64,000 nt of DNA from Pelagibacteraceae bacterium AG-414-E02 (GCA_003214615.1 QCLK01000001.1:62001-126000); one strand, 5' to 3'; positions 1 to 64,000 are shown, numbered from the stretch's first letter. The notes: generated by a model not told the origin, from the letters alone. Numbers and translations are program-made.

Positions 1-765
1 CCTGGTGTTTTAGCACTTAACAAAATTGGATTAAAAATTATTGATGCAAAAGAAATATTTGAACAAGCAAGAGTTATCAAATCTAAAGAAGAAGTTCAAT
101 GTATGAAGGCTTCTCTTGAAGTTTGCGAAAAAGGAGTTCGGTTGATGAGAAATGAATTAAAAGCTGGCATTACAGAAGATGAACTTTGGTCTCTATTTCA
201 TAAAACAAATATTGAAAATGGAGGTGAGTGGATTGAATGTAGAATGTTAACTTCAGGACAAAGAACAAATCCGTGGATGCAGGAAAGCAGTAATAAAGTT
301 ATTCAACAAGGAGAAATAGTTTCTTTCGATACAGACATGGTCGGTCTTTACGGATACTGCGCTGACATCTCAAGAACTTTTGTTGTGGGTCATAAATTTA
401 GTTCTGAACAAAAAAAATTATATAAAATGGCTACTGATCAAATAAATCATAATTCAGAATTAATTAAACCTGGTTTATCATTTAAAGAGTTTGTGCAAAA
501 ATCTTGGAAACTTCCAGAACCTTATTATGGCAATCGTTATTCCTGTATGTTGCATGGAATCGGTTTGTGTGATGAGTGGCCAATGATTAAATATCCTACT
601 GACGGCGGCCAACAAAGTGGGCGGTTTGAAAAAAATATGACTGTAACAGTTGAATCATACATAGGAGAAGTTGGTGGTAAAGAAGGAGTAAAATTAGAAC
701 AACAATATATGATTGGGGAAAATGGACTTGAGCTGATGTCCCATCATCCTCTAGAGGATTTATAA
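1..765 (+). CDS. dddP: DMSP lyase DddP (5' end outside window)
   Basis: The reading frame is open from the first base, so the N-terminal part is missing. The fold is that of M24 metallopeptidases, but the metal-ligand pattern is the one I know from DddP, which cleaves dimethylsulfoniopropionate to DMS and acrylate. Counting from the first codon in the window, the ligands are D110, D112, D122, H185, E218 and E233. Ordinary M24 peptidases have D-x-G with the next Asp 11 residues on; here it is D-T-D with 12. Y180 (five before the His) and D191 (six after it) fall where DddP has its catalytic Tyr and general-base Asp. The gene is followed after 5 bp by a 2OG oxygenase, suggesting an operon. The alternative is another M24-family hydrolase. 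Confidence 0.78.
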   Translation, partial: PGVLALNKIGLKIIDAKEIFEQARVIKSKEEVQCMKASLEVCEKGVRLMRNELKAGITEDELWSLFHKTNIENGGEWIECRMLTSGQRTNPWMQESSNKVIQQGEIVSFDTDMVGLYGYCADISRTFVVGHKFSSEQKKLYKMATDQINHNSELIKPGLSFKEFVQKSWKLPEPYYGNRYSCMLHGIGLCDEWPMIKYPTDGGQQSGRFEKNMTVTVESYIGEVGGKEGVKLEQQYMIGENGLELMSHHPLEDL

Positions 766-770
766 TTAGA

Positions 771-1622
771 ATGAATAATAGATTAGAAACCATAGTAGAT
801 CTTAAAAAATATCCAATCCAGGATTTAGATTCTCCTTTAATAAAAAAATTAATAAAAAAATGTAAAAGTGATTTAGACCAATTTAGTTGTGCTACTATTC
901 CTAATTTTATTTTACCCAAATCATTAAAAATAATGAATACAGAGTTAGAAAAACAACTTGATGAAGTTTATATGTCAAAGCAAAGTATAAACGCATATTT
1001 ATATTCAAAAGACGATCCTTCATTACCAAAAGATCATCCAAAAAGAATATTTATGGATCGTTATAATGGATATTTGAACTCAGATGTTTTTCCGAAAAAT
1101 TCGGAAATGAAATTTCTTTATGAACAAGATGAACTTTTAAATTTTGTGTCAGCTTGCCTTGGAATATCACCGATTTACCGATGGGCCGATCCTTTAGCTT
1201 GTCATGCTTATAATGTTATGAAACCAGACGGTATTCTTCCTTGGCATTTTGATAGCTGCGAATTTACCTTAAGTTTCATGATACAAAAACCTGACAAAGG
1301 TGGAATATTTGAGTACTGCCCTAACATACGTGAACCTGGAAATGAAAAATTAGCAGAAGTTAAAAAAGTACTTGATGGAGATCGTAAAAGAGTTCGTCAA
1401 TTAAAATTAGAACCGGGTGATCTTCAAATATTTAAAGGACGTTTTACTCTTCATCGAGTCACAAAAATAGAAGGAAATCGTTCTAGATACCTTTGTATAC
1501 CAGCTTACGTGCTTGATCCTTGGAGAGTAAATACTCCAGAGCATTCTAAAGCTATATATGGGAAAATACTTCCAATTCACATTGAAAGAAATAAGCCTAG
1601 ATCTGATGGCTTGGCGGATTAA
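771..1622 (+). CDS. 2OG-Fe(II) oxygenase, HalD/ArpA-like
   Basis: A 283-residue non-heme iron, 2-oxoglutarate-dependent oxygenase. The iron triad is visible as WHFD (H159, D161) and a distal GRFTLHRV (H228), followed by a GNRSR stretch suited to binding 2-oxoglutarate. The surrounding signature (EF-x4-FMIQ, GG-x-FEY, PGDLQIF-x-GR) resembles the family containing the amino-acid halogenases BesD/HalD. Halogenases replace the Asp ligand with Gly; here the Asp is kept, so hydroxylation is expected, substrate unknown. The stop is followed directly by the ATG of the carnitine dehydrogenase-like gene, so the two are translationally linked, which hints at a substrate among trimethylammonium compounds or amino acids. 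The N-terminal 100 residues match no domain I recognise. Confidence 0.7.
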   Translation: MNNRLETIVDLKKYPIQDLDSPLIKKLIKKCKSDLDQFSCATIPNFILPKSLKIMNTELEKQLDEVYMSKQSINAYLYSKDDPSLPKDHPKRIFMDRYNGYLNSDVFPKNSEMKFLYEQDELLNFVSACLGISPIYRWADPLACHAYNVMKPDGILPWHFDSCEFTLSFMIQKPDKGGIFEYCPNIREPGNEKLAEVKKVLDGDRKRVRQLKLEPGDLQIFKGRFTLHRVTKIEGNRSRYLCIPAYVLDPWRVNTPEHSKAIYGKILPIHIERNKPRSDGLAD

Positions 1623-2561
1623 ATGATTAAAAAAGTATCAATTATAGGTACTGGGGTTATTGGTACCGGTTGGATTATTAGATGTTTAGCCCATAATAAA
1701 AAAGTTATCGCGTTTGATAAAGAAATTAAATTAAAAAAAAAATTAATAGTTGAGATAAAACGTGCGTGGCCTTTTATAAAAAAATTATTTAATAAAAAAA
1801 AACTTAATCTTAAAAATTTTAAATATGTCTCTACAATTGAAGAAGCTGTAAAAACCGCTGATTTTATTCAAGAATGTGCAACAGAAAATTATAATCTAAA
1901 AACAAAATTAATGAAAAATATTGGAAAATTTGCAAAACCAAATGCAATTATTTCCTCTAGTTCATCTGGATTATTACCTACAAAAATTTACTCGAAATGT
2001 AAAAATCCTTCTAGAACAATGATCGGCCATCCTTTCAATCCTGTATATTTGTGTCCAGGTGTTGAAATAGTGCCTGGGAAAAAAACAAATAAATTTTTTC
2101 TAAATAAAGCAAAAAAATTTTATAAATCAATATCGATGAATCCAATCATGGTTAAAAAAGAATTGCCTGGCTACTTATCAGATAGATTGCAGGAAGCTTT
2201 ATGGAGAGAAGCGTTACATATTATTAATGAAGGCTATGCAACAACAGAAGATTTGGACAGAGCCATAGAGGACGGTCCAGGAATGAGATATTCTTTAATG
2301 GGTACTTTTCTTACTTTCCACCTTGCGGGCGGAAAAACTGGAATGAAACATATGTTAAAACAATTTGGCCCAGCGTTAAAATTACCCTGGACAAAATTAA
2401 AAGCACCTAAACTTACAAAAAAATTATCTGACAGAATTATAAAAGGAACAAAACAACAATCAAAAGGTAAGTCAGTAGCTTCTCTATCAAATATAAGAGA
2501 TGAATATCTTGTAAACCTATTAAAAATGAGAAAAAAATACGAAAGCAAAATAAGAAAATAA
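1623..2561 (+). CDS. cdhA: L-carnitine 3-dehydrogenase-like
   Basis: A 312-residue NAD-dependent dehydrogenase of the 3-hydroxyacyl-CoA dehydrogenase superfamily. The N-terminal Rossmann motif is GTGVIG at residues 9-14. The C-terminal part carries the block EDGPGMRYSLMGTF followed by FGPALKLPW, which I associate with L-carnitine dehydrogenases (carnitine to 3-dehydrocarnitine). It abuts the 2OG oxygenase gene without a gap and is followed directly by the GFA gene. A BKACE enzyme, a hotdog thioesterase and a gamma-butyrobetaine dioxygenase-like gene elsewhere in the window supply the neighbouring steps to glycine betaine. The alternative is another 3-hydroxyacid dehydrogenase of the lambda-crystallin type. 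Confidence 0.75.
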   Translation: MIKKVSIIGTGVIGTGWIIRCLAHNKKVIAFDKEIKLKKKLIVEIKRAWPFIKKLFNKKKLNLKNFKYVSTIEEAVKTADFIQECATENYNLKTKLMKNIGKFAKPNAIISSSSSGLLPTKIYSKCKNPSRTMIGHPFNPVYLCPGVEIVPGKKTNKFFLNKAKKFYKSISMNPIMVKKELPGYLSDRLQEALWREALHIINEGYATTEDLDRAIEDGPGMRYSLMGTFLTFHLAGGKTGMKHMLKQFGPALKLPWTKLKAPKLTKKLSDRIIKGTKQQSKGKSVASLSNIRDEYLVNLLKMRKKYESKIRK

Positions 2562-2921
2562 ATGAATAAAATAGAGATTCTTACCTGTCATTGTAAAAAA
2601 GTTGAAATAGAGCTCAACTTAGAAAATGGAGTTGAGGAGTTAGTAAGATGTAATTGTTCTTTATGTAAAAGACGCGGCTATATAATGGCTAAAATTAAAT
2701 TAGAAAATTTAAAAGTAAAAAGAGGACTAGATCAATTATCAGTTTATAAATTTGGAAAAAAACAACCTGTAGAACACTTTTTTTGTAGAAATTGTGGTAT
2801 TTATACTCATCATAGATCTTACACTAATCCAAAAAACTACGAATATAATGTCGCCTGTATCGATAATATCGATTCTTTTGAATATAAGAATATTCCAGTT
2901 TTTGATGGAGAAAAATTATAA
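2562..2921 (+). CDS. GFA-family zinc protein
   Basis: A 119-residue protein of the glutathione-dependent formaldehyde-activating (GFA/CENP-V-like) family. Zinc-binding cysteine pairs are visible: CHC near residue 10, CNCSLC near residue 30, and CRNCGIYTHH in the second half. The family is a small beta-fold that binds two zinc ions. The formaldehyde link was claimed for Gfa of Paracoccus and is not secure for most members. Its ATG follows the previous stop with no gap, so it closes the dddP-oxygenase-carnitine dehydrogenase operon. A formaldehyde-handling role would fit the demethylation pathways here but is inference. Confidence 0.8.
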   Translation: MNKIEILTCHCKKVEIELNLENGVEELVRCNCSLCKRRGYIMAKIKLENLKVKRGLDQLSVYKFGKKQPVEHFFCRNCGIYTHHRSYTNPKNYEYNVACIDNIDSFEYKNIPVFDGEKL

Positions 2922-2981
2922 AATTTATGAGTATTTTAATAAAAAAGAAGAATTTGAAGTAAGTAAATGATTGAAAAAAAT

Positions 2982-4415
2982 TTAATTCCAACCACCAACT
3001 GTTTTTACTTCTAAAAACTCTATAAGGCCTTCAGTTCCAGCTTCTCGACCAATGCCAGAATGTTTATATCCTCCAAAAGGAGAAGCAACAGCTATACCCA
3101 CTCCATTAACATCAACCATTCCAGATCTAAGTTTTCTTGCAACTCTTTGAACTTTTTCTTTATCTTGTGTTTGAATATAATTTGTCAAACCGTAAGGCGT
3201 ATCATTTGCTATTGAAATAGCTTCTTCTTCATTTTCAAAGGGAATTATAGATAGCACTGGTCCAAAAATTTCAGTTCTCGCTATCTCCATTTGATTGTTA
3301 ACATCAGCAAAAACAGTTGGTTTTACATAATAACCCTTTTCTAAACCTTTAGGTTTACCAGTTCCCCCCGCAACTAATTTTGCCCCTTCATCTATTCCTT
3401 TTTGAATTAAAGTTTGAATCTTATTAAATTGCACTTCAGAAACTACTGGTCCAATATGATCGCCATCTTTTTGCGGAGAATCTACCTTCGTATCATTTGC
3501 TAATTTTTTTACTTTTTCTACAGTTTCATTATAAATTGATTTTTCAACAAGCATTCTAGTGGGAGCATTACAAGATTGTCCTGAATTTCTAAAGCATCTT
3601 AAAACGCCTCTTGCTACTGCTTCTGAATCGGCATCTTTAAAAATTATATTCGCACCTTTCCCACCTAATTCTAAGCTTATTCTTTTAAAATCTTTTGCAG
3701 CATTTTGAGAAATTAATGCCCCAGCTCTTGTTGATCCAGTGAAAGAAATCATATCTATATCAGGATGACTAGTCAAAGCATCACCCGTAATAGCCCCATC
3801 TCCATTCACTAAATTAAAAACTCCTGAAGGAAATTTTGCCTCGTCAATCATTTCAGCAAGTAACATTGATGACAAAGGTGCTATCTCGGAAGGTTTTAAA
3901 ACTACTGTGCATGCAGATGCTAAAGCAGGAATTACTTTTAGATTAACTTGATTGATTGGCCAATTCCAAGGTGTAATCAAAGCACAAACACCTTTTGGTT
4001 CATACAATAATTTTTGATTATTTTTTTCTTCTCCTAAATCTTTTTCAAATTTAAAATCTTTTAATATATTTTTAAACGATTTAATGTGGCTAGCTCCTGT
4101 AGCGGCTTGCATTTCTGTTGAGAATTTCATGGGAGCTCCCATCTCAAGAGTAATGAGCTTTGCCATTTCAGCCCATCTTTTTTTATAAATAACATATAAT
4201 TTTTCCAATAATTCCAATCTCTCTTCTTTTTTTGAGAAAGCCCAAGTACTAAAAGCTTTTTTTGCAGCAGTAACTGCCTTGTCTATATCTTTTTTTCCTC
4301 CAAGAGATATTTCTGCACAAGGTTTCTCATTTGAAGGATCTATTACTTTATAGTTCCTTGGTTCTGCTGGAGAAACCCATTTTCCATTAATATAAAAATT
4401 CTTTTTATCTAGCAT
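2982..4415 (-). CDS. NAD-dependent aldehyde dehydrogenase
   Basis: A full-length (477 aa) aldehyde dehydrogenase with oxyanion Asn in PWNW (N151), general-base Glu in LELGGK (E249) and nucleophile in GQSCNAP (C282). It lies 6 bp after a betaine permease gene and is probably the last gene of that operon, so betaine aldehyde or another amino-aldehyde is a reasonable substrate; the sequence alone does not settle it. It is a close paralog of the enzyme at 61716-63146: both begin MLD-K-NFYINGKWV and share GQSC-APTRMLVEKSIY. It converges with the GFA gene, with a 60-bp gap that holds no clear terminator. Confidence 0.88.
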   Translation of the reverse strand: MLDKKNFYINGKWVSPAEPRNYKVIDPSNEKPCAEISLGGKKDIDKAVTAAKKAFSTWAFSKKEERLELLEKLYVIYKKRWAEMAKLITLEMGAPMKFSTEMQAATGASHIKSFKNILKDFKFEKDLGEEKNNQKLLYEPKGVCALITPWNWPINQVNLKVIPALASACTVVLKPSEIAPLSSMLLAEMIDEAKFPSGVFNLVNGDGAITGDALTSHPDIDMISFTGSTRAGALISQNAAKDFKRISLELGGKGANIIFKDADSEAVARGVLRCFRNSGQSCNAPTRMLVEKSIYNETVEKVKKLANDTKVDSPQKDGDHIGPVVSEVQFNKIQTLIQKGIDEGAKLVAGGTGKPKGLEKGYYVKPTVFADVNNQMEIARTEIFGPVLSIIPFENEEEAISIANDTPYGLTNYIQTQDKEKVQRVARKLRSGMVDVNGVGIAVASPFGGYKHSGIGREAGTEGLIEFLEVKTVGGWN

Positions 4416-4421
4416 TTTTTC

Positions 4422-5306
4422 TTACTTTTTAAATCCACGATGTTTTTGTATTCTACGACCATATTCTTGAGCAACTCTATCAAAAATAATTGCTAATGCC
4501 ACTATTGCTAAGCCATTAAACAACCCTAAAGCAAGATACTGGTTTAAAACAGCCCTTAAAATTGGCACACCTAGACCTTTTACTCCTATCATTGAAGCAA
4601 TAACAACCATTGCCAATGCCATCATAATTGTTTGGTTTACCCCGGCAAAAACGGTTGGAAGTGCAAGCGGAATTTGTACTGTTTTTAATTTTTGAAATGT
4701 TGTCGCTCCATAAGCTGTGCTTGCTTCTAAAGTTTCTTTATCAACTTCCCTTATTCCAAGATTTGTTAATCTTATTATTGGTGGAACTGCATATATACAA
4801 ATAGCTATTAATCCTGGAACTTTTCCGATGCCAAGTAACATCAGAATTGGAATTAAATATACGAAACTTGGAATTGTTTGCATCATATCCAAAATAGGTA
4901 GTATTGCTCTTTCCACCCTATCTGAGCGAGACATCATTACGCCCACAGGTATTCCTGCAGTCATACATATAATTACACATACAGTTATAATAGCTACTGT
5001 TGCCATAGTATCTTTCCACATACCAAAGTAGCCGATAAGGAAGAAAGCTATTGCAGCTCCAAGCACAAGTTTCCAATTTTTTGAACCTAGCCAAGCTAAC
5101 CCGCAAATAATACCTATTACTATTGGCCAAGGAGAATTGATTAACAGTTTTTCCAACCAAACCAAAAAATATAATAATGGGTCAAAAAAGGCCTCTATAC
5201 CATCTCCATACGTTCTAGAAAAATCTCTAAAAGCAAAATCAATCCCTTTTCTCACTTCCATGAGAGTTGTACGATCCATTACAGGAAATTTAGTAAGAAA
5301 TTCCAT
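4422..5306 (-). CDS. proW: Glycine betaine/proline-type ABC permease
   Basis: A 294-residue inner-membrane permease of the ProW/OpuAB family. The cytoplasmic N-terminal region is followed by about six to seven membrane segments and the BPD_transp_1 core, with the motif LPILDMMQTIPSFVYLIP and the EAA-like loop (EASTAYGATTFQKLKTVQIPLALP in part). It should pair with the binding protein encoded just upstream (5364-6386). A 13-bp stem-loop sits between the two genes. No ATPase gene belongs to this operon: the next gene is an aldehyde dehydrogenase. The permease must therefore share an ATPase, such as those at 24009 or 55797, or use one outside the window. Confidence 0.88.
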   Translation of the reverse strand: MEFLTKFPVMDRTTLMEVRKGIDFAFRDFSRTYGDGIEAFFDPLLYFLVWLEKLLINSPWPIVIGIICGLAWLGSKNWKLVLGAAIAFFLIGYFGMWKDTMATVAIITVCVIICMTAGIPVGVMMSRSDRVERAILPILDMMQTIPSFVYLIPILMLLGIGKVPGLIAICIYAVPPIIRLTNLGIREVDKETLEASTAYGATTFQKLKTVQIPLALPTVFAGVNQTIMMALAMVVIASMIGVKGLGVPILRAVLNQYLALGLFNGLAIVALAIIFDRVAQEYGRRIQKHRGFKK

Positions 5307-5320
5307 TTTATCTCAAAAAA

Positions 5321-5351
5321 TTAACGAGCCTATTATAAATAGGCTCGTTAA
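5321..5351 (-). terminator. Stem-loop between binding-protein and permease genes
   Basis: A perfect 13-bp inverted repeat (5321-5333 with 5339-5351, arm TTAACGAGCCTAT) around a 5-nt loop. In the minus-strand transcript it lies directly after the binding-protein stop codon. No strong T run follows, so it is more likely a partial terminator or an mRNA 3'-end protector that raises binding-protein output over permease output than a full stop. The same arrangement occurs at the other two betaine/TMAO-type transporters in the window. Confidence 0.7.
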
Positions 5352-5363
5352 ATAAATTATATT

Positions 5364-6386
5364 TTAAAGACCAGCTTTGATTTTTTTCTTAGCACCACCA
5401 GATACCCATTTACCCCAGACATCTTCGTGCTTCTTTAAAAACTCAATTGCTGCATCCGAACCTTTTGCTTGGTTATCAGCCATGTACACAAGCATTCCAT
5501 TCATTACTTCACCTGGAAAGACACGTTTCTTAACATATTTTAAAGCGTCTTTTCCGCCAGTTTCTGCAAAGTTTACTGTAACGATAGAATTAACTTCTGA
5601 TTTTGTCCATGCAGTAGGCTTAGGATTTGCACAATCTTGCTCGGGAAGAGTTATACAATTATCCCAATTATCTCTACCTGCAAAAGGCACTCCAAAATCA
5701 ACTGGTTGCAAATTGTATTTTCCAACGATTGAAGTTGGGTTCCAGTAGTAACCGAACCAAGTGTTTCCTGAATCGGCGGCTTTAGCTATAGAACCATCTA
5801 AACCTGCAGCAGAACCTGGGTCAACTAACACCCATCCTTTTTTCTCCATTTCAAAAGCTTTAAAAAGGTTTGCATTAGCTAACTGACATCCCCATCCTGC
5901 AGGACATCCTACAAATGCTCCTTTTGAAGGATCTTCTTTATATGGAAATAAATCTGGTCTTTCCAAGATTTGAAGAGCAGTCATTCCTTTTAACTCTGGA
6001 TGTTTTTTTATTGATCCAGGAGTTAACCACCAGCCTTCACCAAGACCAGTTATCGGTGCTTTGTTAGCAATGATTAATCTTTTTTCTGCAACAGCTTTTT
6101 TCAAAGGTGTATAAACAGCATTCGCCCATTGCTCTGGGTTCATGTCTGGCGAACCTTTGTCATTCATTGATGTAAAAGTTGGCATAGTAGCACCTGGCAC
6201 CAATTCAACTTCGCAACCATAACCTTTTTCTAGAATGATTTTATCAACATTGGCCATCAACTCAGCTGATGCCCAGTTTTGTTCAGCTATAACAAGTTTC
6301 CCACAAGCTGCATTTGCATTAAAACTAAATGCAAAAAAACCTAACACAGCTAATGAAGAAATTATTAACTTTTTCAATTTATTCAT
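5364..6386 (-). CDS. proX: Betaine-type ABC substrate-binding protein
   Basis: A periplasmic OpuAC/ProX-family binding protein of 340 residues. It begins with a signal peptide (MNKLKK, hydrophobic stretch, cleavage near FNANA-A) and carries the tryptophan-rich ligand pockets typical of quaternary-ammonium binding (for example EQNWASAE, TWFGYYWNP). An upstream in-frame ATG at 6398 overlaps a GGGAGA ribosome-binding site that is well placed for the ATG at 6386, so the latter is chosen. It is the first gene of an operon with the permease at 4422. The ligand is probably glycine betaine or a related methylated compound; specificity cannot be read from sequence. Confidence 0.87.
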   Translation of the reverse strand: MNKLKKLIISSLAVLGFFAFSFNANAACGKLVIAEQNWASAELMANVDKIILEKGYGCEVELVPGATMPTFTSMNDKGSPDMNPEQWANAVYTPLKKAVAEKRLIIANKAPITGLGEGWWLTPGSIKKHPELKGMTALQILERPDLFPYKEDPSKGAFVGCPAGWGCQLANANLFKAFEMEKKGWVLVDPGSAAGLDGSIAKAADSGNTWFGYYWNPTSIVGKYNLQPVDFGVPFAGRDNWDNCITLPEQDCANPKPTAWTKSEVNSIVTVNFAETGGKDALKYVKKRVFPGEVMNGMLVYMADNQAKGSDAAIEFLKKHEDVWGKWVSGGAKKKIKAGL

Positions 6387-6506
6387 TTTTTCTCCCATTA
6401 ATTTTTAATTCGTAACATTCAAGCATAAAAGAAAAAGAAATGTAACCGTTAAGAACAACTTCTGATTGAAAAAATGTAAAAAATTGATTTAAATTTAAAA
6501 TAAAAT

Positions 6507-8924
6507 TTAAATTCTCATTTTTTCACCGTTTGAATCATACAAGGCCCTATCGGTTACATGAGCTGAATAAAGCTTACCATTGATTTCAACATCTAAGATT
6601 GTTTCATGTTTTGATAATTCTACAGGTACATAACCTAATGCCATACTTTTTTTAACATGATGAGCATAGCCTCCTGAAGTAATATAACCTACGCATTTAT
6701 TATCTTTTAAAATAGCCTCATCATTTGTAACATCAATATCTTTGGTGTCTATTATCATAGTAACAAGTTTCTTTTTAACTCCCCGTTTTTTTTCACTTAA
6801 ACTGGCTTCTTTTCCAATAAAATCTTTGTTCCAATTAATAAATTGATCTAATCCTGACTCAGCTGCTGTAAAGTCATGTCTAAAATCAAGTGTCCAGGCT
6901 CCCCAATTTTTTTCTAATCTCAATGCCATCAAAGCTCTTGTGCCATAAAATTTTAAGGATAAATCTTTTCCGTGTAGTTCAATTTCTTCAAATAATTTTA
7001 ATTGAAATTGAGGGGCTACATAAATTTCATAACCAAGCTCTCCAGAAAAGGATATACGATTTAATATTGCTGGCACTCCACCAACAAAAGTTGTTCTAGT
7101 ATCTCTGAATTTAAACATTTTATCAGAAACATCATCTCTGCAAATTTTGGATAATAATTTTCTTGAGTTTGGTCCTGAAATAGCGATGCCATGAAAATCA
7201 TCTGATCTATTTTTATAATTTACATCACTTTTTGGTAAAAATTTTTCAAACCATCTTCTATGCATTTCTTGTGCAGCTCCCGACCCAAAAACCATAAATT
7301 TCTCTTCATTTAAACAGGCAACTGTCAGATCTCCATAAAGCTTGCCCTTGGGGGTTAACATTGGTGTAAGAATGATCCTTCCAGGTTTAGGTATTGTTCC
7401 AGCTAAAATATAGTTAAGAAATTTTCTTGCTCCTTTTCCTGTAATCTCGTGTTTAGCAAAATTTGCTATTTCGATAGCCCCAACAGAATTTCTCACAGCT
7501 TTAACTTCTTCTGCGACATAATCATGACTTCTAGATCTTTTAAAAGTAGGCTCCTCATGTGCGTCCTTTGCGTCTTTTGCAAACCAAAGTGCTGTTTCTA
7601 AACCAAATGAATCTCCCATTACTGCGCCTTTTGCGATAAGGCGGTCATATAATGAAGTTGTTTTCTGTTTTCTGCCTTTTGGCAGTGTCTCGTTTGGAAA
7701 AGTCATAATAAATCTTCTTTCATAATTTTCTGAAGATTTTATAGTTCCATAATTTGGTGATGCATAATTTCCAAAACGAGCTACGTCCATTGCCCAAACA
7801 TCTATTGAAGGTTCACCATCAATTATCCATTCTGCAATACATTTTCCTACGCCTCCACCTTGACAAAAACCAGCCATCACTCCAACAGCAACCCAGTAAT
7901 TTTTTACACCAGGGACTGGACCAATTAGTGGGCTTCCATCTGGACCAAAAGTAAACGGCCCATTAACAATATTTTTTATTCCTGCTTTTTCCAATGCTGG
8001 TATTCTTTTAAATCCTATTGCTAATCTATCCTGAATATTTTCTAATTTAGGTTCTAAGAGTTCGTGTCCAAAATTCATGGGGGTTCCTTTTACTTTCCAA
8101 GGAGTAGATTTTTGTTCATAAGTTCCAAGCAACATTCCATTTGCTTCTTGCCGAAAATAAATATTTCCTTCAAAATCTGTTCCTATAGGTAATCTTTTCT
8201 CTTTTCCCATTGCTTCAATTTCTGGAATTGTTTCAGTAATTAGATAATGATGTTCCATCGGTTGGACTGGTAAATTTATTCCAGCTAATTTACCAACTTC
8301 TCTAGCCCAAAGACCACCAGCATTAATTACTATTTCTGCATTTATGTTTCCCTTGTCTGTGACCACATCCCATGATCCATCAGGTTTTTGTTTAGTGTCC
8401 GTTACAACTGTGTTGGTATAATATTTTCCTCCATAAACTTTTGCTGCCTTTGCAAAAGCATATGTTACGCCTGATGGGTCAACCTCTCCATCAATAGGAT
8501 CCCACAAAGCTAAAAGATATTTTTTAGGATCTATTAATGGATGTTTCTTTTTAACTTCTTCAAGAGAAATAAATTCTTGGTCAAGACCCATATATCTAGC
8601 CTTTGATCTTTCTCTCTTTAAGTAATCAGCCCAAACTTCGTTGGAAGCTAAATAAAATCCTCCACTTGGTTTAAAACCAGTTGAGTGTCCAGATTCCTTT
8701 TCTATTTCTTTATAAAGGCCTATTGTATATGCCATCATTCTTGAGATGTTTGGATCTGAAGAAATTACATGTACATTTCCTGCTGCATGCCAAGATGACC
8801 CGGAAGTTAATTCTTTTCTTTCAAGTAATATGCAATCTTTTAATCCAAACTTAGATAAATGATACAGTATTGAGCAACCGACTACTCCTCCACCTACTAC
8901 AACTACCTTGGCGTGTTTTTCCAT
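6507..8924 (-). CDS. Dimethylglycine dehydrogenase-like, FAD + GcvT domains
   Basis: An 805-residue two-part enzyme. Residues about 1-390 form a DAO-type FAD oxidoreductase with the dinucleotide motif VVGGGVVG and GSSWHAAGN, whose His corresponds to the covalent-flavin His of dimethylglycine/sarcosine dehydrogenases. Residues about 420-805 form a GcvT-like, tetrahydrofolate-binding region (SGELGYEIYV, GYITSGGYAHH). It demethylates dimethylglycine (or sarcosine) and passes the methyl group as methylene-THF. The gene lies 9 bp after the BHMT-like gene, which makes dimethylglycine, so dimethylglycine is the favoured substrate. It is read into from the BHMT gene and ends about 120 bp before the upstream region of the binding-protein gene. 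Confidence 0.83.
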   Translation of the reverse strand: MEKHAKVVVVGGGVVGCSILYHLSKFGLKDCILLERKELTSGSSWHAAGNVHVISSDPNISRMMAYTIGLYKEIEKESGHSTGFKPSGGFYLASNEVWADYLKRERSKARYMGLDQEFISLEEVKKKHPLIDPKKYLLALWDPIDGEVDPSGVTYAFAKAAKVYGGKYYTNTVVTDTKQKPDGSWDVVTDKGNINAEIVINAGGLWAREVGKLAGINLPVQPMEHHYLITETIPEIEAMGKEKRLPIGTDFEGNIYFRQEANGMLLGTYEQKSTPWKVKGTPMNFGHELLEPKLENIQDRLAIGFKRIPALEKAGIKNIVNGPFTFGPDGSPLIGPVPGVKNYWVAVGVMAGFCQGGGVGKCIAEWIIDGEPSIDVWAMDVARFGNYASPNYGTIKSSENYERRFIMTFPNETLPKGRKQKTTSLYDRLIAKGAVMGDSFGLETALWFAKDAKDAHEEPTFKRSRSHDYVAEEVKAVRNSVGAIEIANFAKHEITGKGARKFLNYILAGTIPKPGRIILTPMLTPKGKLYGDLTVACLNEEKFMVFGSGAAQEMHRRWFEKFLPKSDVNYKNRSDDFHGIAISGPNSRKLLSKICRDDVSDKMFKFRDTRTTFVGGVPAILNRISFSGELGYEIYVAPQFQLKLFEEIELHGKDLSLKFYGTRALMALRLEKNWGAWTLDFRHDFTAAESGLDQFINWNKDFIGKEASLSEKKRGVKKKLVTMIIDTKDIDVTNDEAILKDNKCVGYITSGGYAHHVKKSMALGYVPVELSKHETILDVEINGKLYSAHVTDRALYDSNGEKMRI

Positions 8925-8933
8925 TAATATAAA

Positions 8934-9998
8934 TTATAATGTTTTTGCTGCGTCGGTGTTATGTTTTTTTAAAGTTTTGTCTGTGCCATGCGCATAGTGC
9001 TTTGACATATCTGGATAGTATTTATATGAAATAGGTTTTCTACCCAAGGCAACTGCCATTTCACGTACATGATGAGGTTCTGCTCCACAACAAATTCCAA
9101 TAAAATTTATTTTTTTCTCTGCACATTCTTTCGCAAATTCAGCCATTTCATATCTGTTACAATATAAATTATCTAATGCGACCGGAAAAGCATTGCCGCC
9201 TGGTATACAATCACAACCTTCATCAATTTGATTTAAAAACCCAGGGTTTTTCTCCGTTGTTCTATATGGAACCGGTAAAGCAGCCACATGACATGAAACG
9301 CTTTTTCTGATTTCAGGTAAAAGTTTCATTGTCATTTTTGGTCCTCTAAAACAATTTAATCCAACAACATCCGCACCGTTATCTTCTAAAATTTTACAAG
9401 CTTCACCTGGAGAAGTTCCTTCTCTTGTTTTACCATCTCGTCTAAATGCATAATTGCAAACTGCAATTAATTTAGCTTCTTTTATAACTTTAAGTGCTAT
9501 TTTTAATTCTTCTACCCAAGTGATTGTTTCGGCAATTATAAAATCAACGCCAGCTTCTTTTGCCCAACCAACTTGTTCTTCAAACATTTTTTGGCACACA
9601 ACGTTGCTTTTTTTATCTTTTGGATCATAGAGGTTTGTATTTGCAACATTTCCTGCAACCATTAAATCTAAATCTTTAAATTCATTTCTTGCATCCTTTG
9701 CAATCTTTAGAGCATTTTTTTGAAGCGGCTCAAGAAGTTTTTCTTTTCCAATTATTCTTAATTTTTCTCTATGTCCATAATAAGTAAATGCTTGAACAAC
9801 ATCACTTCCTGCTCTTATAAATTCCCTATGTAATTGAGAAACTACTTCCGGATGTTCTAAAACTACTTCAGGAACAAAAGCACCAGCTTGCAAATACCCT
9901 CTTCTTTCCATTGCAAAAAGATATCCCTCTGCGCAAAGCACAGGTCCTTTATTAAGTCTTTCAATTAAATTTTCCCCCATTGCATAAGCTAACCACAT
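8934..9998 (-). CDS. bhmt: Betaine-homocysteine S-methyltransferase
   Basis: A homocysteine methyltransferase (S-methyl_trans family) that moves a methyl group from glycine betaine to homocysteine, giving dimethylglycine and methionine. The three zinc cysteines are visible as VVGLNC (C216) and GICCG (C303, C304), spaced almost exactly as in human BHMT. The favoured donor is betaine because the dimethylglycine dehydrogenase-like gene follows immediately. The start is uncertain: an ATG at 9980 (MGENLIERL) better matches the usual family N-terminus; neither has a clear ribosome-binding site. The gene diverges from the methyltransferase at 10055 with little space for two promoters. Confidence 0.87.
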   Translation of the reverse strand: MWLAYAMGENLIERLNKGPVLCAEGYLFAMERRGYLQAGAFVPEVVLEHPEVVSQLHREFIRAGSDVVQAFTYYGHREKLRIIGKEKLLEPLQKNALKIAKDARNEFKDLDLMVAGNVANTNLYDPKDKKSNVVCQKMFEEQVGWAKEAGVDFIIAETITWVEELKIALKVIKEAKLIAVCNYAFRRDGKTREGTSPGEACKILEDNGADVVGLNCFRGPKMTMKLLPEIRKSVSCHVAALPVPYRTTEKNPGFLNQIDEGCDCIPGGNAFPVALDNLYCNRYEMAEFAKECAEKKINFIGICCGAEPHHVREMAVALGRKPISYKYYPDMSKHYAHGTDKTLKKHNTDAAKTL

Positions 9999-10054
9999 TT
10001 TAAGTATTTTGAAAATACAATTGTTTAGCTAACAAATTGTTGTTAAATTTATTT

Positions 10055-10684
10055 ATGGCGCAAAAAGACGTTGGAAATAAAATACCTATTTATAAATTAA
10101 AAACTACAGATGAAGTCATGAAATATTATGACGAATGGGGTATTAAAAATAAGTATGACCAAGATATGATTGATTGGGATTATACTGGGCCCAAAGAAAC
10201 TGTAGCTACATTTATAAAATATGCCAAAGATAAAAATATTAAAATATTAGATGCAGGTTGTGGAACTGGGCTTGTTGGAATTGAATTAAAGAAACACAAT
10301 TATTTAAGTATTGACGGAATGGATTTATCAAAAAAATTGTTAGATTTAATTCCACAAGGATACTATCAAAATCTTGATCAAGTAGATTTAAATAAACCAA
10401 TAAAAGTGAAAAATAATACGTATGATGCAATAATGTGTGTTGGAACTTTTACCTTTGGTCATGTCAAACCACATGCCTTAGATGAATTTGTAAGAATATC
10501 CAAAAAAAAAAGTTTGATCTGTTTTACAATTAATGAAGGTATATATGAAGAGTATGGTTTTGATAAAAAAATTGAAGAATTAAAAAAAAATAAATCTTGG
10601 GATGTTAAAGAATTTTTTAAATCAGACTATATTGCTAGTAAAGATGTTAATGCCTGGCTTTGCTTAGCAGAAGTTATCAAATAA
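10055..10684 (+). CDS. Class I SAM-dependent methyltransferase
   Basis: About 209 residues with a Rossmann-like methyltransferase core. Motif I is ILDAGCGTGLVG, followed by an acidic residue in GMDLSKK and the motif DAIMCVGTFTFGHV. The ATG at 10055 is preferred over a TTG 18 bp upstream. It resembles small Williams-Beuren-type methyltransferases. The substrate is unknown. It sits alone on the plus strand, divergent from BHMT and convergent with the sarcosine oxidase operon (3-bp gap), so position gives no firm functional link beyond the one-carbon neighbourhood. Confidence 0.75.
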   Translation: MAQKDVGNKIPIYKLKTTDEVMKYYDEWGIKNKYDQDMIDWDYTGPKETVATFIKYAKDKNIKILDAGCGTGLVGIELKKHNYLSIDGMDLSKKLLDLIPQGYYQNLDQVDLNKPIKVKNNTYDAIMCVGTFTFGHVKPHALDEFVRISKKKSLICFTINEGIYEEYGFDKKIEELKKNKSWDVKEFFKSDYIASKDVNAWLCLAEVIK

Positions 10685-10687
10685 ATT

Positions 10688-11275
10688 TTAAACACCTACA
10701 TAACCAAATTCTAAAGCCGCATCGGTAATATGATGATAAAACGATTCACCAAAACTCCGTAATGTTAACAGGTTAAATGTATCTGGATCTTTATCGACAA
10801 AATCAATTACGATATTAATGCCGTGAAAAACGGTTCCAGCGCAATTGTTATTTCCAAGTTCATTAAAATTAAGTGGACATCCTTTTTTTAATAAGTCTTT
10901 GGCTTGAAATCCTTTAATTTGTATTATTGCTCTTGAGTGAGAAATATCTGTGATAGCAAAGTTATCACTATTGCATTTTTCTTTGACTGTTTTGATAATT
11001 CTTTCTTTCCTAGAAATAACTAACCAGGTGTTTGGTGCACTCCAAAGAATCCTCGTTTCTTTATTTGATGAAACTTTTGGACTTTGCAAAGGAAAATCTA
11101 GTCCATCAATTTGGATACTATTTAAATTAATTTTTGACCTTTTGTACTGAACTACTTGAACAATTGTTAAATCTTTTACTTCTGAAATTTTAAGTAAATC
11201 ATTTTCATTTTTCTTGTGATGATCTCCAAAAAGACCCTTTTTATGAACAGTTTCTAAAGGCGAGATAGCTGTCAT
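10688..11275 (-). CDS. soxG: Sarcosine oxidase / N-methylglutamate dehydrogenase gamma subunit
   Basis: A 195-residue SoxG-family subunit, recognisable by the order of weak motifs typical of the family (WSAPNTWLVISR near the middle, ITDISHSRAIIQIKG, and a C-terminal FGESFYHHITDAALEFG stretch in short form). It is the last gene of a four-gene minus-strand operon and overlaps the alpha subunit gene by 4 bp (ATGA type). In the heterotetramer it contacts the alpha subunit's folate-binding half. Since the mgd operon for N-methylglutamate dehydrogenase is built from the same four subunits in the same order, and the window encodes N-methylglutamate synthase, the substrate could be sarcosine or N-methylglutamate. 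Confidence 0.82.
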   Translation of the reverse strand: MTAISPLETVHKKGLFGDHHKKNENDLLKISEVKDLTIVQVVQYKRSKINLNSIQIDGLDFPLQSPKVSSNKETRILWSAPNTWLVISRKERIIKTVKEKCNSDNFAITDISHSRAIIQIKGFQAKDLLKKGCPLNFNELGNNNCAGTVFHGINIVIDFVDKDPDTFNLLTLRSFGESFYHHITDAALEFGYVGV

Positions 11276-14268
11276 GATCTAACTCTTTCTCCTTTTGGAT
11301 CTACATAATGCGAGGATACTATTTCTACTTCGATGTTTTTATTTTTAAGTGGTGAAAGAGCAAAAAGTTTTTCTCCAATTTTTTTCTTACCATCTTTAAG
11401 AATCGCTAAAGAAAAAGGATTATTATATTCTACGCTCCAACATGATGCAGAAATATGTCCTAGTTTTGGATTTGGTAAGGTAGCATTACTATCCTTAACT
11501 AAATAAGATCCCTCTGGTATCATTGTTTTTTTATCTAAAGGAACAACACCAACAATTTTTTCTCTATTAGGGTTTAAAAATGCTTCTCTATTTAATGATC
11601 TTTTTCCAATAAAGTCCTTTTTCTTGCTTAACATCCCCTCAAGAGAAAGGTCTGAGGAAATAACTCTTCCATCTATTTCTGATCCCGCTACGTGTCCCAT
11701 TTCTATTCTTAAAGTTGAAAGTGCTTCAGTCCCATAAGGTTCTAGGTTCATTTCTTTTCCAAGTTCTATTATTTTTTCCCACATAAAAATTCCATAGCCA
11801 GACTCAACATTTATTTCATAGGCCAATTCTCCTGAAAAAGAAATTCTGAAAATTCTTGCTGGAACACCAAACAAGCTACCTTCTTTATATCCCATGAATG
11901 GTAAGCTTTCATTTGAAACATCAATTTCTGGAAAAAGTTTGCTTAATAAATTTCTTGAATTTGGTCCAGCTAATGCAACTCCAGCCCATTGTTCAGTTGT
12001 TGACAAGACATTAACATCTAATTCTGGCCAAACCACTTGTAAATAATATTCTAAATGAGCTAAAACATTTACGGCTTGAGCGGTTGTGGTTGTCATATGA
12101 AAATGATTTTCTGAAATTCGAGTCGTTGTACCATCGTCAAAAACAATTCCGTCTTCTCGAAGCATTACCCCATACCTTGCTTTTCCGACCGGTAATTTCA
12201 TCCAAGCATTTGTGTAAACTCTATTTAAAAATTCAGCAGTGTCTGGACCTTTAATATCTATTTTTCCCAGTGATGTGACATCGCAGATTCCAACGTTATT
12301 TCTTACATTGGTTGCTTCTCTTTTTGATGCTTCAAATAAAGTTTCTTTCCCTTGTTTATAATAACGAGGCCTTAACCACAAACCAGCGTCAACAAAAACT
12401 GCATTATTTTTTTCATGCCATAGGTGCATTGGTGATTTTCTAGTAGGACGGTAATATTTTCCTACTTCTCTCCCTACAATTGCTCCTATTGTTACTGGTG
12501 TATAAGGTGGTCTAAAAGTAGTGTGACCTACTTCTGGAACTATTTTATCTTCAATATTTGAAACTAGTTGCAAACCATTTAAATTACTTGTTTTCCCTTG
12601 GTCTGTGGCCATTCCAAGTGTTGTATATCTTTTAACATGCTCAATAGATCTAAAACCTTCTCTTACTGCTAATTCTACATCAGAGACAGCAACGTCATTT
12701 TGAAAATCCACAAATCTTTTATAATTTTTATTTTTTGGAAGCGGCATGCACCAAAATTTTTCGTGTGACCCATATTTTTTTTCGTTAGAAGTGGGTGTTG
12801 TACTTTTTGAATTTTTTCCTGTTATTTTATTTGATAATTCATAACCTTTATTAAATCCTTCATCTAAAGATTGTTTTAAAGAAAATATTCCATTCGCAGA
12901 TCCTACAGTAGTTTCATTTTGACGTGACTGGCTTGGTATAAATGCATCAGTTTTTTCATCAAACTTTAATTTATTTCCTGATTGTGAGGAAAGATGCACT
13001 GTTGGAGTCCAGTTTCCCGAAACACATATACAGTCACATGAAACATTCTCTAAACTTTCATAACTAGATTTATTACTATTTAATTTTCCTATTGTTGCAG
13101 AGCTAACTCTTAAATAACCTTTTGTATTAATAACTCCATGGGAAAATTTAATGTTAATATTTAAATTTTTTGCTTCTTTAATTGCTGAACTTTCAGAATT
13201 TGCCCTTACATCAATAACAAGTGGGTCGATCCCATTCTTTTTAAATTCTATAGCAGTGTCATAAGCGCTGTCATTATTAGTAAAAATGATTGGTTTTTTG
13301 CCTACAAGAACACCGTATACTTTCATGTACTCTTTAGCTGCGGATGCTAACATAATGCCTGGTCGATCATTATTACCAAACACTAATGGTCTTTCTATAG
13401 ATCCTGTTGAAATAATAACTTCTTTGGCTCTTATATACCAAAGTTTTTGTCGCGGTGTGAATTTATGTGGGTCTTTAATATGATCTTTTGTTCTTTCGTT
13501 CATCACCAACATATTATGATCATAGTAACCAAAAACTTGTGATCTATTTTTTACAATTACGTTAGGCATAGACTTAAGTTGGGTAATTGTATCATCTGCC
13601 CAATCTTTTCCTTTCTTATTTCCAATAGTGACTTCATCTGTAAGTAAACTTCCTCCGAACCGTGATTTATCCTCTGCTAAAATAACTCTTGCTCCGTTTT
13701 TTGCAGCAGCTAATGCGCTTGCTAATCCAGAAGGTCCAGAACCAGCAACTAAAAGATCACAATGTTCAAATATATGCTCATATCTATCTGGATCCGGTTT
13801 TAGAGGGGCAACGCCTAGACCAGCTGCTCTTCTAATAATAGGTTCATAAATTTTATACCAAAAATTTTTTGGCCACATAAATGTCTTGTAGTAAAAACCT
13901 GCTGGAAAGAATTTATTTAACAAATTATTTATTGCTCCAAAGTCAAAAGAGACTGAAGGCCAACAATTTTGGCTTGTTGCTTCTAGTCCTTCTACTAATT
14001 CAACTAATGTGGCAACAGCATTAGGTTCTGTTTTAGCTCCTTTATATAATTGAACTTGAGCATTAGGTTCGTCTACACCAGCTCCAATAAATCCTCGAGG
14101 TCTATGATATTTAAAGCTTCGTCCTACTAGATGAATTCCATTAGCAAGTAATGCTGATGCTAAAGTATCTCCTTCGTAACCAAAATATTTTTTCCCATTA
14201 AACTTAAATGAAATTTTTTTATTTCTATTAATGTAGCCAGCTTTATCTATTCTAAAATTTTGATCCAT
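11272..14268 (-). CDS. soxA: Sarcosine oxidase / N-methylglutamate dehydrogenase alpha subunit
   Basis: A 998-residue alpha subunit of standard length. It starts with a 2Fe-2S-ferredoxin-like fold lacking the cluster cysteines in these families, then a pyridine-nucleotide/FAD-type domain with VAGSGPSGLASALAAA near residue 175, and ends with a GcvT-like tetrahydrofolate-binding half from about residue 600 (ISFSGELAYEINV, GTEALSTLRIE). It carries the oxidised methyl group to tetrahydrofolate. It overlaps soxG by 4 bp and follows soxD after 7 bp. The operon order B-D-A-G is the same for soxBDAG and mgdABCD, so the exact N-methyl substrate is left open. Confidence 0.88.
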   Translation of the reverse strand: MDQNFRIDKAGYINRNKKISFKFNGKKYFGYEGDTLASALLANGIHLVGRSFKYHRPRGFIGAGVDEPNAQVQLYKGAKTEPNAVATLVELVEGLEATSQNCWPSVSFDFGAINNLLNKFFPAGFYYKTFMWPKNFWYKIYEPIIRRAAGLGVAPLKPDPDRYEHIFEHCDLLVAGSGPSGLASALAAAKNGARVILAEDKSRFGGSLLTDEVTIGNKKGKDWADDTITQLKSMPNVIVKNRSQVFGYYDHNMLVMNERTKDHIKDPHKFTPRQKLWYIRAKEVIISTGSIERPLVFGNNDRPGIMLASAAKEYMKVYGVLVGKKPIIFTNNDSAYDTAIEFKKNGIDPLVIDVRANSESSAIKEAKNLNINIKFSHGVINTKGYLRVSSATIGKLNSNKSSYESLENVSCDCICVSGNWTPTVHLSSQSGNKLKFDEKTDAFIPSQSRQNETTVGSANGIFSLKQSLDEGFNKGYELSNKITGKNSKSTTPTSNEKKYGSHEKFWCMPLPKNKNYKRFVDFQNDVAVSDVELAVREGFRSIEHVKRYTTLGMATDQGKTSNLNGLQLVSNIEDKIVPEVGHTTFRPPYTPVTIGAIVGREVGKYYRPTRKSPMHLWHEKNNAVFVDAGLWLRPRYYKQGKETLFEASKREATNVRNNVGICDVTSLGKIDIKGPDTAEFLNRVYTNAWMKLPVGKARYGVMLREDGIVFDDGTTTRISENHFHMTTTTAQAVNVLAHLEYYLQVVWPELDVNVLSTTEQWAGVALAGPNSRNLLSKLFPEIDVSNESLPFMGYKEGSLFGVPARIFRISFSGELAYEINVESGYGIFMWEKIIELGKEMNLEPYGTEALSTLRIEMGHVAGSEIDGRVISSDLSLEGMLSKKKDFIGKRSLNREAFLNPNREKIVGVVPLDKKTMIPEGSYLVKDSNATLPNPKLGHISASCWSVEYNNPFSLAILKDGKKKIGEKLFALSPLKNKNIEVEIVSSHYVDPKGERVRS

Positions 14269-14275
14269 TTAAAAA

Positions 14276-14542
14276 CTATAATTCCTCATTTATCTTAGCA
14301 GTTTTAAAAATTTCGTGTGTTGCTGTATTTCTTAAAACTTTAAACCACTGTCTACATCCAGCTACGTGATGCCATAGCTCTGAATGTTTTCCTCTTGGAT
14401 TTGATCTAAAATAAACAAAATCATCCCAATCTTTGTCAGAAATTTCTTTTTCCAGTTGTGGTCTTTTTAAACTGGCATCCCCTCCATAAGAAAACTCATT
14501 CTGAGATCTTTTCCCGCAATAAGGACATTTAATTTCTAACAT
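14276..14542 (-). CDS. soxD: Sarcosine oxidase / N-methylglutamate dehydrogenase delta subunit
   Basis: An 88-residue delta subunit. It shows the zinc-binding pair CPYCG near the N-terminus, then WHHVAGCRQWF with a further His and Cys, as in the family. Its length is normal. It lies 3 bp from the beta-subunit gene and 7 bp from the alpha gene and is certainly co-transcribed with both. The subunit caps the beta/alpha interface in known sarcosine oxidases and has no catalytic residues of its own. Confidence 0.86.
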   Translation of the reverse strand: MLEIKCPYCGKRSQNEFSYGGDASLKRPQLEKEISDKDWDDFVYFRSNPRGKHSELWHHVAGCRQWFKVLRNTATHEIFKTAKINEEL

Positions 14543-14545
14543 TCA

Positions 14546-15802
14546 CTATCCTATCCAAGTTTTTGTCCCAACACCTTTTTCGTCAATAAGGTGTCCCGTA
14601 TTAAATCTATTTAATCTATATTTTGAATTTAGCTCGTGAACCTGATCTTTTGCTATTGTATAAGCAAAAGTCCATCCTGATACTGGAGTTGCTTTAAATC
14701 CTCCATAGCACCAACCACAATTTAAATAAACACCATCAATATGAGTTTTATCAATAATTGGGGAACCATCCATTGACATATCCATAATACCACCCCAAGT
14801 TCTTAACATTTTTAATCTACTTAAATTTGGAAACATGGCTACTCCTTCTGACAAAACATGTTGAAGCGTGGGTAGATTTCCTCTTTGAGCGTAACTATTG
14901 TAACCATCTAAATCTCCTCCCATTACCATTTCACCTTTATCTGATTGACTGCAGTAAAAATGGCCCGCTCCAAATGTAACCACATGATCAAGAAAAGGCT
15001 TTACAGGTTCTGAAACGCAAGCTTGAAGTACATGCGACTCGATTGGCAATTTCATGTTTAATTTTTCAGCTAACAATGATGTGTTGCCAGCTACACACAA
15101 ACCTACTTTTTTAGCTTTGATATTTCCTATTGATGTTTGAACTCCTTTAACTTTTCCATTTTCAATATCAAAACCTGTTACTTCACAGTGTTGAATAATA
15201 TCAACTCCCATGGAATCTGCTTGTCTAGCATAACCCCACGCCACAGCATCGTGCCTTGCAGTTCCTCCTCTTGGCTGCATTAAACCACCAAAAATTGGAA
15301 ATCTTGCTGATGAAGAAAAGTCAGCAAACGGAATCATTTTTTTTAATTCATTTCTATTAAGCATAACTGCGTCAATTCCATTTAATCTCATAGAATTTCC
15401 TCTACGAGAGTATGTATTTAGTTGCGCGTCAGAATGTGCGAGATTGATAATTCCTCTAGGTGAATACATGACATTATAATTTAATTCTTGAGATAAGTTT
15501 TCCCAAAGTTTCATTCCATATTCATAAAAAAGGCCATTAGCGTCCCACATATAATTAGATCTTAATATCGTTGTGTTTCTTCCAACATTGCCTCCTCCAA
15601 TCCATCCTTTTTCTAATATGGCAACATTGTTAATTTTATGTTCTTTGGCTAAATAGTATGCAGTAGCAAGTCCATGACCTCCTCCACCAATAATTATTAC
15701 ATCGTATTCTTTTTTGGGTGTAGGATCTTTCCAAGCTACTTCCCAATTTTGGTGATTGCTAAAGGCATTTTTTATTAAACTAAATATAGAATACTTTTGC
15801 AT
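14546..15802 (-). CDS. soxB: Sarcosine oxidase / N-methylglutamate dehydrogenase beta subunit
   Basis: The catalytic flavoprotein subunit, 418 residues from the ATG at 15802. A GTG 24 bp upstream would add WSYKLIT and is less likely. The FAD motif is IIIGGGGHGLATAYYLA, preceded by the long N-terminal segment usual in SoxB; GGNVGRNTTILRSNY and CGWCYGGFKATP are also typical. It oxidises an N-methyl amino acid (sarcosine or N-methylglutamate) and hands the methyl group to the alpha subunit. It is first in the operon. The promoter must lie in the 97 bp shared with the divergent formate-THF ligase gene, which suits joint control of demethylation and one-carbon processing. Confidence 0.87.
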   Translation of the reverse strand: MQKYSIFSLIKNAFSNHQNWEVAWKDPTPKKEYDVIIIGGGGHGLATAYYLAKEHKINNVAILEKGWIGGGNVGRNTTILRSNYMWDANGLFYEYGMKLWENLSQELNYNVMYSPRGIINLAHSDAQLNTYSRRGNSMRLNGIDAVMLNRNELKKMIPFADFSSSARFPIFGGLMQPRGGTARHDAVAWGYARQADSMGVDIIQHCEVTGFDIENGKVKGVQTSIGNIKAKKVGLCVAGNTSLLAEKLNMKLPIESHVLQACVSEPVKPFLDHVVTFGAGHFYCSQSDKGEMVMGGDLDGYNSYAQRGNLPTLQHVLSEGVAMFPNLSRLKMLRTWGGIMDMSMDGSPIIDKTHIDGVYLNCGWCYGGFKATPVSGWTFAYTIAKDQVHELNSKYRLNRFNTGHLIDEKGVGTKTWIG

Positions 15803-15899
15803 TGTTATAAGCTTATATGACCACACAAAATTTTACTATTTGTAAAAGATACTTCAAATAATGTATACATAGTGCTCTTTTTTATATATAGGAGTGCCG

Positions 15900-17585
15900 A
15901 TGGGCCAGGTAAAATCTGATATAGAAATAGCAAGAGCAGCCAGAATGGAACCTATTGATAAAGTTCTGGAAAAAATTAACGTTCCTAATGATCCTTTTTC
16001 TTTTAGTAACATGGGTCGTCATATAGCAAAGTTAAACATTGAATATATCGATAAATTAAAAGAAAAAAAAAGCAACTTAATTTTAGTCACAGCTATAACT
16101 CCTACTCCCGCAGGTGAAGGAAAGACAACAACTTCTGTTGGACTTTGTGATGGCTTAAATAAAATTGGTAAAAAATCAATAGTTTGTTTAAGAGAACCAA
16201 GTCTTGGTCCTTCTTTTGGAATGAAGGGTGGAGCCGCTGGAGGTGGTTATGCTCAAGTTGTCCCTATGGAACAGATTAATCTACATTTTACTGGAGACTT
16301 TCATGCGATAACTTCTGCTCATAATTTACTATCAGCTTTAATTGACAATCATATTTACTGGGGAAATAAATTAAATATAGATCCGGAAAATATTGTATGG
16401 AAACGTGTTTTAGATTTAAATGATAGAGCATTAAGATCAGTTAAAATTAATCTTGGAAAATTAAAAAATAACATACCAAGAGACGATGGTTTTGATATTA
16501 CAGTTGCATCAGAAGTAATGGCCATCTTTTGCTTATCAAATAATCTTGAAGATTTAGAAAATAAAATAGGAAATATTACAATTGCTTATACAAAAGATAA
16601 AAAACCCATTTATGCAAAAGATTTGAAAGCTCAAGGTCCTATGACAGTATTATTAAAAGAGGCAATTAGACCAAATGTAACTCAAACGTTAGAAAACAAC
16701 CCTGCTATAATTCATGGTGGTCCATTTGCTAATATTGCCCATGGATGTAATTCAATAATTGCAACCAGGACAGCCCTAAAACTGTCAGAATATGTTGTGA
16801 CTGAAGCAGGTTTCGGAGCTGACCTGGGCGCAGAAAAATTTTTAGATATAAAATGCAGAAAAGCAGATATTCAACCAAACTGTGTTGTTATAGTAGCAAC
16901 TATAAGAGCTTTAAAAATGCATGGTGGAGTTGAGAAAGAAGATTTAAAAAAAGAAAATTTAGATGCTCTTAAAAAAGGTCTTCCAAACTTAGAAAAACAT
17001 ATTAAAAACGTAAAAAAATTTGGTTTAGAGTTGGTTGTAGCAATTAATCATTTTATTACGGATACAAATAAAGAAGTTAAATTAATTGAAGAGCATTGCT
17101 CAAAACTTGGAGTAAAAGTAAGTCTCTGCACCCATTGGTCTGAAGGTGGTAAGGGTACAGAAGACTTAGCAAAAAATGTCGTTAAAGCTTGTGAGAAAAA
17201 TAACAAAGCTAATTTTAAATATTTGTATGAAGATGAAACTCCAATTTTAAAAAAAGTTGAAACTATTGCAAAAGAAATTTATGGAGCAAGCGGGATAGAG
17301 TTTGATGACAAGATTAAAGAACAAGTAAATGTAATTGATAAATCTGGATTTGGTAAATTTCCTGTGTGTATAGCAAAAACACAATATAGTTTTTCTACCG
17401 ATCCAAAATCAAAAGGCGCTCCATCGGGTCATACCTTACCTATTAGAGAGATCAGATTATCAAGTGGAGCTGGATTCGTTGTTGTGATCTGCGGTTCGAT
17501 CATGACTATGCCTGGACTTCCAAGAGTTCCTGCTGCAGATTCAATTAAACTAAATAAAAAAGGTGATATAGAAGGATTGTTTTAA
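15900..17585 (+). CDS. fhs: Formate--tetrahydrofolate ligase
   Basis: A full-length ligase (about 561 aa) joining formate to tetrahydrofolate with ATP, or running in reverse to make ATP and formate from formyl-THF. The P-loop is TPAGEGKTT, followed by [19 protein letters not shown], both hallmarks of FTHFS. A GTG lies 6 bp upstream in frame, but AGGAG at 15890-15894 is ideally spaced for the ATG at 15900. It is divergent from the soxBDAG/mgd operon and overlaps the 3' end of a convergent amidotransferase gene by 4 bp. With a methyl-THF-producing operon beside it, oxidation of methyl groups to formate is a likely role. Confidence 0.95.
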
Positions 17586-18373
17586 TTTTTTAGATAATTA
17601 AGCCAGTTTTTTAATTCAATCGTTCTCAAATCATCACTTAAATCTAATTTAGCTTTTTCTATAGAACTAACATGCTGATTAATTTCGGCTTGGTTTTTAA
17701 AAACATTTTTTTCTAGCAAACCCTTTGATCTATGTTTTATTAATTTAATCATATAATCGTAAGGAATTTCTGGGTGATATTGTAAGCCCCATATTTCTGA
17801 TTTTCCTACGCAAAAATGGAGTGCTTGAAATTTATTTATTTTATCACTCGCTAATAAAATTGAATCTTTTGGTGGTATTTCCACCTCATCATAATTAAAG
17901 GCTGGTGTAGTAAATTTTTTTGGTTTGTTTGAATATACTTTATGTTTTTTTCCTGCTTCTGTTAGTTCTATATCGTGTGCAATACCAATATGAGGTCCAC
18001 CGGGTGATACTCTACATTTGCCACCAGCAGCCATAACAGTTACTTGCAAACCCCAACAAGCCCCAAATATTTTTTTTCCATGCTTGAAGCATGTTTGAGC
18101 AAATTCTATATGTTTTTTCACTTCTTTTATATCTTCATTTAAACGTAAAGTACTTCCAGTTAAAACTACACCATCATATTTTTTTAAAGATGTAATAATT
18201 TTTGAAATAGAACTATCGTCTATTGGTTCAACAATATCTATTTCGCTATTTGGTTCTATTTTTTGAAGATGTTTTTTAAAATTTTGTGATTGAGGCACAC
18301 AACCAGCGTTACCAAAGTTTATATTTTCTTGTTTTGTATTGCCTTCAACAATTAATAGCTTTAATTTATTCAT
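17582..18373 (-). CDS. Class I glutamine amidotransferase domain protein
   Basis: A 263-residue stand-alone class I amidotransferase-fold protein. The nucleophile elbow is GACWGLQV and the His/Glu pair lies in LQYHPE. Such proteins hydrolyse glutamine or a gamma-glutamyl amide. In a genome that makes gamma-glutamylmethylamide and N-methylglutamate, a gamma-glutamyl substrate is conceivable, but this is inference. Its start codon is directly back to back with the start of the next, related gene (CATATG, no intergenic base). The first beta strand (KLLIVEGN) begins at residue 4, so a later start is unlikely. Confidence 0.82.
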
Positions 18374-19072
18374 ATGAAATTTTTGGTTTTACAACATATT
18401 AATATCGAACATCCAGGTATCTTCCTTAAATTTATGAAGGAAGACAATATTAAAATAGATACTGTAGAATTAGATGAAAATGAAAAAATACCAAATCTAG
18501 ATACATATGATGCCATGATTGTAATGGGAGGCCCAATGGATACCTGGCAAGAAGAAACTTATCCATGGTTAAAACCTGAAAAAGAGGCAATTAATAAGTT
18601 TGTTTGTGTAAATAAAAAACCTTATTTAGGTTTATGTCTTGGAGCCCAGCTTCTTAGTGAAGCTGTAGGAGGTAAAGTTAGAAAGATGAAAACTCCCGAA
18701 ATTGGTGTTTTAAAAGTTTCTGTAACTGATGACAGTTCTTTATTTAAAGGCCTAGATAAAAATTTAAAAGTTTTACAATGGCATTCCTATGAAGCACACG
18801 ATTTGCCAGCCAAAACAAATTTATTAGCAAGTTCTGCTGAATGCAAAGTTCAAGCTTTTTCTTTAGATAAAGCATTTGGATTGCAGTTTCATGTTGAACA
18901 AACTAATAAAACTGTTCCTGAATGGGCTTGTGTACCGGAATATAAGTCAGCTTTAGAAAAAACTTTAGGAAAAAATGCTCTTGAAAAATTTAAAAGCGAT
19001 GTAGAACAAAATTTAAATTTATTTAACGGTAGCGCCAAAACAATTTATGAAAATTTCAAAAAATTAATTTAA
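18374..19072 (+). CDS. Class I glutamine amidotransferase (GMP synthase-like)
   Basis: A 232-residue class I amidotransferase-like protein with nucleophile motif GLCLGAQLL and catalytic His/Glu in LQFHVE. It resembles the many unassigned GMP-synthase-glutaminase-like proteins. It is divergent from, and distantly similar to, the amidotransferase that starts one base upstream; the pair leaves no room for separate leaders. It converges with the iron alcohol dehydrogenase (4-bp overlap of the 3' ends). The first strand (MKFLVLQH) starts at residue 1, which supports this start. Confidence 0.83.
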   Translation: MKFLVLQHINIEHPGIFLKFMKEDNIKIDTVELDENEKIPNLDTYDAMIVMGGPMDTWQEETYPWLKPEKEAINKFVCVNKKPYLGLCLGAQLLSEAVGGKVRKMKTPEIGVLKVSVTDDSSLFKGLDKNLKVLQWHSYEAHDLPAKTNLLASSAECKVQAFSLDKAFGLQFHVEQTNKTVPEWACVPEYKSALEKTLGKNALEKFKSDVEQNLNLFNGSAKTIYENFKKLI

Positions 19073-20268
19073 AATAATTTTCCTTTAACACTATGCTCAT
19101 ACATCGAGATCATATCATCCAAAGCAAGTTTTTTTGGATTGCCAGGTGTACACGAATCTTCTAAGGCCATTGGAGACATTTTTTCAATATCTTTATCATT
19201 TATTTTTGCAGATTCTGAAATTGTATGTGGAATTTTAATTTGTTCTTTTAATTCTACAACCCAATCAACAAATGAATTAAATGAGGCTTCTTTTAAACCT
19301 AGATACTCACTAAGTTTTGCAATTTTGTTTTCTATGGTTGATCTATTAAAAGTAAGTACATATGGCATAAAAATTCCATTGGAAAGGCCGTGATGTACGT
19401 TAAATAGAGAGTTAACTGGATGACTTAATGAATGTATTGCCCCTAAGCCTTTTTGAAAAGCCGTAGCTCCCATACTTGATGAAGTTATCATATGTCCTCT
19501 TGCTTCTAAATTTTCTCCCTCACTAACAGCAACCACTAACCATTTTTTTATAAGTGACATGCCTTCTAAGGCTATGCCGTCTGCCATTGGGTGATAACCA
19601 GGTGCACAATAAGCTTCTAAATTATGAGCAAAAGCATCCATTCCAGTTGCCGCAGTTAAAAATGCTGGCATACCTAAAGTAAGCTTAGGATCAAGAATAG
19701 TCAATGTAGGTAACATTCTCGGATGAAAAACAATTTTTTTAACTTTTGTTTCATCGTTAATTATTGCTGCTGCTCTTGACGTTTCTGAGCCTGTGCCAGC
19801 TGTGGTAGGAATCGCTATAAAAGGTTTTAAATTATCTGGATTACTAATTTTATTTTTTGCCATAGATTCAGAAAAATTGTTTTCATTCCAAAAAGATCCT
19901 CCTTCTGTAAAATCCCAAAGTGGTTTATCAAGCGCTGCCTGTAATATGATTGATTTACCAACATCTAAACTACTGCCTCCTCCAAAAGCAATAACCCCGT
20001 CATGATTACCATTTTTAAATACTTCAACTCCTTTTTTTACTTGGCTTCCCAACGGGTTGCCTTTTAAGTCTGAAAAAATAGCTGTAGGTAATTTAGCTCT
20101 TTTATTTATTTCAAGAGTCTCTTCCACCATTTTTGCTTTTGCTAGATCTTTATCTGTAACGAATAATGGGTTTTTTATACCTAATACTTTACAGGCTTTC
20201 GGTAAATCTTTGATCCTTCCATTTCCAAACCAAACTGTATTAGGATAGCCCCAATTAAAATCGGACAT
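19069..20268 (-). CDS. Iron-containing alcohol dehydrogenase
   Basis: A 399-residue group III (iron-dependent) alcohol dehydrogenase. The NAD-binding motif is AFGGGSSLDVGK; metal-ligand His residues are in the GAIHSLSHP and NVHHGLSNG segments; TTAGTGSETSR is also typical. The substrate is not predictable: family members reduce aldehydes or oxidise short alcohols such as methanol or 1,2-propanediol. It is monocistronic, divergent from tmm with a 78-bp gap. A role in alcohol or aldehyde handling beside the methylated-amine genes is plausible but unproved. Confidence 0.9.
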   Translation of the reverse strand: MSDFNWGYPNTVWFGNGRIKDLPKACKVLGIKNPLFVTDKDLAKAKMVEETLEINKRAKLPTAIFSDLKGNPLGSQVKKGVEVFKNGNHDGVIAFGGGSSLDVGKSIILQAALDKPLWDFTEGGSFWNENNFSESMAKNKISNPDNLKPFIAIPTTAGTGSETSRAAAIINDETKVKKIVFHPRMLPTLTILDPKLTLGMPAFLTAATGMDAFAHNLEAYCAPGYHPMADGIALEGMSLIKKWLVVAVSEGENLEARGHMITSSSMGATAFQKGLGAIHSLSHPVNSLFNVHHGLSNGIFMPYVLTFNRSTIENKIAKLSEYLGLKEASFNSFVDWVVELKEQIKIPHTISESAKINDKDIEKMSPMALEDSCTPGNPKKLALDDMISMYEHSVKGKLF

Positions 20269-20346
20269 TATAAAATACTACTTCAATTTTTTCTATTTTG
20301 TTAGTAAAATAAATTTATAAATTTATTTAGAGGTGGAGAAAATTCA

Positions 20347-21399
20347 ATGACAAAAGTAGCAATAATTGGAACGGGACCGTGTGGTCTTTCGATGTTAAGA
20401 TCCTTTGAACAAGCAGAAAAAAAAGGAGAAAAAATACCTCAAATAGTTTGTTTTGAAAAACAAGAAGATTGGGGAGGATTGTGGAACTACAATTGGAGAA
20501 CTGGATCCGATCAATATGGAGATCCTGTTCCTAACAGCATGTATAGATATCTATGGTCAAATGGTCCTAAAGAATGTTTAGAATTTGCCGATTATTCGTT
20601 TGATGAACATTTTGGAAAACCAATTCCATCATTTCCGCCGAGAGAAGTTTTGTATGATTATATAATTGGTAGGGTAAAAAAAGGGAATCTTAAAAACAAA
20701 GTAAGATTTAACACTACAGTTATGGCTGTAACTTATAATGGAAAAAATTTTGAAGTAACTTCACATGATAAAAAAAATGATAAATTTTCTAAAGATGCTT
20801 TTGATTATATAGTTGTATCTACAGGACATTTTTCTGTTCCATTTATTCCAGAATATCCAGGAATGAAATCTTTTCCAGGAAGAATATTACATTCGCATGA
20901 TTTTAGAGATGCAGAAGAATTCAGAGGTAAAAATGTTATTGTTTTAGGAAGCAGTTATTCAGCCGAAGATGTAGCTCTTCAATGTAATAAATATGGAGCA
21001 AAAAGCGTGACTATAGGTTATAGAAATAACCCAATGGGTTTTAAATGGCCTAACGGAATGAAAGAAGTCCATTATTTAGACAGGCTAGAAGGAAATAAAG
21101 CAATCTTTAAAGATGGTCACAAACAAGAAGCCGATGCAATAATTTTATGTTCAGGTTATCTTCATCATTTCCCTTTTTTATCTGAAGACCTTAAACTAAA
21201 AACTAGAAACAGATTATATCCACCAAAATTGTATAAAGGTGTGGTTTGGGAAAATAATCATAAATTGTTGTACCTAGGTATGCAGGATCAATTTCATACC
21301 TTTAACATGTTTGATTGTCAGGCTTGGTATGCAAGAGATGTGATAATGGGCAAGATTAAAATTCCAAATAATTCAGAAATCAAAAAAAGATATAAATAA
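20347..21399 (+). CDS. tmm: Trimethylamine monooxygenase, N-terminal part (frameshifted)
   Basis: The first 350 codons of a flavin monooxygenase that oxidises trimethylamine to TMAO with NADPH and O2. FAD motif IGTGPCGLS at residues 7-15, the FMO-type fingerprint region [11 protein letters not shown], and the NADPH motif [10 protein letters not shown] are present, as is the substrate-side [10 protein letters not shown] stretch. A GAGGTGG ribosome-binding site precedes the ATG. The frame ends at a TAA (21397) just after an A7 run at 21382-21388. Removing one A joins it, without any other change, to the ORF at 21410, giving about 446 residues, the normal Tmm length. Either a sequencing/assembly error or a true disruption explains this. 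Confidence 0.88.
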
Positions 21400-21409
21400 G
21401 TGGGTTGCT

Positions 21410-21688
21410 ATGGAAGAAAAATTAGAAAATCCTGAACAAATGATAGACTTTCAAACTGAATATACTAAAGAACTTCATGGGTTGTCTGATTATCCTAAAA
21501 TTGATTTTGAATTAATTAGAAAACATTTTAAAGAATGGGAACATCATAAAGTAGAGGATATTATGACTTATAGGAATAAATCTTTTTCATCCCCGGTTAC
21601 TGGATCTGTTGCACCAATTCATCATACACCATGGGCGTCCGCAATGGATGATTCTTCAAAAACTTTTTTAAATCAATCAAAAAAATAA
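21410..21688 (+). CDS. tmm: Trimethylamine monooxygenase, C-terminal part (frameshifted)
   Basis: 92 codons, in the +1 frame relative to the upstream tmm part, encoding what is normally the C-terminus of Tmm. Typical features are FKEWEHHKVEDIMTYR and APIHHTPW. Read upstream, this frame continues through NKWVAM into the A7 run at 21382-21388, so the ATG at 21410 is not expected to be a real start: it has no ribosome-binding site and the product would lack the FAD and NADPH domains. The 3' end overlaps a small minus-strand membrane-protein gene by 16 bp. Confidence 0.85.
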   Translation: MEEKLENPEQMIDFQTEYTKELHGLSDYPKIDFELIRKHFKEWEHHKVEDIMTYRNKSFSSPVTGSVAPIHHTPWASAMDDSSKTFLNQSKK

Positions 21689-21831
21689 GGTATCAAAAAA
21701 ACTACACAGCCGGCAAAAAAGAAAAGACTTCCAAACATAGCCCAAAAATTTCCAAGGCTAGACATAATAAAACCAATTGCAGAGATCAAAAATAAAACCC
21801 ATCCAGCAATATTTATAATTTTAGTATTCAT
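21673..21831 (-). CDS. Small two-helix membrane protein
   Basis: A 52-codon ORF starting MNTKIINIAGW and ending IPYFFD. It is almost entirely hydrophobic, with two predicted membrane helices (about 8-25 and 31-49) joined by a short SSLGNFWAM loop. It resembles small YrhK-type membrane proteins, though I cannot confirm a family. It lies 20 bp downstream of the TMAO-type permease gene on the same strand, so it may be the last gene of that transporter operon. Its end overlaps the end of tmm. No strong ribosome-binding site is seen. Confidence 0.55.
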   Translation of the reverse strand: MNTKIINIAGWVLFLISAIGFIMSSLGNFWAMFGSLFFFAGCVVFLIPYFFD

Positions 21832-21851
21832 TTACTAATCAATTTGTAATT

Positions 21852-24005
21852 TTAATCTATGCCAAGATGTTTTTTTCTTTTTTGTACCCAAGTTCTAATT
21901 AAATTATCAAATATCAGAGCTATGAAAGCGACACAAATACCAAGTATTAATCCTTTGCCTCCTCCTGCTTTATCAGATAAAGCTTTTAGAATATATTGTC
22001 CTAAATCTTCTGTTCCAATAAATGCACCGATTATTACCATAAACAGAGCAAATACTATTGTTTGGTTTACGCCAAGCATCATGTGAGGAAATGCTATTGG
22101 AAATTCTATATTTATTAATCTTTGAAATTTCGTTACACCAGACATTGAGGCTGCGTCATGCAACCCTGCTGGAACACTTCTCAATCCCTCAATAGTGTAC
22201 CTTGTAGCAGGTATAGTTGCGTAAACAATTACCGCAATTAATACTGATGTATCTGTTACTCCAAAAAGCATCATTACTGGAATTAAATATACAAAAGAAG
22301 GAAATGTTTGAAAAATATCACAAACTGCCAACATAAATTTTGTGGTATATTTATTTTGTTGACATAAAGTTCCAACAGTTAATCCAATTGTACAAGATGC
22401 AATAACTCCAAAAGTTGCCATGTATGTTGTGACTAAAGCTCTATCCCACCATGGACTTAACGCTATAAATAATACTAATCCAGCTGTTACCAAAGCTGAA
22501 CGAATTCCACCAATTATATAACCGGCCCCAACAACTAATACCACAGTAGCAACTGCTGGCATTCTTAGATACAAGGCTCTCATTGGTTGAAGAACTTCTG
22601 TTATTAACCAAGTATTAAATATTTTTAAAGTTTGAAAGAAAGTATCCCAAATCCAATCAACACCTTTGTTCCAAAAAGCTGCTGTTGATATTCCTTTATT
22701 GTGAGGTACCTCGTATAAATAATTATAACCATCTTTAAGATAAAAAGAGCCAACGTACGAAAGTATAATTCCAATCAATACTGCAACAGCGAAAAACAAT
22801 GTATTTTTATAACGTTGAAAAAACGTCAGGTTGCCAAAATAATCTTCTTGTTTATTTGCCCAAGCCAAAGACATTTTATCTAACAAGATTGCAATCATGC
22901 TAATACACAAACCAGCTTCTAATGCTAATCCAATATTCAATTGATTTAAGGCTAACAATAAATTCCATCCTAATCCTTTAGCACCTATAAAAGCTGCAAT
23001 AACCGCCATGGAGAAACACACCATTATGACCTGGTTCACTCCAATTAAAATGTCTCTTCGTGCAGTTGGAATTAATACTTTGGTCATTAATTGCCAATTA
23101 TTACATCCGCTCATTTTGCCAGCTTCAATAACTTCAGGAGATACTGCTCTAAGCCCTAACAAAGTTAATAAGATCATTGGTGGAATAGCAACAACCATTG
23201 TTATAATAACTGCAGCATGATCTCCAATACCAAACAGAACCATTGCAGGAACTAGAACAGCATATTGAGGCATCGTCTGCATAGTTAGAAGTATTGGATA
23301 TAATGCTTTTTCAACTCGTTTACTCTTGTAAGCCATAACACCTAAGGTCAAACCAAATATAAAAGAAAGTGGTGCCGCTACTAATATAAAAGAAAGTGTT
23401 TGCATTGAAGGTTTCCATTGACCAAATACGGAAATATAAACCATGACTAAACCAGCAAATATAGCTAGACCCTTACCACTCAGTTTGTAACCTAATATTA
23501 CCGCACCCGCTGCAACGATTGTCCAAGGTAAACCTGGCATTTCTGCCCATGGATTTTTATCTATCCAATCCCAACTGGTAAATGCAACAACTGTCTTAAC
23601 ACCGCCTAATAAAATTTCTCTAATCAATTCAATAAGAAATGTCATAAGTGCAGTTATATTTCTTGTTATTTGTAGTACTAAAGGTCGAGTTTTGTATTCT
23701 TGAAGATCTTCATTCCAAAACTCCATTGGCATCCATTCATTCAATAAGAAAAACAAAGAGTCATTTACCCAAATAGGTAACCATCCAAGTAAAGGAGGTA
23801 GTCTCCACAAGACATCAAATGCATAATATCTTACTTCTTTGCCAAATAGTGTATAAGTACTTTGGTTGGGGTCTTTAATGAATTCCGCTTGAACTCTTAT
23901 AAATTTGTAGGTTTCAGGAACATCAATTGCAAAGCATAAAGCAAAAAATACAATTAACAAAAAGAACCATTGAAATAATTTTGGATATTTTTTTAATAAT
24001 TCCAT
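21852..24005 (-). CDS. tmoW: Fused double-domain TMAO/betaine ABC permease
   Basis: A 717-residue permease with two complete BPD_transp_1 halves in one chain. The first has a core near residues 200-385 (LPILLTMQTMPQYAVLVPAM in type), the second near residues 510-710 (CDIFQTFPSFVYLIPVMM in type). Each half keeps its own EAA-like cytoplasmic loop. The usual ProW is a single ~300-residue half that dimerises; here both halves are fused, as in the TmoW type of TMAO importer. It is 3 bp from the ATPase gene. The position between tmm and tdm strongly suggests TMAO as the substrate, but choline or betaine cannot be excluded. Confidence 0.82.
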   Translation of the reverse strand: MELLKKYPKLFQWFFLLIVFFALCFAIDVPETYKFIRVQAEFIKDPNQSTYTLFGKEVRYYAFDVLWRLPPLLGWLPIWVNDSLFFLLNEWMPMEFWNEDLQEYKTRPLVLQITRNITALMTFLIELIREILLGGVKTVVAFTSWDWIDKNPWAEMPGLPWTIVAAGAVILGYKLSGKGLAIFAGLVMVYISVFGQWKPSMQTLSFILVAAPLSFIFGLTLGVMAYKSKRVEKALYPILLTMQTMPQYAVLVPAMVLFGIGDHAAVIITMVVAIPPMILLTLLGLRAVSPEVIEAGKMSGCNNWQLMTKVLIPTARRDILIGVNQVIMVCFSMAVIAAFIGAKGLGWNLLLALNQLNIGLALEAGLCISMIAILLDKMSLAWANKQEDYFGNLTFFQRYKNTLFFAVAVLIGIILSYVGSFYLKDGYNYLYEVPHNKGISTAAFWNKGVDWIWDTFFQTLKIFNTWLITEVLQPMRALYLRMPAVATVVLVVGAGYIIGGIRSALVTAGLVLFIALSPWWDRALVTTYMATFGVIASCTIGLTVGTLCQQNKYTTKFMLAVCDIFQTFPSFVYLIPVMMLFGVTDTSVLIAVIVYATIPATRYTIEGLRSVPAGLHDAASMSGVTKFQRLINIEFPIAFPHMMLGVNQTIVFALFMVIIGAFIGTEDLGQYILKALSDKAGGGKGLILGICVAFIALIFDNLIRTWVQKRKKHLGID

Positions 24006-24008
24006 AAT

Positions 24009-25040
24009 TTAACTGTTATTTTTTCTTCCACCAAAAACAGTATGAATTATTTTTGAGGGATGAACCGTTCCAACAATTTTATTATTTACGTCAGTTACAG
24101 CTACCGATTTTTCTTGAGTTAAAATCTTTTCAGCAACATTTTCAATTATCTCGTCTTTTAAAACTTTTAAATCACTTAAATTTTCAATATTTGGTTTTTC
24201 CATTACATCTTCTATTTTTAAAACTTTTTCTCTAGGCACTTCTTCAGTAAATTTTTTTACATATTCTGTTGCTGGATTTAAAACAATTTTAGCTGGTGTA
24301 TCTAACTGCTCAATTATTCCATCTTTCATAATTGCGATACGATCAGCAAGCTTAAGCGCTTCATCAAAATCATGCGTAATAAACATAATTGTTTTTTTTA
24401 ATTTTTCTTGAAGTCTTAAAAATTCATCTTGCATTTCTTTTCTAATCAATGGATCTAGTGCAGAAAAAGGTTCATCTAGAAACCAAATGTCAGGTTCAAC
24501 AGCTAATGAACGGGCAATACCTACTCTTTGTTGTTGTCCACCAGAAAGTTCTCTTGGAAAATAGTTCTCTCTTCCTTCAAGACCAACGAGTTTAACCATG
24601 TCTACAGCTTTACTAATACTATCTTCAGTTTTAATGCCTTTAATTTGAAGTGGAAAAGCAATATTTTCCAAAACTGTTTTATGCGGAAGTAAAGCAAAAC
24701 TTTGAAAAACCATTCCCATTTTATTTCTTCTAAGTTCAATTAGTTCTTTGTTTTTTAATGAGAGTAAATCTTGACCTTCTATATAAATTTTTCCATCTGT
24801 AGCGTCTGTTAATCTAGAAATACATCTTAATAATGTAGATTTTCCTGAACCTGATAATCCCATTACAACTAACATTTCTCCTTTTGAAACTTCAAAAGAA
24901 GCATTGTTCACACCTACAATGCATCCCATTTTCTGGAATGTTTTAGCATCCACATTTCCATTTGCTTCTTGGAGCATCTTTTTGGCATTTGCACCAAAAA
25001 TTTTATATACAGAATCACACTTAATTACTGCACCAGCCAT
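24009..25040 (-). CDS. tmoV: ABC transporter ATPase, TMAO/betaine type
   Basis: A 343-residue ATPase of the ProV/OpuAA family. Walker A is GLSGSGKST, the signature is LSGGQQQRVGIA and Walker B is WFLDEPFSALD. The first ~50 residues form the extra N-terminal region of ProV proteins, and a short CBS-like segment ends the protein (SVAVTDVNNKIVGTV). It is 3 bp upstream of the fused permease gene, with which it surely acts. No good ribosome-binding site precedes its ATG; a GGGAGG element lies 60 bp upstream ahead of a 12-codon ORF that ends two codons before this start. Confidence 0.87.
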   Translation of the reverse strand: MAGAVIKCDSVYKIFGANAKKMLQEANGNVDAKTFQKMGCIVGVNNASFEVSKGEMLVVMGLSGSGKSTLLRCISRLTDATDGKIYIEGQDLLSLKNKELIELRRNKMGMVFQSFALLPHKTVLENIAFPLQIKGIKTEDSISKAVDMVKLVGLEGRENYFPRELSGGQQQRVGIARSLAVEPDIWFLDEPFSALDPLIRKEMQDEFLRLQEKLKKTIMFITHDFDEALKLADRIAIMKDGIIEQLDTPAKIVLNPATEYVKKFTEEVPREKVLKIEDVMEKPNIENLSDLKVLKDEIIENVAEKILTQEKSVAVTDVNNKIVGTVHPSKIIHTVFGGRKNNS

Positions 25041-25105
25041 AATCTTTTAACAAGTTATACGAAATTTAGTAAAAATAAAATCCATATAATTATTGTTTTT
25101 CCTCC

Positions 25106-25657
25106 CTAAAAATTTTTAATAAAATAAACTCTTGTATCAATTCCGGTATTAAAAAAACTTAAAACCTCTCCACTAACAGTAATTGTTTCATTTACTCCAA
25201 CATTACTTCCAGTTACAGTAAAACCAGCAAAGCATTTATTTTTCTCTTCGTCCCACTTAACAAATGTTTCTTTAATATCATTACCGTTAATAGTATATAT
25301 GTGTTTAGCTCTAAAATTTATTAAATTAGCGCCCATAACAGAACGCTGGGATACAATTTTTGTTGCCTTGCAAACTACTTTGTGTTGTTCTTCGGACAAT
25401 TTATGGCCTTTAGTTCCTTCATAGGGTACTAAAATACCTGATGGAAGGCTTGAAATCAGTTTGCTTAGTTTTTTTTCTTGTGCAATTCTTTCCTCTTCTA
25501 ATTTCATTTTTCTAACTAATTCATCACCTCCACCCCAAAAAATATTTAAAATAGCAAAAGATAAAATTACGATAAATGTTATAGTAACAAGACCACCAAA
25601 TTGTCTAACTGGTTCGGGCAACTCCCTTAATTTATTTAAATATTTATCTTGTAGCAT
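25106..25657 (-). CDS. Membrane-anchored protein of unknown function
   Basis: 183 residues with one membrane helix near residues 20-42 (GGLVTITFIVILSFAILNIFW in part) followed by a charged, coiled-coil-like stretch (KMKLEEERIAQEKK) and a mixed soluble domain of about 110 residues, probably periplasmic. I recognise no family. Two cysteines (VVCKATK and NKCFAGF) could form a disulfide. It lies between the MORN gene and the transporter ATPase gene on the same strand, 8 bp from the former, so it is carried inside the transporter gene row without an obvious link to it. Confidence 0.65.
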   Translation of the reverse strand: MLQDKYLNKLRELPEPVRQFGGLVTITFIVILSFAILNIFWGGGDELVRKMKLEEERIAQEKKLSKLISSLPSGILVPYEGTKGHKLSEEQHKVVCKATKIVSQRSVMGANLINFRAKHIYTINGNDIKETFVKWDEEKNKCFAGFTVTGSNVGVNETITVSGEVLSFFNTGIDTRVYFIKNF

Positions 25658-25665
25658 TATTTTAA

Positions 25666-26040
25666 TTATTCTTGTAATTCACCGTTTTTCCAAATTCCTG
25701 TTTTTTGTGTTCCATCAGACCAAGTAAACGTTCCTTTGCCATTCATGAAACCATTTGCCCATTCTCCTTCATAAGTTGCACCATTTGGAAAAGTTAGAGT
25801 TCCTTGTCCGCTCCACTCACTATTTTTAAATTCTCCTTTATAAATATACCCATTGGGCCAAATTTCAGTTCCTTGACCATTTTTTTTTGTACCAACCCAA
25901 TTCCCTTCATAAGTTGTTTTGTCTGTATAAGTCCATTTACCAAAACCATCTACACAATTTCCTTCACAACCCGTCTTTCGAGCTAATGCTGAGGTCGTAA
26001 TTAAAAAACCTAAAATTATATAAAAGATATATTTTTTCAT
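25666..26040 (-). CDS. Exported MORN-repeat protein
   Basis: A 124-residue protein with a signal peptide (hydrophobic residues 3-19, ending near ALA) and about four MORN repeats of ~23 residues: YEGNWVGTKKNGQGTEIW, YKGEFKNSEWSGQGTLTF, YEGEWANGFMNGKGTFTW and a final partial one. A small CEGNC motif precedes the repeats. MORN repeats often mediate membrane or protein contact. It begins just after the terminator of the TMAO-type binding-protein gene and leads into the 183-residue gene. Confidence 0.85.
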   Translation of the reverse strand: MKKYIFYIILGFLITTSALARKTGCEGNCVDGFGKWTYTDKTTYEGNWVGTKKNGQGTEIWPNGYIYKGEFKNSEWSGQGTLTFPNGATYEGEWANGFMNGKGTFTWSDGTQKTGIWKNGELQE

Positions 26041-26065
26041 TGGTCCATTTTACACAAAATTATAT

Positions 26066-26101
26066 AAAAAAAAATCTCTCCCGGTATTATACCGGGAGAG
26101 A
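26066..26101 (-). terminator. Intrinsic terminator after TMAO-type binding-protein gene
   Basis: A perfect 12-bp GC-containing inverted repeat (26075-26086 with 26090-26101, arm TCTCTCCCGGTA) followed, on the minus strand, by nine T residues (A run 26066-26074). This is a textbook rho-independent terminator for the binding-protein transcript. It separates the highly needed binding-protein mRNA from the genes for its membrane partners. Confidence 0.88.
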
Positions 26102-26129
26102 CTATCAAAAGCTTAAGTTGTACCAAGAC

Positions 26130-27068
26130 TTACTTAGTCCACTTTTTCCAAACTTTTTTGTTGTCTTTTAGCCATTTTTTAGCTGCATCTTCGTGAGTCA
26201 TTCCGTCAAGGTCAACTAACGATGCCATTGCACCAATTTGACCTGTTGAAAATGAAAGCTTTTTGAACATAGCCGCAGCTTTTGGATGAGTTTTTGGAAA
26301 GTCTGCATTTACAGCCTTTTTCAAATAACCATCTGGTGAACCGCATTTTCCGTCTCCACCATCTTCTGGTCTACATCCAGCAGTGTAAGGAGGGAAGTCT
26401 ATAAATGTAAAACCAGCACCATCTGTAAAGTTTGGTGTCCAGTTGAATATTATAGTTCCTCTTCCTTCTTTTTTAGCTGCTTTAAGTTCTGCCCAAAGTG
26501 CATCTGCACTTCCAGCAAATTTAACTGTCCAAAGATCTCCTAGGCCTAAAGCTTCGATTCTTTGAGGAATCAAATCTCCGTGCCAAGTTTGCGGACCTTC
26601 TAACATTCGTCCTTTTCCACCTGAGTCAGGTGTTACAAAGTTCTTAGCACAATCTTTGTTTTTTAAAGCATTCCAATCTGGAAGACCTGGGCATAATTTA
26701 GCAACCCAGTTTGGATATCCCATATCTTCAAGAGTTCTCGCTTCGTGATCTCCCCAATCAAGCAAACCACCTTTATCAAGCGCTGTAGTAAATGATTTAC
26801 CAAAAGCAGATTCCCAAACTTCGTGCGATATAGTTACATCGCCAATACGAATTGACTCGTAAACAGCCTGAGTATCAGCTGGGACATATTCTACATTGTT
26901 TCCCATTTCTTTAAAAATTCCACCAATCACGTAAGCCATTACTACTTGGCTTGACCAATTGTGTGTTGGGATTACAATAGGTTTCTTACTATCCGCTGAA
27001 AGAGCAATTCCTGTAAAACTAAGAAAAGAAATTACTATTGCAGATAAAAGAGATATTAGTTTTCTCAT
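26130..27068 (-). CDS. tmoX: TMAO/betaine ABC substrate-binding protein
   Basis: A 312-residue OpuAC-family periplasmic binding protein with a signal peptide (MRKLISLL, hydrophobic core, cleavage near IALSA). Aromatic pocket residues are visible in PTHNWSSQ, EVWESAF and TIIFNWTP. An ATG at 27080 overlaps the GGGGGA ribosome-binding site that serves the ATG at 27068. The gene diverges from tdm and is followed by a strong terminator, with the ATPase and fused permease genes further on. The position between tdm and the TmoW-like permease makes TMAO the likeliest ligand. Confidence 0.82.
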   Translation of the reverse strand: MRKLISLLSAIVISFLSFTGIALSADSKKPIVIPTHNWSSQVVMAYVIGGIFKEMGNNVEYVPADTQAVYESIRIGDVTISHEVWESAFGKSFTTALDKGGLLDWGDHEARTLEDMGYPNWVAKLCPGLPDWNALKNKDCAKNFVTPDSGGKGRMLEGPQTWHGDLIPQRIEALGLGDLWTVKFAGSADALWAELKAAKKEGRGTIIFNWTPNFTDGAGFTFIDFPPYTAGCRPEDGGDGKCGSPDGYLKKAVNADFPKTHPKAAAMFKKLSFSTGQIGAMASLVDLDGMTHEDAAKKWLKDNKKVWKKWTK

Positions 27069-27082
27069 ATTTTCCCCCATTA

Positions 27083-27100
27083 AATAATATTAATATTATT
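27083..27100. promoter_or_regulatory. 18-bp AT-only palindrome between tmoX-like gene and tdm
   Basis: A perfect 18-bp palindrome, AATAATATT followed by its reverse complement, just upstream of the binding-protein ribosome-binding site and about 80 bp upstream of tdm. It could be an operator serving the divergent promoters. Because it is purely A/T in a ~70% AT genome, chance is a real alternative. Confidence 0.35.
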
Positions 27101-27142
27101 AAGCAAAATTGTATGGTTTGGGTCATGATGAGTCAATGTAGA

Positions 27143-27170
27143 TTGCGTGTAAATTGGGTATTGATATAGT
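27143..27170 (+). promoter_or_regulatory. Candidate tdm promoter
   Basis: TTGCGT at 27143-27148 and TATAGT at 27165-27170 with a 16-bp spacer form a plausible housekeeping promoter. Transcription would start about 7 bases downstream, only a few bases before the ATG at 27181. No ribosome-binding site lies between, so the tdm mRNA may be leaderless or nearly so. Confidence 0.4.
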
Positions 27171-27180
27171 GTTGTTATAT

Positions 27181-29526
27181 ATGGACAAAGTTTTAACAAG
27201 CATGGATATCAAAGATCCTGGACTTAGATCATTACCACCAGGAGTTGAAAGATATTTAGTAAAAGGTGGAGGACTTTCTCTAGTCACTTTAGATCCTGAT
27301 GATAAAATTGAAATAACAGACACAGAAGGAAGACAAAAATGTGAAATAATTGTTTTTAATAAAGATGGAAGACCTGACTGCAGTTTGTTGGGTCTAAAAG
27401 AAAAAAATGATCCAAAAAATATAAAAAAGATTTTATCTGATAAAAATGAAAGTGCTTTTCAAGCGGTAAGCGCCTTGAAGAAAAGAAATTTAGATGTTGG
27501 AAAAGCAAAAGCATCAATTTTATTTAGTGACGATTCCGAGGCAGGAGAAAAAGTAAATTTAGTGTCTAAAGACAAATGTACCTGTATATTTTCTGCTCCC
27601 GGCAGTGCTATGAAAATAAATGAGCAAAACCCACCAACGGATTTGCTTTTGATGATTAAACGTTCAAAACCAAATAAATATAAAAATAAAGCTAATATTC
27701 CTGAACCTCTTGTAGATCCATTGAATGAAGTATTAATTGAACACAGCACAGCTATCGAATACCAAGTTAAAAAAGGAGATTACATTCAAATTATAAATCC
27801 GTTTGGAAGACAGTGTTCAGATTTTTTAGCTTTTGATACAGCAAAATTAGAAAAAGGAATTGAGCGAGGATTAGATCCATTAACAACAAGAACATTTATG
27901 GGAGCCCTTTATCCTGCTCCTGGTTTGTTTTCAAAATTTTTTGATATGGACCAAGACCCAATGATTGAAGTGGTAAGAGATACGGTTGGAAGACACGACA
28001 CTTTTAACTTAGCATGTACCTCAAAATATTATGAAGATGCTGGGTATTTTGGCCATGCAAACTGCTCTGATAATTTAAATAACGCCTTAGAAAAATATGA
28101 AATTGAAAAAAGAAAGGGATGGCCTGCTATAAATCTTTTTTTTAATACCGTTGCTAATGCACAAAATGCTGTGATTGGCGGAGAGTCTTGGGCTAGACCT
28201 GGAGACTATGTATTATTACGTGCTTTAAAAGACTTAACTTGTGGGACTACTGCATGCCCAAGTGATATTGATGATTGTAATGGGTGGGATCCATCTGATA
28301 TTTTTGTTAGAGTTTACGATAAGAAAAAAGAATTTTCAAAAGCGGTAGCATTTAGAATGAAAACAGATTCGGAACCAAAATTGACTAAGGAAACTGGATT
28401 TCACAAAAAAACTTCCAAACTTACTAGAAATTTTATTGATTATAATGGTTATTGGTTAGCAAATAACTATACAAATTATGGAACTATTAAGGAATATACT
28501 GCATGCAGGGAAAAAGCAATTGCCATTGACTTATCTCCACTAAGAAAATTTGAAATAGTTGGACCAGATTCTGAAAGCTTAATGCAATATGCTATGACAA
28601 GAAACGTTAAAAAACTTGCAATCGGTCAAGTTAGTTATGGAGCTATGTGCTACGAACACGGAGGTATGGTAGATGATGGTACTGTATTCCGTCTTGGCAA
28701 AGATATGTTTAGATGGATTGGAGGTCAAGAATATGGTGGTGAGTGGTTAAGAGAATTAGCTAAGAAAAAAAATTACAAAGCTTGGGTAAAATCTTCAACA
28801 GATCAAATTCATAATATTTCTGTTCAAGGACCAAATAGCAGAAAAATTCTAGAAAAATTTGTTTGGACTCCACCTGCGCAGCCAACAATAACTGAACTTC
28901 AATGGTTTAGATTTACTATAGGAAGAATTGGAGATCATTTAGGAACTCCATTAATGGTGTCTAGAACTGGATATACTGGTGAACTAGGATTTGAAGTTTG
29001 GTGCCATCCAAAAGATGCGCCTGAGGTTTGGGATAAAGTTTGGGATTCTGGAAAAGATCTAGGTATAACCCCGATGGGTCTTGAAGGTTTAGACATGGTA
29101 AGAATCGAAGCTGGATTAATCTTTGGTGGTTTTGAATTTAGTGACCAAACTGATCCGTTTGAAGCAGGCATTGGCTTTTCAGTCGCTCTAAAAACTAAAG
29201 AAGATGACTTTGTTGGAAAAGATGCTCTAATAAAAAGAAAAAATTCTCCTCAAAAAAAACTAGTTGGTTTAGAGCTTGTGGGTAAAGAACAAGCAATAAA
29301 TGGAGATGGAGTACACGTGGGAAGAGCTACTGTTGGTACAATAACAAGCGGAATGATATCTCCTGTGCTAAATAAGAACATTGCACTTTGTAGAATGGAT
29401 GTTAAATACTCTGATATAGGAACTGAGGTAGAAGTGGGAAAAATAGATGGGCATCAAAAAAGAATTCAGGCAAAAGTGGTAAGATTTCCTTTTTATGATC
29501 CAGAAAAAACAAAAGTAAAATCATAA
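27181..29526 (+). CDS. tdm: Trimethylamine N-oxide demethylase
   Basis: A 781-residue protein combining a DUF1989 metal-binding region (about residues 180-400) and a GcvT-like tetrahydrofolate domain (about 420-781), the layout of Tdm, which splits TMAO into dimethylamine and formaldehyde and can pass formaldehyde to tetrahydrofolate. The cysteines of the zinc site are in NLACTSKY, LTCGTTACPSD and DDCNGWDP. RTGYTGELGFEV marks the folate domain. The ATG at 27181 is chosen over a TTG 27 bp upstream; another ATG lies at 27202. It is divergent from the TMAO-type binding-protein gene and one base from the following FAD oxidoreductase gene. Confidence 0.88.
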   Translation: MDKVLTSMDIKDPGLRSLPPGVERYLVKGGGLSLVTLDPDDKIEITDTEGRQKCEIIVFNKDGRPDCSLLGLKEKNDPKNIKKILSDKNESAFQAVSALKKRNLDVGKAKASILFSDDSEAGEKVNLVSKDKCTCIFSAPGSAMKINEQNPPTDLLLMIKRSKPNKYKNKANIPEPLVDPLNEVLIEHSTAIEYQVKKGDYIQIINPFGRQCSDFLAFDTAKLEKGIERGLDPLTTRTFMGALYPAPGLFSKFFDMDQDPMIEVVRDTVGRHDTFNLACTSKYYEDAGYFGHANCSDNLNNALEKYEIEKRKGWPAINLFFNTVANAQNAVIGGESWARPGDYVLLRALKDLTCGTTACPSDIDDCNGWDPSDIFVRVYDKKKEFSKAVAFRMKTDSEPKLTKETGFHKKTSKLTRNFIDYNGYWLANNYTNYGTIKEYTACREKAIAIDLSPLRKFEIVGPDSESLMQYAMTRNVKKLAIGQVSYGAMCYEHGGMVDDGTVFRLGKDMFRWIGGQEYGGEWLRELAKKKNYKAWVKSSTDQIHNISVQGPNSRKILEKFVWTPPAQPTITELQWFRFTIGRIGDHLGTPLMVSRTGYTGELGFEVWCHPKDAPEVWDKVWDSGKDLGITPMGLEGLDMVRIEAGLIFGGFEFSDQTDPFEAGIGFSVALKTKEDDFVGKDALIKRKNSPQKKLVGLELVGKEQAINGDGVHVGRATVGTITSGMISPVLNKNIALCRMDVKYSDIGTEVEVGKIDGHQKRIQAKVVRFPFYDPEKTKVKS

Positions 29527-29527
29527 T

Positions 29528-30874
29528 ATGGCATTTCCAAAAAAAGCAAGATTTGTAGTAATTGGTGCAGGGATACACGGTTTGAGCACTGCTTGGCATT
29601 TAGCTGAAAAAATTAAAAAAAAAAATGGAAATGGATCAAATAATGAAATTGTTGTTCTTGATAAAAGTGGAATAGCTTCAGGTGCTAGTGGAGTTGCTTG
29701 TGGAGTTGTTAGAAATAATTATTTTCAACCAGCAATGAGAGAACTAATGATGCACAGTGTTAAAATATGGGAAAGTGATCCAAAAAATTTTAGTTACCAT
29801 CCTGTTGGTTATATGCAAATAAGTCCAGAAAGCATGCATAAAGATGTTGCTAGTATTTATGATCAGCAAAAAGCGATTGGTTATGAATCAGAATTTATTG
29901 AAGGAAAAGAAGATTCTATGAAATATATGAAAAATATGTTTCATGATTGGCAAGCAAAAGGAATTACTTCTGTGCTGCATGAAAAAAGAGGTGGATATGC
30001 AAATAATACAGCATCTATTTATGGATTGGCTAATAAAGCAGAAAGTTTTGGTGTAAGAATTATAACTGGTGCTGAAGTTACAGGCTTCAAAAAAGGAAGT
30101 AATAGTCAAGCAGTAACTGGCGTGGTGACTTCAAAAGGAACTATTGATTGCGAACAAGTAATTGTTGGTGCTGGCCCGTGGGTAAAAAGATTTTGGGATA
30201 TGTTAGAACTTCCAAAAAAAATTTCTATTAAAGATGAAAAAGGTAAATTACATAAAGATTATCCAATGTGGATATACTGGATGTTAACAGAAGGTGTTTT
30301 GGGTGTTGACCCTAATATGCAAAAAACTGATGATGGTAAAATGCCGCCAGTAATTCACGTTGATAGTGATGCTCACTTATTTTCTGATGTAGATGGTTCT
30401 TTAATAACTGATAAAATGTGGGGAATATATTATAAACCAGATTTTAATTTTAAAGGAGTTCAGGGAGGGTCTGCTCCTTATAAAATAATGAGACCCGTAG
30501 ATGATGTAAAAGTAGATCCTTATGGACCAGCTTCTCCAGAGTTTCAAACAACACCGGAGTTTGCACATATGTGGTGCTCTGCTTTGGCACATTGTCAAAA
30601 AAGATTTAAAGGAAAGATAAAAACTTACCACAAAGGGCCGTCAGGAGGACTTGGTTGTTTCACACCAGATTCTTTTCCTATTTTTGATAAATTTTGTGAA
30701 AACGTCTATATAATCGCTGATTCTAATCATGGTTATAAAATGATTGGGGTTGGAGATTTAGTTTCAAATGAAATTTTAGGTAAAGAAAGTTCTCTTCTTA
30801 AACCATTCAGATTCAATCGATACGAGAAAGGTGAATTGCATCCTGTATCTAGTAGTCCTTTTCCATGGAGCTAA
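29528..30874 (+). CDS. FAD-dependent amine oxidoreductase (DAO family)
   Basis: A 448-residue flavoprotein with N-terminal FAD motif VIGAGIHGLSTAWHLA and the DAO-type C-terminal loop (DSNHGYKMIGVG). It resembles sarcosine/dimethylglycine oxidases. It follows tdm after one base and must be co-expressed. Its substrate may be dimethylamine-derived or another secondary amine. The known DMA monooxygenase (DmmABC type) is not present in this window, so a DMA-related role for this enzyme is attractive but unproved. The last codons and the stop lie inside a 38-bp repeat (30869-30906). Confidence 0.8.
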   Translation: MAFPKKARFVVIGAGIHGLSTAWHLAEKIKKKNGNGSNNEIVVLDKSGIASGASGVACGVVRNNYFQPAMRELMMHSVKIWESDPKNFSYHPVGYMQISPESMHKDVASIYDQQKAIGYESEFIEGKEDSMKYMKNMFHDWQAKGITSVLHEKRGGYANNTASIYGLANKAESFGVRIITGAEVTGFKKGSNSQAVTGVVTSKGTIDCEQVIVGAGPWVKRFWDMLELPKKISIKDEKGKLHKDYPMWIYWMLTEGVLGVDPNMQKTDDGKMPPVIHVDSDAHLFSDVDGSLITDKMWGIYYKPDFNFKGVQGGSAPYKIMRPVDDVKVDPYGPASPEFQTTPEFAHMWCSALAHCQKRFKGKIKTYHKGPSGGLGCFTPDSFPIFDKFCENVYIIADSNHGYKMIGVGDLVSNEILGKESSLLKPFRFNRYEKGELHPVSSSPFPWS

Positions 30875-30906
30875 ATCTAGACGGGTATTTGTTTTTCAGC
30901 TAACAT
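30869..30906 (+). repeat. 38-bp direct repeat, copy 1
   Basis: Identical over 38 bases to 35735-35772; it begins AGCTAAATCTAGACGGG and ends TTTTTCAGCTAACAT. AGCTAA occurs near both ends of the unit. This copy includes the last sense codon and stop codon of the FAD oxidoreductase gene and lies 42 bp upstream of the TrpB-like gene. It may be a regulatory element shared by two operons or the footprint of an insertion of the 4.8-kb block between the copies. Confidence 0.95.
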
Positions 30907-30948
30907 ATTTTTAATTTTAGAATAATTAATTAAAAAAATTTAACGTTA

Positions 30949-32310
30949 ATGACTGAAAGAATTAAATATTTGTTAGAAGAAAGCAAGCTACCTAAAACTT
31001 GGTATAATATTTCAGCTGATCTTCCAAAACCATTGTCTCCACCATTACATCCTGGAACACATAAACCTGTAGGTCCTGATGATTTAGCTCCATTATTTCC
31101 AATGGCATTAATTGGACAAGAAGTATCTCAGGAAAGAGAAATTGAGATTCCTGAGCCAGTAAGAGAAATATATAAACAGTGGAGACCATCACCTTTATAT
31201 AGAGCAAAAAAACTTGAAAAAAATTTAGATACACCAGCAAAAATTTATTACAAATATGAGGGCGTGAGTCCAACTGGAAGTCACAAACCAAACACGGCTG
31301 TTGCCCAAGCATTTTATAATAAGGAAGAAGGTACGAAAAAAATCACAACAGAAACAGGAGCTGGTCAATGGGGAAGCTCACTTGCTTTTGCTTGTTCTAT
31401 TTTTAAAATGGAATTAGACGTATATATGGTAAGAGCTAGTTTTGATCAAAAACCGTATAGAAAAATGATAATGCAAACATATGGAGCTAGATGTGTTGCA
31501 AGTCCTTCAAATGAAACTAATACTGGAAAAGCAATATTAAAAAAGAATCCTAATAATACAGGTAGTCTTGGTATCGCTATTTCAGAAGCTGTTGAAATGG
31601 CTGCACAGAACAAAAATACTAAATACTCTTTAGGAAGTGTTTTAAATCATGTGTTAATGCATCAAACTATAGTCGGCAATGAAGCATTGATACAAATGGA
31701 AATGACTGGAGATTACCCTGACATACTTATTGGTTGTACAGGTGGAGGAAGTAATTTTTCTGGTTTGGTATTTCCATTTCTAGGAAAAAAATTTCGTGAT
31801 AAAAAAGATATAAAAGTTATAGCTTGTGAACCAAAATCTTGCCCTTCTTTAACAAAAGGAAAATATACTTATGATTTTGGGGATACAGGAAATCTTACCC
31901 CTTTAGTTAAAATGCATACTTTAGGTTCATCTTTTATGCCTCCCGCAACACATTCTGGAGGTTTGAGATATCATGGTATGGCACCAATGGTTAGCCATTT
32001 AAAAGAAATAGGTGCACTAGAAGCAAAAGCTTATGGACAAAAAGAATGTTTTGCGGCTGGTGTAAAATTTGCCAATGTGGAAGGTATTGTTCCTGCGCCT
32101 GAAGCCACGCATGCTGTTAAGGGCGCAATTGATGCTGCTTTAGAATGCAAAAAAAATGGTAAATCAAAAACTATTCTCTTTAATCTATGTGGTCATGGAC
32201 ATTTTGATATGCAAGCTTATGGTGATTATTTTGATAACAAACTTGAAGAAGACGTTTATCACGAGGCTGAAGTAAATAAAGCCTTGCAGTCCTTGCCTAA
32301 GATTGCATAG
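30949..32310 (+). CDS. TrpB-like PLP enzyme (TrpB2 type)
   Basis: A 453-residue PLP-dependent enzyme of the tryptophan synthase beta-like family. The PLP lysine is K113 in TGSHKPNTA; the phosphate-binding glycine loop is GCTGGGSNF. The long N-terminus and the motif RPSPLYRA indicate the TrpB2 subgroup, which works without a TrpA partner or on related substrates such as serine. No trpA is adjacent; DUF1015, serC and serA follow, so it may consume serine made by the same operon. The gap to the next gene is only 18 bp. Confidence 0.85.
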   Translation: MTERIKYLLEESKLPKTWYNISADLPKPLSPPLHPGTHKPVGPDDLAPLFPMALIGQEVSQEREIEIPEPVREIYKQWRPSPLYRAKKLEKNLDTPAKIYYKYEGVSPTGSHKPNTAVAQAFYNKEEGTKKITTETGAGQWGSSLAFACSIFKMELDVYMVRASFDQKPYRKMIMQTYGARCVASPSNETNTGKAILKKNPNNTGSLGIAISEAVEMAAQNKNTKYSLGSVLNHVLMHQTIVGNEALIQMEMTGDYPDILIGCTGGGSNFSGLVFPFLGKKFRDKKDIKVIACEPKSCPSLTKGKYTYDFGDTGNLTPLVKMHTLGSSFMPPATHSGGLRYHGMAPMVSHLKEIGALEAKAYGQKECFAAGVKFANVEGIVPAPEATHAVKGAIDAALECKKNGKSKTILFNLCGHGHFDMQAYGDYFDNKLEEDVYHEAEVNKALQSLPKIA

Positions 32311-32328
32311 TAAAATTTTTATTTTATT

Positions 32329-33558
32329 ATGCATTTTATAAATCCATTTAAAGGTTTAAGGCCGGCAGAGAATAAAGCATCCTCTGTAACCATTCCAAGT
32401 ACAGATCAATTATCCAAAGAAGTAATTGCTAACCATAAAAAAAATAACCCTTGGAGTTATTTGAATATTTTTAATCCTGATTCCGAAAATTCAAAATCAC
32501 AAAATGAGATAAATGCTCAAGCAAAAAAACAGTTTGAATTAATGAAAAATCAATCAGTACTAACAAAAGATAATATTAATTCTTTCTACGTTTATAAAAT
32601 TTCAACAAAAAATCATTCTCAAATTGGAATAATTGGTACAGCAAAATTGTCTGCTTATGATAATCTACATATTCGTGGACATGAGGAAATTTATTTTGAA
32701 AGATCTCAAAAAAGATTTGATCAAATAAATAATTTAAATGCACAAATTGGACCTATTTACGTAATTCATCCCGATAACAAAACTTTAAATGAATTGATAG
32801 AAAAACAAACAAGCTCTAAACCGGTATATTCTTTTAATGCTTTAGATGAATGCAAACATGAGCTCTGGGTTGTAAGCGAACAAAATACTGTTCTTAAAAT
32901 AAGTGAAATATTTAACAAAATAAACCGAATTTATATTGCTGATGGTCACCATAGAATTGAAGCTTTGTCAAAATTAGCTGAGTTTAGGAAACATCAAAAT
33001 CCAAACCACACAGGACAAGAACCTTACAATTATTTTATGGTAGCAATATTTCCAAAAAGCCAAGCGCGTATACTCGATTACAATAGATTAGTTAAGGATT
33101 TATACGGCTATTCAACTAAAAATTTTATAAAAGAAGTAAAAAAAAAATTTTTAATAAAAAAACATGATTCTGCATATAAACCAAATAAACCTAAATCATT
33201 TGGAATGTTTTTAGAAAAAAATTGGTATTCAATCGAGTTAAAAAATAAACCAGAAGAAAATTTATTCCACATTATTAATCTAGATATAAATTTATTACAT
33301 TATTATTTGTTAGAGCCAATTTTGGGTATAGGCGATGCAAGATATGACAATAGGATTGATTTTATTGCAGGTTACCATGGATTAGAATCGATTGAGGAAA
33401 AAGTAAATTCAGGTGAAGCCAGCGTAGGTTTTTCTTTATTTGCAACTCAAATGGAAGATGTTATAAGCTTCGCAGATAAAAAATTAACTATGCCACCAAA
33501 ATCGACTTGGTTTGATCCAAAACCCTTAGATGGTTTAGTGGCATATGATTTTGAATAA
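32329..33558 (+). CDS. DUF1015 family protein
   Basis: A 409-residue DUF1015 protein. The family signature IADGHHRIEA is near residue 205; the N-terminus NPFKGLRP and the WFDPKP near the C-terminus are also typical. Its function is not established to my knowledge. Genes of this family are often found beside serA and serC, as here, which suggests a role in serine or phosphoserine metabolism, possibly as the otherwise missing phosphoserine phosphatase or a related enzyme. This is inference only. Confidence 0.85.
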   Translation: MHFINPFKGLRPAENKASSVTIPSTDQLSKEVIANHKKNNPWSYLNIFNPDSENSKSQNEINAQAKKQFELMKNQSVLTKDNINSFYVYKISTKNHSQIGIIGTAKLSAYDNLHIRGHEEIYFERSQKRFDQINNLNAQIGPIYVIHPDNKTLNELIEKQTSSKPVYSFNALDECKHELWVVSEQNTVLKISEIFNKINRIYIADGHHRIEALSKLAEFRKHQNPNHTGQEPYNYFMVAIFPKSQARILDYNRLVKDLYGYSTKNFIKEVKKKFLIKKHDSAYKPNKPKSFGMFLEKNWYSIELKNKPEENLFHIINLDINLLHYYLLEPILGIGDARYDNRIDFIAGYHGLESIEEKVNSGEASVGFSLFATQMEDVISFADKKLTMPPKSTWFDPKPLDGLVAYDFE

Positions 33559-33560
33559 TT

Positions 33561-34721
33561 ATGACATCAGCCAAACCATCAAACAAACCGGCAAATTCAA
33601 ATTTTTCCAGTGGCCCTTGCGCAAAAAGACCAGGTTGGAACATTAACTTATTAAAAGATTCCCCTGTTGGGAGATCACATAGATCAAAAGAATGTAAAAA
33701 TAAACTTAAGGAAGCGATAGATAAATCTAAAAAAGTTTTAAGATTACCAAATTCTTATTCTTTAGCCATAATGGCTGGATCAAACACTGGTGCTTTGGAA
33801 TCTGCAATGTGGTCTCTTTTGGGATGTAAAGGTGTTGATGTCTTGGCTTGGGAAAATTTTGGAAAAGATTGGGTAATAGACGTGTTAGAACAATTAAAAA
33901 TTAAAAATGTTAATGCTCACAAAGCTGATTATGGCAACATCCCTGATTTGAAAAAAGTAAATTTTGATAATGATGTAGTTTTTACTTGGAACGGAACAAC
34001 ATCAGGTGTGCGTGTCCCAAACGCTGAGTGGATACCAGATAACAGAGAAGGTTTAACAATTTGCGATGCAACTTCAGGCATTTTTTCTATGGATATAGAT
34101 TTTAATAAGCTTGATGTAATTACTTGGTCGTGGCAAAAAGTACTAGGAGGTGAAGCCGCCCATGGAATGTTGGCTCTCTCACCTCGTGCAATAAGGAGAC
34201 TGGAAACACATACTCCAAGCTGGCCAATTCCTAAATTATTCAGATTAGCAAATAAAAAAAAATTGGTTAAAGGTATATTTGAAGGATCTACTATAAATAC
34301 ACCTTCAATGATTTGTGTAGAAGATGTGATAGATTCATTGAATTGGGTAGAATCGGTTGGAGGAACACCAGAATTAATAAAAATTTCAAATAAAAATCTT
34401 AAAATTGTTGAAGACTGGGTAAATAATAGCAATTGGGTAAAATTTATGAATGATGATAAAAAAACAAGATCCTCAACAAGTATTACCTTAGTAATAAAGG
34501 ATGAATGGTTTAAAAAATTTAATGAAGATGAGCAAAAAGATTTTATTAAGAAAATCGTTTCAAAACTTGATAGTGAGGGTGTGGCTAAAGATATTAATGG
34601 ATACCCCAAAGCTCCGCCTAGTTTAAGATTGTGGGGAGGAGCAACAGTCCAAAACAATGACATGAAAGCATTATTGCCTTGGATTGACTGGGCCTATGAC
34701 TCGGTAAAAAATAATGCCTAA
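33561..34721 (+). CDS. serC: Phosphoserine aminotransferase
   Basis: A 386-residue class V aminotransferase that converts 3-phosphohydroxypyruvate to phosphoserine. It opens with the SerC signature SNFSSGPCAKRPGW and has the PLP lysine in TWSWQKVLGGE. It sits 2 bp after the DUF1015 gene and overlaps serA by 8 bp, so the two serine-pathway enzymes are translationally coupled. No obvious serB is present in the window. Confidence 0.92.
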   Translation: MTSAKPSNKPANSNFSSGPCAKRPGWNINLLKDSPVGRSHRSKECKNKLKEAIDKSKKVLRLPNSYSLAIMAGSNTGALESAMWSLLGCKGVDVLAWENFGKDWVIDVLEQLKIKNVNAHKADYGNIPDLKKVNFDNDVVFTWNGTTSGVRVPNAEWIPDNREGLTICDATSGIFSMDIDFNKLDVITWSWQKVLGGEAAHGMLALSPRAIRRLETHTPSWPIPKLFRLANKKKLVKGIFEGSTINTPSMICVEDVIDSLNWVESVGGTPELIKISNKNLKIVEDWVNNSNWVKFMNDDKKTRSSTSITLVIKDEWFKKFNEDEQKDFIKKIVSKLDSEGVAKDINGYPKAPPSLRLWGGATVQNNDMKALLPWIDWAYDSVKNNA

Positions 34722-35649
34722 AGTTTTAATTTCAGATTCAATGAGTAAAGTTGCTCAAAAAATATTTGAAGAAAATAAGATTTCTGTAGACGTAAAGATT
34801 GGATTACCTGAAGAGGAAATTATAAAGATAATTTCTGAATATGATGGAATGGTTGTTAGATCAGCCACAAAAGTAACAAAAAATATAATTTTAGCCGCCA
34901 AAAAATTAAAAGTTATAGGTAGAGCTGGAGCAGGAGTAGATAATATTGATGTGCCAACTGCAAAAGAAAATAATATGATTGTTATGAATACACCAGGTGG
35001 AAATGCAAACGCAACAGCTGAACATACGTTTGCATTAATAATGTCTTTATTAAGAAAAGTTCCTTTCGCAAATGAAACCACTCATAAAGGAAAGTGGGAG
35101 AAAAAAAATATTAAAGGAACAGAACTTTCAAAAAAAACTCTTGGTATAGTTGGTTTTGGAAATGTAGGAGTTAGATTAAGCAACTTAGTCAAAGGTTTTG
35201 ATATGAACATTTTGGTTAACTCCAAATCATTAGAATCAAGAAAAAAAGATTATCCTCATGTTAAAAATGTCAGTTTTGAAAAATTAATTAGTAATAGTGA
35301 TATTATTAGTTTTCACTGCAAAGCTGCTAAGGATGGAAAACCTTTGATAACAAAGGAACATTATAAAAAAATGAAAGCTACAACATACATAATCAATGCT
35401 GCTCGAGGTAACATTGTTGACGAAAAGGATTTAAATGACGCTTTAAATGAAAGTTTAATAGCTGGTGCAGCAATAGATGTTTATGCAAAAGAACCTGCTA
35501 AAGAAAATATTTTATTTAACAACCCTAAAGTAATATTAACTCCTCATATAGCCGCATCAACCGCTGAAGCTTCGATAGTGGTAGCTGAAATGATAGCTAA
35601 TCAAATTTCTGATTTTTTATTAAAAGGAAATAAAATTAATACAGTATAA
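34714..35649 (+). CDS. serA: D-3-phosphoglycerate dehydrogenase, short form
   Basis: A 311-residue D-isomer-specific 2-hydroxyacid dehydrogenase. NAD motif VGFGNVG and the catalytic residues in GRAGAGVDNID (Arg), EPAKEN (Glu) and LTPHIAA (His) are visible. It lacks the C-terminal ACT/ASB regulatory domains, so feedback inhibition by serine is not expected. Coupling to serC supports the phosphoglycerate dehydrogenase assignment over other 2-hydroxyacid dehydrogenases. It is the last gene of the block enclosed by the 38-bp repeats. Confidence 0.87.
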   Translation: MPKVLISDSMSKVAQKIFEENKISVDVKIGLPEEEIIKIISEYDGMVVRSATKVTKNIILAAKKLKVIGRAGAGVDNIDVPTAKENNMIVMNTPGGNANATAEHTFALIMSLLRKVPFANETTHKGKWEKKNIKGTELSKKTLGIVGFGNVGVRLSNLVKGFDMNILVNSKSLESRKKDYPHVKNVSFEKLISNSDIISFHCKAAKDGKPLITKEHYKKMKATTYIINAARGNIVDEKDLNDALNESLIAGAAIDVYAKEPAKENILFNNPKVILTPHIAASTAEASIVVAEMIANQISDFLLKGNKINTV

Positions 35650-35734
35650 TTTATTCTAAATTATCCGATTTAGATTCAATCCACGCGCGAAAGTTAAATT
35701 ATAATTATTATTATTTAACGCTCTATTTCATTCC

Positions 35735-35772
35735 AGCTAAATCTAGACGGGTATTTGTTTTTCAGCTAACAT
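35735..35772 (+). repeat. 38-bp direct repeat, copy 2
   Basis: Exact copy of 30869-30906, lying 51 bp upstream of the GlnT-like gene in a 174-bp intergenic region. Here it is wholly non-coding. Downstream, GGGAGG precedes the GlnT-like ATG. The rest of this intergenic region holds a weak AT-rich hairpin (35693-35699 with 35713-35719), which may end the serA transcript; I see no known riboswitch. Confidence 0.95.
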
Positions 35773-35823
35773 CTTTACAAGTTAGAAGTTCAAAACATAA
35801 ATCTTTGAGGGAGGATTAGTTTT

Positions 35824-37293
35824 ATGACAGATCTAGAAAAACACGTTAACCAGCCAGGACGTGATAAATTAGTTAAAAAAGTTAGAGAAAAAATTAACGA
35901 ATTAGGAATTACATACATTTATTACCAATTTATATCAGTAACAGGACGTGTTGTTGGTAAAGGAATTCCAGCAGACCATTGGGAAAGAACTGCAGAAAAA
36001 GGTTTTCAATTAGTTTATGGATCTACTGCCAACTTATTTGTAGACAGACACAAAAATTATATCGGTTACGGTCCTGAAGCTATGGAACTTGTTGGTATAC
36101 CTGATCCTGAAACTTTCTGTCAATTACCTTGGGATAAAAGAATTGGAAGAGTTTTTGTTACATGTTTTAGAAACAGAGAAGAAAGGCAAAATCCAGGCGG
36201 ACATTTAACCTCTGATTGCCGAGGAAATCTCAGAATATTTATGGATGAATTTGAGAAAAAACATGGATTAGAATTGAGAGTTGGAACTGAACCTGAAATG
36301 ATGTGGTTAACAAAAAATCCTGACGGAACCCCTACTGGATCAGGTTTTTCTAAACCATACTGTTATCACATTGATCAATTTGAATCATTGAGACCTGTGT
36401 TTATGAAAGTAATTGAGTACGCTTCAGCCATGGGTTTAGATATGATTCAAGGTGACCATGAAGATGCTCCGGGACAATTAGAATTAAACTGGACATACGA
36501 TAATGTTTTAAGAAACGCTGATAGACTTTCTACTTACAGGCAAATTTGTGCGCAAGTTGCTAGAGAACATAATTTAATAGCATGCTTTATGACAAAACCT
36601 TTTATGGGTGTATCTGCTAGTGGTTGCCATACAAACATGTCTTTATGGAAAGGTGGAAAAGTTGTAATAAACAAATTAGGTAATAAAAAATTACCTGGAG
36701 TAGAAGAAGTGTTTGGTTATGTACAGGGAGGCACAAATACTTTCATGCCTGATACTAAAGATATGCAACTACCAGGTAAAATTGGTTTACAGTCCATTGC
36801 TGGAATAATGGAACACTTGCCTGCTTTAACTGCTTTAGGATCTTCAACAGTTAATTCTTACAGAAGACTTTGGGATCAAGGTTTCTGGGCTCCAGTTTAT
36901 GCTGATTGGGGGTATCAGAACAGAACTTGTGGTTTAAGAGTATCAGCTCCTGGAAGATTTGAGTATAGATCAGTTGACTCTATGCATAATCCATATCTTT
37001 TAGGTGCAGCTTTATTAAAAGCGTGTGATCACGGTATTTCAAAAAAACTAACACCATCTAAGCCTGAATCTAGAAGTATGTATGAAGCTAAGAAAGCAGG
37101 TAAAGATGTCAAAAAACTTCCATTAAGTTTAGGAGAGGCTTTAGACAGATTAGCAGAAGATGAGGTTATTAAATCAGCGATGCCAGATGAAATGTATAAA
37201 GTGTTTCATTGGTATAAAAATGATGAATGGGAAAAATTCTTAGGTGCTACTACTCAATGGGATCTTGATACCTACTTGGATTGCTTGCCATAG
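35824..37293 (+). CDS. glnT: Glutamine synthetase-like protein (GlnT type)
   Basis: A 489-residue member of the glutamine synthetase superfamily of the GlnT kind, found next to split glutamate-synthase-like genes. Ligand motifs are recognisable but altered: TEPEMMW for the first metal Glu, GDHEDAPGQLELNW, SGCHTNMSLW and RFEYRSVDSMHNPYL, where standard enzymes have SANPYL. It presumably ligates ammonia or an amine to a gamma-carboxylate; the second homolog at 42838 is the better match to GmaS. It has a strong GGGAGG ribosome-binding site and leads the mgs operon, 15 bp before mgsA. Confidence 0.83.
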   Translation: MTDLEKHVNQPGRDKLVKKVREKINELGITYIYYQFISVTGRVVGKGIPADHWERTAEKGFQLVYGSTANLFVDRHKNYIGYGPEAMELVGIPDPETFCQLPWDKRIGRVFVTCFRNREERQNPGGHLTSDCRGNLRIFMDEFEKKHGLELRVGTEPEMMWLTKNPDGTPTGSGFSKPYCYHIDQFESLRPVFMKVIEYASAMGLDMIQGDHEDAPGQLELNWTYDNVLRNADRLSTYRQICAQVAREHNLIACFMTKPFMGVSASGCHTNMSLWKGGKVVINKLGNKKLPGVEEVFGYVQGGTNTFMPDTKDMQLPGKIGLQSIAGIMEHLPALTALGSSTVNSYRRLWDQGFWAPVYADWGYQNRTCGLRVSAPGRFEYRSVDSMHNPYLLGAALLKACDHGISKKLTPSKPESRSMYEAKKAGKDVKKLPLSLGEALDRLAEDEVIKSAMPDEMYKVFHWYKNDEWEKFLGATTQWDLDTYLDCLP

Positions 37294-37308
37294 TCTTAAA
37301 GGAAATTT

Positions 37309-38253
37309 ATGTGTGGAATAGCAGGATTAATTCATAAAGGAAAAACTGTAAATATCGGTAAAGAATTGCAAGATATGTTACAGGCTCTTAAACATAGAGG
37401 CCCGGATTCAACTGGATTCGCTTTATATGGCCAAGGTAATAATCAAGGTGATTATATAATGCGTTTTAAGGTTGGAGAAAATGTTGCTGAGGGAAGTTCT
37501 GCAGTTAATGAAGATAAATCAGTTTATGACGAAAGAAGAAAACAAGTTGATAAACACATCAGAGATCTTGGTGGAAGTATAGTCAACGATGCACAGTTAA
37601 CACCATATTCATTTAGATATTGTATCAAATATGACAAGGACCTAATGGAATTTTCTAAAAAAATTGAAAGCGTAAAAATGACAGAAATTCTATCTCTTGG
37701 AAAAAGTTTGGAGTTAGTTAAAGATATTGGTGATGCTAGCGTTGTATCTAAACAATATGGATTAGATAAAATAAAAGGTACTCATGCAATTGGACATTCA
37801 AGAATGGCTACGGAATCCGGTGTTGACATACGTTCAGCTCATCCATTTTGGGGTTATCCATTTAGTGATGTATCAGTAGTTCACAATGGACAGTTAACAA
37901 ATTATTGGAACAACAGAAGGGCGCTCGAAAATAAAGGAATGAGATTTATGTCAGAGTGTGACTCAGAGCTTATTGCAGTTTACTTAGCTCAAAAAATGAG
38001 AAGCGGAGCATCATTAGAAGATGGTATGCAAGATTCTTTAAAAGAACTAGATGGAGTTTTTACTTATTTAGTAGCGACAAAAGATTCCTTGGGTATGGCA
38101 AAAGATACAATGGCGGCAAAGCCTATGGTTTTGTATGAATCTGATGACTTGGTAGCATTAGGATCAGAAGAAATAGCTATTAGAACTTTGTTACCACAAG
38201 AAATAGATACCTATGATCCTTACGATGGAGAGGTAAAAGTATGGCAAATTTAA
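37309..38253 (+). CDS. mgsA: N-methylglutamate synthase subunit A-like (class II amidotransferase)
   Basis: A 314-residue class II glutamine amidotransferase domain with the N-terminal nucleophile Cys2 in MCGIAGLIHKG and LKHRGPDSTG. It corresponds to the amidotransferase portion of glutamate synthase, encoded separately as in mgsA/glxB. With the two following genes it forms the three-piece complex that, in methylamine users, makes N-methylglutamate from gamma-glutamylmethylamide. Its 3' end overlaps mgsB by 13 bp. An ordinary glxBCD-type complex of other substrate is the alternative; gmaS nearby favours the methylamine role. Confidence 0.82.
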   Translation: MCGIAGLIHKGKTVNIGKELQDMLQALKHRGPDSTGFALYGQGNNQGDYIMRFKVGENVAEGSSAVNEDKSVYDERRKQVDKHIRDLGGSIVNDAQLTPYSFRYCIKYDKDLMEFSKKIESVKMTEILSLGKSLELVKDIGDASVVSKQYGLDKIKGTHAIGHSRMATESGVDIRSAHPFWGYPFSDVSVVHNGQLTNYWNNRRALENKGMRFMSECDSELIAVYLAQKMRSGASLEDGMQDSLKELDGVFTYLVATKDSLGMAKDTMAAKPMVLYESDDLVALGSEEIAIRTLLPQEIDTYDPYDGEVKVWQI

Positions 38254-39083
38254 AAAATTCTAAATCTAAATCTATGGGATTACATAAAGAAGTTCTTACA
38301 GGAAGAACACAGCAAGTATTTTTTAATCCTGAGGAAGCAGAAAACTTTTTTTATTATGGTGCTCACGACGTTAACTTTAACAAAAGAACAGAAATTGATG
38401 CCTTGGATTTAACAGCTGCACAACTTAATGACAAATTACATTCTCTAATGAAAGAAGGTTACGGTTCAGTTGTTGTCAAAAATCCTCAAGGTAAACATAG
38501 CTTAGGTGTCGGTATTTTAAATAAATTAAATTTAATTTTTGAAGGTTCGCTTGGATATTTTGGAGTTGGCTCTATTGATGGTCCAGTAGTAAGAATAACA
38601 GGAAGAGTTGGTTGGTCTTGTGCTGAAAATATGATGGCAGGAAAAGTAGTTATTGAAAAAAATGCTGGATCTTGTTTTGGTGCCGCAATCCGTGGTGGTG
38701 ATTTAATTTGTAAAGGTAGTGTTGGAGCAAGAACAGGAATTGACATGAAAGGTGGAACTATCATTGTTGGGGGAGATGCTGGAGCGTTTACAGGTTTCAT
38801 GATGCAAAGAGGAAGAATAATTGTATTAGGAGATGCTGGTATTAACTTAGGTGATTCCATGTACGATGGTACAATTTTTATTGGTGGAAAGATTAAATCT
38901 TTTGGAAGTGATGCTATAAAAGCTAAAGTTACTTCAGAGGATATTTCTTGGTTAAAAAGAAAATTAAAAGTTGCAGAAATAGGATCTAATTTTGATTTTA
39001 GTAAAATGACTAAAGTAGTAGCTGGTAAAAAACTTTGGAATTATGATGCGTTAGAACCATCAGAAAAAAAAGGAGCAATTTAA
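38241..39083 (+). CDS. mgsB: N-methylglutamate synthase subunit B-like (GXGXG domain)
   Basis: A 280-residue protein made mostly of the glutamate-synthase C-terminal right-handed helix, with Gly-rich repeats such as GGDLICKGSVG, GGTIIVGGDAG and RGRIIVLGDAG. It has no catalytic site; it is the structural third of the split synthase. It starts inside mgsA and ends 1 bp before mgsC, so all three are made together. Confidence 0.83.
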   Translation: MANLKNSKSKSMGLHKEVLTGRTQQVFFNPEEAENFFYYGAHDVNFNKRTEIDALDLTAAQLNDKLHSLMKEGYGSVVVKNPQGKHSLGVGILNKLNLIFEGSLGYFGVGSIDGPVVRITGRVGWSCAENMMAGKVVIEKNAGSCFGAAIRGGDLICKGSVGARTGIDMKGGTIIVGGDAGAFTGFMMQRGRIIVLGDAGINLGDSMYDGTIFIGGKIKSFGSDAIKAKVTSEDISWLKRKLKVAEIGSNFDFSKMTKVVAGKKLWNYDALEPSEKKGAI

Positions 39084-39084
39084 A

Positions 39085-40458
39085 ATGGCTAAAAAGAAAA
39101 AAACTAATGGTAGTCTTAAAGTTACTAAAGGCAGAAATAAAAGTTTATTAGGACAGAACTCAATTTTTACACCTGAAGTTATTGATGACATACATATAAA
39201 AGCACAGCTAGGTCGTTACAGAATGCGTGGTATGGCTCTAATGAGAAAAATACCAACTTTTGACGATCTGGTATTTTTACCGGGTACTCTGACAAGATTT
39301 GTTATCGAAGGTTATAGAGAAAAATGTGAAACAAAAACAATTATTGGTCCGCGTTGCAAAAATCCAATTGAATTAGATATTCCTGTTTACATAACGGGAA
39401 TGAGTTTTGGTGCACTTTCTTATGAAGCTAAAACTGCGTTAGCTAGAGGAGCAACTATGGCTGGTAGTGCTACATGTTCAGGTGAAGGTGGTATGATTCC
39501 AGATGAAAGAAGATATTCAGAAAAATGGTTTTATCAGTGTATACAATCAAGATACGGGTTTAATCCTCACCATGCGCAATTAGCAGACGGTATAGAAGTT
39601 TTTATAGGACAAGGGCAAAAGGTCGGAATGGGTGGACACTTAATGGGTCAAAAAGTAACTGACCAAGTTGCTGAAATGCGTTCATTACCTTCAGGAATAG
39701 ATCAGCGTTCTCCAGCGAGACATCCTGACTGGTTAGGACCAGATGATCTTTTTTTAAAAGTGCAAGAATTAAGAGAGCTAACAAACAATCAAGTTCCAAT
39801 ACAATTAAAATTAGGAGCTGCTAAAGTTTATGATGATGTTCGTATGGCAGCAAAATGTGATCCTGATTCAATTTATTTAGATGGAATGGAAGGATCTACT
39901 GGAGCTGGACCTCATATTGCAGCAGCTAACACTGGTATTCCTGGTATAGCGGCAATTCGTGAAGCACGTAGAGCTTTAGATGATGTGGGTCAAACAGGAA
40001 AAGTAACTTTAATTTATGCTGGTGGTGTTCGAGATGGAGCTGACTTAGCAAAAGCTTTGGCTTTAGGTGCTGATGCAGTAGCCATTGGAACTGGCTCAAT
40101 GATAGCACTAAATTGTAATAAAGAAATTCCAGGCGTTGATTTTGAAAAAGAAATGGGAGTTAAAGCCGGACATTGTTACCACTGCCATACAGGTCGTTGT
40201 CCAGTCGGTGTAGCAACACAAAACCCTAAATTAAGAAAAAGATTAAACCCTGATGATGCAGCATTAAGAGTTTATAATTACTTACATTCAATGGCTTTAG
40301 AATTACAGCTGCTAGCCCGTGCTTGTGGTAAAACTAATGTTCATTCTTTAGAACCAGAAGATTTAGCAGCTTTAACAATGGAAGCTTCTGCTTTAGCAAA
40401 AGTTCCATTAACAGGAACAAACCATACTGTGGGAGTAGATGACTTCCATAAAATATAA
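39085..40458 (+). CDS. mgsC: N-methylglutamate synthase subunit C-like (FMN/Fe-S synthase domain)
   Basis: A 457-residue FMN-binding glutamate synthase core domain. Motifs include ITGMSFGALSYEAK, the (alpha/beta)8 segment LIYAGGVRDGADLAKALALGADAV in type, and the iron-sulfur cysteines in HCYHCHTGRCPVG. It carries out the reductive transfer of an amino or methylamino group to 2-oxoglutarate. It directly follows mgsB, and a small unknown gene follows after 5 bp. Confidence 0.86.
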   Translation: MAKKKKTNGSLKVTKGRNKSLLGQNSIFTPEVIDDIHIKAQLGRYRMRGMALMRKIPTFDDLVFLPGTLTRFVIEGYREKCETKTIIGPRCKNPIELDIPVYITGMSFGALSYEAKTALARGATMAGSATCSGEGGMIPDERRYSEKWFYQCIQSRYGFNPHHAQLADGIEVFIGQGQKVGMGGHLMGQKVTDQVAEMRSLPSGIDQRSPARHPDWLGPDDLFLKVQELRELTNNQVPIQLKLGAAKVYDDVRMAAKCDPDSIYLDGMEGSTGAGPHIAAANTGIPGIAAIREARRALDDVGQTGKVTLIYAGGVRDGADLAKALALGADAVAIGTGSMIALNCNKEIPGVDFEKEMGVKAGHCYHCHTGRCPVGVATQNPKLRKRLNPDDAALRVYNYLHSMALELQLLARACGKTNVHSLEPEDLAALTMEASALAKVPLTGTNHTVGVDDFHKI

Positions 40459-40463
40459 TTGTC

Positions 40464-40859
40464 ATGGCGAAGAAAAAAAATAAAAAAATAAAAAAGATCT
40501 CTAAACCAAAGGAAAAAGAAAGTTCTAGAGAGAAAATGATAGGTCAGCATATTGGATACCGGTATGATGTAAACTTGCTACCTGATTATAAAAAAGTAAC
40601 ACCTTTTCTTAAAAAATATATTGAACAAATGGGCTGGGATGACCTAAATTGGTTAGAAGATGTTCATATGGGTTATGAAGAAGGTCGTCCTGCTGTTTTT
40701 TGTAGAAATGCCAATGGTTGGGTTACTATTCCAAAAAAAATTAAATTACCTGACAGTCAACAAGATAGAGATATGATTGCTCGAGAACTTTTAATTAAAT
40801 TTCAAATGTCTCCGAACCATCCTCTCGTAGATCTAAAAAAAGCCTACAAAAAATTCTAA
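40464..40859 (+). CDS. Hypothetical protein linked to the mgs operon
   Basis: A 131-residue soluble protein. The N-terminal 25 residues are very lysine-rich (KKKNKKIKK...), followed by a compact domain with motifs QHIGYRYDVN, MGWDDLNWLEDVHMGYEEGRP and NGWVTIPKK. I recognise no family. It lies 5 bp after mgsC, so it should be co-expressed. The start at 40464 has no strong ribosome-binding site, which would suit translational coupling. Confidence 0.7.
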   Translation: MAKKKNKKIKKISKPKEKESSREKMIGQHIGYRYDVNLLPDYKKVTPFLKKYIEQMGWDDLNWLEDVHMGYEEGRPAVFCRNANGWVTIPKKIKLPDSQQDRDMIARELLIKFQMSPNHPLVDLKKAYKKF

Positions 40860-40975
40860 AAAAATACAATCTGAAGTTGACTTCATATTAGAAAACGTTG
40901 CTAATAAACAAATCTAGGTACTTGTACTACTTGTCGCATGACATAGGATAATTCCAAATTATTAAGGGAGGACAT

Positions 40976-42376
40976 ATGGATAATGAGTTAAGCGCTCTAA
41001 CAACCATATTCACAGAATTTTACTACTGGATGACGGTAGTACTCATGTTTTTAATTCACGTGGGATTCTGTATGTATGAAGTTGGAGCTTCTCGCTATAA
41101 GCACCATCAACACACATTGATGAAAAACACTTTGCTGATTCCGTTAGTAACAATCACATGGTTTTTCTTCGGATGGTGGATTTATTGGGCTTTTCCAACT
41201 GGACCGGGTATCGCTCCGTCAATTATGACTGAGAGTACTGGTTTAGTTTTGGGTGGAGGTTTTGGAGCAAATGAACTTGCAAATGCTACAAATCCTTTAA
41301 TGGCAGTTAATCTTAACGACCATATCATGGGAGTGTTCTGGGCTGCGTTCTTACTTTTTTCTTGGACAGCAGCTTCGATAGTTTCAGGAGCAGTAATTGA
41401 AAGAATTACGACTTTTGCATTCGGTATTTTAGCGATTGCAATAGGTTCAGTGTTCTGGACAATTGATGCGTCTTGGGGATGGCACTTCGATGGTTGGATG
41501 CTTAAGATATTAGGTTATCATGACGCTTATGCTTCTGGCGTAATTCACGCAGTTTGTGGTGGATTTGCTTTAGGTATACTTGCGGTATTAGGTCCACGGA
41601 TCGGAAAATTTTCACCTAGTGGAGAACCAAGAAATATTGGGCCAAGAAACCCTTGGTTAGTTTGTATAGGTCTGTTTTTAATTTATACAGGCTTCTGGGG
41701 ATTCTATGCGGCGTGTAATATTCCAATATTTGATTTGGGGCCTGAATATGGAATGGAAGGCGTAACATTCTTTACAGCGACTAACATCTATGTAACACCA
41801 ACAACACTAAGTGGTATTACAATGAACTTCTTGCTATCTTTAGCTGGAGGACTGTTAGCAGGGTATTGGGTGTCTAAAGGCGATCCATTCTGGACGTACT
41901 CAGGAGGACTAGCTGGTATTATCACAGCTTCAGCAGGTAATGACTTGTATCATCCAATGCAATCACTAATTATTGCAGGTGTTGGTACAGCTATTGCATA
42001 TAAAATGCATTACTGGGTTGAACGTAGATTTAAAATCGATGATGCCGTTGGCGCAGTTGCCGTTCATGGTTATGCAGGAGTTGTCGGACTAGTAATTTGC
42101 GGTTTTGTTTTATGGGGATATCCTTCATCTGGTTACAGTGTAGGATCAATGTGGGTTGGTACAGATTATGCACCAATCAATCCTCTTGGAATGATTATTG
42201 GAGCAATTATAATGTTCGGAGTTCTTGGTTTCTTACCAGGTTGGGTACTTGCTAAAATACTTCATGGTATGGGTAAATTACGTATACCTCGTGAAGTAGA
42301 ATTGGCTGGTCTAGACTATAACATAATGGAGCAAGCTCAAAGAGATGAAAGAGCCGTTGCTTCATCAAATAGATAG
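40976..42376 (+). CDS. amt: Ammonium/methylammonium transporter
   Basis: A 466-residue Amt-family channel with about 11 membrane helices. The conserved Asp is in YHDAYASGVIH, the twin His of the pore in SGVIHAVCGG and AVHGYAGVVG. It is somewhat longer than E. coli AmtB. Position between mgsABC and gmaS suggests uptake of methylammonium as well as ammonium. It has its own GGGAGG ribosome-binding site and a 116-bp upstream gap that may hold a promoter (for example GATAAT at 40947). I saw no sigma-54 site. Confidence 0.9.
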   Translation: MDNELSALTTIFTEFYYWMTVVLMFLIHVGFCMYEVGASRYKHHQHTLMKNTLLIPLVTITWFFFGWWIYWAFPTGPGIAPSIMTESTGLVLGGGFGANELANATNPLMAVNLNDHIMGVFWAAFLLFSWTAASIVSGAVIERITTFAFGILAIAIGSVFWTIDASWGWHFDGWMLKILGYHDAYASGVIHAVCGGFALGILAVLGPRIGKFSPSGEPRNIGPRNPWLVCIGLFLIYTGFWGFYAACNIPIFDLGPEYGMEGVTFFTATNIYVTPTTLSGITMNFLLSLAGGLLAGYWVSKGDPFWTYSGGLAGIITASAGNDLYHPMQSLIIAGVGTAIAYKMHYWVERRFKIDDAVGAVAVHGYAGVVGLVICGFVLWGYPSSGYSVGSMWVGTDYAPINPLGMIIGAIIMFGVLGFLPGWVLAKILHGMGKLRIPREVELAGLDYNIMEQAQRDERAVASSNR

Positions 42377-42387
42377 GAGGAACAACT

Positions 42388-42609
42388 ATGGCTACAGTAA
42401 CAAATTGGATTGATCACCTGTCTGCAAGTGAAATTGCGGGACAAGTGTATCCGATGGTTGGTTCCGAATTGTGGTGGGTCCTAGCCGGAATTATTTTCTG
42501 GATTTGGTGGACAGTTGCCACTGCTAATGGAGAAGCAGAAGAACAAGAAAAATTAGCTAGGAAAAGACACGGACCAAACGACTATAAAAAGAATATTGCA
42601 GAGTGGTAA
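42388..42609 (+). CDS. Small one-helix membrane protein after amt
   Basis: A 73-residue protein with a tryptophan-rich membrane helix (ELWWVLAGIIFWIWWTVATAN in part, residues ~27-47) and a charged tail ending KKNIAEW. An AGGAGG ribosome-binding site lies just upstream. Only 11 bp separate it from amt and a strong terminator follows, so amt and this gene form a transcript end. It could be a partner or regulator of the transporter. I recognise no family. Confidence 0.75.
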   Translation: MATVTNWIDHLSASEIAGQVYPMVGSELWWVLAGIIFWIWWTVATANGEAEEQEKLARKRHGPNDYKKNIAEW

Positions 42610-42631
42610 TATTTTAAAATATTAAAAAATT

Positions 42632-42661
42632 AGGGCGCTGCTTTGTCAGCGCCCTTTTTTT
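42632..42661 (+). terminator. Intrinsic terminator after amt operon
   Basis: A 9-bp stem (42632-42640 with 42647-42655, arm AGGGCGCTG, loop CTTTGT) followed by a run of T to 42661: a textbook rho-independent terminator. It ends the amt and 73-residue gene transcript; gmaS needs its own start downstream. Confidence 0.93.
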
Positions 42662-42684
42662 ATGCTAAGCTCATATATACAATC

Positions 42685-42828
42685 ATGTCTGAAGAGGAAC
42701 AAAAAAAACAAGAAAAACCATACAAGATGAGTAGAATTGCTTGGCCAAATGCAAAGTATGGACTTTACTTAGCAATTATTATTATAATACTTTTTTTACT
42801 AATATCTTATAGACATTTAATTTTTTAA
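42685..42828 (+). CDS. Small tail-anchored-type membrane protein
   Basis: A 47-residue ORF from ATG 42685, with a charged N-terminal half (MSEEEQKKQEKPYK) and one strongly hydrophobic C-terminal helix (LYLAIIIIILFLLISY). An in-frame start at 42643 would lie within the terminator hairpin and is rejected. It is 9 bp upstream of gmaS. The function is unknown. Confidence 0.55.
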   Translation: MSEEEQKKQEKPYKMSRIAWPNAKYGLYLAIIIIILFLLISYRHLIF

Positions 42829-42837
42829 ATAATTTTT

Positions 42838-44163
42838 ATGGCAAAAGATTTATCAAAAATAGCAAAACAAAAAAAAATAAAATATTTTTTAATAAGTTTT
42901 GTTGATTTATTCGGAGTTTTAAGATCAAAACTGGTTCCAGCTGAAGCTATTAAAGAAATGCAAAAAAACGGAGCAGGTTTTGCGGGTTTTGCAACTTGGC
43001 TGGATATGACTCCTGCAGACTCTGATATGTTTGCGATACCTGATCCTGATAGCTTAATTCAAATTCCTTGGAATAAAGAAGTCGGTTGGTTAGCTTCTGA
43101 TTTATGGATGAATGGCAAACCTGTAGAAGCTTCACCAAGAGTAATGTTAAAAAAACAGATTAAAAAATTATCAAATAACAACATGACTTTAAAATCAGGT
43201 GTTGAATGCGAATACTTCTTAATTAATCCTGAAGGCACCGCTATAGCTGATAAAAGAGACATACAATCTAAGCCTTGTTATGACCAATCGGCTTTAATGA
43301 GACAGTACGAGTTAATTAAAGAAATATGTGATGCGATGCTTAAATTAGGTTGGGGTCCTTACCAAAATGATCATGAAGATGCGAATGGACAGTTTGAAAT
43401 GAACTGGAATTATTCAGATAGCTTAACTACGGCTGACAGGCATGTTTTTTTTAAATTCATGGTTAAGACTATTGCAGAAAAACATGGTTTAAGAGCTACA
43501 TTTATGCCAAAACTATTTGAAGACTTAACAGGAAATGGTTGTCATGCTCATGTTTCTCTTTGGAGCGGAAATAAAAATTTATTTTTAGATAAAGGAGATA
43601 AATTAGGTCTAACAAGATTAGCCTACAATTTTTTGGGTGGGATTCTAAACTCTGCAGAAGCTCTTAGCGCTTTTTTCAATCCATCTATAAATAGTTATAG
43701 AAGAATTGATGCTCCAGTTACAACTTCTGGTGCAACTTGGTCTCCAAGTAAAATTTCTTACACAGGAAATAATAGAACTCATATGATTAGAGTGCCTGAT
43801 CCTGGTAGATTTGAATTACGTTTGATGGATGGTTCTGCTAATCCTTATTTACTCCAAGCAGGCATATTAGCTGCGGGCATTGACGGCATTGAAAAAAAAC
43901 GTGATCCTGGGCAGCCTTTATTTGTAAATATGTATACTGAAGGGGATAATTATCCAAATATAAAAAGACTCCCTGCAGATTTGGAACATGCTCTTGAATG
44001 TCTAAGTGATAGTGAGGTTTTGTTATCAGCTTTCGGAGAAAAAAATATAACTAGCTATTTAAAACTTAAAGAAAACGAATTAAAAGATTTTAATTCTAAA
44101 GACACTTTTTCAAAAAAAGATGAAATAACTAATTGGGAAAAAACAAATACTTTAGATTGTTAA
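42838..44163 (+). CDS. gmaS: Gamma-glutamylmethylamide synthetase
   Basis: A 441-residue glutamine synthetase-family enzyme that joins monomethylamine to glutamate. It is close to the GmaS proteins I know from marine methylamine users: SFVDLFGVLRSKLVPA, GFAGFATWLDMTPADSD, NDHEDANGQFEMNW, GNGCHAHVSLW and LMDGSANPYL. The product feeds the N-methylglutamate synthase encoded upstream (mgsABC) and then N-methylglutamate dehydrogenase, for which the operon at 10688-15802 is a candidate. It converges with a 2-hydroxyacid dehydrogenase gene one base away. Confidence 0.9.
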   Translation: MAKDLSKIAKQKKIKYFLISFVDLFGVLRSKLVPAEAIKEMQKNGAGFAGFATWLDMTPADSDMFAIPDPDSLIQIPWNKEVGWLASDLWMNGKPVEASPRVMLKKQIKKLSNNNMTLKSGVECEYFLINPEGTAIADKRDIQSKPCYDQSALMRQYELIKEICDAMLKLGWGPYQNDHEDANGQFEMNWNYSDSLTTADRHVFFKFMVKTIAEKHGLRATFMPKLFEDLTGNGCHAHVSLWSGNKNLFLDKGDKLGLTRLAYNFLGGILNSAEALSAFFNPSINSYRRIDAPVTTSGATWSPSKISYTGNNRTHMIRVPDPGRFELRLMDGSANPYLLQAGILAAGIDGIEKKRDPGQPLFVNMYTEGDNYPNIKRLPADLEHALECLSDSEVLLSAFGEKNITSYLKLKENELKDFNSKDTFSKKDEITNWEKTNTLDC

Positions 44164-44164
44164 C

Positions 44165-45124
44165 TTATAATTTTACAATCATTAATTCGTTTAATTTTTT
44201 TTCAAAAAAATCAATTATATTTTGTGCTGTCTGAATTGCCATACTAGATGCACATTCTTTAGTAAAAGTTGCAGCATGTGGGCTTAATAAAACTTTTTTA
44301 TTTCTCAACAAAGGATTATCAGGACTTGGAGGTTCTTTTTCAAAAACATCTAAACCTGCCCCATATATTATCTCATCATTAAGTGCTTTGTTAAGATCCT
44401 GCTCATTAACAACTCCACCTCTTGAGATGTTAATAATTATTGAAGTTTTTTTCATCATTTTCATTTTTTCCAAGTTTATCATATTATTAGTATCTTTATT
44501 AAGCGGTACACTTAAAGAAAGTATATCGATTTCTTTTAGTCCTTCATCCAAATTATGAATTTTTTTTCCACCAAGAGATTCTATTATTTTTTTATCTACA
44601 AATGGATCATATACACAAACTTCCATTTCAAAACCCAAACATTTTTTTATTAACTTTTTTCCTATTCTTCCGAAACCTATTATTAATATTTTTTTATTAA
44701 ACAATTCAAAAGTTTCATAATTCATACGCATCATCGATTCGAATTTTCCATCTCTTACAGCTTGGTCATACAAACCAATTCCTTTGGATATATTTAATAT
44801 CATAAACATAATATGTTCAGCTGGCGAAGTTGATGCTGTTGTTCCAGTAACTAATAATGAAATATTATTTTTTTTCATAAAATTTATATCAACATTATCA
44901 TATCCAACTCCGTGCCTAGATATAACTTTTAGTTTTTTACATTTTTCTAATATTTCGGAATCAATTTTTCCTCTGCGCAAAGTAATTCCATCAAAGTCAG
45001 GTAATTTAGATATTAAATTTTTTTTTGATAAATCTTTAATAATTTCGCATTCAAACTTAGAATTATTTTTTAGTAAATCTATACCATCTTGATGTATTGT
45101 ATCTACAATAGCTATTTTTGGCAT
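44165..45124 (-). CDS. D-2-hydroxyacid dehydrogenase
   Basis: A 319-residue NAD-dependent D-isomer-specific 2-hydroxyacid dehydrogenase. The NAD motif is IGFGRIGKK and the catalytic Arg, Glu and His are in VISRHGVGYDNVD, EKEPPSPDN and LLSPHAA. It could act on phosphoglycerate, glyoxylate or a branched 2-keto acid; the sequence does not decide. It lies 3 bp after an aldehyde dehydrogenase gene and ends the operon SMR-YjbQ-aldehyde dehydrogenase-2-hydroxyacid dehydrogenase. Confidence 0.87.
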   Translation of the reverse strand: MPKIAIVDTIHQDGIDLLKNNSKFECEIIKDLSKKNLISKLPDFDGITLRRGKIDSEILEKCKKLKVISRHGVGYDNVDINFMKKNNISLLVTGTTASTSPAEHIMFMILNISKGIGLYDQAVRDGKFESMMRMNYETFELFNKKILIIGFGRIGKKLIKKCLGFEMEVCVYDPFVDKKIIESLGGKKIHNLDEGLKEIDILSLSVPLNKDTNNMINLEKMKMMKKTSIIINISRGGVVNEQDLNKALNDEIIYGAGLDVFEKEPPSPDNPLLRNKKVLLSPHAATFTKECASSMAIQTAQNIIDFFEKKLNELMIVKL

Positions 45125-45127
45125 TGA

Positions 45128-46576
45128 TTAACCTAATAAACCCAAGTGAGTATATTTAATATTTAAATAGTCCTTAATACCTACTGATCCACCTTCTCTT
45201 CCATATCCACTTTGTTTTATTCCCCCAAATGGAGTTTCAGCATTTGAAATAAATGGTGTGTTAACTGCAACCATACCAGTTTCTAAAGCTTCGGAAGTTT
45301 TATTAGCTAATTCAATGGAGTTGGTACATACATAGCCTGCTAAACCAGCCGCTTGGTTATTTGCTTTCTTAATCACTTCATCAAAATTTTTAAAAGTTAA
45401 CAAAGGAGTTAAAGGACCAAATGGTTCTTCTGTCATAATTTTAAAGCTATCTTTAACATTATCAAAAATAGTAGGCTCATAAAAATAACCTTTGTTGAAT
45501 CCAGAAGGTCTTTTACCACCACATAATATTTTACCTCCTTCTTTTTTGGTGACTTCTACCAGTTTTTCTATTTCTTCTAATCTTTTTTTTGTTGTAATAG
45601 GACCAAGTTGAACATTTTTATCCATACCATTACCTATTTTTAATTTTAAAGTTTTATTAACAAATAATTCAGTAAATTTCTTTTTTTTGCTCTCATGAAT
45701 ATAAAAACGGCTAGGTGAAATACAAACTTGTCCATTATTTCTATATTTAGCTGCCATAGCCATATCAGCTGCTTTTTCAACATTAGCATCTTCATGAACT
45801 ATAAATGGTGCATGGCCACTTAATTCCATAGTAACTCTTTGAATTTTTTCTGCGGCCTGTTTTAAAACTATTTTACCAACTCGGGTAGAACCAGTTAAGG
45901 AAATTTTTTTTACAATATCTGAAGCGATTAACTGAGAAGCAATTGATGCTGGGTCCCCAGATAATAAATTAACAACTCCTGGCGGTACTCCACATTGATT
46001 AATTATATCAACAAGTTCCATAACAGTACCTGGAGTAATAACATCAGGCTTACAAATTACTGAACATCCAGCAGCTAAAGCAGTTGAAATTTTCCTTGCA
46101 GCGAGAACAAGGGGAAAGTTCCATGGAGATAAAGCTGCGACTACACCAACTGGTTCGTAATTAATAATCACTCTTGTATCTTCGAATCTACTTTGTACTG
46201 TTTGACCATAAATTCTTTTTGTTTCTTCAGCATTCCATTCAAAAATATCTGCGGATCCACTTACTTCTGCCAACGCTTCTGCAAAAGGTTTTCCGGTTTC
46301 TAATGTCATCCATTTTGCTAATTCATTATTTTTTTTTCTCATCAAATCAGCTATTTTTCTAATAATAGAAGCTCTGTTCCATGGTGAAATTTTTTTCCAA
46401 ACCATAAAACCTCTTTCAGCTGATTTTAAAGCTTTATCTACATCTTCAGGAGATGCTTTGGATGCTTTTCCAATTATTTCTTCTGTTGCAGGGTTAATAA
46501 CATCATAGGTTTCCTTGTTGCTTGAGGGTCCCCACTTTCCATCTATATACTGTCCAAATCTATCGTACATTTTCAA
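45128..46576 (-). CDS. NAD(P)-dependent aldehyde dehydrogenase, GabD-like
   Basis: A 482-residue aldehyde dehydrogenase with N153 (PWNF), E251 (MELSGH) and C285 (GQVCISPSR). The ELSGHAPFIV and GQVCISPSRF motifs are nearer to succinate-semialdehyde and lactaldehyde-type dehydrogenases than to the two betaine-region enzymes in this window. It overlaps the YjbQ gene by 4 bp and is followed by a 2-hydroxyacid dehydrogenase, so the pair may oxidise an aldehyde and its hydroxyacid product. Confidence 0.87.
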   Translation of the reverse strand: MKMYDRFGQYIDGKWGPSSNKETYDVINPATEEIIGKASKASPEDVDKALKSAERGFMVWKKISPWNRASIIRKIADLMRKKNNELAKWMTLETGKPFAEALAEVSGSADIFEWNAEETKRIYGQTVQSRFEDTRVIINYEPVGVVAALSPWNFPLVLAARKISTALAAGCSVICKPDVITPGTVMELVDIINQCGVPPGVVNLLSGDPASIASQLIASDIVKKISLTGSTRVGKIVLKQAAEKIQRVTMELSGHAPFIVHEDANVEKAADMAMAAKYRNNGQVCISPSRFYIHESKKKKFTELFVNKTLKLKIGNGMDKNVQLGPITTKKRLEEIEKLVEVTKKEGGKILCGGKRPSGFNKGYFYEPTIFDNVKDSFKIMTEEPFGPLTPLLTFKNFDEVIKKANNQAAGLAGYVCTNSIELANKTSEALETGMVAVNTPFISNAETPFGGIKQSGYGREGGSVGIKDYLNIKYTHLGLLG

Positions 46577-46992
46577 TTTCCTATTAAATGATGGGATAAA
46601 ATTCTAGTATGTTTATCTAAACGATGCTCAAATAAATATAATCCTTGCCAAGTACCAAGCATTAATTTTTTATCTCTTATACTTAATGTGATCTGATTGT
46701 TAGTAAGTGCTGATTTAATGTGTGCTGGCATATCATCTCTTCCTTCTGTAGTGTGTTTATAAAGTTTGTTATCCATAGGAGCCAATTTATCAAAAAAATT
46801 CTTTAGGTCATATAATACATCAGGATCAGCATTTTCCTGTATAACTAATGAGGCGCTAGTGTGTAAAATGTTAATATTCAAAATTCCATTTTTAATTTTT
46901 TGTTCATTTAACCATGATACAGTTTCATTTGTAAAATCATATAAACCTTGGCCCTTAGTATTTATTTTAATTTCATGAAATATTTGTTCCAT
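46573..46992 (-). CDS. YjbQ/UPF0047 family protein
   Basis: A 139-residue YjbQ-family protein. The signature LHTSASLVIQENADPDV and GTWQGLYLFEHR are complete. Family members have weak thiamine-phosphate synthase activity in vitro but no settled role. It is coupled on both sides: one base shared with the SMR gene stop (TAATG) and 4 bp shared with the aldehyde dehydrogenase start. Confidence 0.88.
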   Translation of the reverse strand: MEQIFHEIKINTKGQGLYDFTNETVSWLNEQKIKNGILNINILHTSASLVIQENADPDVLYDLKNFFDKLAPMDNKLYKHTTEGRDDMPAHIKSALTNNQITLSIRDKKLMLGTWQGLYLFEHRLDKHTRILSHHLIGN

Positions 46993-47339
46993 TATTTAAC
47001 GTCGATATCATTCATCAAATTAACAACAACAACTCCAATAACTATAAGAGCTATACCTATAATAGTTGGTATATTAGGTATTTGTTTATATTTTATGACT
47101 GCAATAATTGTTATAGCTACAATGCCCAACCCTGCCCAACTGGCATAAACTATCCCTACTGGAATAAACTTCATTGAATGTGACATAAGGAAAAGACAAA
47201 TACACAAAGCTACAATAACTACCATTGAAGGATAAAGCCTGGTAAAGCCATTAGTGTCCTTTAAAAAACTAGTGCTTAATACTTCAAAAGCAATTGCCAA
47301 AACTAAGAATATGTATGCATATGTTAAGTTCATTTTCAT
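46992..47339 (-). CDS. SMR-family small multidrug transporter
   Basis: About 115 residues from the ATG at 47339, with four membrane helices in the EmrE pattern. The essential membrane Glu is in LAIAFEVLSTSF, and WAGLGIV is the typical third-helix motif. Longer in-frame starts up to 47426 add a hydrophilic stretch not seen in the family and are rejected. SMR pumps export quaternary ammonium compounds; some relatives export guanidinium. In this window a role with betaine-like cations is conceivable. Confidence 0.87.
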   Translation of the reverse strand: MKMNLTYAYIFLVLAIAFEVLSTSFLKDTNGFTRLYPSMVVIVALCICLFLMSHSMKFIPVGIVYASWAGLGIVAITIIAVIKYKQIPNIPTIIGIALIVIGVVVVNLMNDIDVK

Positions 47340-47518
47340 GGGATTTTGAATATATATATGAAGAGCACAACGTTTAATTGGCTTTTTTCTATTTAAAATA
47401 TGGTGTGGAAAACTCAAAAAACCCATATTTTCTTATGTTTTTTAGATGATAATTGGCTGGCTATCTATATATGGTGTGATATTAACGTCTATACGCTATT
47501 GATAGTTGATTCGATAGC

Positions 47519-47534
47519 ACTTGTTTAAACAAGT
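47519..47534. promoter_or_regulatory. 16-bp perfect palindrome upstream of small membrane-protein gene
   Basis: ACTTGTTTAAACAAGT is a perfect 16-bp palindrome placed 8 bp before a GGGAGG ribosome-binding site. It contains G/C positions in both arms, so it is less likely than pure A/T repeats to be chance. It could be an operator or a small hairpin just ahead of the ribosome-binding site. Confidence 0.5.
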
Positions 47535-47555
47535 AACTTTAGGGAGGTGTTAAGT

Positions 47556-47771
47556 ATGAAAATGCTTGCAGGATTCTCAGGAACAGTAAGAAGCCTAACG
47601 CATGTAGTAATTTCGCTACTTGGATTAGGTATCGTTGTTTCGCTTTTGGGTGGAAATGTTCCATTCGTAAGTGGAATAGCTGACAATATAGTTGGACTAG
47701 TTCAGTCACTAGGTGACGCAGGAATAGTCGGCTTAATAGCAGCTATTATTATATTAGGTTTTTACAAATAG
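47556..47771 (+). CDS. Small two-helix membrane protein A
   Basis: 71 residues from ATG 47556 with a strong GGGAGG ribosome-binding site; an in-frame GTG at 47547 lies inside that site and is rejected. Two hydrophobic helices (about residues 13-32 and 50-69) are joined by a segment NVPFVSGIADNIVGLVQSLGDAG in type. The SLGDAGIVGLI motif recurs as TLGDSGIAALI in the next gene. I recognise no family. The well-formed ribosome-binding site and separate leader suggest high expression. Confidence 0.72.
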   Translation: MKMLAGFSGTVRSLTHVVISLLGLGIVVSLLGGNVPFVSGIADNIVGLVQSLGDAGIVGLIAAIIILGFYK

Positions 47772-47827
47772 ATTTTTATCTCGTTAGTTTTTCCCTCTTA
47801 ATAATTAACTAACGTTTAAAAACCTAG

Positions 47828-47861
47828 GCTGTCCTAGCCCTGGATTTTGGGCTAGGATAGC
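47828..47861. other. GC-rich stem-loop between the two small membrane-protein genes
   Basis: A 13-bp stem with one G-U pair (47828-47840 with 47849-47861; arm CTGTCCTAGCCC, 8-nt loop). On the plus strand no T run follows, so termination there is doubtful; on the minus strand it is followed by five T. It lies 27 bp upstream of the second small gene and may stabilise or separate the two messages. Confidence 0.6.
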
Positions 47862-47887
47862 AGAGTTAAAAAAATTGAAAGGAATTT

Positions 47888-48124
47888 ATGGACGCTTGGA
47901 TCTCAAAACTTAAAAAATATTTAAGACAATTTATCGAACTTGGTGTTCTTCTTTTAGGTGTTTCTGTTGTTGCAGAAATATTATTTGGACCAGATGTAGC
48001 CTTTTTTGGCTCTCAAGTCACAAAAAACTTAGTTGCATTACTAAATACTTTGGGCGATTCAGGTATCGCAGCACTGATTGTTATACTTGCTTTAATGATT
48101 GTCTATAGAAAATTATTAAAATAG
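47888..48124 (+). CDS. Small two-helix membrane protein B
   Basis: 78 residues, with a basic N-terminus (MDAWISKLKKYLRQ), two hydrophobic helices (about 17-34 and 56-73) and the segment ALLNTLGDSGIAALI, which matches the previous small protein. The two are probably diverged duplicates. GAAAGG precedes the ATG at good spacing. The function is unknown; candidates include a membrane stress or pore-forming peptide, but nothing in sequence proves this. Confidence 0.7.
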   Translation: MDAWISKLKKYLRQFIELGVLLLGVSVVAEILFGPDVAFFGSQVTKNLVALLNTLGDSGIAALIVILALMIVYRKLLK

Positions 48125-48144
48125 TTTTAAAATTTTAATTTTTT

Positions 48145-49095
48145 TTACCTTAAAGGTTTTTCAGTTACGATGGGCTGGTCTTGGACTTTTTCACGTATAA
48201 AAATATAAATTCCACCACAAACTATTAAAAGCATTCCTATAACTGTTTTTAGATCTGGTATTTCATTAAAGAAAAGCCATCCGCTAAGAGAAGACCAAAA
48301 AAGAATCGAATATTCGAAAGGTGAGACTGCTGCAGGTGATGCTATTCGGTAAGCTGTAAATACAAAAATAAAAGCAAGGGATGCGGTAATACCTGTGGCA
48401 ACCATTAACCACATAGAAATTTCTAAATTAACAAACCACTCACGAAAAATAAATTCTGAGGCTGGATGGTCTATTGTATTGTATAGGCCATCTCCAATTA
48501 TAAAATAAAAAATTACACTAATAATTATTGCGCCAATATAAAATGAAAATGTTTGTGTGTACACACTATCTTTTTCTGAAGTTAATTTTATGATTATCAT
48601 AGATAGAGAATAGCAAAGGGCACACAAAATAGGTGTTAAACTCATATAATCAAAATTACTAAAATTGGGATTTAATATTACATAAACTCCAATAAAACCA
48701 ATTAGTACAGCTAGCCATCTTCTTGGTCCTATTTGTTCTTTTAAAAAAAATTTTGCGAAAATAGTAATTAAAAAAGGAGTTACGAAGAATAAAGCTGTAG
48801 CTGTCCCCAAAGGTAATACGGTTAGAGAAATATAGAAAAAGCTAAACCCAAAAAAGAAAAGTATTACCCGACAAAAAGTTAGAAGTGGATACTGAGTTTT
48901 AAATATAATTGGCTTTTTTGTTAATTTTAAAAATAACAAAATAATTACAAAACTTACTAATGTTCTTATTAAATAGATTTCGTATAAGGAAGCAAAGTTA
49001 TAAATATATTTCATAATTGAATCTTGTACTGAAAAAACCAGCATAGCTAATAAGATAAAAATGATGCCTTTAGGATTATTGTTTTTTGTAGACAT
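48145..49095 (-). CDS. DMT superfamily transporter (EamA domains)
   Basis: A 316-residue inner-membrane protein with ten hydrophobic segments and two EamA halves (LTVLPLGTATALFFVTPF in the first, AYRIASPAAVSPFEYSI in the second). Members move metabolites or export amino acids; the substrate is unknown. It converges with the small membrane-protein gene and diverges from the agmatinase-family gene with a 62-bp gap. Confidence 0.88.
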   Translation of the reverse strand: MSTKNNNPKGIIFILLAMLVFSVQDSIMKYIYNFASLYEIYLIRTLVSFVIILLFLKLTKKPIIFKTQYPLLTFCRVILFFFGFSFFYISLTVLPLGTATALFFVTPFLITIFAKFFLKEQIGPRRWLAVLIGFIGVYVILNPNFSNFDYMSLTPILCALCYSLSMIIIKLTSEKDSVYTQTFSFYIGAIIISVIFYFIIGDGLYNTIDHPASEFIFREWFVNLEISMWLMVATGITASLAFIFVFTAYRIASPAAVSPFEYSILFWSSLSGWLFFNEIPDLKTVIGMLLIVCGGIYIFIREKVQDQPIVTEKPLR

Positions 49096-49157
49096 CTAGG
49101 ATCTATATCAAATTATTTGTCTTCTTTATATTTTTTTAATGGTGTAATATAAAATTC

Positions 49158-50144
49158 ATGATTTCAGACGAAGATAAAATAATGATGGAGACTCTTTATT
49201 GGTGGGGAATACCAACTCTATTTAGATGCAAAAATGATCCAGATCCGAAAAATTGTGATATAGCTTTGGTGGGTGTTCCACATAGTACTGGTAACGGTAC
49301 AACAGAAAGAGATCAGCACTTAGGGCCGCGAGCAGTAAGAAATATATCTGCTATGTTAAGAAGATCTCATCTTGAATTTGGTATTGATCCTTGGAAACAA
49401 TGTAAAATTCATGATCTAGGTGACGTTCCTTTTCCAGAGGCAAATGACAATGAAAAGTGCATTGAAAGAATATCTGATTTTTATAATCATATCGAAAAAG
49501 CTGAAAAACCTGTTGTATCAATTGGTGGAGATCATTCCATTACCGGAGGTATTTTACAAAGTTTGGCAAAGAAAAATTCAAAACTAACTAAAGGTCAAAA
49601 AGTAAGCATTGTACATTTTGATGCTCACACAGATTGCTATGAAAAGTTGGATCATTTTTTGGGTGCAAAAAAATCTGCAGCGCATTGGGCTTCTTATCTT
49701 GTTAAACAAGGAAATGTAGATCCAAAAACAAGTACACAAATTGGAATTAGAGGAAATCCAAGAACTTTGGATTGGTTACAAGCAAGTTATGATATTGGCT
49801 ACCAAGTAATTACTATGGATGAATATAAAAAGCTAGGACATGAAAAATGCTCTAAAATGATTTTAGAAAAATTAGATGACAAACCCATTTATATTACTTT
49901 CGATTTAGATTGCTTAGATCCAACTGTCGCTCCCGGGGTAGCAAATATAGAATCTGCCTTTAAAGGATTTAATATGGACGAAGCAAGAAAACTTATACAA
50001 AGTCTCAAAGGCAAAAATATTATAGGTGGCGATGTAGCTTGTTTAATGCCAACCAAAGATAGTCCAAATCAAATTACAGCGATGGTTGCTTCTGCAATAA
50101 TGTTTGAAATTATTTGTCTTATAAGCATTAACTTAAAAAAATAA
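49158..50144 (+). CDS. Agmatinase/arginase-family ureohydrolase
   Basis: A 328-residue ureohydrolase with the three manganese-binding motifs: GGDHSITGG, VHFDAHTDCYE and TFDLDCLDPTVAPGV. It hydrolyses a guanidino compound to urea and an amine. Agmatine, guanidinobutyrate or another guanidino acid are all possible. It is alone on the plus strand and converges with the DUF1289 gene after an 18-bp gap. Confidence 0.87.
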   Translation: MISDEDKIMMETLYWWGIPTLFRCKNDPDPKNCDIALVGVPHSTGNGTTERDQHLGPRAVRNISAMLRRSHLEFGIDPWKQCKIHDLGDVPFPEANDNEKCIERISDFYNHIEKAEKPVVSIGGDHSITGGILQSLAKKNSKLTKGQKVSIVHFDAHTDCYEKLDHFLGAKKSAAHWASYLVKQGNVDPKTSTQIGIRGNPRTLDWLQASYDIGYQVITMDEYKKLGHEKCSKMILEKLDDKPIYITFDLDCLDPTVAPGVANIESAFKGFNMDEARKLIQSLKGKNIIGGDVACLMPTKDSPNQITAMVASAIMFEIICLISINLKK

Positions 50145-50162
50145 ATATCAATTAAATTTTTA

Positions 50163-50432
50163 TTATTTATTCAAATTTTTTTTATATAGTGATATCCCAA
50201 ACTTTGTTTTATGTTCGTATGATTCTTTAAAAGTTTCAAGTTGCCACCCAGACATTCTTTCAACTATTAAATTTAAGTTTTCTACTTTCCATGAAATTTT
50301 TGTATTTTCATTCTTCCAAATTATCTTTTCTTGCTCTGTTCTAGCGCATCCATAACAATATCCAGTTCTGGGATCAGTTCTGCAAATACTTATGCAAGGT
50401 GAAATAATTTTTTTATTAAAATTTTTAGTCAT
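50163..50432 (-). CDS. DUF1289 family protein
   Basis: An 89-residue protein with the DUF1289 cysteine motif near residues 13-29 (CISICRTDPRTGYCYGCART in part, four Cys), likely a metal or Fe-S site. The rest is a short helical region. It follows the GMC oxidoreductase gene by 5 bp and ends the operon that starts with the thioesterase gene. The role is unknown. Confidence 0.85.
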   Translation of the reverse strand: MTKNFNKKIISPCISICRTDPRTGYCYGCARTEQEKIIWKNENTKISWKVENLNLIVERMSGWQLETFKESYEHKTKFGISLYKKNLNK

Positions 50433-50437
50433 ATATT

Positions 50438-52021
50438 CTAACCATTTAATATTAGATCAGATGCTTTTTCTGCAATCATAAGAGTTGGTGCATTTAAATT
50501 TGCACTGGGAATTTCTGGCATCACAGAGGCGTCTACTATTCTCAAATTTTGTATTCCTCTAACTTTTAAATTTTCATCAACAACAGACGTATTATCTGTA
50601 CCCATTTTGCATGTTCCGCATGGATGATAGGCAGTTTCAGCATTAGATCTGATATATTCATTTAATTCATCGTCACTTTTTTTGTCAGAACCGGGACCAA
50701 CTTCTTTTCCTGCATGTTTTGCTAAAGAAGGTTGTGACAGAATTTTTCTAGCAACATGAATGCATTCTCTAGTTTGCTTTAGATCATCCTCATCTTCTAG
50801 GTAATTAAATAATATCTTTGGATAGTCATATGGGTCGGATGAATTAAGGCTAACTGATCCTCTACTTTTTGGATGGTTAGGACTAGCATGTAACTGGTAA
50901 CCGTGGGAATCCGGATTAACTAAACCGTGATTAATTACAAACGAAGGAAAAAAATGAAATTGTATATTTGCAATTTTTCTTTCAGGTGAAGATTTTGCAA
51001 AACCTCCGGCTTCTAAATATGATTGAGAACAAGGACCAGATTTAGATAAAAACCATTGCGCACCAGCAATTATTTTTGGAATTAGCTTCGTATATGTATA
51101 AAGAGTATCTGGAGTTTTGCACTCTTGCATAATATATGTTTCCAAATGATCTTGAAGATTTTTTCCAACACCTTTTAAATCATTAACAACGTCAATTCCT
51201 TTTTCTTTTAAATGATTTGCTTCACCAATTCCTGAAACCATTAATAGCTGTGGTGAATTTATTGATCCACCGCTTAATATTAATTCTTTTTCAGCATAAA
51301 CTTTTTCAATTTTATTTTTTATTTTTACTTCAACGCCAATGGCTTTTTTTCCATTAAAAATAATTTTTTCCACAAATGAATTAGAAAAAATGTTTAGATT
51401 TTTTCTACTCTTAATGGGATTTAAATAATACTTTGCTACACTTGCTCTCTCGCCTTTGTGAATTGTAGTGTCAAACATTCCAAACCCCTCTTGATACTCA
51501 CCATTCATATCTGGATTAATTTTGTGCCCTGCTTCTGAAGCTGCTCCTAAAAAAGCATTAAATAAAGGATTCTTATTTTTTGATTGGTCAACAGGAAGCA
51601 AACCCAAAGAACCTCTATACTGATTTTCTCCACCAGACCATGTTTCTATTTTTTTAAAATAAGGAAGAATTTTGTCATAGGACCAAGATTTTAAACCAAA
51701 GTTTTCCCATCGTTTATAGTCATTTTTATTTCCTCTTACAAAAACCATTCCATTGTGAGCAGAGCATCCTCCGATCATTTTTCCCCTTGGACAAAATAAT
51801 CTTCTGTTATTTAAATATGGTTCAGGTTCAGAATAATATTTCCAGTTATATTTTGGATCATGCATCGTATATAATAATGCCAGTGGCATTTTAACTTTCC
51901 AAATATCGCTTGATTGACCAGCTTCAAAAACTGCAACTCTGTTATTTTCATCTTCCGATAGTCTGTTTGAAAGAACGCATCCAGCTGATCCAGCTCCTAT
52001 GATTATATAATCAAATTTCAT
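50438..52021 (-). CDS. betA: Choline dehydrogenase-like GMC oxidoreductase
   Basis: A 527-residue FAD-dependent GMC oxidoreductase of BetA length. The dinucleotide motif is IIGAGSAGCVLSNRL, the GMC signature includes GGCSAHNGMVFVRG, and the C-terminal catalytic His lies in AYHPCGTCKMG. It oxidises an alcohol, probably choline, to betaine aldehyde at the membrane. It overlaps the HD oxygenase gene by 4 bp. No betaine aldehyde dehydrogenase is adjacent, though two suitable enzymes lie at 2982 and 61716. Other GMC substrates are possible, so betA is tentative. Confidence 0.78.
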   Translation of the reverse strand: MKFDYIIIGAGSAGCVLSNRLSEDENNRVAVFEAGQSSDIWKVKMPLALLYTMHDPKYNWKYYSEPEPYLNNRRLFCPRGKMIGGCSAHNGMVFVRGNKNDYKRWENFGLKSWSYDKILPYFKKIETWSGGENQYRGSLGLLPVDQSKNKNPLFNAFLGAASEAGHKINPDMNGEYQEGFGMFDTTIHKGERASVAKYYLNPIKSRKNLNIFSNSFVEKIIFNGKKAIGVEVKIKNKIEKVYAEKELILSGGSINSPQLLMVSGIGEANHLKEKGIDVVNDLKGVGKNLQDHLETYIMQECKTPDTLYTYTKLIPKIIAGAQWFLSKSGPCSQSYLEAGGFAKSSPERKIANIQFHFFPSFVINHGLVNPDSHGYQLHASPNHPKSRGSVSLNSSDPYDYPKILFNYLEDEDDLKQTRECIHVARKILSQPSLAKHAGKEVGPGSDKKSDDELNEYIRSNAETAYHPCGTCKMGTDNTSVVDENLKVRGIQNLRIVDASVMPEIPSANLNAPTLMIAEKASDLILNG

Positions 52022-52554
52022 ATTAATTTAGAAGTTAAAAGATTTTTATATTCGTTTATTCCTTTAATTTTTAATCCAAATTTTTTTGCTGCTTCATCAA
52101 ACTTTCTTAACTTTACTGCTTCTTCAAAAAACTCATTTTTTTCAAATTGCTTAGCTTCGCTTTTGTTCATAATTCCACCTTGTAATTTTAAACTTACTTT
52201 TGATGCCTTTGAAAGTAAGCGGAAATACTTATCTTTTCTCGCCAAATATCTTTTTGCTTTTACGTGGTATTTAATAGGTCCCAATACTTCTTTTATAAAA
52301 TATTTTTTTAAAAATTTAAAACCAACTTCCTCATGTTTTCCATTCTTCATTTCATTTACCAGCATATCGGGATTTTCTAAAATAAAATGTCCATAATCAT
52401 GCAATAAACTTGAGCAAATAAGATTGCTCGAGCATTTCGCTTTTTCTGCAAGCATAGCTGTTTGTATCATGTGTTCGGTCATTGTAACTTTTTCACCTAT
52501 ATAAAGAGTTTTGTTATTTAAATAAGAAGATATAATTTTATCAATTATATTCAT
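52018..52554 (-). CDS. HD-domain mixed-valent diiron oxygenase, PhnZ/TmpB-like
   Basis: A 178-residue HD-domain protein that aligns by motif with PhnZ. Y18 and E21 (YIGE), H28, H52-D53 (LLHDYGH), H74 (KHEEVG), H97 and K101 (HVKAKRY) and D153 (FDEAAK) sit at nearly constant offsets from PhnZ Y24, E27, H34, H58-D59, H80, H104, K108 and D161. PhnZ cleaves the C-P bond of a hydroxylated aminoethylphosphonate; TmpB does so on a trimethylated one, giving glycine betaine and phosphate. It shares an operon with a TauD oxygenase and a GMC enzyme. The exact phosphonate is unproved. Confidence 0.75.
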   Translation of the reverse strand: MNIIDKIISSYLNNKTLYIGEKVTMTEHMIQTAMLAEKAKCSSNLICSSLLHDYGHFILENPDMLVNEMKNGKHEEVGFKFLKKYFIKEVLGPIKYHVKAKRYLARKDKYFRLLSKASKVSLKLQGGIMNKSEAKQFEKNEFFEEAVKLRKFDEAAKKFGLKIKGINEYKNLLTSKLI

Positions 52555-52563
52555 TTTAGAAAA

Positions 52564-53391
52564 CTAATGTGGTTTGTCGCCTTCTATCGCAATTCTGTCC
52601 ATTATTCTTTCGTATCCTAGTCCTTTGCCAGGAAAAAAATCTGTTAAACCTTGATGCAAAGTACTTCTATTATCCCAAATGGCAACAGCATTTTCCGTCC
52701 ATTTAAATCTACAGGTAAAATCGAGTCGTTCTTGATGCTTAAAAATTTCATTTAAAATTTCATCACTTTCTTTTTTATCCATATCATTAATTTTTTTTGT
52801 ATACATACTGTTCACATATAAAATTTTTTTACCAGTTTCTGGATGCGTTCTTACTACTGGATGTATATTAGAATATTCGTCCATATTTCCATTACCAGAC
52901 ATTTTTTCATATTTATCTACAAATGCCGCGGCACCTAAAGAACTATGAATGGCAGTTTTGTTTTTTAGTTTATTTTTAATTTCTTTATCAAGAGTTTCGT
53001 AAGCAATTTCCATATTAGAAAACATGGTGTCACCGCCAACTGGTGGTATTTTTACTGATCTAAGAATAATAACTTTTGTAGGTTTTACATTATAACTTAC
53101 ATCTGTATGCCAAGTTTCTCCCCATTGATGTTTTTCGTTTGGTCCTTTAATTATTCTTATAATTTCTGGATAATTTTCTCTAGGTTTTACATAAACATGT
53201 TTTTCGAGCGGCCCAAAACATTTGGCTAAAGATATTTGATCATCAGCAGTAATATTTTGATTTCTAAAGAAAAGAACTTTGTGCTCTAAAAGGAGTTTAT
53301 TAATTAAATTAAAATTGCTGACTGAAGTATCTGCAAGATTTATTCCGCTTATTTCTGCTCCTAAAGCACCGCTAATTAATTTTACATCCAT
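52564..53391 (-). CDS. TauD/TfdA-family 2OG-Fe(II) dioxygenase
   Basis: A 275-residue taurine dioxygenase-like enzyme with iron ligands H95 and D97 (ETWHTDVSY) and H246 (STLHQGL), followed by the 2-oxoglutarate-binding Arg near R262. Its gene lies 9 bp upstream of the PhnZ/TmpB-like gene. In known pathways a 2OG enzyme hydroxylates the phosphonate before the HD oxygenase cleaves it, so this is a candidate first step. A taurine or other sulfonate/betaine substrate is the alternative. Confidence 0.87.
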   Translation of the reverse strand: MDVKLISGALGAEISGINLADTSVSNFNLINKLLLEHKVLFFRNQNITADDQISLAKCFGPLEKHVYVKPRENYPEIIRIIKGPNEKHQWGETWHTDVSYNVKPTKVIILRSVKIPPVGGDTMFSNMEIAYETLDKEIKNKLKNKTAIHSSLGAAAFVDKYEKMSGNGNMDEYSNIHPVVRTHPETGKKILYVNSMYTKKINDMDKKESDEILNEIFKHQERLDFTCRFKWTENAVAIWDNRSTLHQGLTDFFPGKGLGYERIMDRIAIEGDKPH

Positions 53392-53427
53392 TATGAAATC
53401 TTATAAAAAACAAAACTTTTTGTCATT

Positions 53428-53892
53428 TTAAATCTTTTTTAATTTGTTTAAAAAAACCAATTTATTAGTATCAAATTTTGCTGAATTTTTTTTTATACAA
53501 TCGTCCATAAGAACTATTCTATCAGCATCAAATTCTGTAACTTTTCTTTTGTTAAGATCTACATATAACGATAGAACTTCGTTTGTTGCAGCTAGATACT
53601 TTTTCTCTTTGTGAAACATAGAAAGTCTGTAATGAATTCTTTTTTTATCGTGATCAACGTAGGTCAAATGCGTTTCAACTTCCTCTCCCAATCTTACCTC
53701 TTGATTATAAATAGTATGCATTTCAGCTACAAAAGTAGTTTTTTTATCTTTTTTTGCAGATTCACCGCCCATTTTGAAATTATCTAGCATGACATCTGCA
53801 GCTATATCAAAAATACGAACATAGAAAGCCACATTCAGATGACCGTTATAATCTGTCCATTCTTTTATTACTTTTTCCGTTTTTAAAATCAT
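53428..53892 (-). CDS. Hotdog-fold thioesterase (betainyl-CoA thioesterase candidate)
   Basis: A 154-residue 4HBT-type hotdog thioesterase. The active-site region reads TDYNGHLNVAFYVRIFD with the catalytic-type Asp. It is divergent, by a 34-bp gap, from the BKACE gene, and in carnitine-degrading bacteria a thioesterase of this kind hydrolyses betainyl-CoA made by the BKACE enzyme to glycine betaine. It is also the first gene of the TauD-HD-GMC operon. The carnitine role is inferred from context. Confidence 0.8.
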   Translation of the reverse strand: MILKTEKVIKEWTDYNGHLNVAFYVRIFDIAADVMLDNFKMGGESAKKDKKTTFVAEMHTIYNQEVRLGEEVETHLTYVDHDKKRIHYRLSMFHKEKKYLAATNEVLSLYVDLNKRKVTEFDADRIVLMDDCIKKNSAKFDTNKLVFLNKLKKI

Positions 53893-53926
53893 GCTTATTT
53901 AATATAGTATATTCTCTATAAAAAAA

Positions 53927-54814
53927 ATGAATAATAAAGTTTTTGTTTCTTGTGCAGTAACTGGATCGGGTGATACAGCAAAAAAACATCCTGATTTGCC
54001 AAAAACCCCTGAACAAATAGCAAAGGCAGCAATCGAAGCAGCTAAAGCTGGAGCAGCTATTGCTCATATTCATGTAAGAGAAAAAGATGGAACTCCAAGT
54101 AGAAGATTAGAATTATATAAAGAAGTCGTTGATAGAATTCGTTCTAGTGATACAGATGTTGTTTTAAATTTAACTACAGGCATGGGTGGTGACCTGGATA
54201 TCGGACAAGGAAAAAATCCTTTAGAGTTTGGACCATTAACAGATATGGCAAATGTCATGGAAAGAATTGCTAATGCAGAACAATTTTTACCAGAAATATG
54301 TACGCTAGATTGTGGAACATTAAATTTTGGAGATAGCTCTGTAATTACTGTAAACACACCTAATGATTTGAGAAAGGCTGCTAAAAGGTTACAAGAAATA
54401 AATGTTAAACCTGAAATCGAGGCTTTTGATTTAGGAAACATGTGGTTTGGAGCACAATTATATAAAGAAGGGTTGCTTAATGATCCCCCAATGTTTCAAA
54501 TGTGCCTTGGTATACCATGGGGGGCGCCTGCCACTACTTCAGCCATGCAAGCAATGAAAGATATTATGCCAAAAGAAGGCATCTGGTCAGGCTTTGCAAT
54601 ATCAAAAAATGAAATGCCTTTTGTAGCTCAAACAGTGGTCATGGGTGGCAATCCAAGAGTGGGGCTTGAAGATAATTTGTATTTATCTAAAGGAAAACTA
54701 GCTACTAACGCTCAATTAGTTGAGAAAGCAATAAGAATTGTAAATGATCTTGGCGTTTCAATTATGACTCCTGCAGAAACTAGAGAAAAGTTAAAATTAA
54801 AAAATTATAAATAA
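53927..54814 (+). CDS. cdhC: BKACE enzyme, probable 3-dehydrocarnitine cleavage
   Basis: A 295-residue beta-keto acid cleavage enzyme (DUF849). The zinc His pair is H47 and H49 in IAHIHVRE; ALTGSG-type start is present as SCAVTGSG, and FAISKNEMPF and GGNPRVGLEDN are typical. The carnitine member combines 3-dehydrocarnitine and acetyl-CoA into betainyl-CoA and acetoacetate. The divergent thioesterase gene and the carnitine dehydrogenase-like gene at 1623 support that substrate, but BKACE enzymes vary widely. Confidence 0.83.
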   Translation: MNNKVFVSCAVTGSGDTAKKHPDLPKTPEQIAKAAIEAAKAGAAIAHIHVREKDGTPSRRLELYKEVVDRIRSSDTDVVLNLTTGMGGDLDIGQGKNPLEFGPLTDMANVMERIANAEQFLPEICTLDCGTLNFGDSSVITVNTPNDLRKAAKRLQEINVKPEIEAFDLGNMWFGAQLYKEGLLNDPPMFQMCLGIPWGAPATTSAMQAMKDIMPKEGIWSGFAISKNEMPFVAQTVVMGGNPRVGLEDNLYLSKGKLATNAQLVEKAIRIVNDLGVSIMTPAETREKLKLKNYK

Positions 54815-54825
54815 ATTAAGTTAAA

Positions 54826-55029
54826 ATGGATAATTATGATTTAATTGGAATGGCTTGGGCTGATAAAATTTCATTTGAAGAAATAAAAAAAAAAACCGGA
54901 TGTTCAGAAAAAGAAGTTATTACAACTATGAGAAAGAATCTTAAAAAAAAAAGCTATATATTATGGAGAAAACGAGTAAGAGGTAGGGTTACCAAACATA
55001 GAAAACTTTTAAAACTAAAAAAATTATAA
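54826..55029 (+). CDS. TIGR03643/DUF2805 family small protein
   Basis: A 67-residue basic protein of the TIGR03643 type: MAWADKISFEEIKKKTG resembles a helix-turn-helix, and LWRKRVRGRVTKHRKL is the conserved tail. Its function is unknown; nucleic-acid binding is likely from the charge. It follows the BKACE gene by 11 bp and converges with the SDR gene. Confidence 0.8.
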   Translation: MDNYDLIGMAWADKISFEEIKKKTGCSEKEVITTMRKNLKKKSYILWRKRVRGRVTKHRKLLKLKKL

Positions 55030-55033
55030 ATAA

Positions 55034-55822
55034 TTAATCTAGCCTTAGTGCATTTCCATCAACTCCGATAACTTGACCAGAAATTCTTTCAGCTTCGTCT
55101 GAAATTAAAAAAGAACAAAACCTACCAATATCTTCTTCATATATCCAACAATTCATAGAGGCCATTGATATAAATTCTTTTTCTATTTTTTTCCTTGATA
55201 TTTTTAAAAAATTTGCTTTATCTTTTATTACCCTTACCATTCGATTACCTTTTATAGTCCCAGGACAAATTGCATTAACACGAATTTTAAATTTTCCAAG
55301 TTCCATGGCCAAAGTTTTTGTCAATCCAACAACAGCCCATTTGCTTGCTGCGTAAGGAGATCTTAGTGGAAAACCCATAATCCCGGCTCCGGAAGAAACA
55401 TTTATGATTGACCCACCTCTATTTTTTTTAATCATAGGTATTGCTAATTTTGTAAAGTAAAAGTGACTAATAACATTAATTTTAAGAGTTTTTTCCCAAT
55501 CTTCAGATTTTAATTTTTCTATTGTTCCTGTAGGTCCAGCAATTCCAACATTATTTATTAGTGCATCAATTTTTTTTGTTTTTTTTTTAATTTTATCAAA
55601 AAAATTTTCAACATCGTATTCATCAGAAGCATCACATTCATGAATAAATAATCTTTTATTATTTAAAGGATGTTTTTTTATCTTATTTATATTTTTTACA
55701 TCAATATCACAAAGATATACGCTTGCACCTTTGGATAAAAATATTTTTGCTGCTGCCCAGCCTATTCCTGAACCTCCAGCTGAAATGATTATTTTTTTAT
55801 TTTTGAGATTTAGCAACGCCAT
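55034..55822 (-). CDS. Short-chain dehydrogenase/reductase
   Basis: A 262-residue classical SDR. The cofactor motif is SAGGSGIG (in place of TGxxxGIG), with NNVG, the catalytic Ser in NVSSGAG and Y-x-x-x-K in SPYAASKWA. The start overlaps the 3' end of the betaine ATPase gene by 26 bp, so the SDR is part of the proXWV operon. A substrate related to a betaine or carnitine compound is possible. Confidence 0.87.
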   Translation of the reverse strand: MALLNLKNKKIIISAGGSGIGWAAAKIFLSKGASVYLCDIDVKNINKIKKHPLNNKRLFIHECDASDEYDVENFFDKIKKKTKKIDALINNVGIAGPTGTIEKLKSEDWEKTLKINVISHFYFTKLAIPMIKKNRGGSIINVSSGAGIMGFPLRSPYAASKWAVVGLTKTLAMELGKFKIRVNAICPGTIKGNRMVRVIKDKANFLKISRKKIEKEFISMASMNCWIYEEDIGRFCSFLISDEAERISGQVIGVDGNALRLD

Positions 55823-56852
55823 TTGAGTGGGTTTTAGTTAAGGCTTTAGATAATTCTTTATCAGTAATATATCCTTTTACATTTCCACTTTTGTCAACCA
55901 CTTCAACTGTTGCTGGTGTTAAGCAAACTTTTGGTAAAAACTCATCTAGAAAAGTATCTTCTTTAACTTTAATTGTGTTTGAATTTTTTGCTCCTTTAAA
56001 TTGCTGTGGTGAAACCATAATTATTTTAGCCTTAATTACTTTAGCTCTATTTACATCTTTTACAAATGCTGCAACATAATCATCTGCGGGTTTCATAATA
56101 ATGTCTATCGGTGTTCCAACCTGAACTAATCTTCCACCATTTAAAATTCCTATATGATCACCTAGTCTTAACGATTCATCTAAGTCATGAGTTATAAATA
56201 CTATCGTTTTTTTTAACTCAGCTTGTAAATCAATAAGTTGTTTTTGCATATCACTTCGTATAAGTGGATCAAGTGCGCTGAAGGCTTCGTCCATTAACAT
56301 AATGTCAGTATTGGTTGCTAAAGCTCTAGCGAGACCTACTCTTTGCTGCATACCACCTGATAGTTGGTTTGGATATTGATGCTCAAAACCATTTAAACCC
56401 ACAGCATCTATTTTTTCCATAGCCACTTTTTCTATTTCATTTTTATCTTTGCCTTGGACTTCAAGACCATAACCAACATTTTGAATAACTGTTTTATGCG
56501 GAAATAATCCAAATCTTTGAAATACCATGCTCATCTTATGTCTTCTAAAATCGATTAATTTTTTTTGATCCAATTGCATTACATTAGTTCCTTCTACCGA
56601 AACCTCACCTGAAGTTGGATCAATTAATCTATTAATATGACGAATTAGAGTTGATTTTCCTGATCCAGATAAACCCATGCAAACAAAAGTTTCTCCTTCT
56701 TCAACATTGATTGAAACATTATCAAGACCAACTGTATGACCTGTTTCTTCTAAAACTTGTTCCTTTGATGCTCCTTCTTGTACCATAGGAAGTACTTTGG
56801 AAGGGTTTTCACCAAAAATTTTATAAACATTTTTAATTTCTATTTTTGCCAT
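55797..56852 (-). CDS. proV: Glycine betaine/proline ABC transporter ATPase
   Basis: A 351-residue ProV-type ATPase. Walker A is GLSGSGKST, the signature LSGGMQQRVGLA, Walker B MLMDEAFSALD. The N-terminal 50 residues are the ProV-specific extension, and a short C-terminal CBS-like segment is present. It overlaps the permease gene by 1 bp and the SDR gene by 26 bp. It is the only classical proV in this window apart from the TMAO-type one at 24009 and could also serve the ATPase-less system at 4422-6386. Confidence 0.9.
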   Translation of the reverse strand: MAKIEIKNVYKIFGENPSKVLPMVQEGASKEQVLEETGHTVGLDNVSINVEEGETFVCMGLSGSGKSTLIRHINRLIDPTSGEVSVEGTNVMQLDQKKLIDFRRHKMSMVFQRFGLFPHKTVIQNVGYGLEVQGKDKNEIEKVAMEKIDAVGLNGFEHQYPNQLSGGMQQRVGLARALATNTDIMLMDEAFSALDPLIRSDMQKQLIDLQAELKKTIVFITHDLDESLRLGDHIGILNGGRLVQVGTPIDIIMKPADDYVAAFVKDVNRAKVIKAKIIMVSPQQFKGAKNSNTIKVKEDTFLDEFLPKVCLTPATVEVVDKSGNVKGYITDKELSKALTKTHSNGVAKSQK

Positions 56853-57868
56853 TATTTTTTCTTTTTCTTCGTATGTTGAACTCTTTCTTGCATTCTTTCA
56901 CCATATGATTGCGTAATTCTATCAAAAATTATAGCTAAAAGTACAATGGCTATTCCAGCTTCTGTTGCCATACCAACATTAAGCTGTTGTAATCCAAGTA
57001 ACACCTCATCTCCTATTCCTCTAGTGCCTATCATAGAAGCAATTACTACCATTGCTAAAGCCATCATCGTACATTGGTTTATTCCTTGCATTATATTCGG
57101 TAAAGCCAAAGGAAGTTGTACACCCCATAGTTTTTGTTTTTTATTTGCTCCAAAAGCTTCTGCTGCTTCAATTACTTCTTTATCAACCAATCTTATTCCA
57201 AGATCGGTTAACCTAATAAGTGGCGGTACAGCATAAACGAAAATCGCAACTATTGCAGGAACAGCTCCTAATCCAAATAATAAAATTCCCGGAATTAAAT
57301 AACAAAAACTTGGTATGGTTTGCATTAAATCAAGTATCGGTAATAATGCATTTCTTACTTTTTTATTTCGAGCCATGGCTATTCCAATAGGAATGCCAAT
57401 TACTAAACAAAGCAACATTCCAATAACGACAATGGTTGTTGTCATTATACATTTGTCCCAATATCTAGGACTAAGAAATCCAAGAAAAAAAACACAGAAA
57501 CCAACCATTATTGTTGTTCCCATTTGTTTTCCGCTTGCAAAGTAAGCAAGCAATATAACTGAAATCATAACTATTGGCCAAGGAAGACCTACTAAGAAAT
57601 TTTTCATTTTACCATATAGACCTAGTAAGAAAAAATTAATTCCTTCAAACATAATTCCGTATTTAGCAATCAGAATATCAAACCATTTATTTAGAAATGG
57701 CATTAATGGAAAGTCTAACCATTTCGGCCAGTCCCCTAACCAAGAAGGATCTGTAAATAAAACTAAAACGCTTTCAGGTCTATATTTCGAAGTTGTGTAA
57801 GCAATAACAACCATTGCAACGAAAATTACTAGATAAATTAAATTAATATATTTTTTATACTTTTCCAT
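56852..57868 (-). CDS. proW: Glycine betaine/proline ABC transporter permease
   Basis: A 338-residue ProW-type permease with an extended N-terminal part (first helix at residues 8-25) and the BPD_transp_1 core containing LPILDLMQTIPSFCYLIPG in part and GVQLPLALPNIMQGINQ. It resembles the permease at 4422 but keeps the longer N-terminus. It is coupled to proV by a one-base overlap and separated from proX by a strong hairpin. Confidence 0.9.
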   Translation of the reverse strand: MEKYKKYINLIYLVIFVAMVVIAYTTSKYRPESVLVLFTDPSWLGDWPKWLDFPLMPFLNKWFDILIAKYGIMFEGINFFLLGLYGKMKNFLVGLPWPIVMISVILLAYFASGKQMGTTIMVGFCVFFLGFLSPRYWDKCIMTTTIVVIGMLLCLVIGIPIGIAMARNKKVRNALLPILDLMQTIPSFCYLIPGILLFGLGAVPAIVAIFVYAVPPLIRLTDLGIRLVDKEVIEAAEAFGANKKQKLWGVQLPLALPNIMQGINQCTMMALAMVVIASMIGTRGIGDEVLLGLQQLNVGMATEAGIAIVLLAIIFDRITQSYGERMQERVQHTKKKKK

Positions 57869-57885
57869 CTATATGCCTTAAAAAA

Positions 57886-57911
57886 ACTAAGAGCCCGTAA
57901 GGGCTCTTAGT
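57886..57911 (-). terminator. Stem-loop after proX
   Basis: A perfect 11-bp hairpin (57886-57896 with 57901-57911; arm ACTAAGAGCCC, GTAA tetraloop). In the minus-strand transcript it follows the proX stop and is trailed by TTTTTT after a few bases, so it can act as a partial terminator that lowers proW-proV expression relative to proX. Confidence 0.82.
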
Positions 57912-57928
57912 ATAAGATTTTTTAAAAA

Positions 57929-58954
57929 TTAAAGCGCAGCTTTAACTTTTTTCGCAACATCTGCTGGAACCCATTTAGTCCATGAATTAGAGGACTTTAA
58001 GTAATTCTTAGCAGTTGCTTCCATATCTCCACCAGATTCATCAATATAGAAAGCAAGTGATTTGTTAACTTCAGCTGTTGGTAATGAGTACTGTTTAACA
58101 AAGTCAATGATTGGTTTGTTTGCTGGATCGTTTGCAAACTTAGTTGTAGCCGATTTTGTTAAAGCCATATCCACATAAGCACTTGCACATGTTTTTGTGT
58201 ATGCATCAGGACCATCAGCTTTAATTTTTTCAACTACTGCCATCATTTTTGTCCAACAAGCATTGTCGTATGCTGGTTCTTTAAGTTGAACAAGATCAAC
58301 TTTTCCCATTAGACCTGTTGGTGTCCAGTAGTAAGAAAATACTGGTTTACCTTTTTTAAATGCACCGGCAATCGCTGCATCTAAAGCTCCACCAGAACCT
58401 GGATCAAAGTTAGTGTAATATTTGTCTAGACCATAAACTTTGTGTTTAACCAAATTAATCGTGTAGCAAGTCCATCCTGAAATACAGCTAGTCATTCTAC
58501 CTTTTCCAGGTGCCTCAGGATCAGCAAATAGTTTTGCTATCTCAGGCTTTTTCATATCTTCAACGCTTTTTAAACCGTACTTATCTGAAGTTGCTTTATC
58601 TACGTAAAATCCTTGTGTAGATGAAGGAGTGTTAACTCCCAGTTCAACAATTTGTCCTTTTGCAACAGCCTCTTCGTGCATTTGAACAATATTATCTCTC
58701 CAAACTTCAGTGATAATGTCTAGCTGACCATCGTAGTGTGCAGCCATTATTGGACTAGTACTACCTTTTGTAACTTGAACATCGCAGCCATAACCTTTTT
58801 CAAGAATGAAACCAACTATAGCCGTATGTACGTTCGCACTATCCCAATCGAAATCTCCCAAATGTACTTTGCAGGCAGCATTAGCACTAGTTGTTCCTAG
58901 AGCCATTACTCCAACAAATACAAAAGAAAGTAATAGTTTTTTAAGAAATTTCAT
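57929..58954 (-). CDS. proX: Glycine betaine/proline ABC substrate-binding protein
   Basis: A 341-residue OpuAC-family binding protein with a signal peptide (MKFLKKLLLS, hydrophobic core, cleavage near SANA-A). Aromatic pocket residues appear in DFDWDSAN, EVWRDN and FSYYWTP. A GGGGGAAA ribosome-binding site precedes the ATG. It heads a proX-proW-proV-SDR operon. Its upstream gap (178 bp) is shared with the divergent gamma-butyrobetaine dioxygenase-like gene, which hints at joint control and at carnitine/butyrobetaine as possible ligands. Confidence 0.9.
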   Translation of the reverse strand: MKFLKKLLLSFVFVGVMALGTTSANAACKVHLGDFDWDSANVHTAIVGFILEKGYGCDVQVTKGSTSPIMAAHYDGQLDIITEVWRDNIVQMHEEAVAKGQIVELGVNTPSSTQGFYVDKATSDKYGLKSVEDMKKPEIAKLFADPEAPGKGRMTSCISGWTCYTINLVKHKVYGLDKYYTNFDPGSGGALDAAIAGAFKKGKPVFSYYWTPTGLMGKVDLVQLKEPAYDNACWTKMMAVVEKIKADGPDAYTKTCASAYVDMALTKSATTKFANDPANKPIIDFVKQYSLPTAEVNKSLAFYIDESGGDMEATAKNYLKSSNSWTKWVPADVAKKVKAAL

Positions 58955-59025
58955 GAAATTTCCCCCTTTTTTGTTAGTTTAAACTGGCCTATTACAACGT
59001 GAAATTTCATAAAACTCAACCTTTT

Positions 59026-59062
59026 AGTGCTCTTAAATACTCCTTAGATAAGAGTACTTTTT
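59026..59062 (+). other. Hairpin with T run in the proX / GBBH intergenic region
   Basis: A 9-bp stem (59026-59034 with 59050-59058; arm AGTGCTCTT, one G-U pair) is followed on the plus strand by T residues to 59062. No plus-strand gene ends upstream, so it may be an attenuator or leader element for the gene at 59133, or may be fortuitous. Confidence 0.4.
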
Positions 59063-59080
59063 AACATTATAAATATTTGA

Positions 59081-59097
59081 TTCAATTATCAATTGAA
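59081..59097. promoter_or_regulatory. Inverted repeat upstream of GBBH-like gene
   Basis: TTCAATT and AATTGAA flank a 3-bp spacer, 35 bp upstream of the ATG at 59133. It could be a repressor site in the divergent proX/GBBH promoter region. Its AT-richness makes chance a real possibility. Confidence 0.35.
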
Positions 59098-59132
59098 TTG
59101 AAAATTTAATAAAATAAAATAATCATACTTTT

Positions 59133-60260
59133 ATGACAATAAATATTTCAAAAATTTCTCAAAATGGTTCAGGGTTGGATATTGAATGGAATGACGGAGA
59201 AAAAAGTAATTTTAATTTCATGTGGCTAAGAGATAACTGTCCAACAGCACGTGACAAAGATTCAAGACATAGAATGTTCAACCTGCTAGAAGTTTCTACA
59301 AATATTAGTCCTAAACAATTTAAAATCAACGCAGAAGGAAAATTAGAAATAGAATGGAATGAAGGAAATCACATAAGTTACTATGATCAAAAATGGCTTA
59401 GAGAAAATTGCTACACAATTAATAACAAAAAAAAATATATTTCTCCCTACATTCTATGGAATAATTCACTAAATTCAAAACTTTCAACCATACAAATAGA
59501 ACACGATGAAATAATGGATAATAAAAAAAGTTTAATAAAATGGCTTGAACTTCTTCATTACTATGGAATTGCTATTGTTAAAAATGCCCCGATAGAAAAA
59601 AAATCTGCTTTCCCAATCTTAAATAAAATAGGCAGCATAAGAGAAACTTTTTTCAAAACTCCTTTTGAAGTTATTAATATACCAAAGCCAAATAACTCTG
59701 CTTATACTGCGCATGCATTAAGAAATCATATGGATTTACCTTGGTTTGAAACACCTCCAGGTTATCAATTTTTACATTGTTTAATTAATTCTGCTGAGGG
59801 TGGCCAATCTTCTGCTGTAGATGGTTTTGCAGTAGCTGATTATTTAAAAACGAATGAAAAAGAAACTTTTGAAACTTTGGTGAATATACCACTTAAATTT
59901 AAAGACAATGATTACACTCAAGAATCAATTAGAAGTTTTCATGCTCCAGCTATTACCTTAACAAAAGATAAAGATTTTAATGATATTAGATTTAGTGTTG
60001 CAACAATGGATGCATTAGATTGTCATCCAAATGATATGGAGAAAGTTTATAAAGCTCATCATAAATTTGGCAATTTGCTACACGATGATAAATTTGTGAT
60101 TAGGTTTAGACTTAATCCGGGAGATATCTTTTCTTTTAATAATAGAAGAGTTTTACACGGCAGAACTGCTTTTAATCCTAATTCGGGACATAGACACTTA
60201 CAAGGCTACTATATCGATAGAGATGAAATCATTGGTAGATTAAATTTTTTAAAAAAATAA
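59133..60260 (+). CDS. Gamma-butyrobetaine dioxygenase-like (or TmpA-like) 2OG oxygenase
   Basis: A 375-residue enzyme with the two-part layout of gamma-butyrobetaine dioxygenase: an N-terminal DUF971-like domain (residues ~1-95; MWLRDNC) and a TauD domain with iron ligands H199 and D201 (RNHMD) and H342 (RVLHGRTAF). The Cys cluster that binds zinc in animal enzymes is reduced to a single Cys (C36). It would hydroxylate gamma-butyrobetaine to carnitine. The related TmpA hydroxylates 2-trimethylaminoethylphosphonate, and a TmpB/PhnZ-like gene lies at 52018, so both activities must be considered. It is divergent from proX. Confidence 0.82.
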   Translation: MTINISKISQNGSGLDIEWNDGEKSNFNFMWLRDNCPTARDKDSRHRMFNLLEVSTNISPKQFKINAEGKLEIEWNEGNHISYYDQKWLRENCYTINNKKKYISPYILWNNSLNSKLSTIQIEHDEIMDNKKSLIKWLELLHYYGIAIVKNAPIEKKSAFPILNKIGSIRETFFKTPFEVINIPKPNNSAYTAHALRNHMDLPWFETPPGYQFLHCLINSAEGGQSSAVDGFAVADYLKTNEKETFETLVNIPLKFKDNDYTQESIRSFHAPAITLTKDKDFNDIRFSVATMDALDCHPNDMEKVYKAHHKFGNLLHDDKFVIRFRLNPGDIFSFNNRRVLHGRTAFNPNSGHRHLQGYYIDRDEIIGRLNFLKK

Positions 60261-60262
60261 TT

Positions 60263-60910
60263 TTACAAATTCTCAAAAATTAAATTTTTTCTATTTTTAT
60301 ATTTTTCAAAAATATCTTTTTTTTTAATTGTGTAGTAAAAAATAGGTTTTTCAATTTTAGTTAAATTTTTATTCGTAAGGAAGCTTTTCTCAAGACCAAA
60401 AAATTTGATATAGGGTTTTTTAGATTTTAGCTTAACTATTCTTATATTAATATTTGAAAGAAATAATAAGCCTAGAGACAACCTTTTGTTTAATTTATAT
60501 ATGTTAACTAAATTTTTTTCTTTAAAAGAAAATAATCTTATTTTTTTTGTTTTTTTTGTCAAATTAACTAAATTTTTTAAATTTTGATTATTTAAAAGTG
60601 GTTTAATTTCTAAAATTAAATGGTGCTTATTATTAGATATATTCAACAAGTCTTTAAGCAACGGTACCGGAGTTTTGCTTTTATTACTTATTTTTTTTAG
60701 TTGTGAATAGTTAATATCTTTAACATTTACATTTAACTTAAATGTTCTTTTTAAATTAGAATCGTGAAAACAAATCAATTTATTATCTTTGGTAACTTGC
60801 AGATCTGTTTCTATGCCAAATTTTTTTTTAAAACAGTACTTAAAACTCTGAATTGTATTTTCTTTAAAATTTTTTTTTGCCAGACCGCGATGAATATAGT
60901 GCGTAGTCAT
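60263..60910 (-). CDS. Glycerophosphodiester phosphodiesterase
   Basis: A 215-residue GDPD-family enzyme. HRGLAKKNFKENT, the metal-binding IETDLQ and FHDSNLKRT motifs are in the expected order. It is slightly shorter than typical UgpQ (~245 aa). It would release glycerol-3-phosphate and an alcohol such as choline from phospholipid-derived diesters, which would feed the betaine pathway. The gene is very AT-rich and last in its operon, 6 bp after the inositol-phosphatase-like gene. Confidence 0.85.
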   Translation of the reverse strand: MTTHYIHRGLAKKNFKENTIQSFKYCFKKKFGIETDLQVTKDNKLICFHDSNLKRTFKLNVNVKDINYSQLKKISNKSKTPVPLLKDLLNISNNKHHLILEIKPLLNNQNLKNLVNLTKKTKKIRLFSFKEKNLVNIYKLNKRLSLGLLFLSNINIRIVKLKSKKPYIKFFGLEKSFLTNKNLTKIEKPIFYYTIKKKDIFEKYKNRKNLIFENL

Positions 60911-60916
60911 ACAAAA

Positions 60917-61714
60917 TTATGAAACGGGCTTAAGAATTTTAAGGATTTTTTTGTGCAATATAGAACTCGAACTTACTAATATACTTCCACCTGCTTTCGG
61001 GTCTTTACCTTTCCAGTTTGTTATATGCCCTCCTGCTTTTTTGACCAAAGTTATTATTGGGTGAATATCCCATATCTTATTACGACATTGTAAAACCACA
61101 TTAAGTCTTCCTTCACATAATTGACAATAGCTTAAAGCATCAGAACATGGATATCTCATGAATCTTGTCAATTTTGAAATTTTCTTTTGTTCTTCTAAGG
61201 ATAGATAACCAAAAAAATCCCCTGATATTTTTGAATTATTTAGTGATTTTGATTTTACTACTTTGAGTTTTTTAAATTTATTATTTTCGACTAAATAAGA
61301 GTTATTATTAGCGCCTGTAATATAATATTTTTTTAGCATGGGGAAATTAACTAAGCCAAAAGTTGGCTCATTTTTATAGTTAACGCTTATTAAATTGCTC
61401 CAAGTGGGGCTTCCAATAACAAATGATCGTGTTCCATCGATTGGATCGATGATCCAAGAAAATCCACTTTTTGATTTTTTCACTTTAAATTCTTCACCCA
61501 CAATTCCATCTTTGGGAAATTTTTTTGCGATTTCTTTCCTTAAAAATATTTCTATAGATTTATCAATATTTGTAACTGGATCGAAACCATTACTCTTTTT
61601 AGATTTATTATGCAGTTTAAATTTGCCTGCAAATTTTTTAAAATATAGTTGGTTAATTTTTTTGGGAAGTGAATTTAAGAACTTATAATAATTTAATTTA
61701 TCTTTTTTTTTCAT
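60917..61714 (-). CDS. Inositol-monophosphatase-family phosphatase (HisN-like)
   Basis: A 265-residue metal-dependent phosphatase. GEEF, DPIDGTRSF and WDIHPIITLVKKAGG form the canonical metal and substrate site. Members include inositol monophosphatase and the histidinol-phosphatase HisN. The WDIHP motif and the PIDGT-RSF form are close to HisN. It sits between the GDPD and aldehyde dehydrogenase genes, with 1-6 bp gaps. Confidence 0.87.
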   Translation of the reverse strand: MKKKDKLNYYKFLNSLPKKINQLYFKKFAGKFKLHNKSKKSNGFDPVTNIDKSIEIFLRKEIAKKFPKDGIVGEEFKVKKSKSGFSWIIDPIDGTRSFVIGSPTWSNLISVNYKNEPTFGLVNFPMLKKYYITGANNNSYLVENNKFKKLKVVKSKSLNNSKISGDFFGYLSLEEQKKISKLTRFMRYPCSDALSYCQLCEGRLNVVLQCRNKIWDIHPIITLVKKAGGHITNWKGKDPKAGGSILVSSSSILHKKILKILKPVS

Positions 61715-61715
61715 T

Positions 61716-63146
61716 TTATTTCCAACCAGTGATGGTTTTTACCTCTAAATATTCTTCCAATCCCCAAGTACCACCTTCACGACCGTTTCCGGATTGTCTA
61801 TATCCACCAAAAGGTGTTCCGGAGTCTGCACCTTTTCCATTAATATAAACAATTCCTGATCTTAATTTTTTTGCTACTCTTTTTGCTTTTTCTTTATCTT
61901 CAGTTTGCAAATAGTTTCCAAGACCATATTCTGTATCATTGGTAATTTTAATTGCTTCTTCTTCTGTTTCAAATGATATTACTGAAAGAACTGGTCCAAA
62001 AATTTCTTTTTTTGCGATTTCCATATCGTTTGTAACATTTGTGAAAATTGTTGGTTTAATAAAATAACCTTTGTTTAAATTTTTTGGAAGTTCAGGACCT
62101 CCAGTGGCTAACGTAGCGCCTTCTTCAATACCACTTTTAATTAGGTTAATAATTTTATCATATTGAACTTTTGAAACTACAGGACCTATGTGATCTCCCT
62201 TTTTTGACGCAACATCTACTTTAATTTTATTCGCTTCATCCGCTGCCTCTTTAATTGCTTTTTCATAAATAGATTTTTCTACTAGCATTCTTGTTGGAGC
62301 ATCGCATGATTGTCCAGAATTACTCATTACATTTCTAATTCCGTCTCTAACTGCATTAGGATAAGAATCTGCAAAAACAATATTTCCACCCTTCCCTCCT
62401 AATTCTAAACAAACCCTTTTAATTGTATCAGCCGCATTTTTTGAAATTAATTTTCCTGCTCTTGTTGAACCTGTAAAAGAGATCATATCGATATCAGGAT
62501 GACCAGATAAATGTGTTCCGACTCCCGCTCCATCGCCATTAACTAAATTAAATACTCCTTGTGGAAATCCTGCTGCATCTATCATTTCAGCGAATAACAT
62601 TCCTGAGATAGGCGCTATCTCTGATGGCTTGAGTACCATAGTGCAGCCTGCTGCAAAAGCGGGTACTACTTTTAAAGCTATTTGGTTAATTGGCCAATTC
62701 CATGGAGTAATTAAACCACAAACTCCGATTGGTTCATAACTTATATGATTGTTTGATTTTGAATCAAAATGTTCTTCAAAGTTAAATTTTTTTAATCTTA
62801 ATATGAAATCTTCTAAATGAACCTGCCCTGAAGTAGTATGAGTTGAAGATGAGTAATCTATGGGAGAACCCATTTCCATTGAGATTGCCTCGGACATTTC
62901 TTTAGATCTTTTTTTATAAATTGTTAGTAATTTTTCTAAAAGTTTTATTCTTTCTTCTTTTGAGGTTTCTTTCCATTTATCAAAAGCTTTTTTTGCTGCT
63001 TTTACTGCAGAATCTGTATCGTCTTTGGACCCCAGAGAGATAACAGCAAAAGGTTCTTCACTTGATGGGTTTATGACCTCAAGGTCATTTGTTTTTAAAG
63101 GTTTGACCCATTTGCCGTTAATATAAAAATTTCTTTTATCTAGCAT
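61716..63146 (-). CDS. NAD-dependent aldehyde dehydrogenase (paralog of 2982-4415)
   Basis: A 476-residue aldehyde dehydrogenase with N150 (PWNW), E248 (LELGGK) and C281 (GQSCDAP). It is closely similar along its length to the enzyme at 2982-4415, including the MLDKRNFYINGKWV start, so one has probably arisen by duplication. Either could act as betaine aldehyde dehydrogenase. It is 24 bp after the beta-hydroxyacid dehydrogenase gene and 1 bp before the phosphatase gene. Confidence 0.88.
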   Translation of the reverse strand: MLDKRNFYINGKWVKPLKTNDLEVINPSSEEPFAVISLGSKDDTDSAVKAAKKAFDKWKETSKEERIKLLEKLLTIYKKRSKEMSEAISMEMGSPIDYSSSTHTTSGQVHLEDFILRLKKFNFEEHFDSKSNNHISYEPIGVCGLITPWNWPINQIALKVVPAFAAGCTMVLKPSEIAPISGMLFAEMIDAAGFPQGVFNLVNGDGAGVGTHLSGHPDIDMISFTGSTRAGKLISKNAADTIKRVCLELGGKGGNIVFADSYPNAVRDGIRNVMSNSGQSCDAPTRMLVEKSIYEKAIKEAADEANKIKVDVASKKGDHIGPVVSKVQYDKIINLIKSGIEEGATLATGGPELPKNLNKGYFIKPTIFTNVTNDMEIAKKEIFGPVLSVISFETEEEAIKITNDTEYGLGNYLQTEDKEKAKRVAKKLRSGIVYINGKGADSGTPFGGYRQSGNGREGGTWGLEEYLEVKTITGWK

Positions 63147-63170
63147 TTTGAATTACTATTATCATATAAA

Positions 63171-64000
63171 CTATATTTCATAACCTTTTTCTTCTTTTTC
63201 TTTATCAACTAATTCATCTGGGTATCCTTTTTCTCTAAAATTAATTTTACAATTATCTTCTAGTCTTTTAACAACTTTTGAAGACCAAGATCTTGAGCCA
63301 TATTTTTTATGGGCATCTTTAAATATATCCAAAATTAAAGGTGAAATTTCTAATGGTATTTTTAGTTTTTTTGATAAATCATTAAACAGAGTCATGTCTT
63401 TTTCGACTAAATCCATAGTAAAATTTATATTATATGAACCATTTAGGATAACTTGACTTTCTGTTTCATGAACAAATGAATTTCCTGAAGAAATTTTAAT
63501 ACCTTTAAATGTTTTGTTCATATCTAAATTTGATTTTTTGGCCACAGCCCAAGCTTCACCCAAAGCAGCCAAATGAGTTGATGCTAAATAATTTGTGATT
63601 ACTTTTAAAATTGAGGCAGAGCCAAGTTCTCCAGTATGTAAAACTTTTCTTCCCATTGCGGTTAAGACAGGCAATATCTTTTCAAAAGACTTTCTTTCCC
63701 CACCAACAAATATAGAAATATTTCCTGTTATAGCACGGTGACAACCTCCACTAACAGGACCATCTAACGGCACGGCCCCTTTTAATTTTACAAGCTCACC
63801 TATCCTTTTAACTTCCTGATTATCTGTCGTGCTCATTTCTAACCAAATTTTATTTTTTGATAATCCTTCAATAACTCCATCTTTTTTTTCCATTACCTCT
63901 GAGCAAATTTTAGTGGAAGGCAGACATGTTATTATCAAATCAACATTTTCTGCTAATTCTTTTGGAGATTTTGATGTCATGGAACCTTTAGATACAAAAT
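63171..64000 (-). CDS. Beta-hydroxyacid dehydrogenase (3-hydroxyisobutyrate type), 5' end outside window
   Basis: The C-terminal ~276 residues of a 6-phosphogluconate/3-hydroxyisobutyrate dehydrogenase-family protein. The frame stays open to the last base of the window, and the Rossmann GxGxxG is not present, so the N-terminus is cut. The substrate motif LDGPVSGGCHRA and the catalytic Lys (GSASILKVITNYL) are visible. An internal ATG at 63980 is not the true start. Tartronate semialdehyde, 3-hydroxyisobutyrate or a related hydroxyacid are possible substrates. It is the first visible gene of the operon with the aldehyde dehydrogenase. Confidence 0.85.
   Translation of the reverse strand, partial: FVSKGSMTSKSPKELAENVDLIITCLPSTKICSEVMEKKDGVIEGLSKNKIWLEMSTTDNQEVKRIGELVKLKGAVPLDGPVSGGCHRAITGNISIFVGGERKSFEKILPVLTAMGRKVLHTGELGSASILKVITNYLASTHLAALGEAWAVAKKSNLDMNKTFKGIKISSGNSFVHETESQVILNGSYNINFTMDLVEKDMTLFNDLSKKLKIPLEISPLILDIFKDAHKKYGSRSWSSKVVKRLEDNCKINFREKGYPDELVDKEKEEKGYEI

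Follow-up and report, generated by a model that had tools for sequence, protein, structure and literature searches.

Do the TauD-type dioxygenase and the HD-domain oxygenase encoded side by side in a SAR11 genome form a dedicated pair that cleaves C-P bonds inside a betaine operon, as an earlier note on this DNA had suggested? Among marine heterotrophs, SAR11 is the most abundant. Pelagibacterales contribute 45% of marine phnZ sequences, which were counted as aminoethylphosphonate genes (PMC9381506), and no publication describing a SAR11 TauD-HD pair turned up in our search of the literature. We analysed a stretch of 64,000 nucleotides (the window) from a SAR11 genome (Pelagibacteraceae); all 80 close relatives fetched by sequence were Pelagibacteraceae or Pelagibacterales.

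Gene organization of the locus

The genes considered are listed below with their positions in the window, their strand and the evidence for their assignment.

1680-2555, plus strand: L-carnitine dehydrogenase homologue (match region); 69% identity to the CDH of locus L128, which scores 334 bits against NF005471 (cut-off 414)
50438-52021, minus strand: GMC oxidoreductase, choline-dehydrogenase-like; above the choline dehydrogenase subfamily cut-off (PRK02106, 724 vs 605 bits)
52018-52554, minus strand: HD-domain diiron oxygenase of the PhnZ/TmpB clade, 178 aa, predicted to cleave C-P bonds; TIGR03276 (168 bits), TmpB model (158 bits), PDB 6npa and 4mlm, residues, tree and fold
52564-53391, minus strand: TauD-type Fe/2-oxoglutarate dioxygenase, 275 aa; PF02668; optional cassette relative to HD
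53428-53892, minus strand: hotdog enzyme, probably a betainyl-CoA thioesterase; aligns with the C-terminal portion of carnitine 3-dehydrogenase (NF005716)
53927-54814, plus strand: BKACE (beta-keto acid cleavage enzyme), expected to cleave 3-dehydrocarnitine; PF05853, 4e-93; conserved neighbour
55034-55822, minus strand: SDR dehydrogenase of the island; domain match; conserved neighbour
55797-58954, minus strand: ProV, ProW and ProX, betaine-type ABC transporter; domain and family matches; conserved neighbour
59133-60260, plus strand: gamma-butyrobetaine-dioxygenase-like enzyme BBOX1; carnitine_bodg 324 bits, below the cut-off of 415; without the N-N-R phosphonate contact of TmpA

The open reading frames, strands and coordinates reported earlier for HD and TauD, with TauD ending 9 bp upstream of HD, were all reproduced. 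On the minus strand the hotdog thioesterase (4HBT) is the first gene of a 4HBT-[TauD]-[HD]-GMC string, with gaps of 36 bp and 9 bp followed by a 4-bp overlap. Across loci TauD and HD are in most cases separated by 0 to 9 bp, while the HD/GMC overlap of 4 bp was found in 90 of 92 loci, a count slightly inflated by contigs shared between the two locus collections. The tightest linkage in the operon is that of HD with GMC, not that of HD with TauD.

The HD protein resembles PhnZ and TmpB

All the PhnZ-type residues that had been ascribed to the HD protein are present: Y18, E21, H28, H52, D53, H74, H97, K101 and D153 align with Y24, E27, H34, H58, D59, H80, H104, K108 and D161 of PhnZ, and also with TmpB. 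These residues, together with H56, S118 and R150, are unchanged in 79 of 79 related SAR11 proteins; K101, S118 and R150 are phosphonate contacts in the PhnZ structure. The same 79 proteins keep the complete diiron ligand pattern H...HD...H...H...D (H28, H52, D53, H74, H97, D153) and the YxxE substrate loop (Y18-x-x-E21), a loop typical of PhnZ and TmpB and missing in MIOX (PMC8177086). At window positions 25 and 29 PhnZ has Q and S, whereas the window protein and TmpB both have M and M.

Among the NCBIfam models, HD matched Phn-HD (TIGR03276) at 1e-49 and TmpB (NF049941) at 2e-46. It scored below the equivalog cut-off of TIGR03276 (168.3 vs 214.6 bits), which Labrenzia TmpB also fails (193.7), and below that of NF049941 (157.9 vs 300 bits), where Labrenzia TmpB reaches 351.8. 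The only real matches in a PDB sequence search were TmpB (6npa, 1e-30) and PhnZ (4mlm, 9e-26). The AF2 model of HD (pLDDT 90.6) retrieved PhnZ (TM 0.89) and TmpB (TM 0.87-0.88) and no other structure at E<0.001; MIOX was a poor match to the predicted fold (E 0.9). The dN/dS of HD was 0.10-0.22. That the confident sequence and fold matches are only PhnZ and TmpB, with no likeness to the HD phosphohydrolases, bears out the earlier assignment of HD to the PhnZ-type oxygenases, and on these grounds HD very probably has C-P oxygenase chemistry of the PhnZ/TmpB type.

Of the characterized systems, the window HD shares its fold and catalytic residues with PhnZ of the PhnY*/PhnZ (2-aminoethylphosphonate) pathway. 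With TmpB of the TmpB/TmpA (trimethylaminoethylphosphonate) pathway of Leisingera caerulea, its best PDB sequence match, it shares the HD fold, the diiron ligands, the YxxE loop and betaine as the expected product, and part of its sister SAR11 lineage is paired with TmpA. The differences are that its neighbour is a taurine-dioxygenase-type TauD and not TmpA, that its score against the TmpB model is well below the cut-off, and that its operon runs on into GMC and is set among carnitine and choline genes.

Relatives of the HD protein and their neighbours

A tree built from 100 HD proteins gathered the SAR11 members linked to TauD/GMC (class a) into one group, with class b (55-60% identity to class a, mostly from the same genus) adjoining it as sister; the SAR11 HD clade and the TmpB clade join at a fork that gives no clear branching order. 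In two of five class-b loci (L044 and L045) a TmpA-like gene is divergently transcribed beside HD. The L045 TmpA reaches 541.7 bits against a curated cut-off of 400 and keeps N-N-R, the phosphonate contacts of TmpA (PMC9296572), while that of L044 shares 76% identity with it; judging by these genes, both genomes likely use trimethylaminoethylphosphonate. A further class-b HD frame (L047:9374-9910) contains an in-frame TAA inside the matched stretch and is perhaps decaying.

One class-a genome (G123) also encodes a TmpA, at 505.7 bits, whose neighbours include GCV_T and FAD/GCV_T genes, an arrangement known from betaine demethylation; its assembly showed no further HD of that type. The more distant SAR11 HD genes (class c) accompany phosphonate-type ABC transporters, as seen by reading the sequences. 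Outside SAR11, about two thirds of the 29 nearest HD genes adjoin TmpA-like genes, one (G419) lies beside a PhnD-type binding protein and PhyH, and another (G391) occurs with class-V aminotransferase and phosphodiesterase-family genes. None of the 29 adjoins a TauD of the window's type.

The TauD protein and its pocket

TauD belongs to PF02668, its closest curated model is taurine dioxygenase, and a search of it with the TmpA/BBOX models gave no match. The earlier note had considered a TauD-type rather than a PhyH-type partner to be odd. PhnY* is a PhyH-family enzyme, unlike the window TauD, but TmpA itself is in the TauD superfamily, so the choice is not unusual as such; what is unusual is a TauD of the taurine-dioxygenase type, which in this survey stood beside a PhnZ/TmpB-type HD only in SAR11.

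As in E. coli TauD, the iron site (2-His-1-Asp; H95, D97, H246), the 2-oxoglutarate arginine (R262) and the oxyanion clamp H65/R266 (E. coli His70/Arg270) are kept in 75 of 75 SAR11 orthologues. The taurine-amine contacts, in contrast, are swapped in all 75: Asp94 to Trp, Asn95 to Gly, Tyr73 to Val, and Phe159 and Phe206 to Tyr (W90, G91, V68, Y161 and Y197 in the window TauD). Asp94, Asn95 and Ser158, which position the amine, are absent, their places being taken by W90, G91 and K160; the roles of these residues and of His70 and Arg270 are those described for taurine dioxygenase (PMC9304159). The kept oxyanion clamp combined with an aromatic, donor-poor amine pocket suggests that the substrate is a quaternary ammonium compound. 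The pocket residues are identical in loci with and without HD, and by its residues TauD looks like an independent quaternary-ammonium oxygenase. Three TauDs from outside SAR11 also carry W90, G91 and Y161, and one of these adjoins a 53%-identical BKACE in a locus with no HD, where a Rieske-type oxygenase and a dimethylglycine-dehydrogenase-like gene were found nearby by reading the sequence. The AlphaFold model of TauD, built on a 7-row alignment, had a pLDDT of 51, too low for structural use.

The surrounding betaine island

BKACE, SDR, ProXWV and the BBOX-like enzyme are kept as neighbours across dozens of loci, many of which also have carnitine dehydrogenase and a citrate-lyase-like gene. 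The carnitine-to-betaine gene set, by predicted activities, is present in the window, comprising the carnitine dehydrogenase homologue, which lies apart from the rest, BKACE and the betainyl-CoA thioesterase. BKACE, the thioesterase and the dehydrogenase homologue are shared with CdhABC-type carnitine degradation; the window differs in that the genes are split over two places and that TauD and HD are added between thioesterase and GMC. The betaine setting claimed earlier was thus borne out as a betaine-producing island, but the hotdog enzyme is assigned to the carnitine route, its match being to the thioesterase portion of carnitine dehydrogenase in fused form.

Gamma-butyrobetaine, carnitine and choline all converge on glycine betaine by known pathways, and from its gene content the island should yield this compound. 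Glycine betaine is also what TmpB forms from hydroxylated trimethylaminoethylphosphonate (PMC10574752). Mainly because island and TmpB share this product, our best guess from context for the HD substrate is hydroxylated trimethylaminoethylphosphonate, which would give betaine and phosphate; we put the chance of this at about one half.

BBOX1 was considered as the hydroxylase feeding HD and set aside, as it has S-V-A where TmpA has N-N-R, and N-N-R occurs in none of the BBOX1 proteins with the region found. It may therefore act on something other than gamma-butyrobetaine or a phosphonate. Nearly all SAR11 BBOX1 orthologues with the region found have S-[VIT]-A. A BBOX2-type match with one in-frame TAG was seen in seven genomes (G100 and G102-G107) of the clade without TauD. 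In several islands a citrate-lyase/RipC-like gene (L128:6668-7525) lies between BKACE and thioesterase, and a relative of this gene comes after the HD gene in G419 (L270).

HD and TauD as optional cassettes

The distribution of the genes was determined in 148 related family genomes of at least 80% completeness, many of them single-cell assemblies or bins, where absence from one genome is weak evidence. GMC was found in 27, TauD in 16 and class-a HD in 8 of the 148, and every genome with class-a HD (8/8) or TauD (16/16) also had GMC (p 5e-7 and 1e-14, respectively). The 27 GMC-positive genomes comprised 6 with both HD and TauD, 2 with HD only, 10 with TauD only and 9 with neither, and no association of HD with TauD was detectable given GMC (Fisher p = 0.40). 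In nine of the ten TauD-only genomes TauD directly adjoins GMC; two of the ten (G053, G200) carry a distant HD of class c at another place.

Along the TauD tree the presence of HD switches at least 6 times, a count that includes two divergent TauD paralogues and one locus where about 3 kb separate HD and TauD, and TauD without HD occurs in several branches. HD and GMC without TauD are also found in a whole clade (e.g. L111, L128), in whose genomes no TauD orthologue was found elsewhere; as this clade is nested within class a, TauD was probably lost there. A correlated-evolution test on the GMC tree counted 6 changes for HD and 3 for TauD, which leaves few independent pairs. Each of the two genes behaves as an optional cassette rather than as half of a locked pair; relatives often retain just one of them, so TauD is probably not an obligatory partner of HD.

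These data weigh against a dedicated two-enzyme pathway, functionally akin to PhnY/PhnZ or TmpA/TmpB, in which TauD would hydroxylate C1 of (trimethyl)aminoethylphosphonate, HD would cleave the product and a taurine-dioxygenase type would have replaced TmpA. The short TauD-HD spacing, the presence of TauD in most class-a HD loci, the conserved His/Arg clamp for the taurine sulfonate, an isostere of phosphonate, and the lack of TmpA in nearly all class-a genomes searched would all agree with it. We nevertheless regard it as doubtful and did not uphold the earlier note's claim of such a pair, since 10 of 148 genomes, as well as those TauD-tree branches, have TauD and GMC but lack class-a HD, 2 of 148 and the nested clade have HD and GMC but lack TauD, and the TauD pocket is the same either way.

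Proposed explanation and alternatives

In the explanation that we prefer, held with a little more confidence than doubt, HD would be a mixed-valent diiron oxygenase performing oxidative C-P cleavage of an alpha-hydroxy aminophosphonate, most likely converting (R)-1-hydroxy-2-trimethylaminoethylphosphonate to glycine betaine and phosphate. It would be an optional cassette in a SAR11 operon of thioesterase, [TauD], [HD] and choline-dehydrogenase-like GMC, within an island that would channel carnitine, gamma-butyrobetaine and choline-like compounds to glycine betaine. TauD would likewise be an optional cassette; its role as a 2-oxoglutarate oxygenase would be independent of HD, with a quaternary-ammonium oxyanion (sulfonate, sulfate ester, carboxylate or phosphonate) as substrate. 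In genomes that have both, TauD may in addition supply HD with hydroxylated phosphonate. If TauD hydroxylated a sulfonate or sulfate ester, betaine aldehyde would be released directly, with no need for HD, whereas a hydroxylated phosphonate would be a stable product for which HD is needed. What we observed is the identity of the genes, the predicted fold, the catalytic residues, the structure of the operon and the distribution; the substrate, the reaction and the source of the hydroxylated intermediate we infer. Against this explanation stand the TauD-less genomes, to which no HD-feeding hydroxylase could be assigned (BBOX1 lacks the phosphonate contacts), the HD scores under both curated cut-offs, the unclear branching of HD and TmpB, and an operon in which neither a phosphonate transporter nor a Pho box was found.

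HD might instead act on another alpha-hydroxyphosphonate, such as 1-hydroxy-2-aminoethylphosphonate, or 1,2-dihydroxyethylphosphonate derived from 2-hydroxyethylphosphonate, and GMC would then oxidise the alcohol side. The tight HD-GMC overlap is consistent with this, and 2-hydroxyethylphosphonate is an important marine phosphonate (PMC9381506). However, 19 of the 27 GMC-positive genomes lack class-a HD, which points to a GMC role independent of HD, and the island together with the TmpA of the sister lineage favours trimethylated amines, so that we consider this reading unlikely.

No phosphonate transporter was found in the operon, a Pho-box search of the window gave 4 matches (4.4 expected) with 0 in the operon, and promoter-like sites in the window were fewer than in shuffles. 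Such a carbon-degradation operon without phosphonate transporter or Pho box would suit an HD enzyme that cleaves the C-C bond of a hydroxylated betaine and has no phosphorus role, and myo-inositol oxygenase shows that HD oxygenases are capable of C-C cleavage (PMC8177086), but the YxxE loop, the invariant K101, S118 and R150, the poor fold match to MIOX and the phosphonate contexts of the sister and outgroup HD genes make this very improbable.

If the HD lineage belongs to the betaine operon, as in our preferred explanation, part of the SAR11 phnZ count may represent betaine-phosphonate metabolism, which would be a supply of carbon and nitrogen as much as of phosphorus. Moreover, the analysis names a distinct type of TauD with a directly testable substrate. 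Tentatively, and with the greater chance of being wrong, we propose that the hydroxylase step of SAR11 C-P cleavage was taken over by an enzyme of the taurine-dioxygenase type whose aromatic pocket accepts quaternary ammonium groups, acting on sulfonate and phosphonate analogues of betaine, with HD kept only where phosphonate is worth using. Were this true, carbon, nitrogen and phosphorus (or sulfur) would be obtained from choline-like compounds through one operon.

Other oxygenase loci

In Novosphingobium (L158:4860-5498) an HD gene of the PhnZ/TmpB-type family is divergent from a phosphocholine-specific phospholipase C. About 1.0 kb past the right end of the window, in the same genome, lies a second 2OG-HD gene pair (L054:2050-3701), consisting of a TmpA/BBOX-like enzyme (338 bits with the TmpA model, cut-off 400) and, directly after it, an HD protein of another kind (39 bits to Phn-HD). 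The pair is present in L043 too and is possibly a further oxygenase pair.
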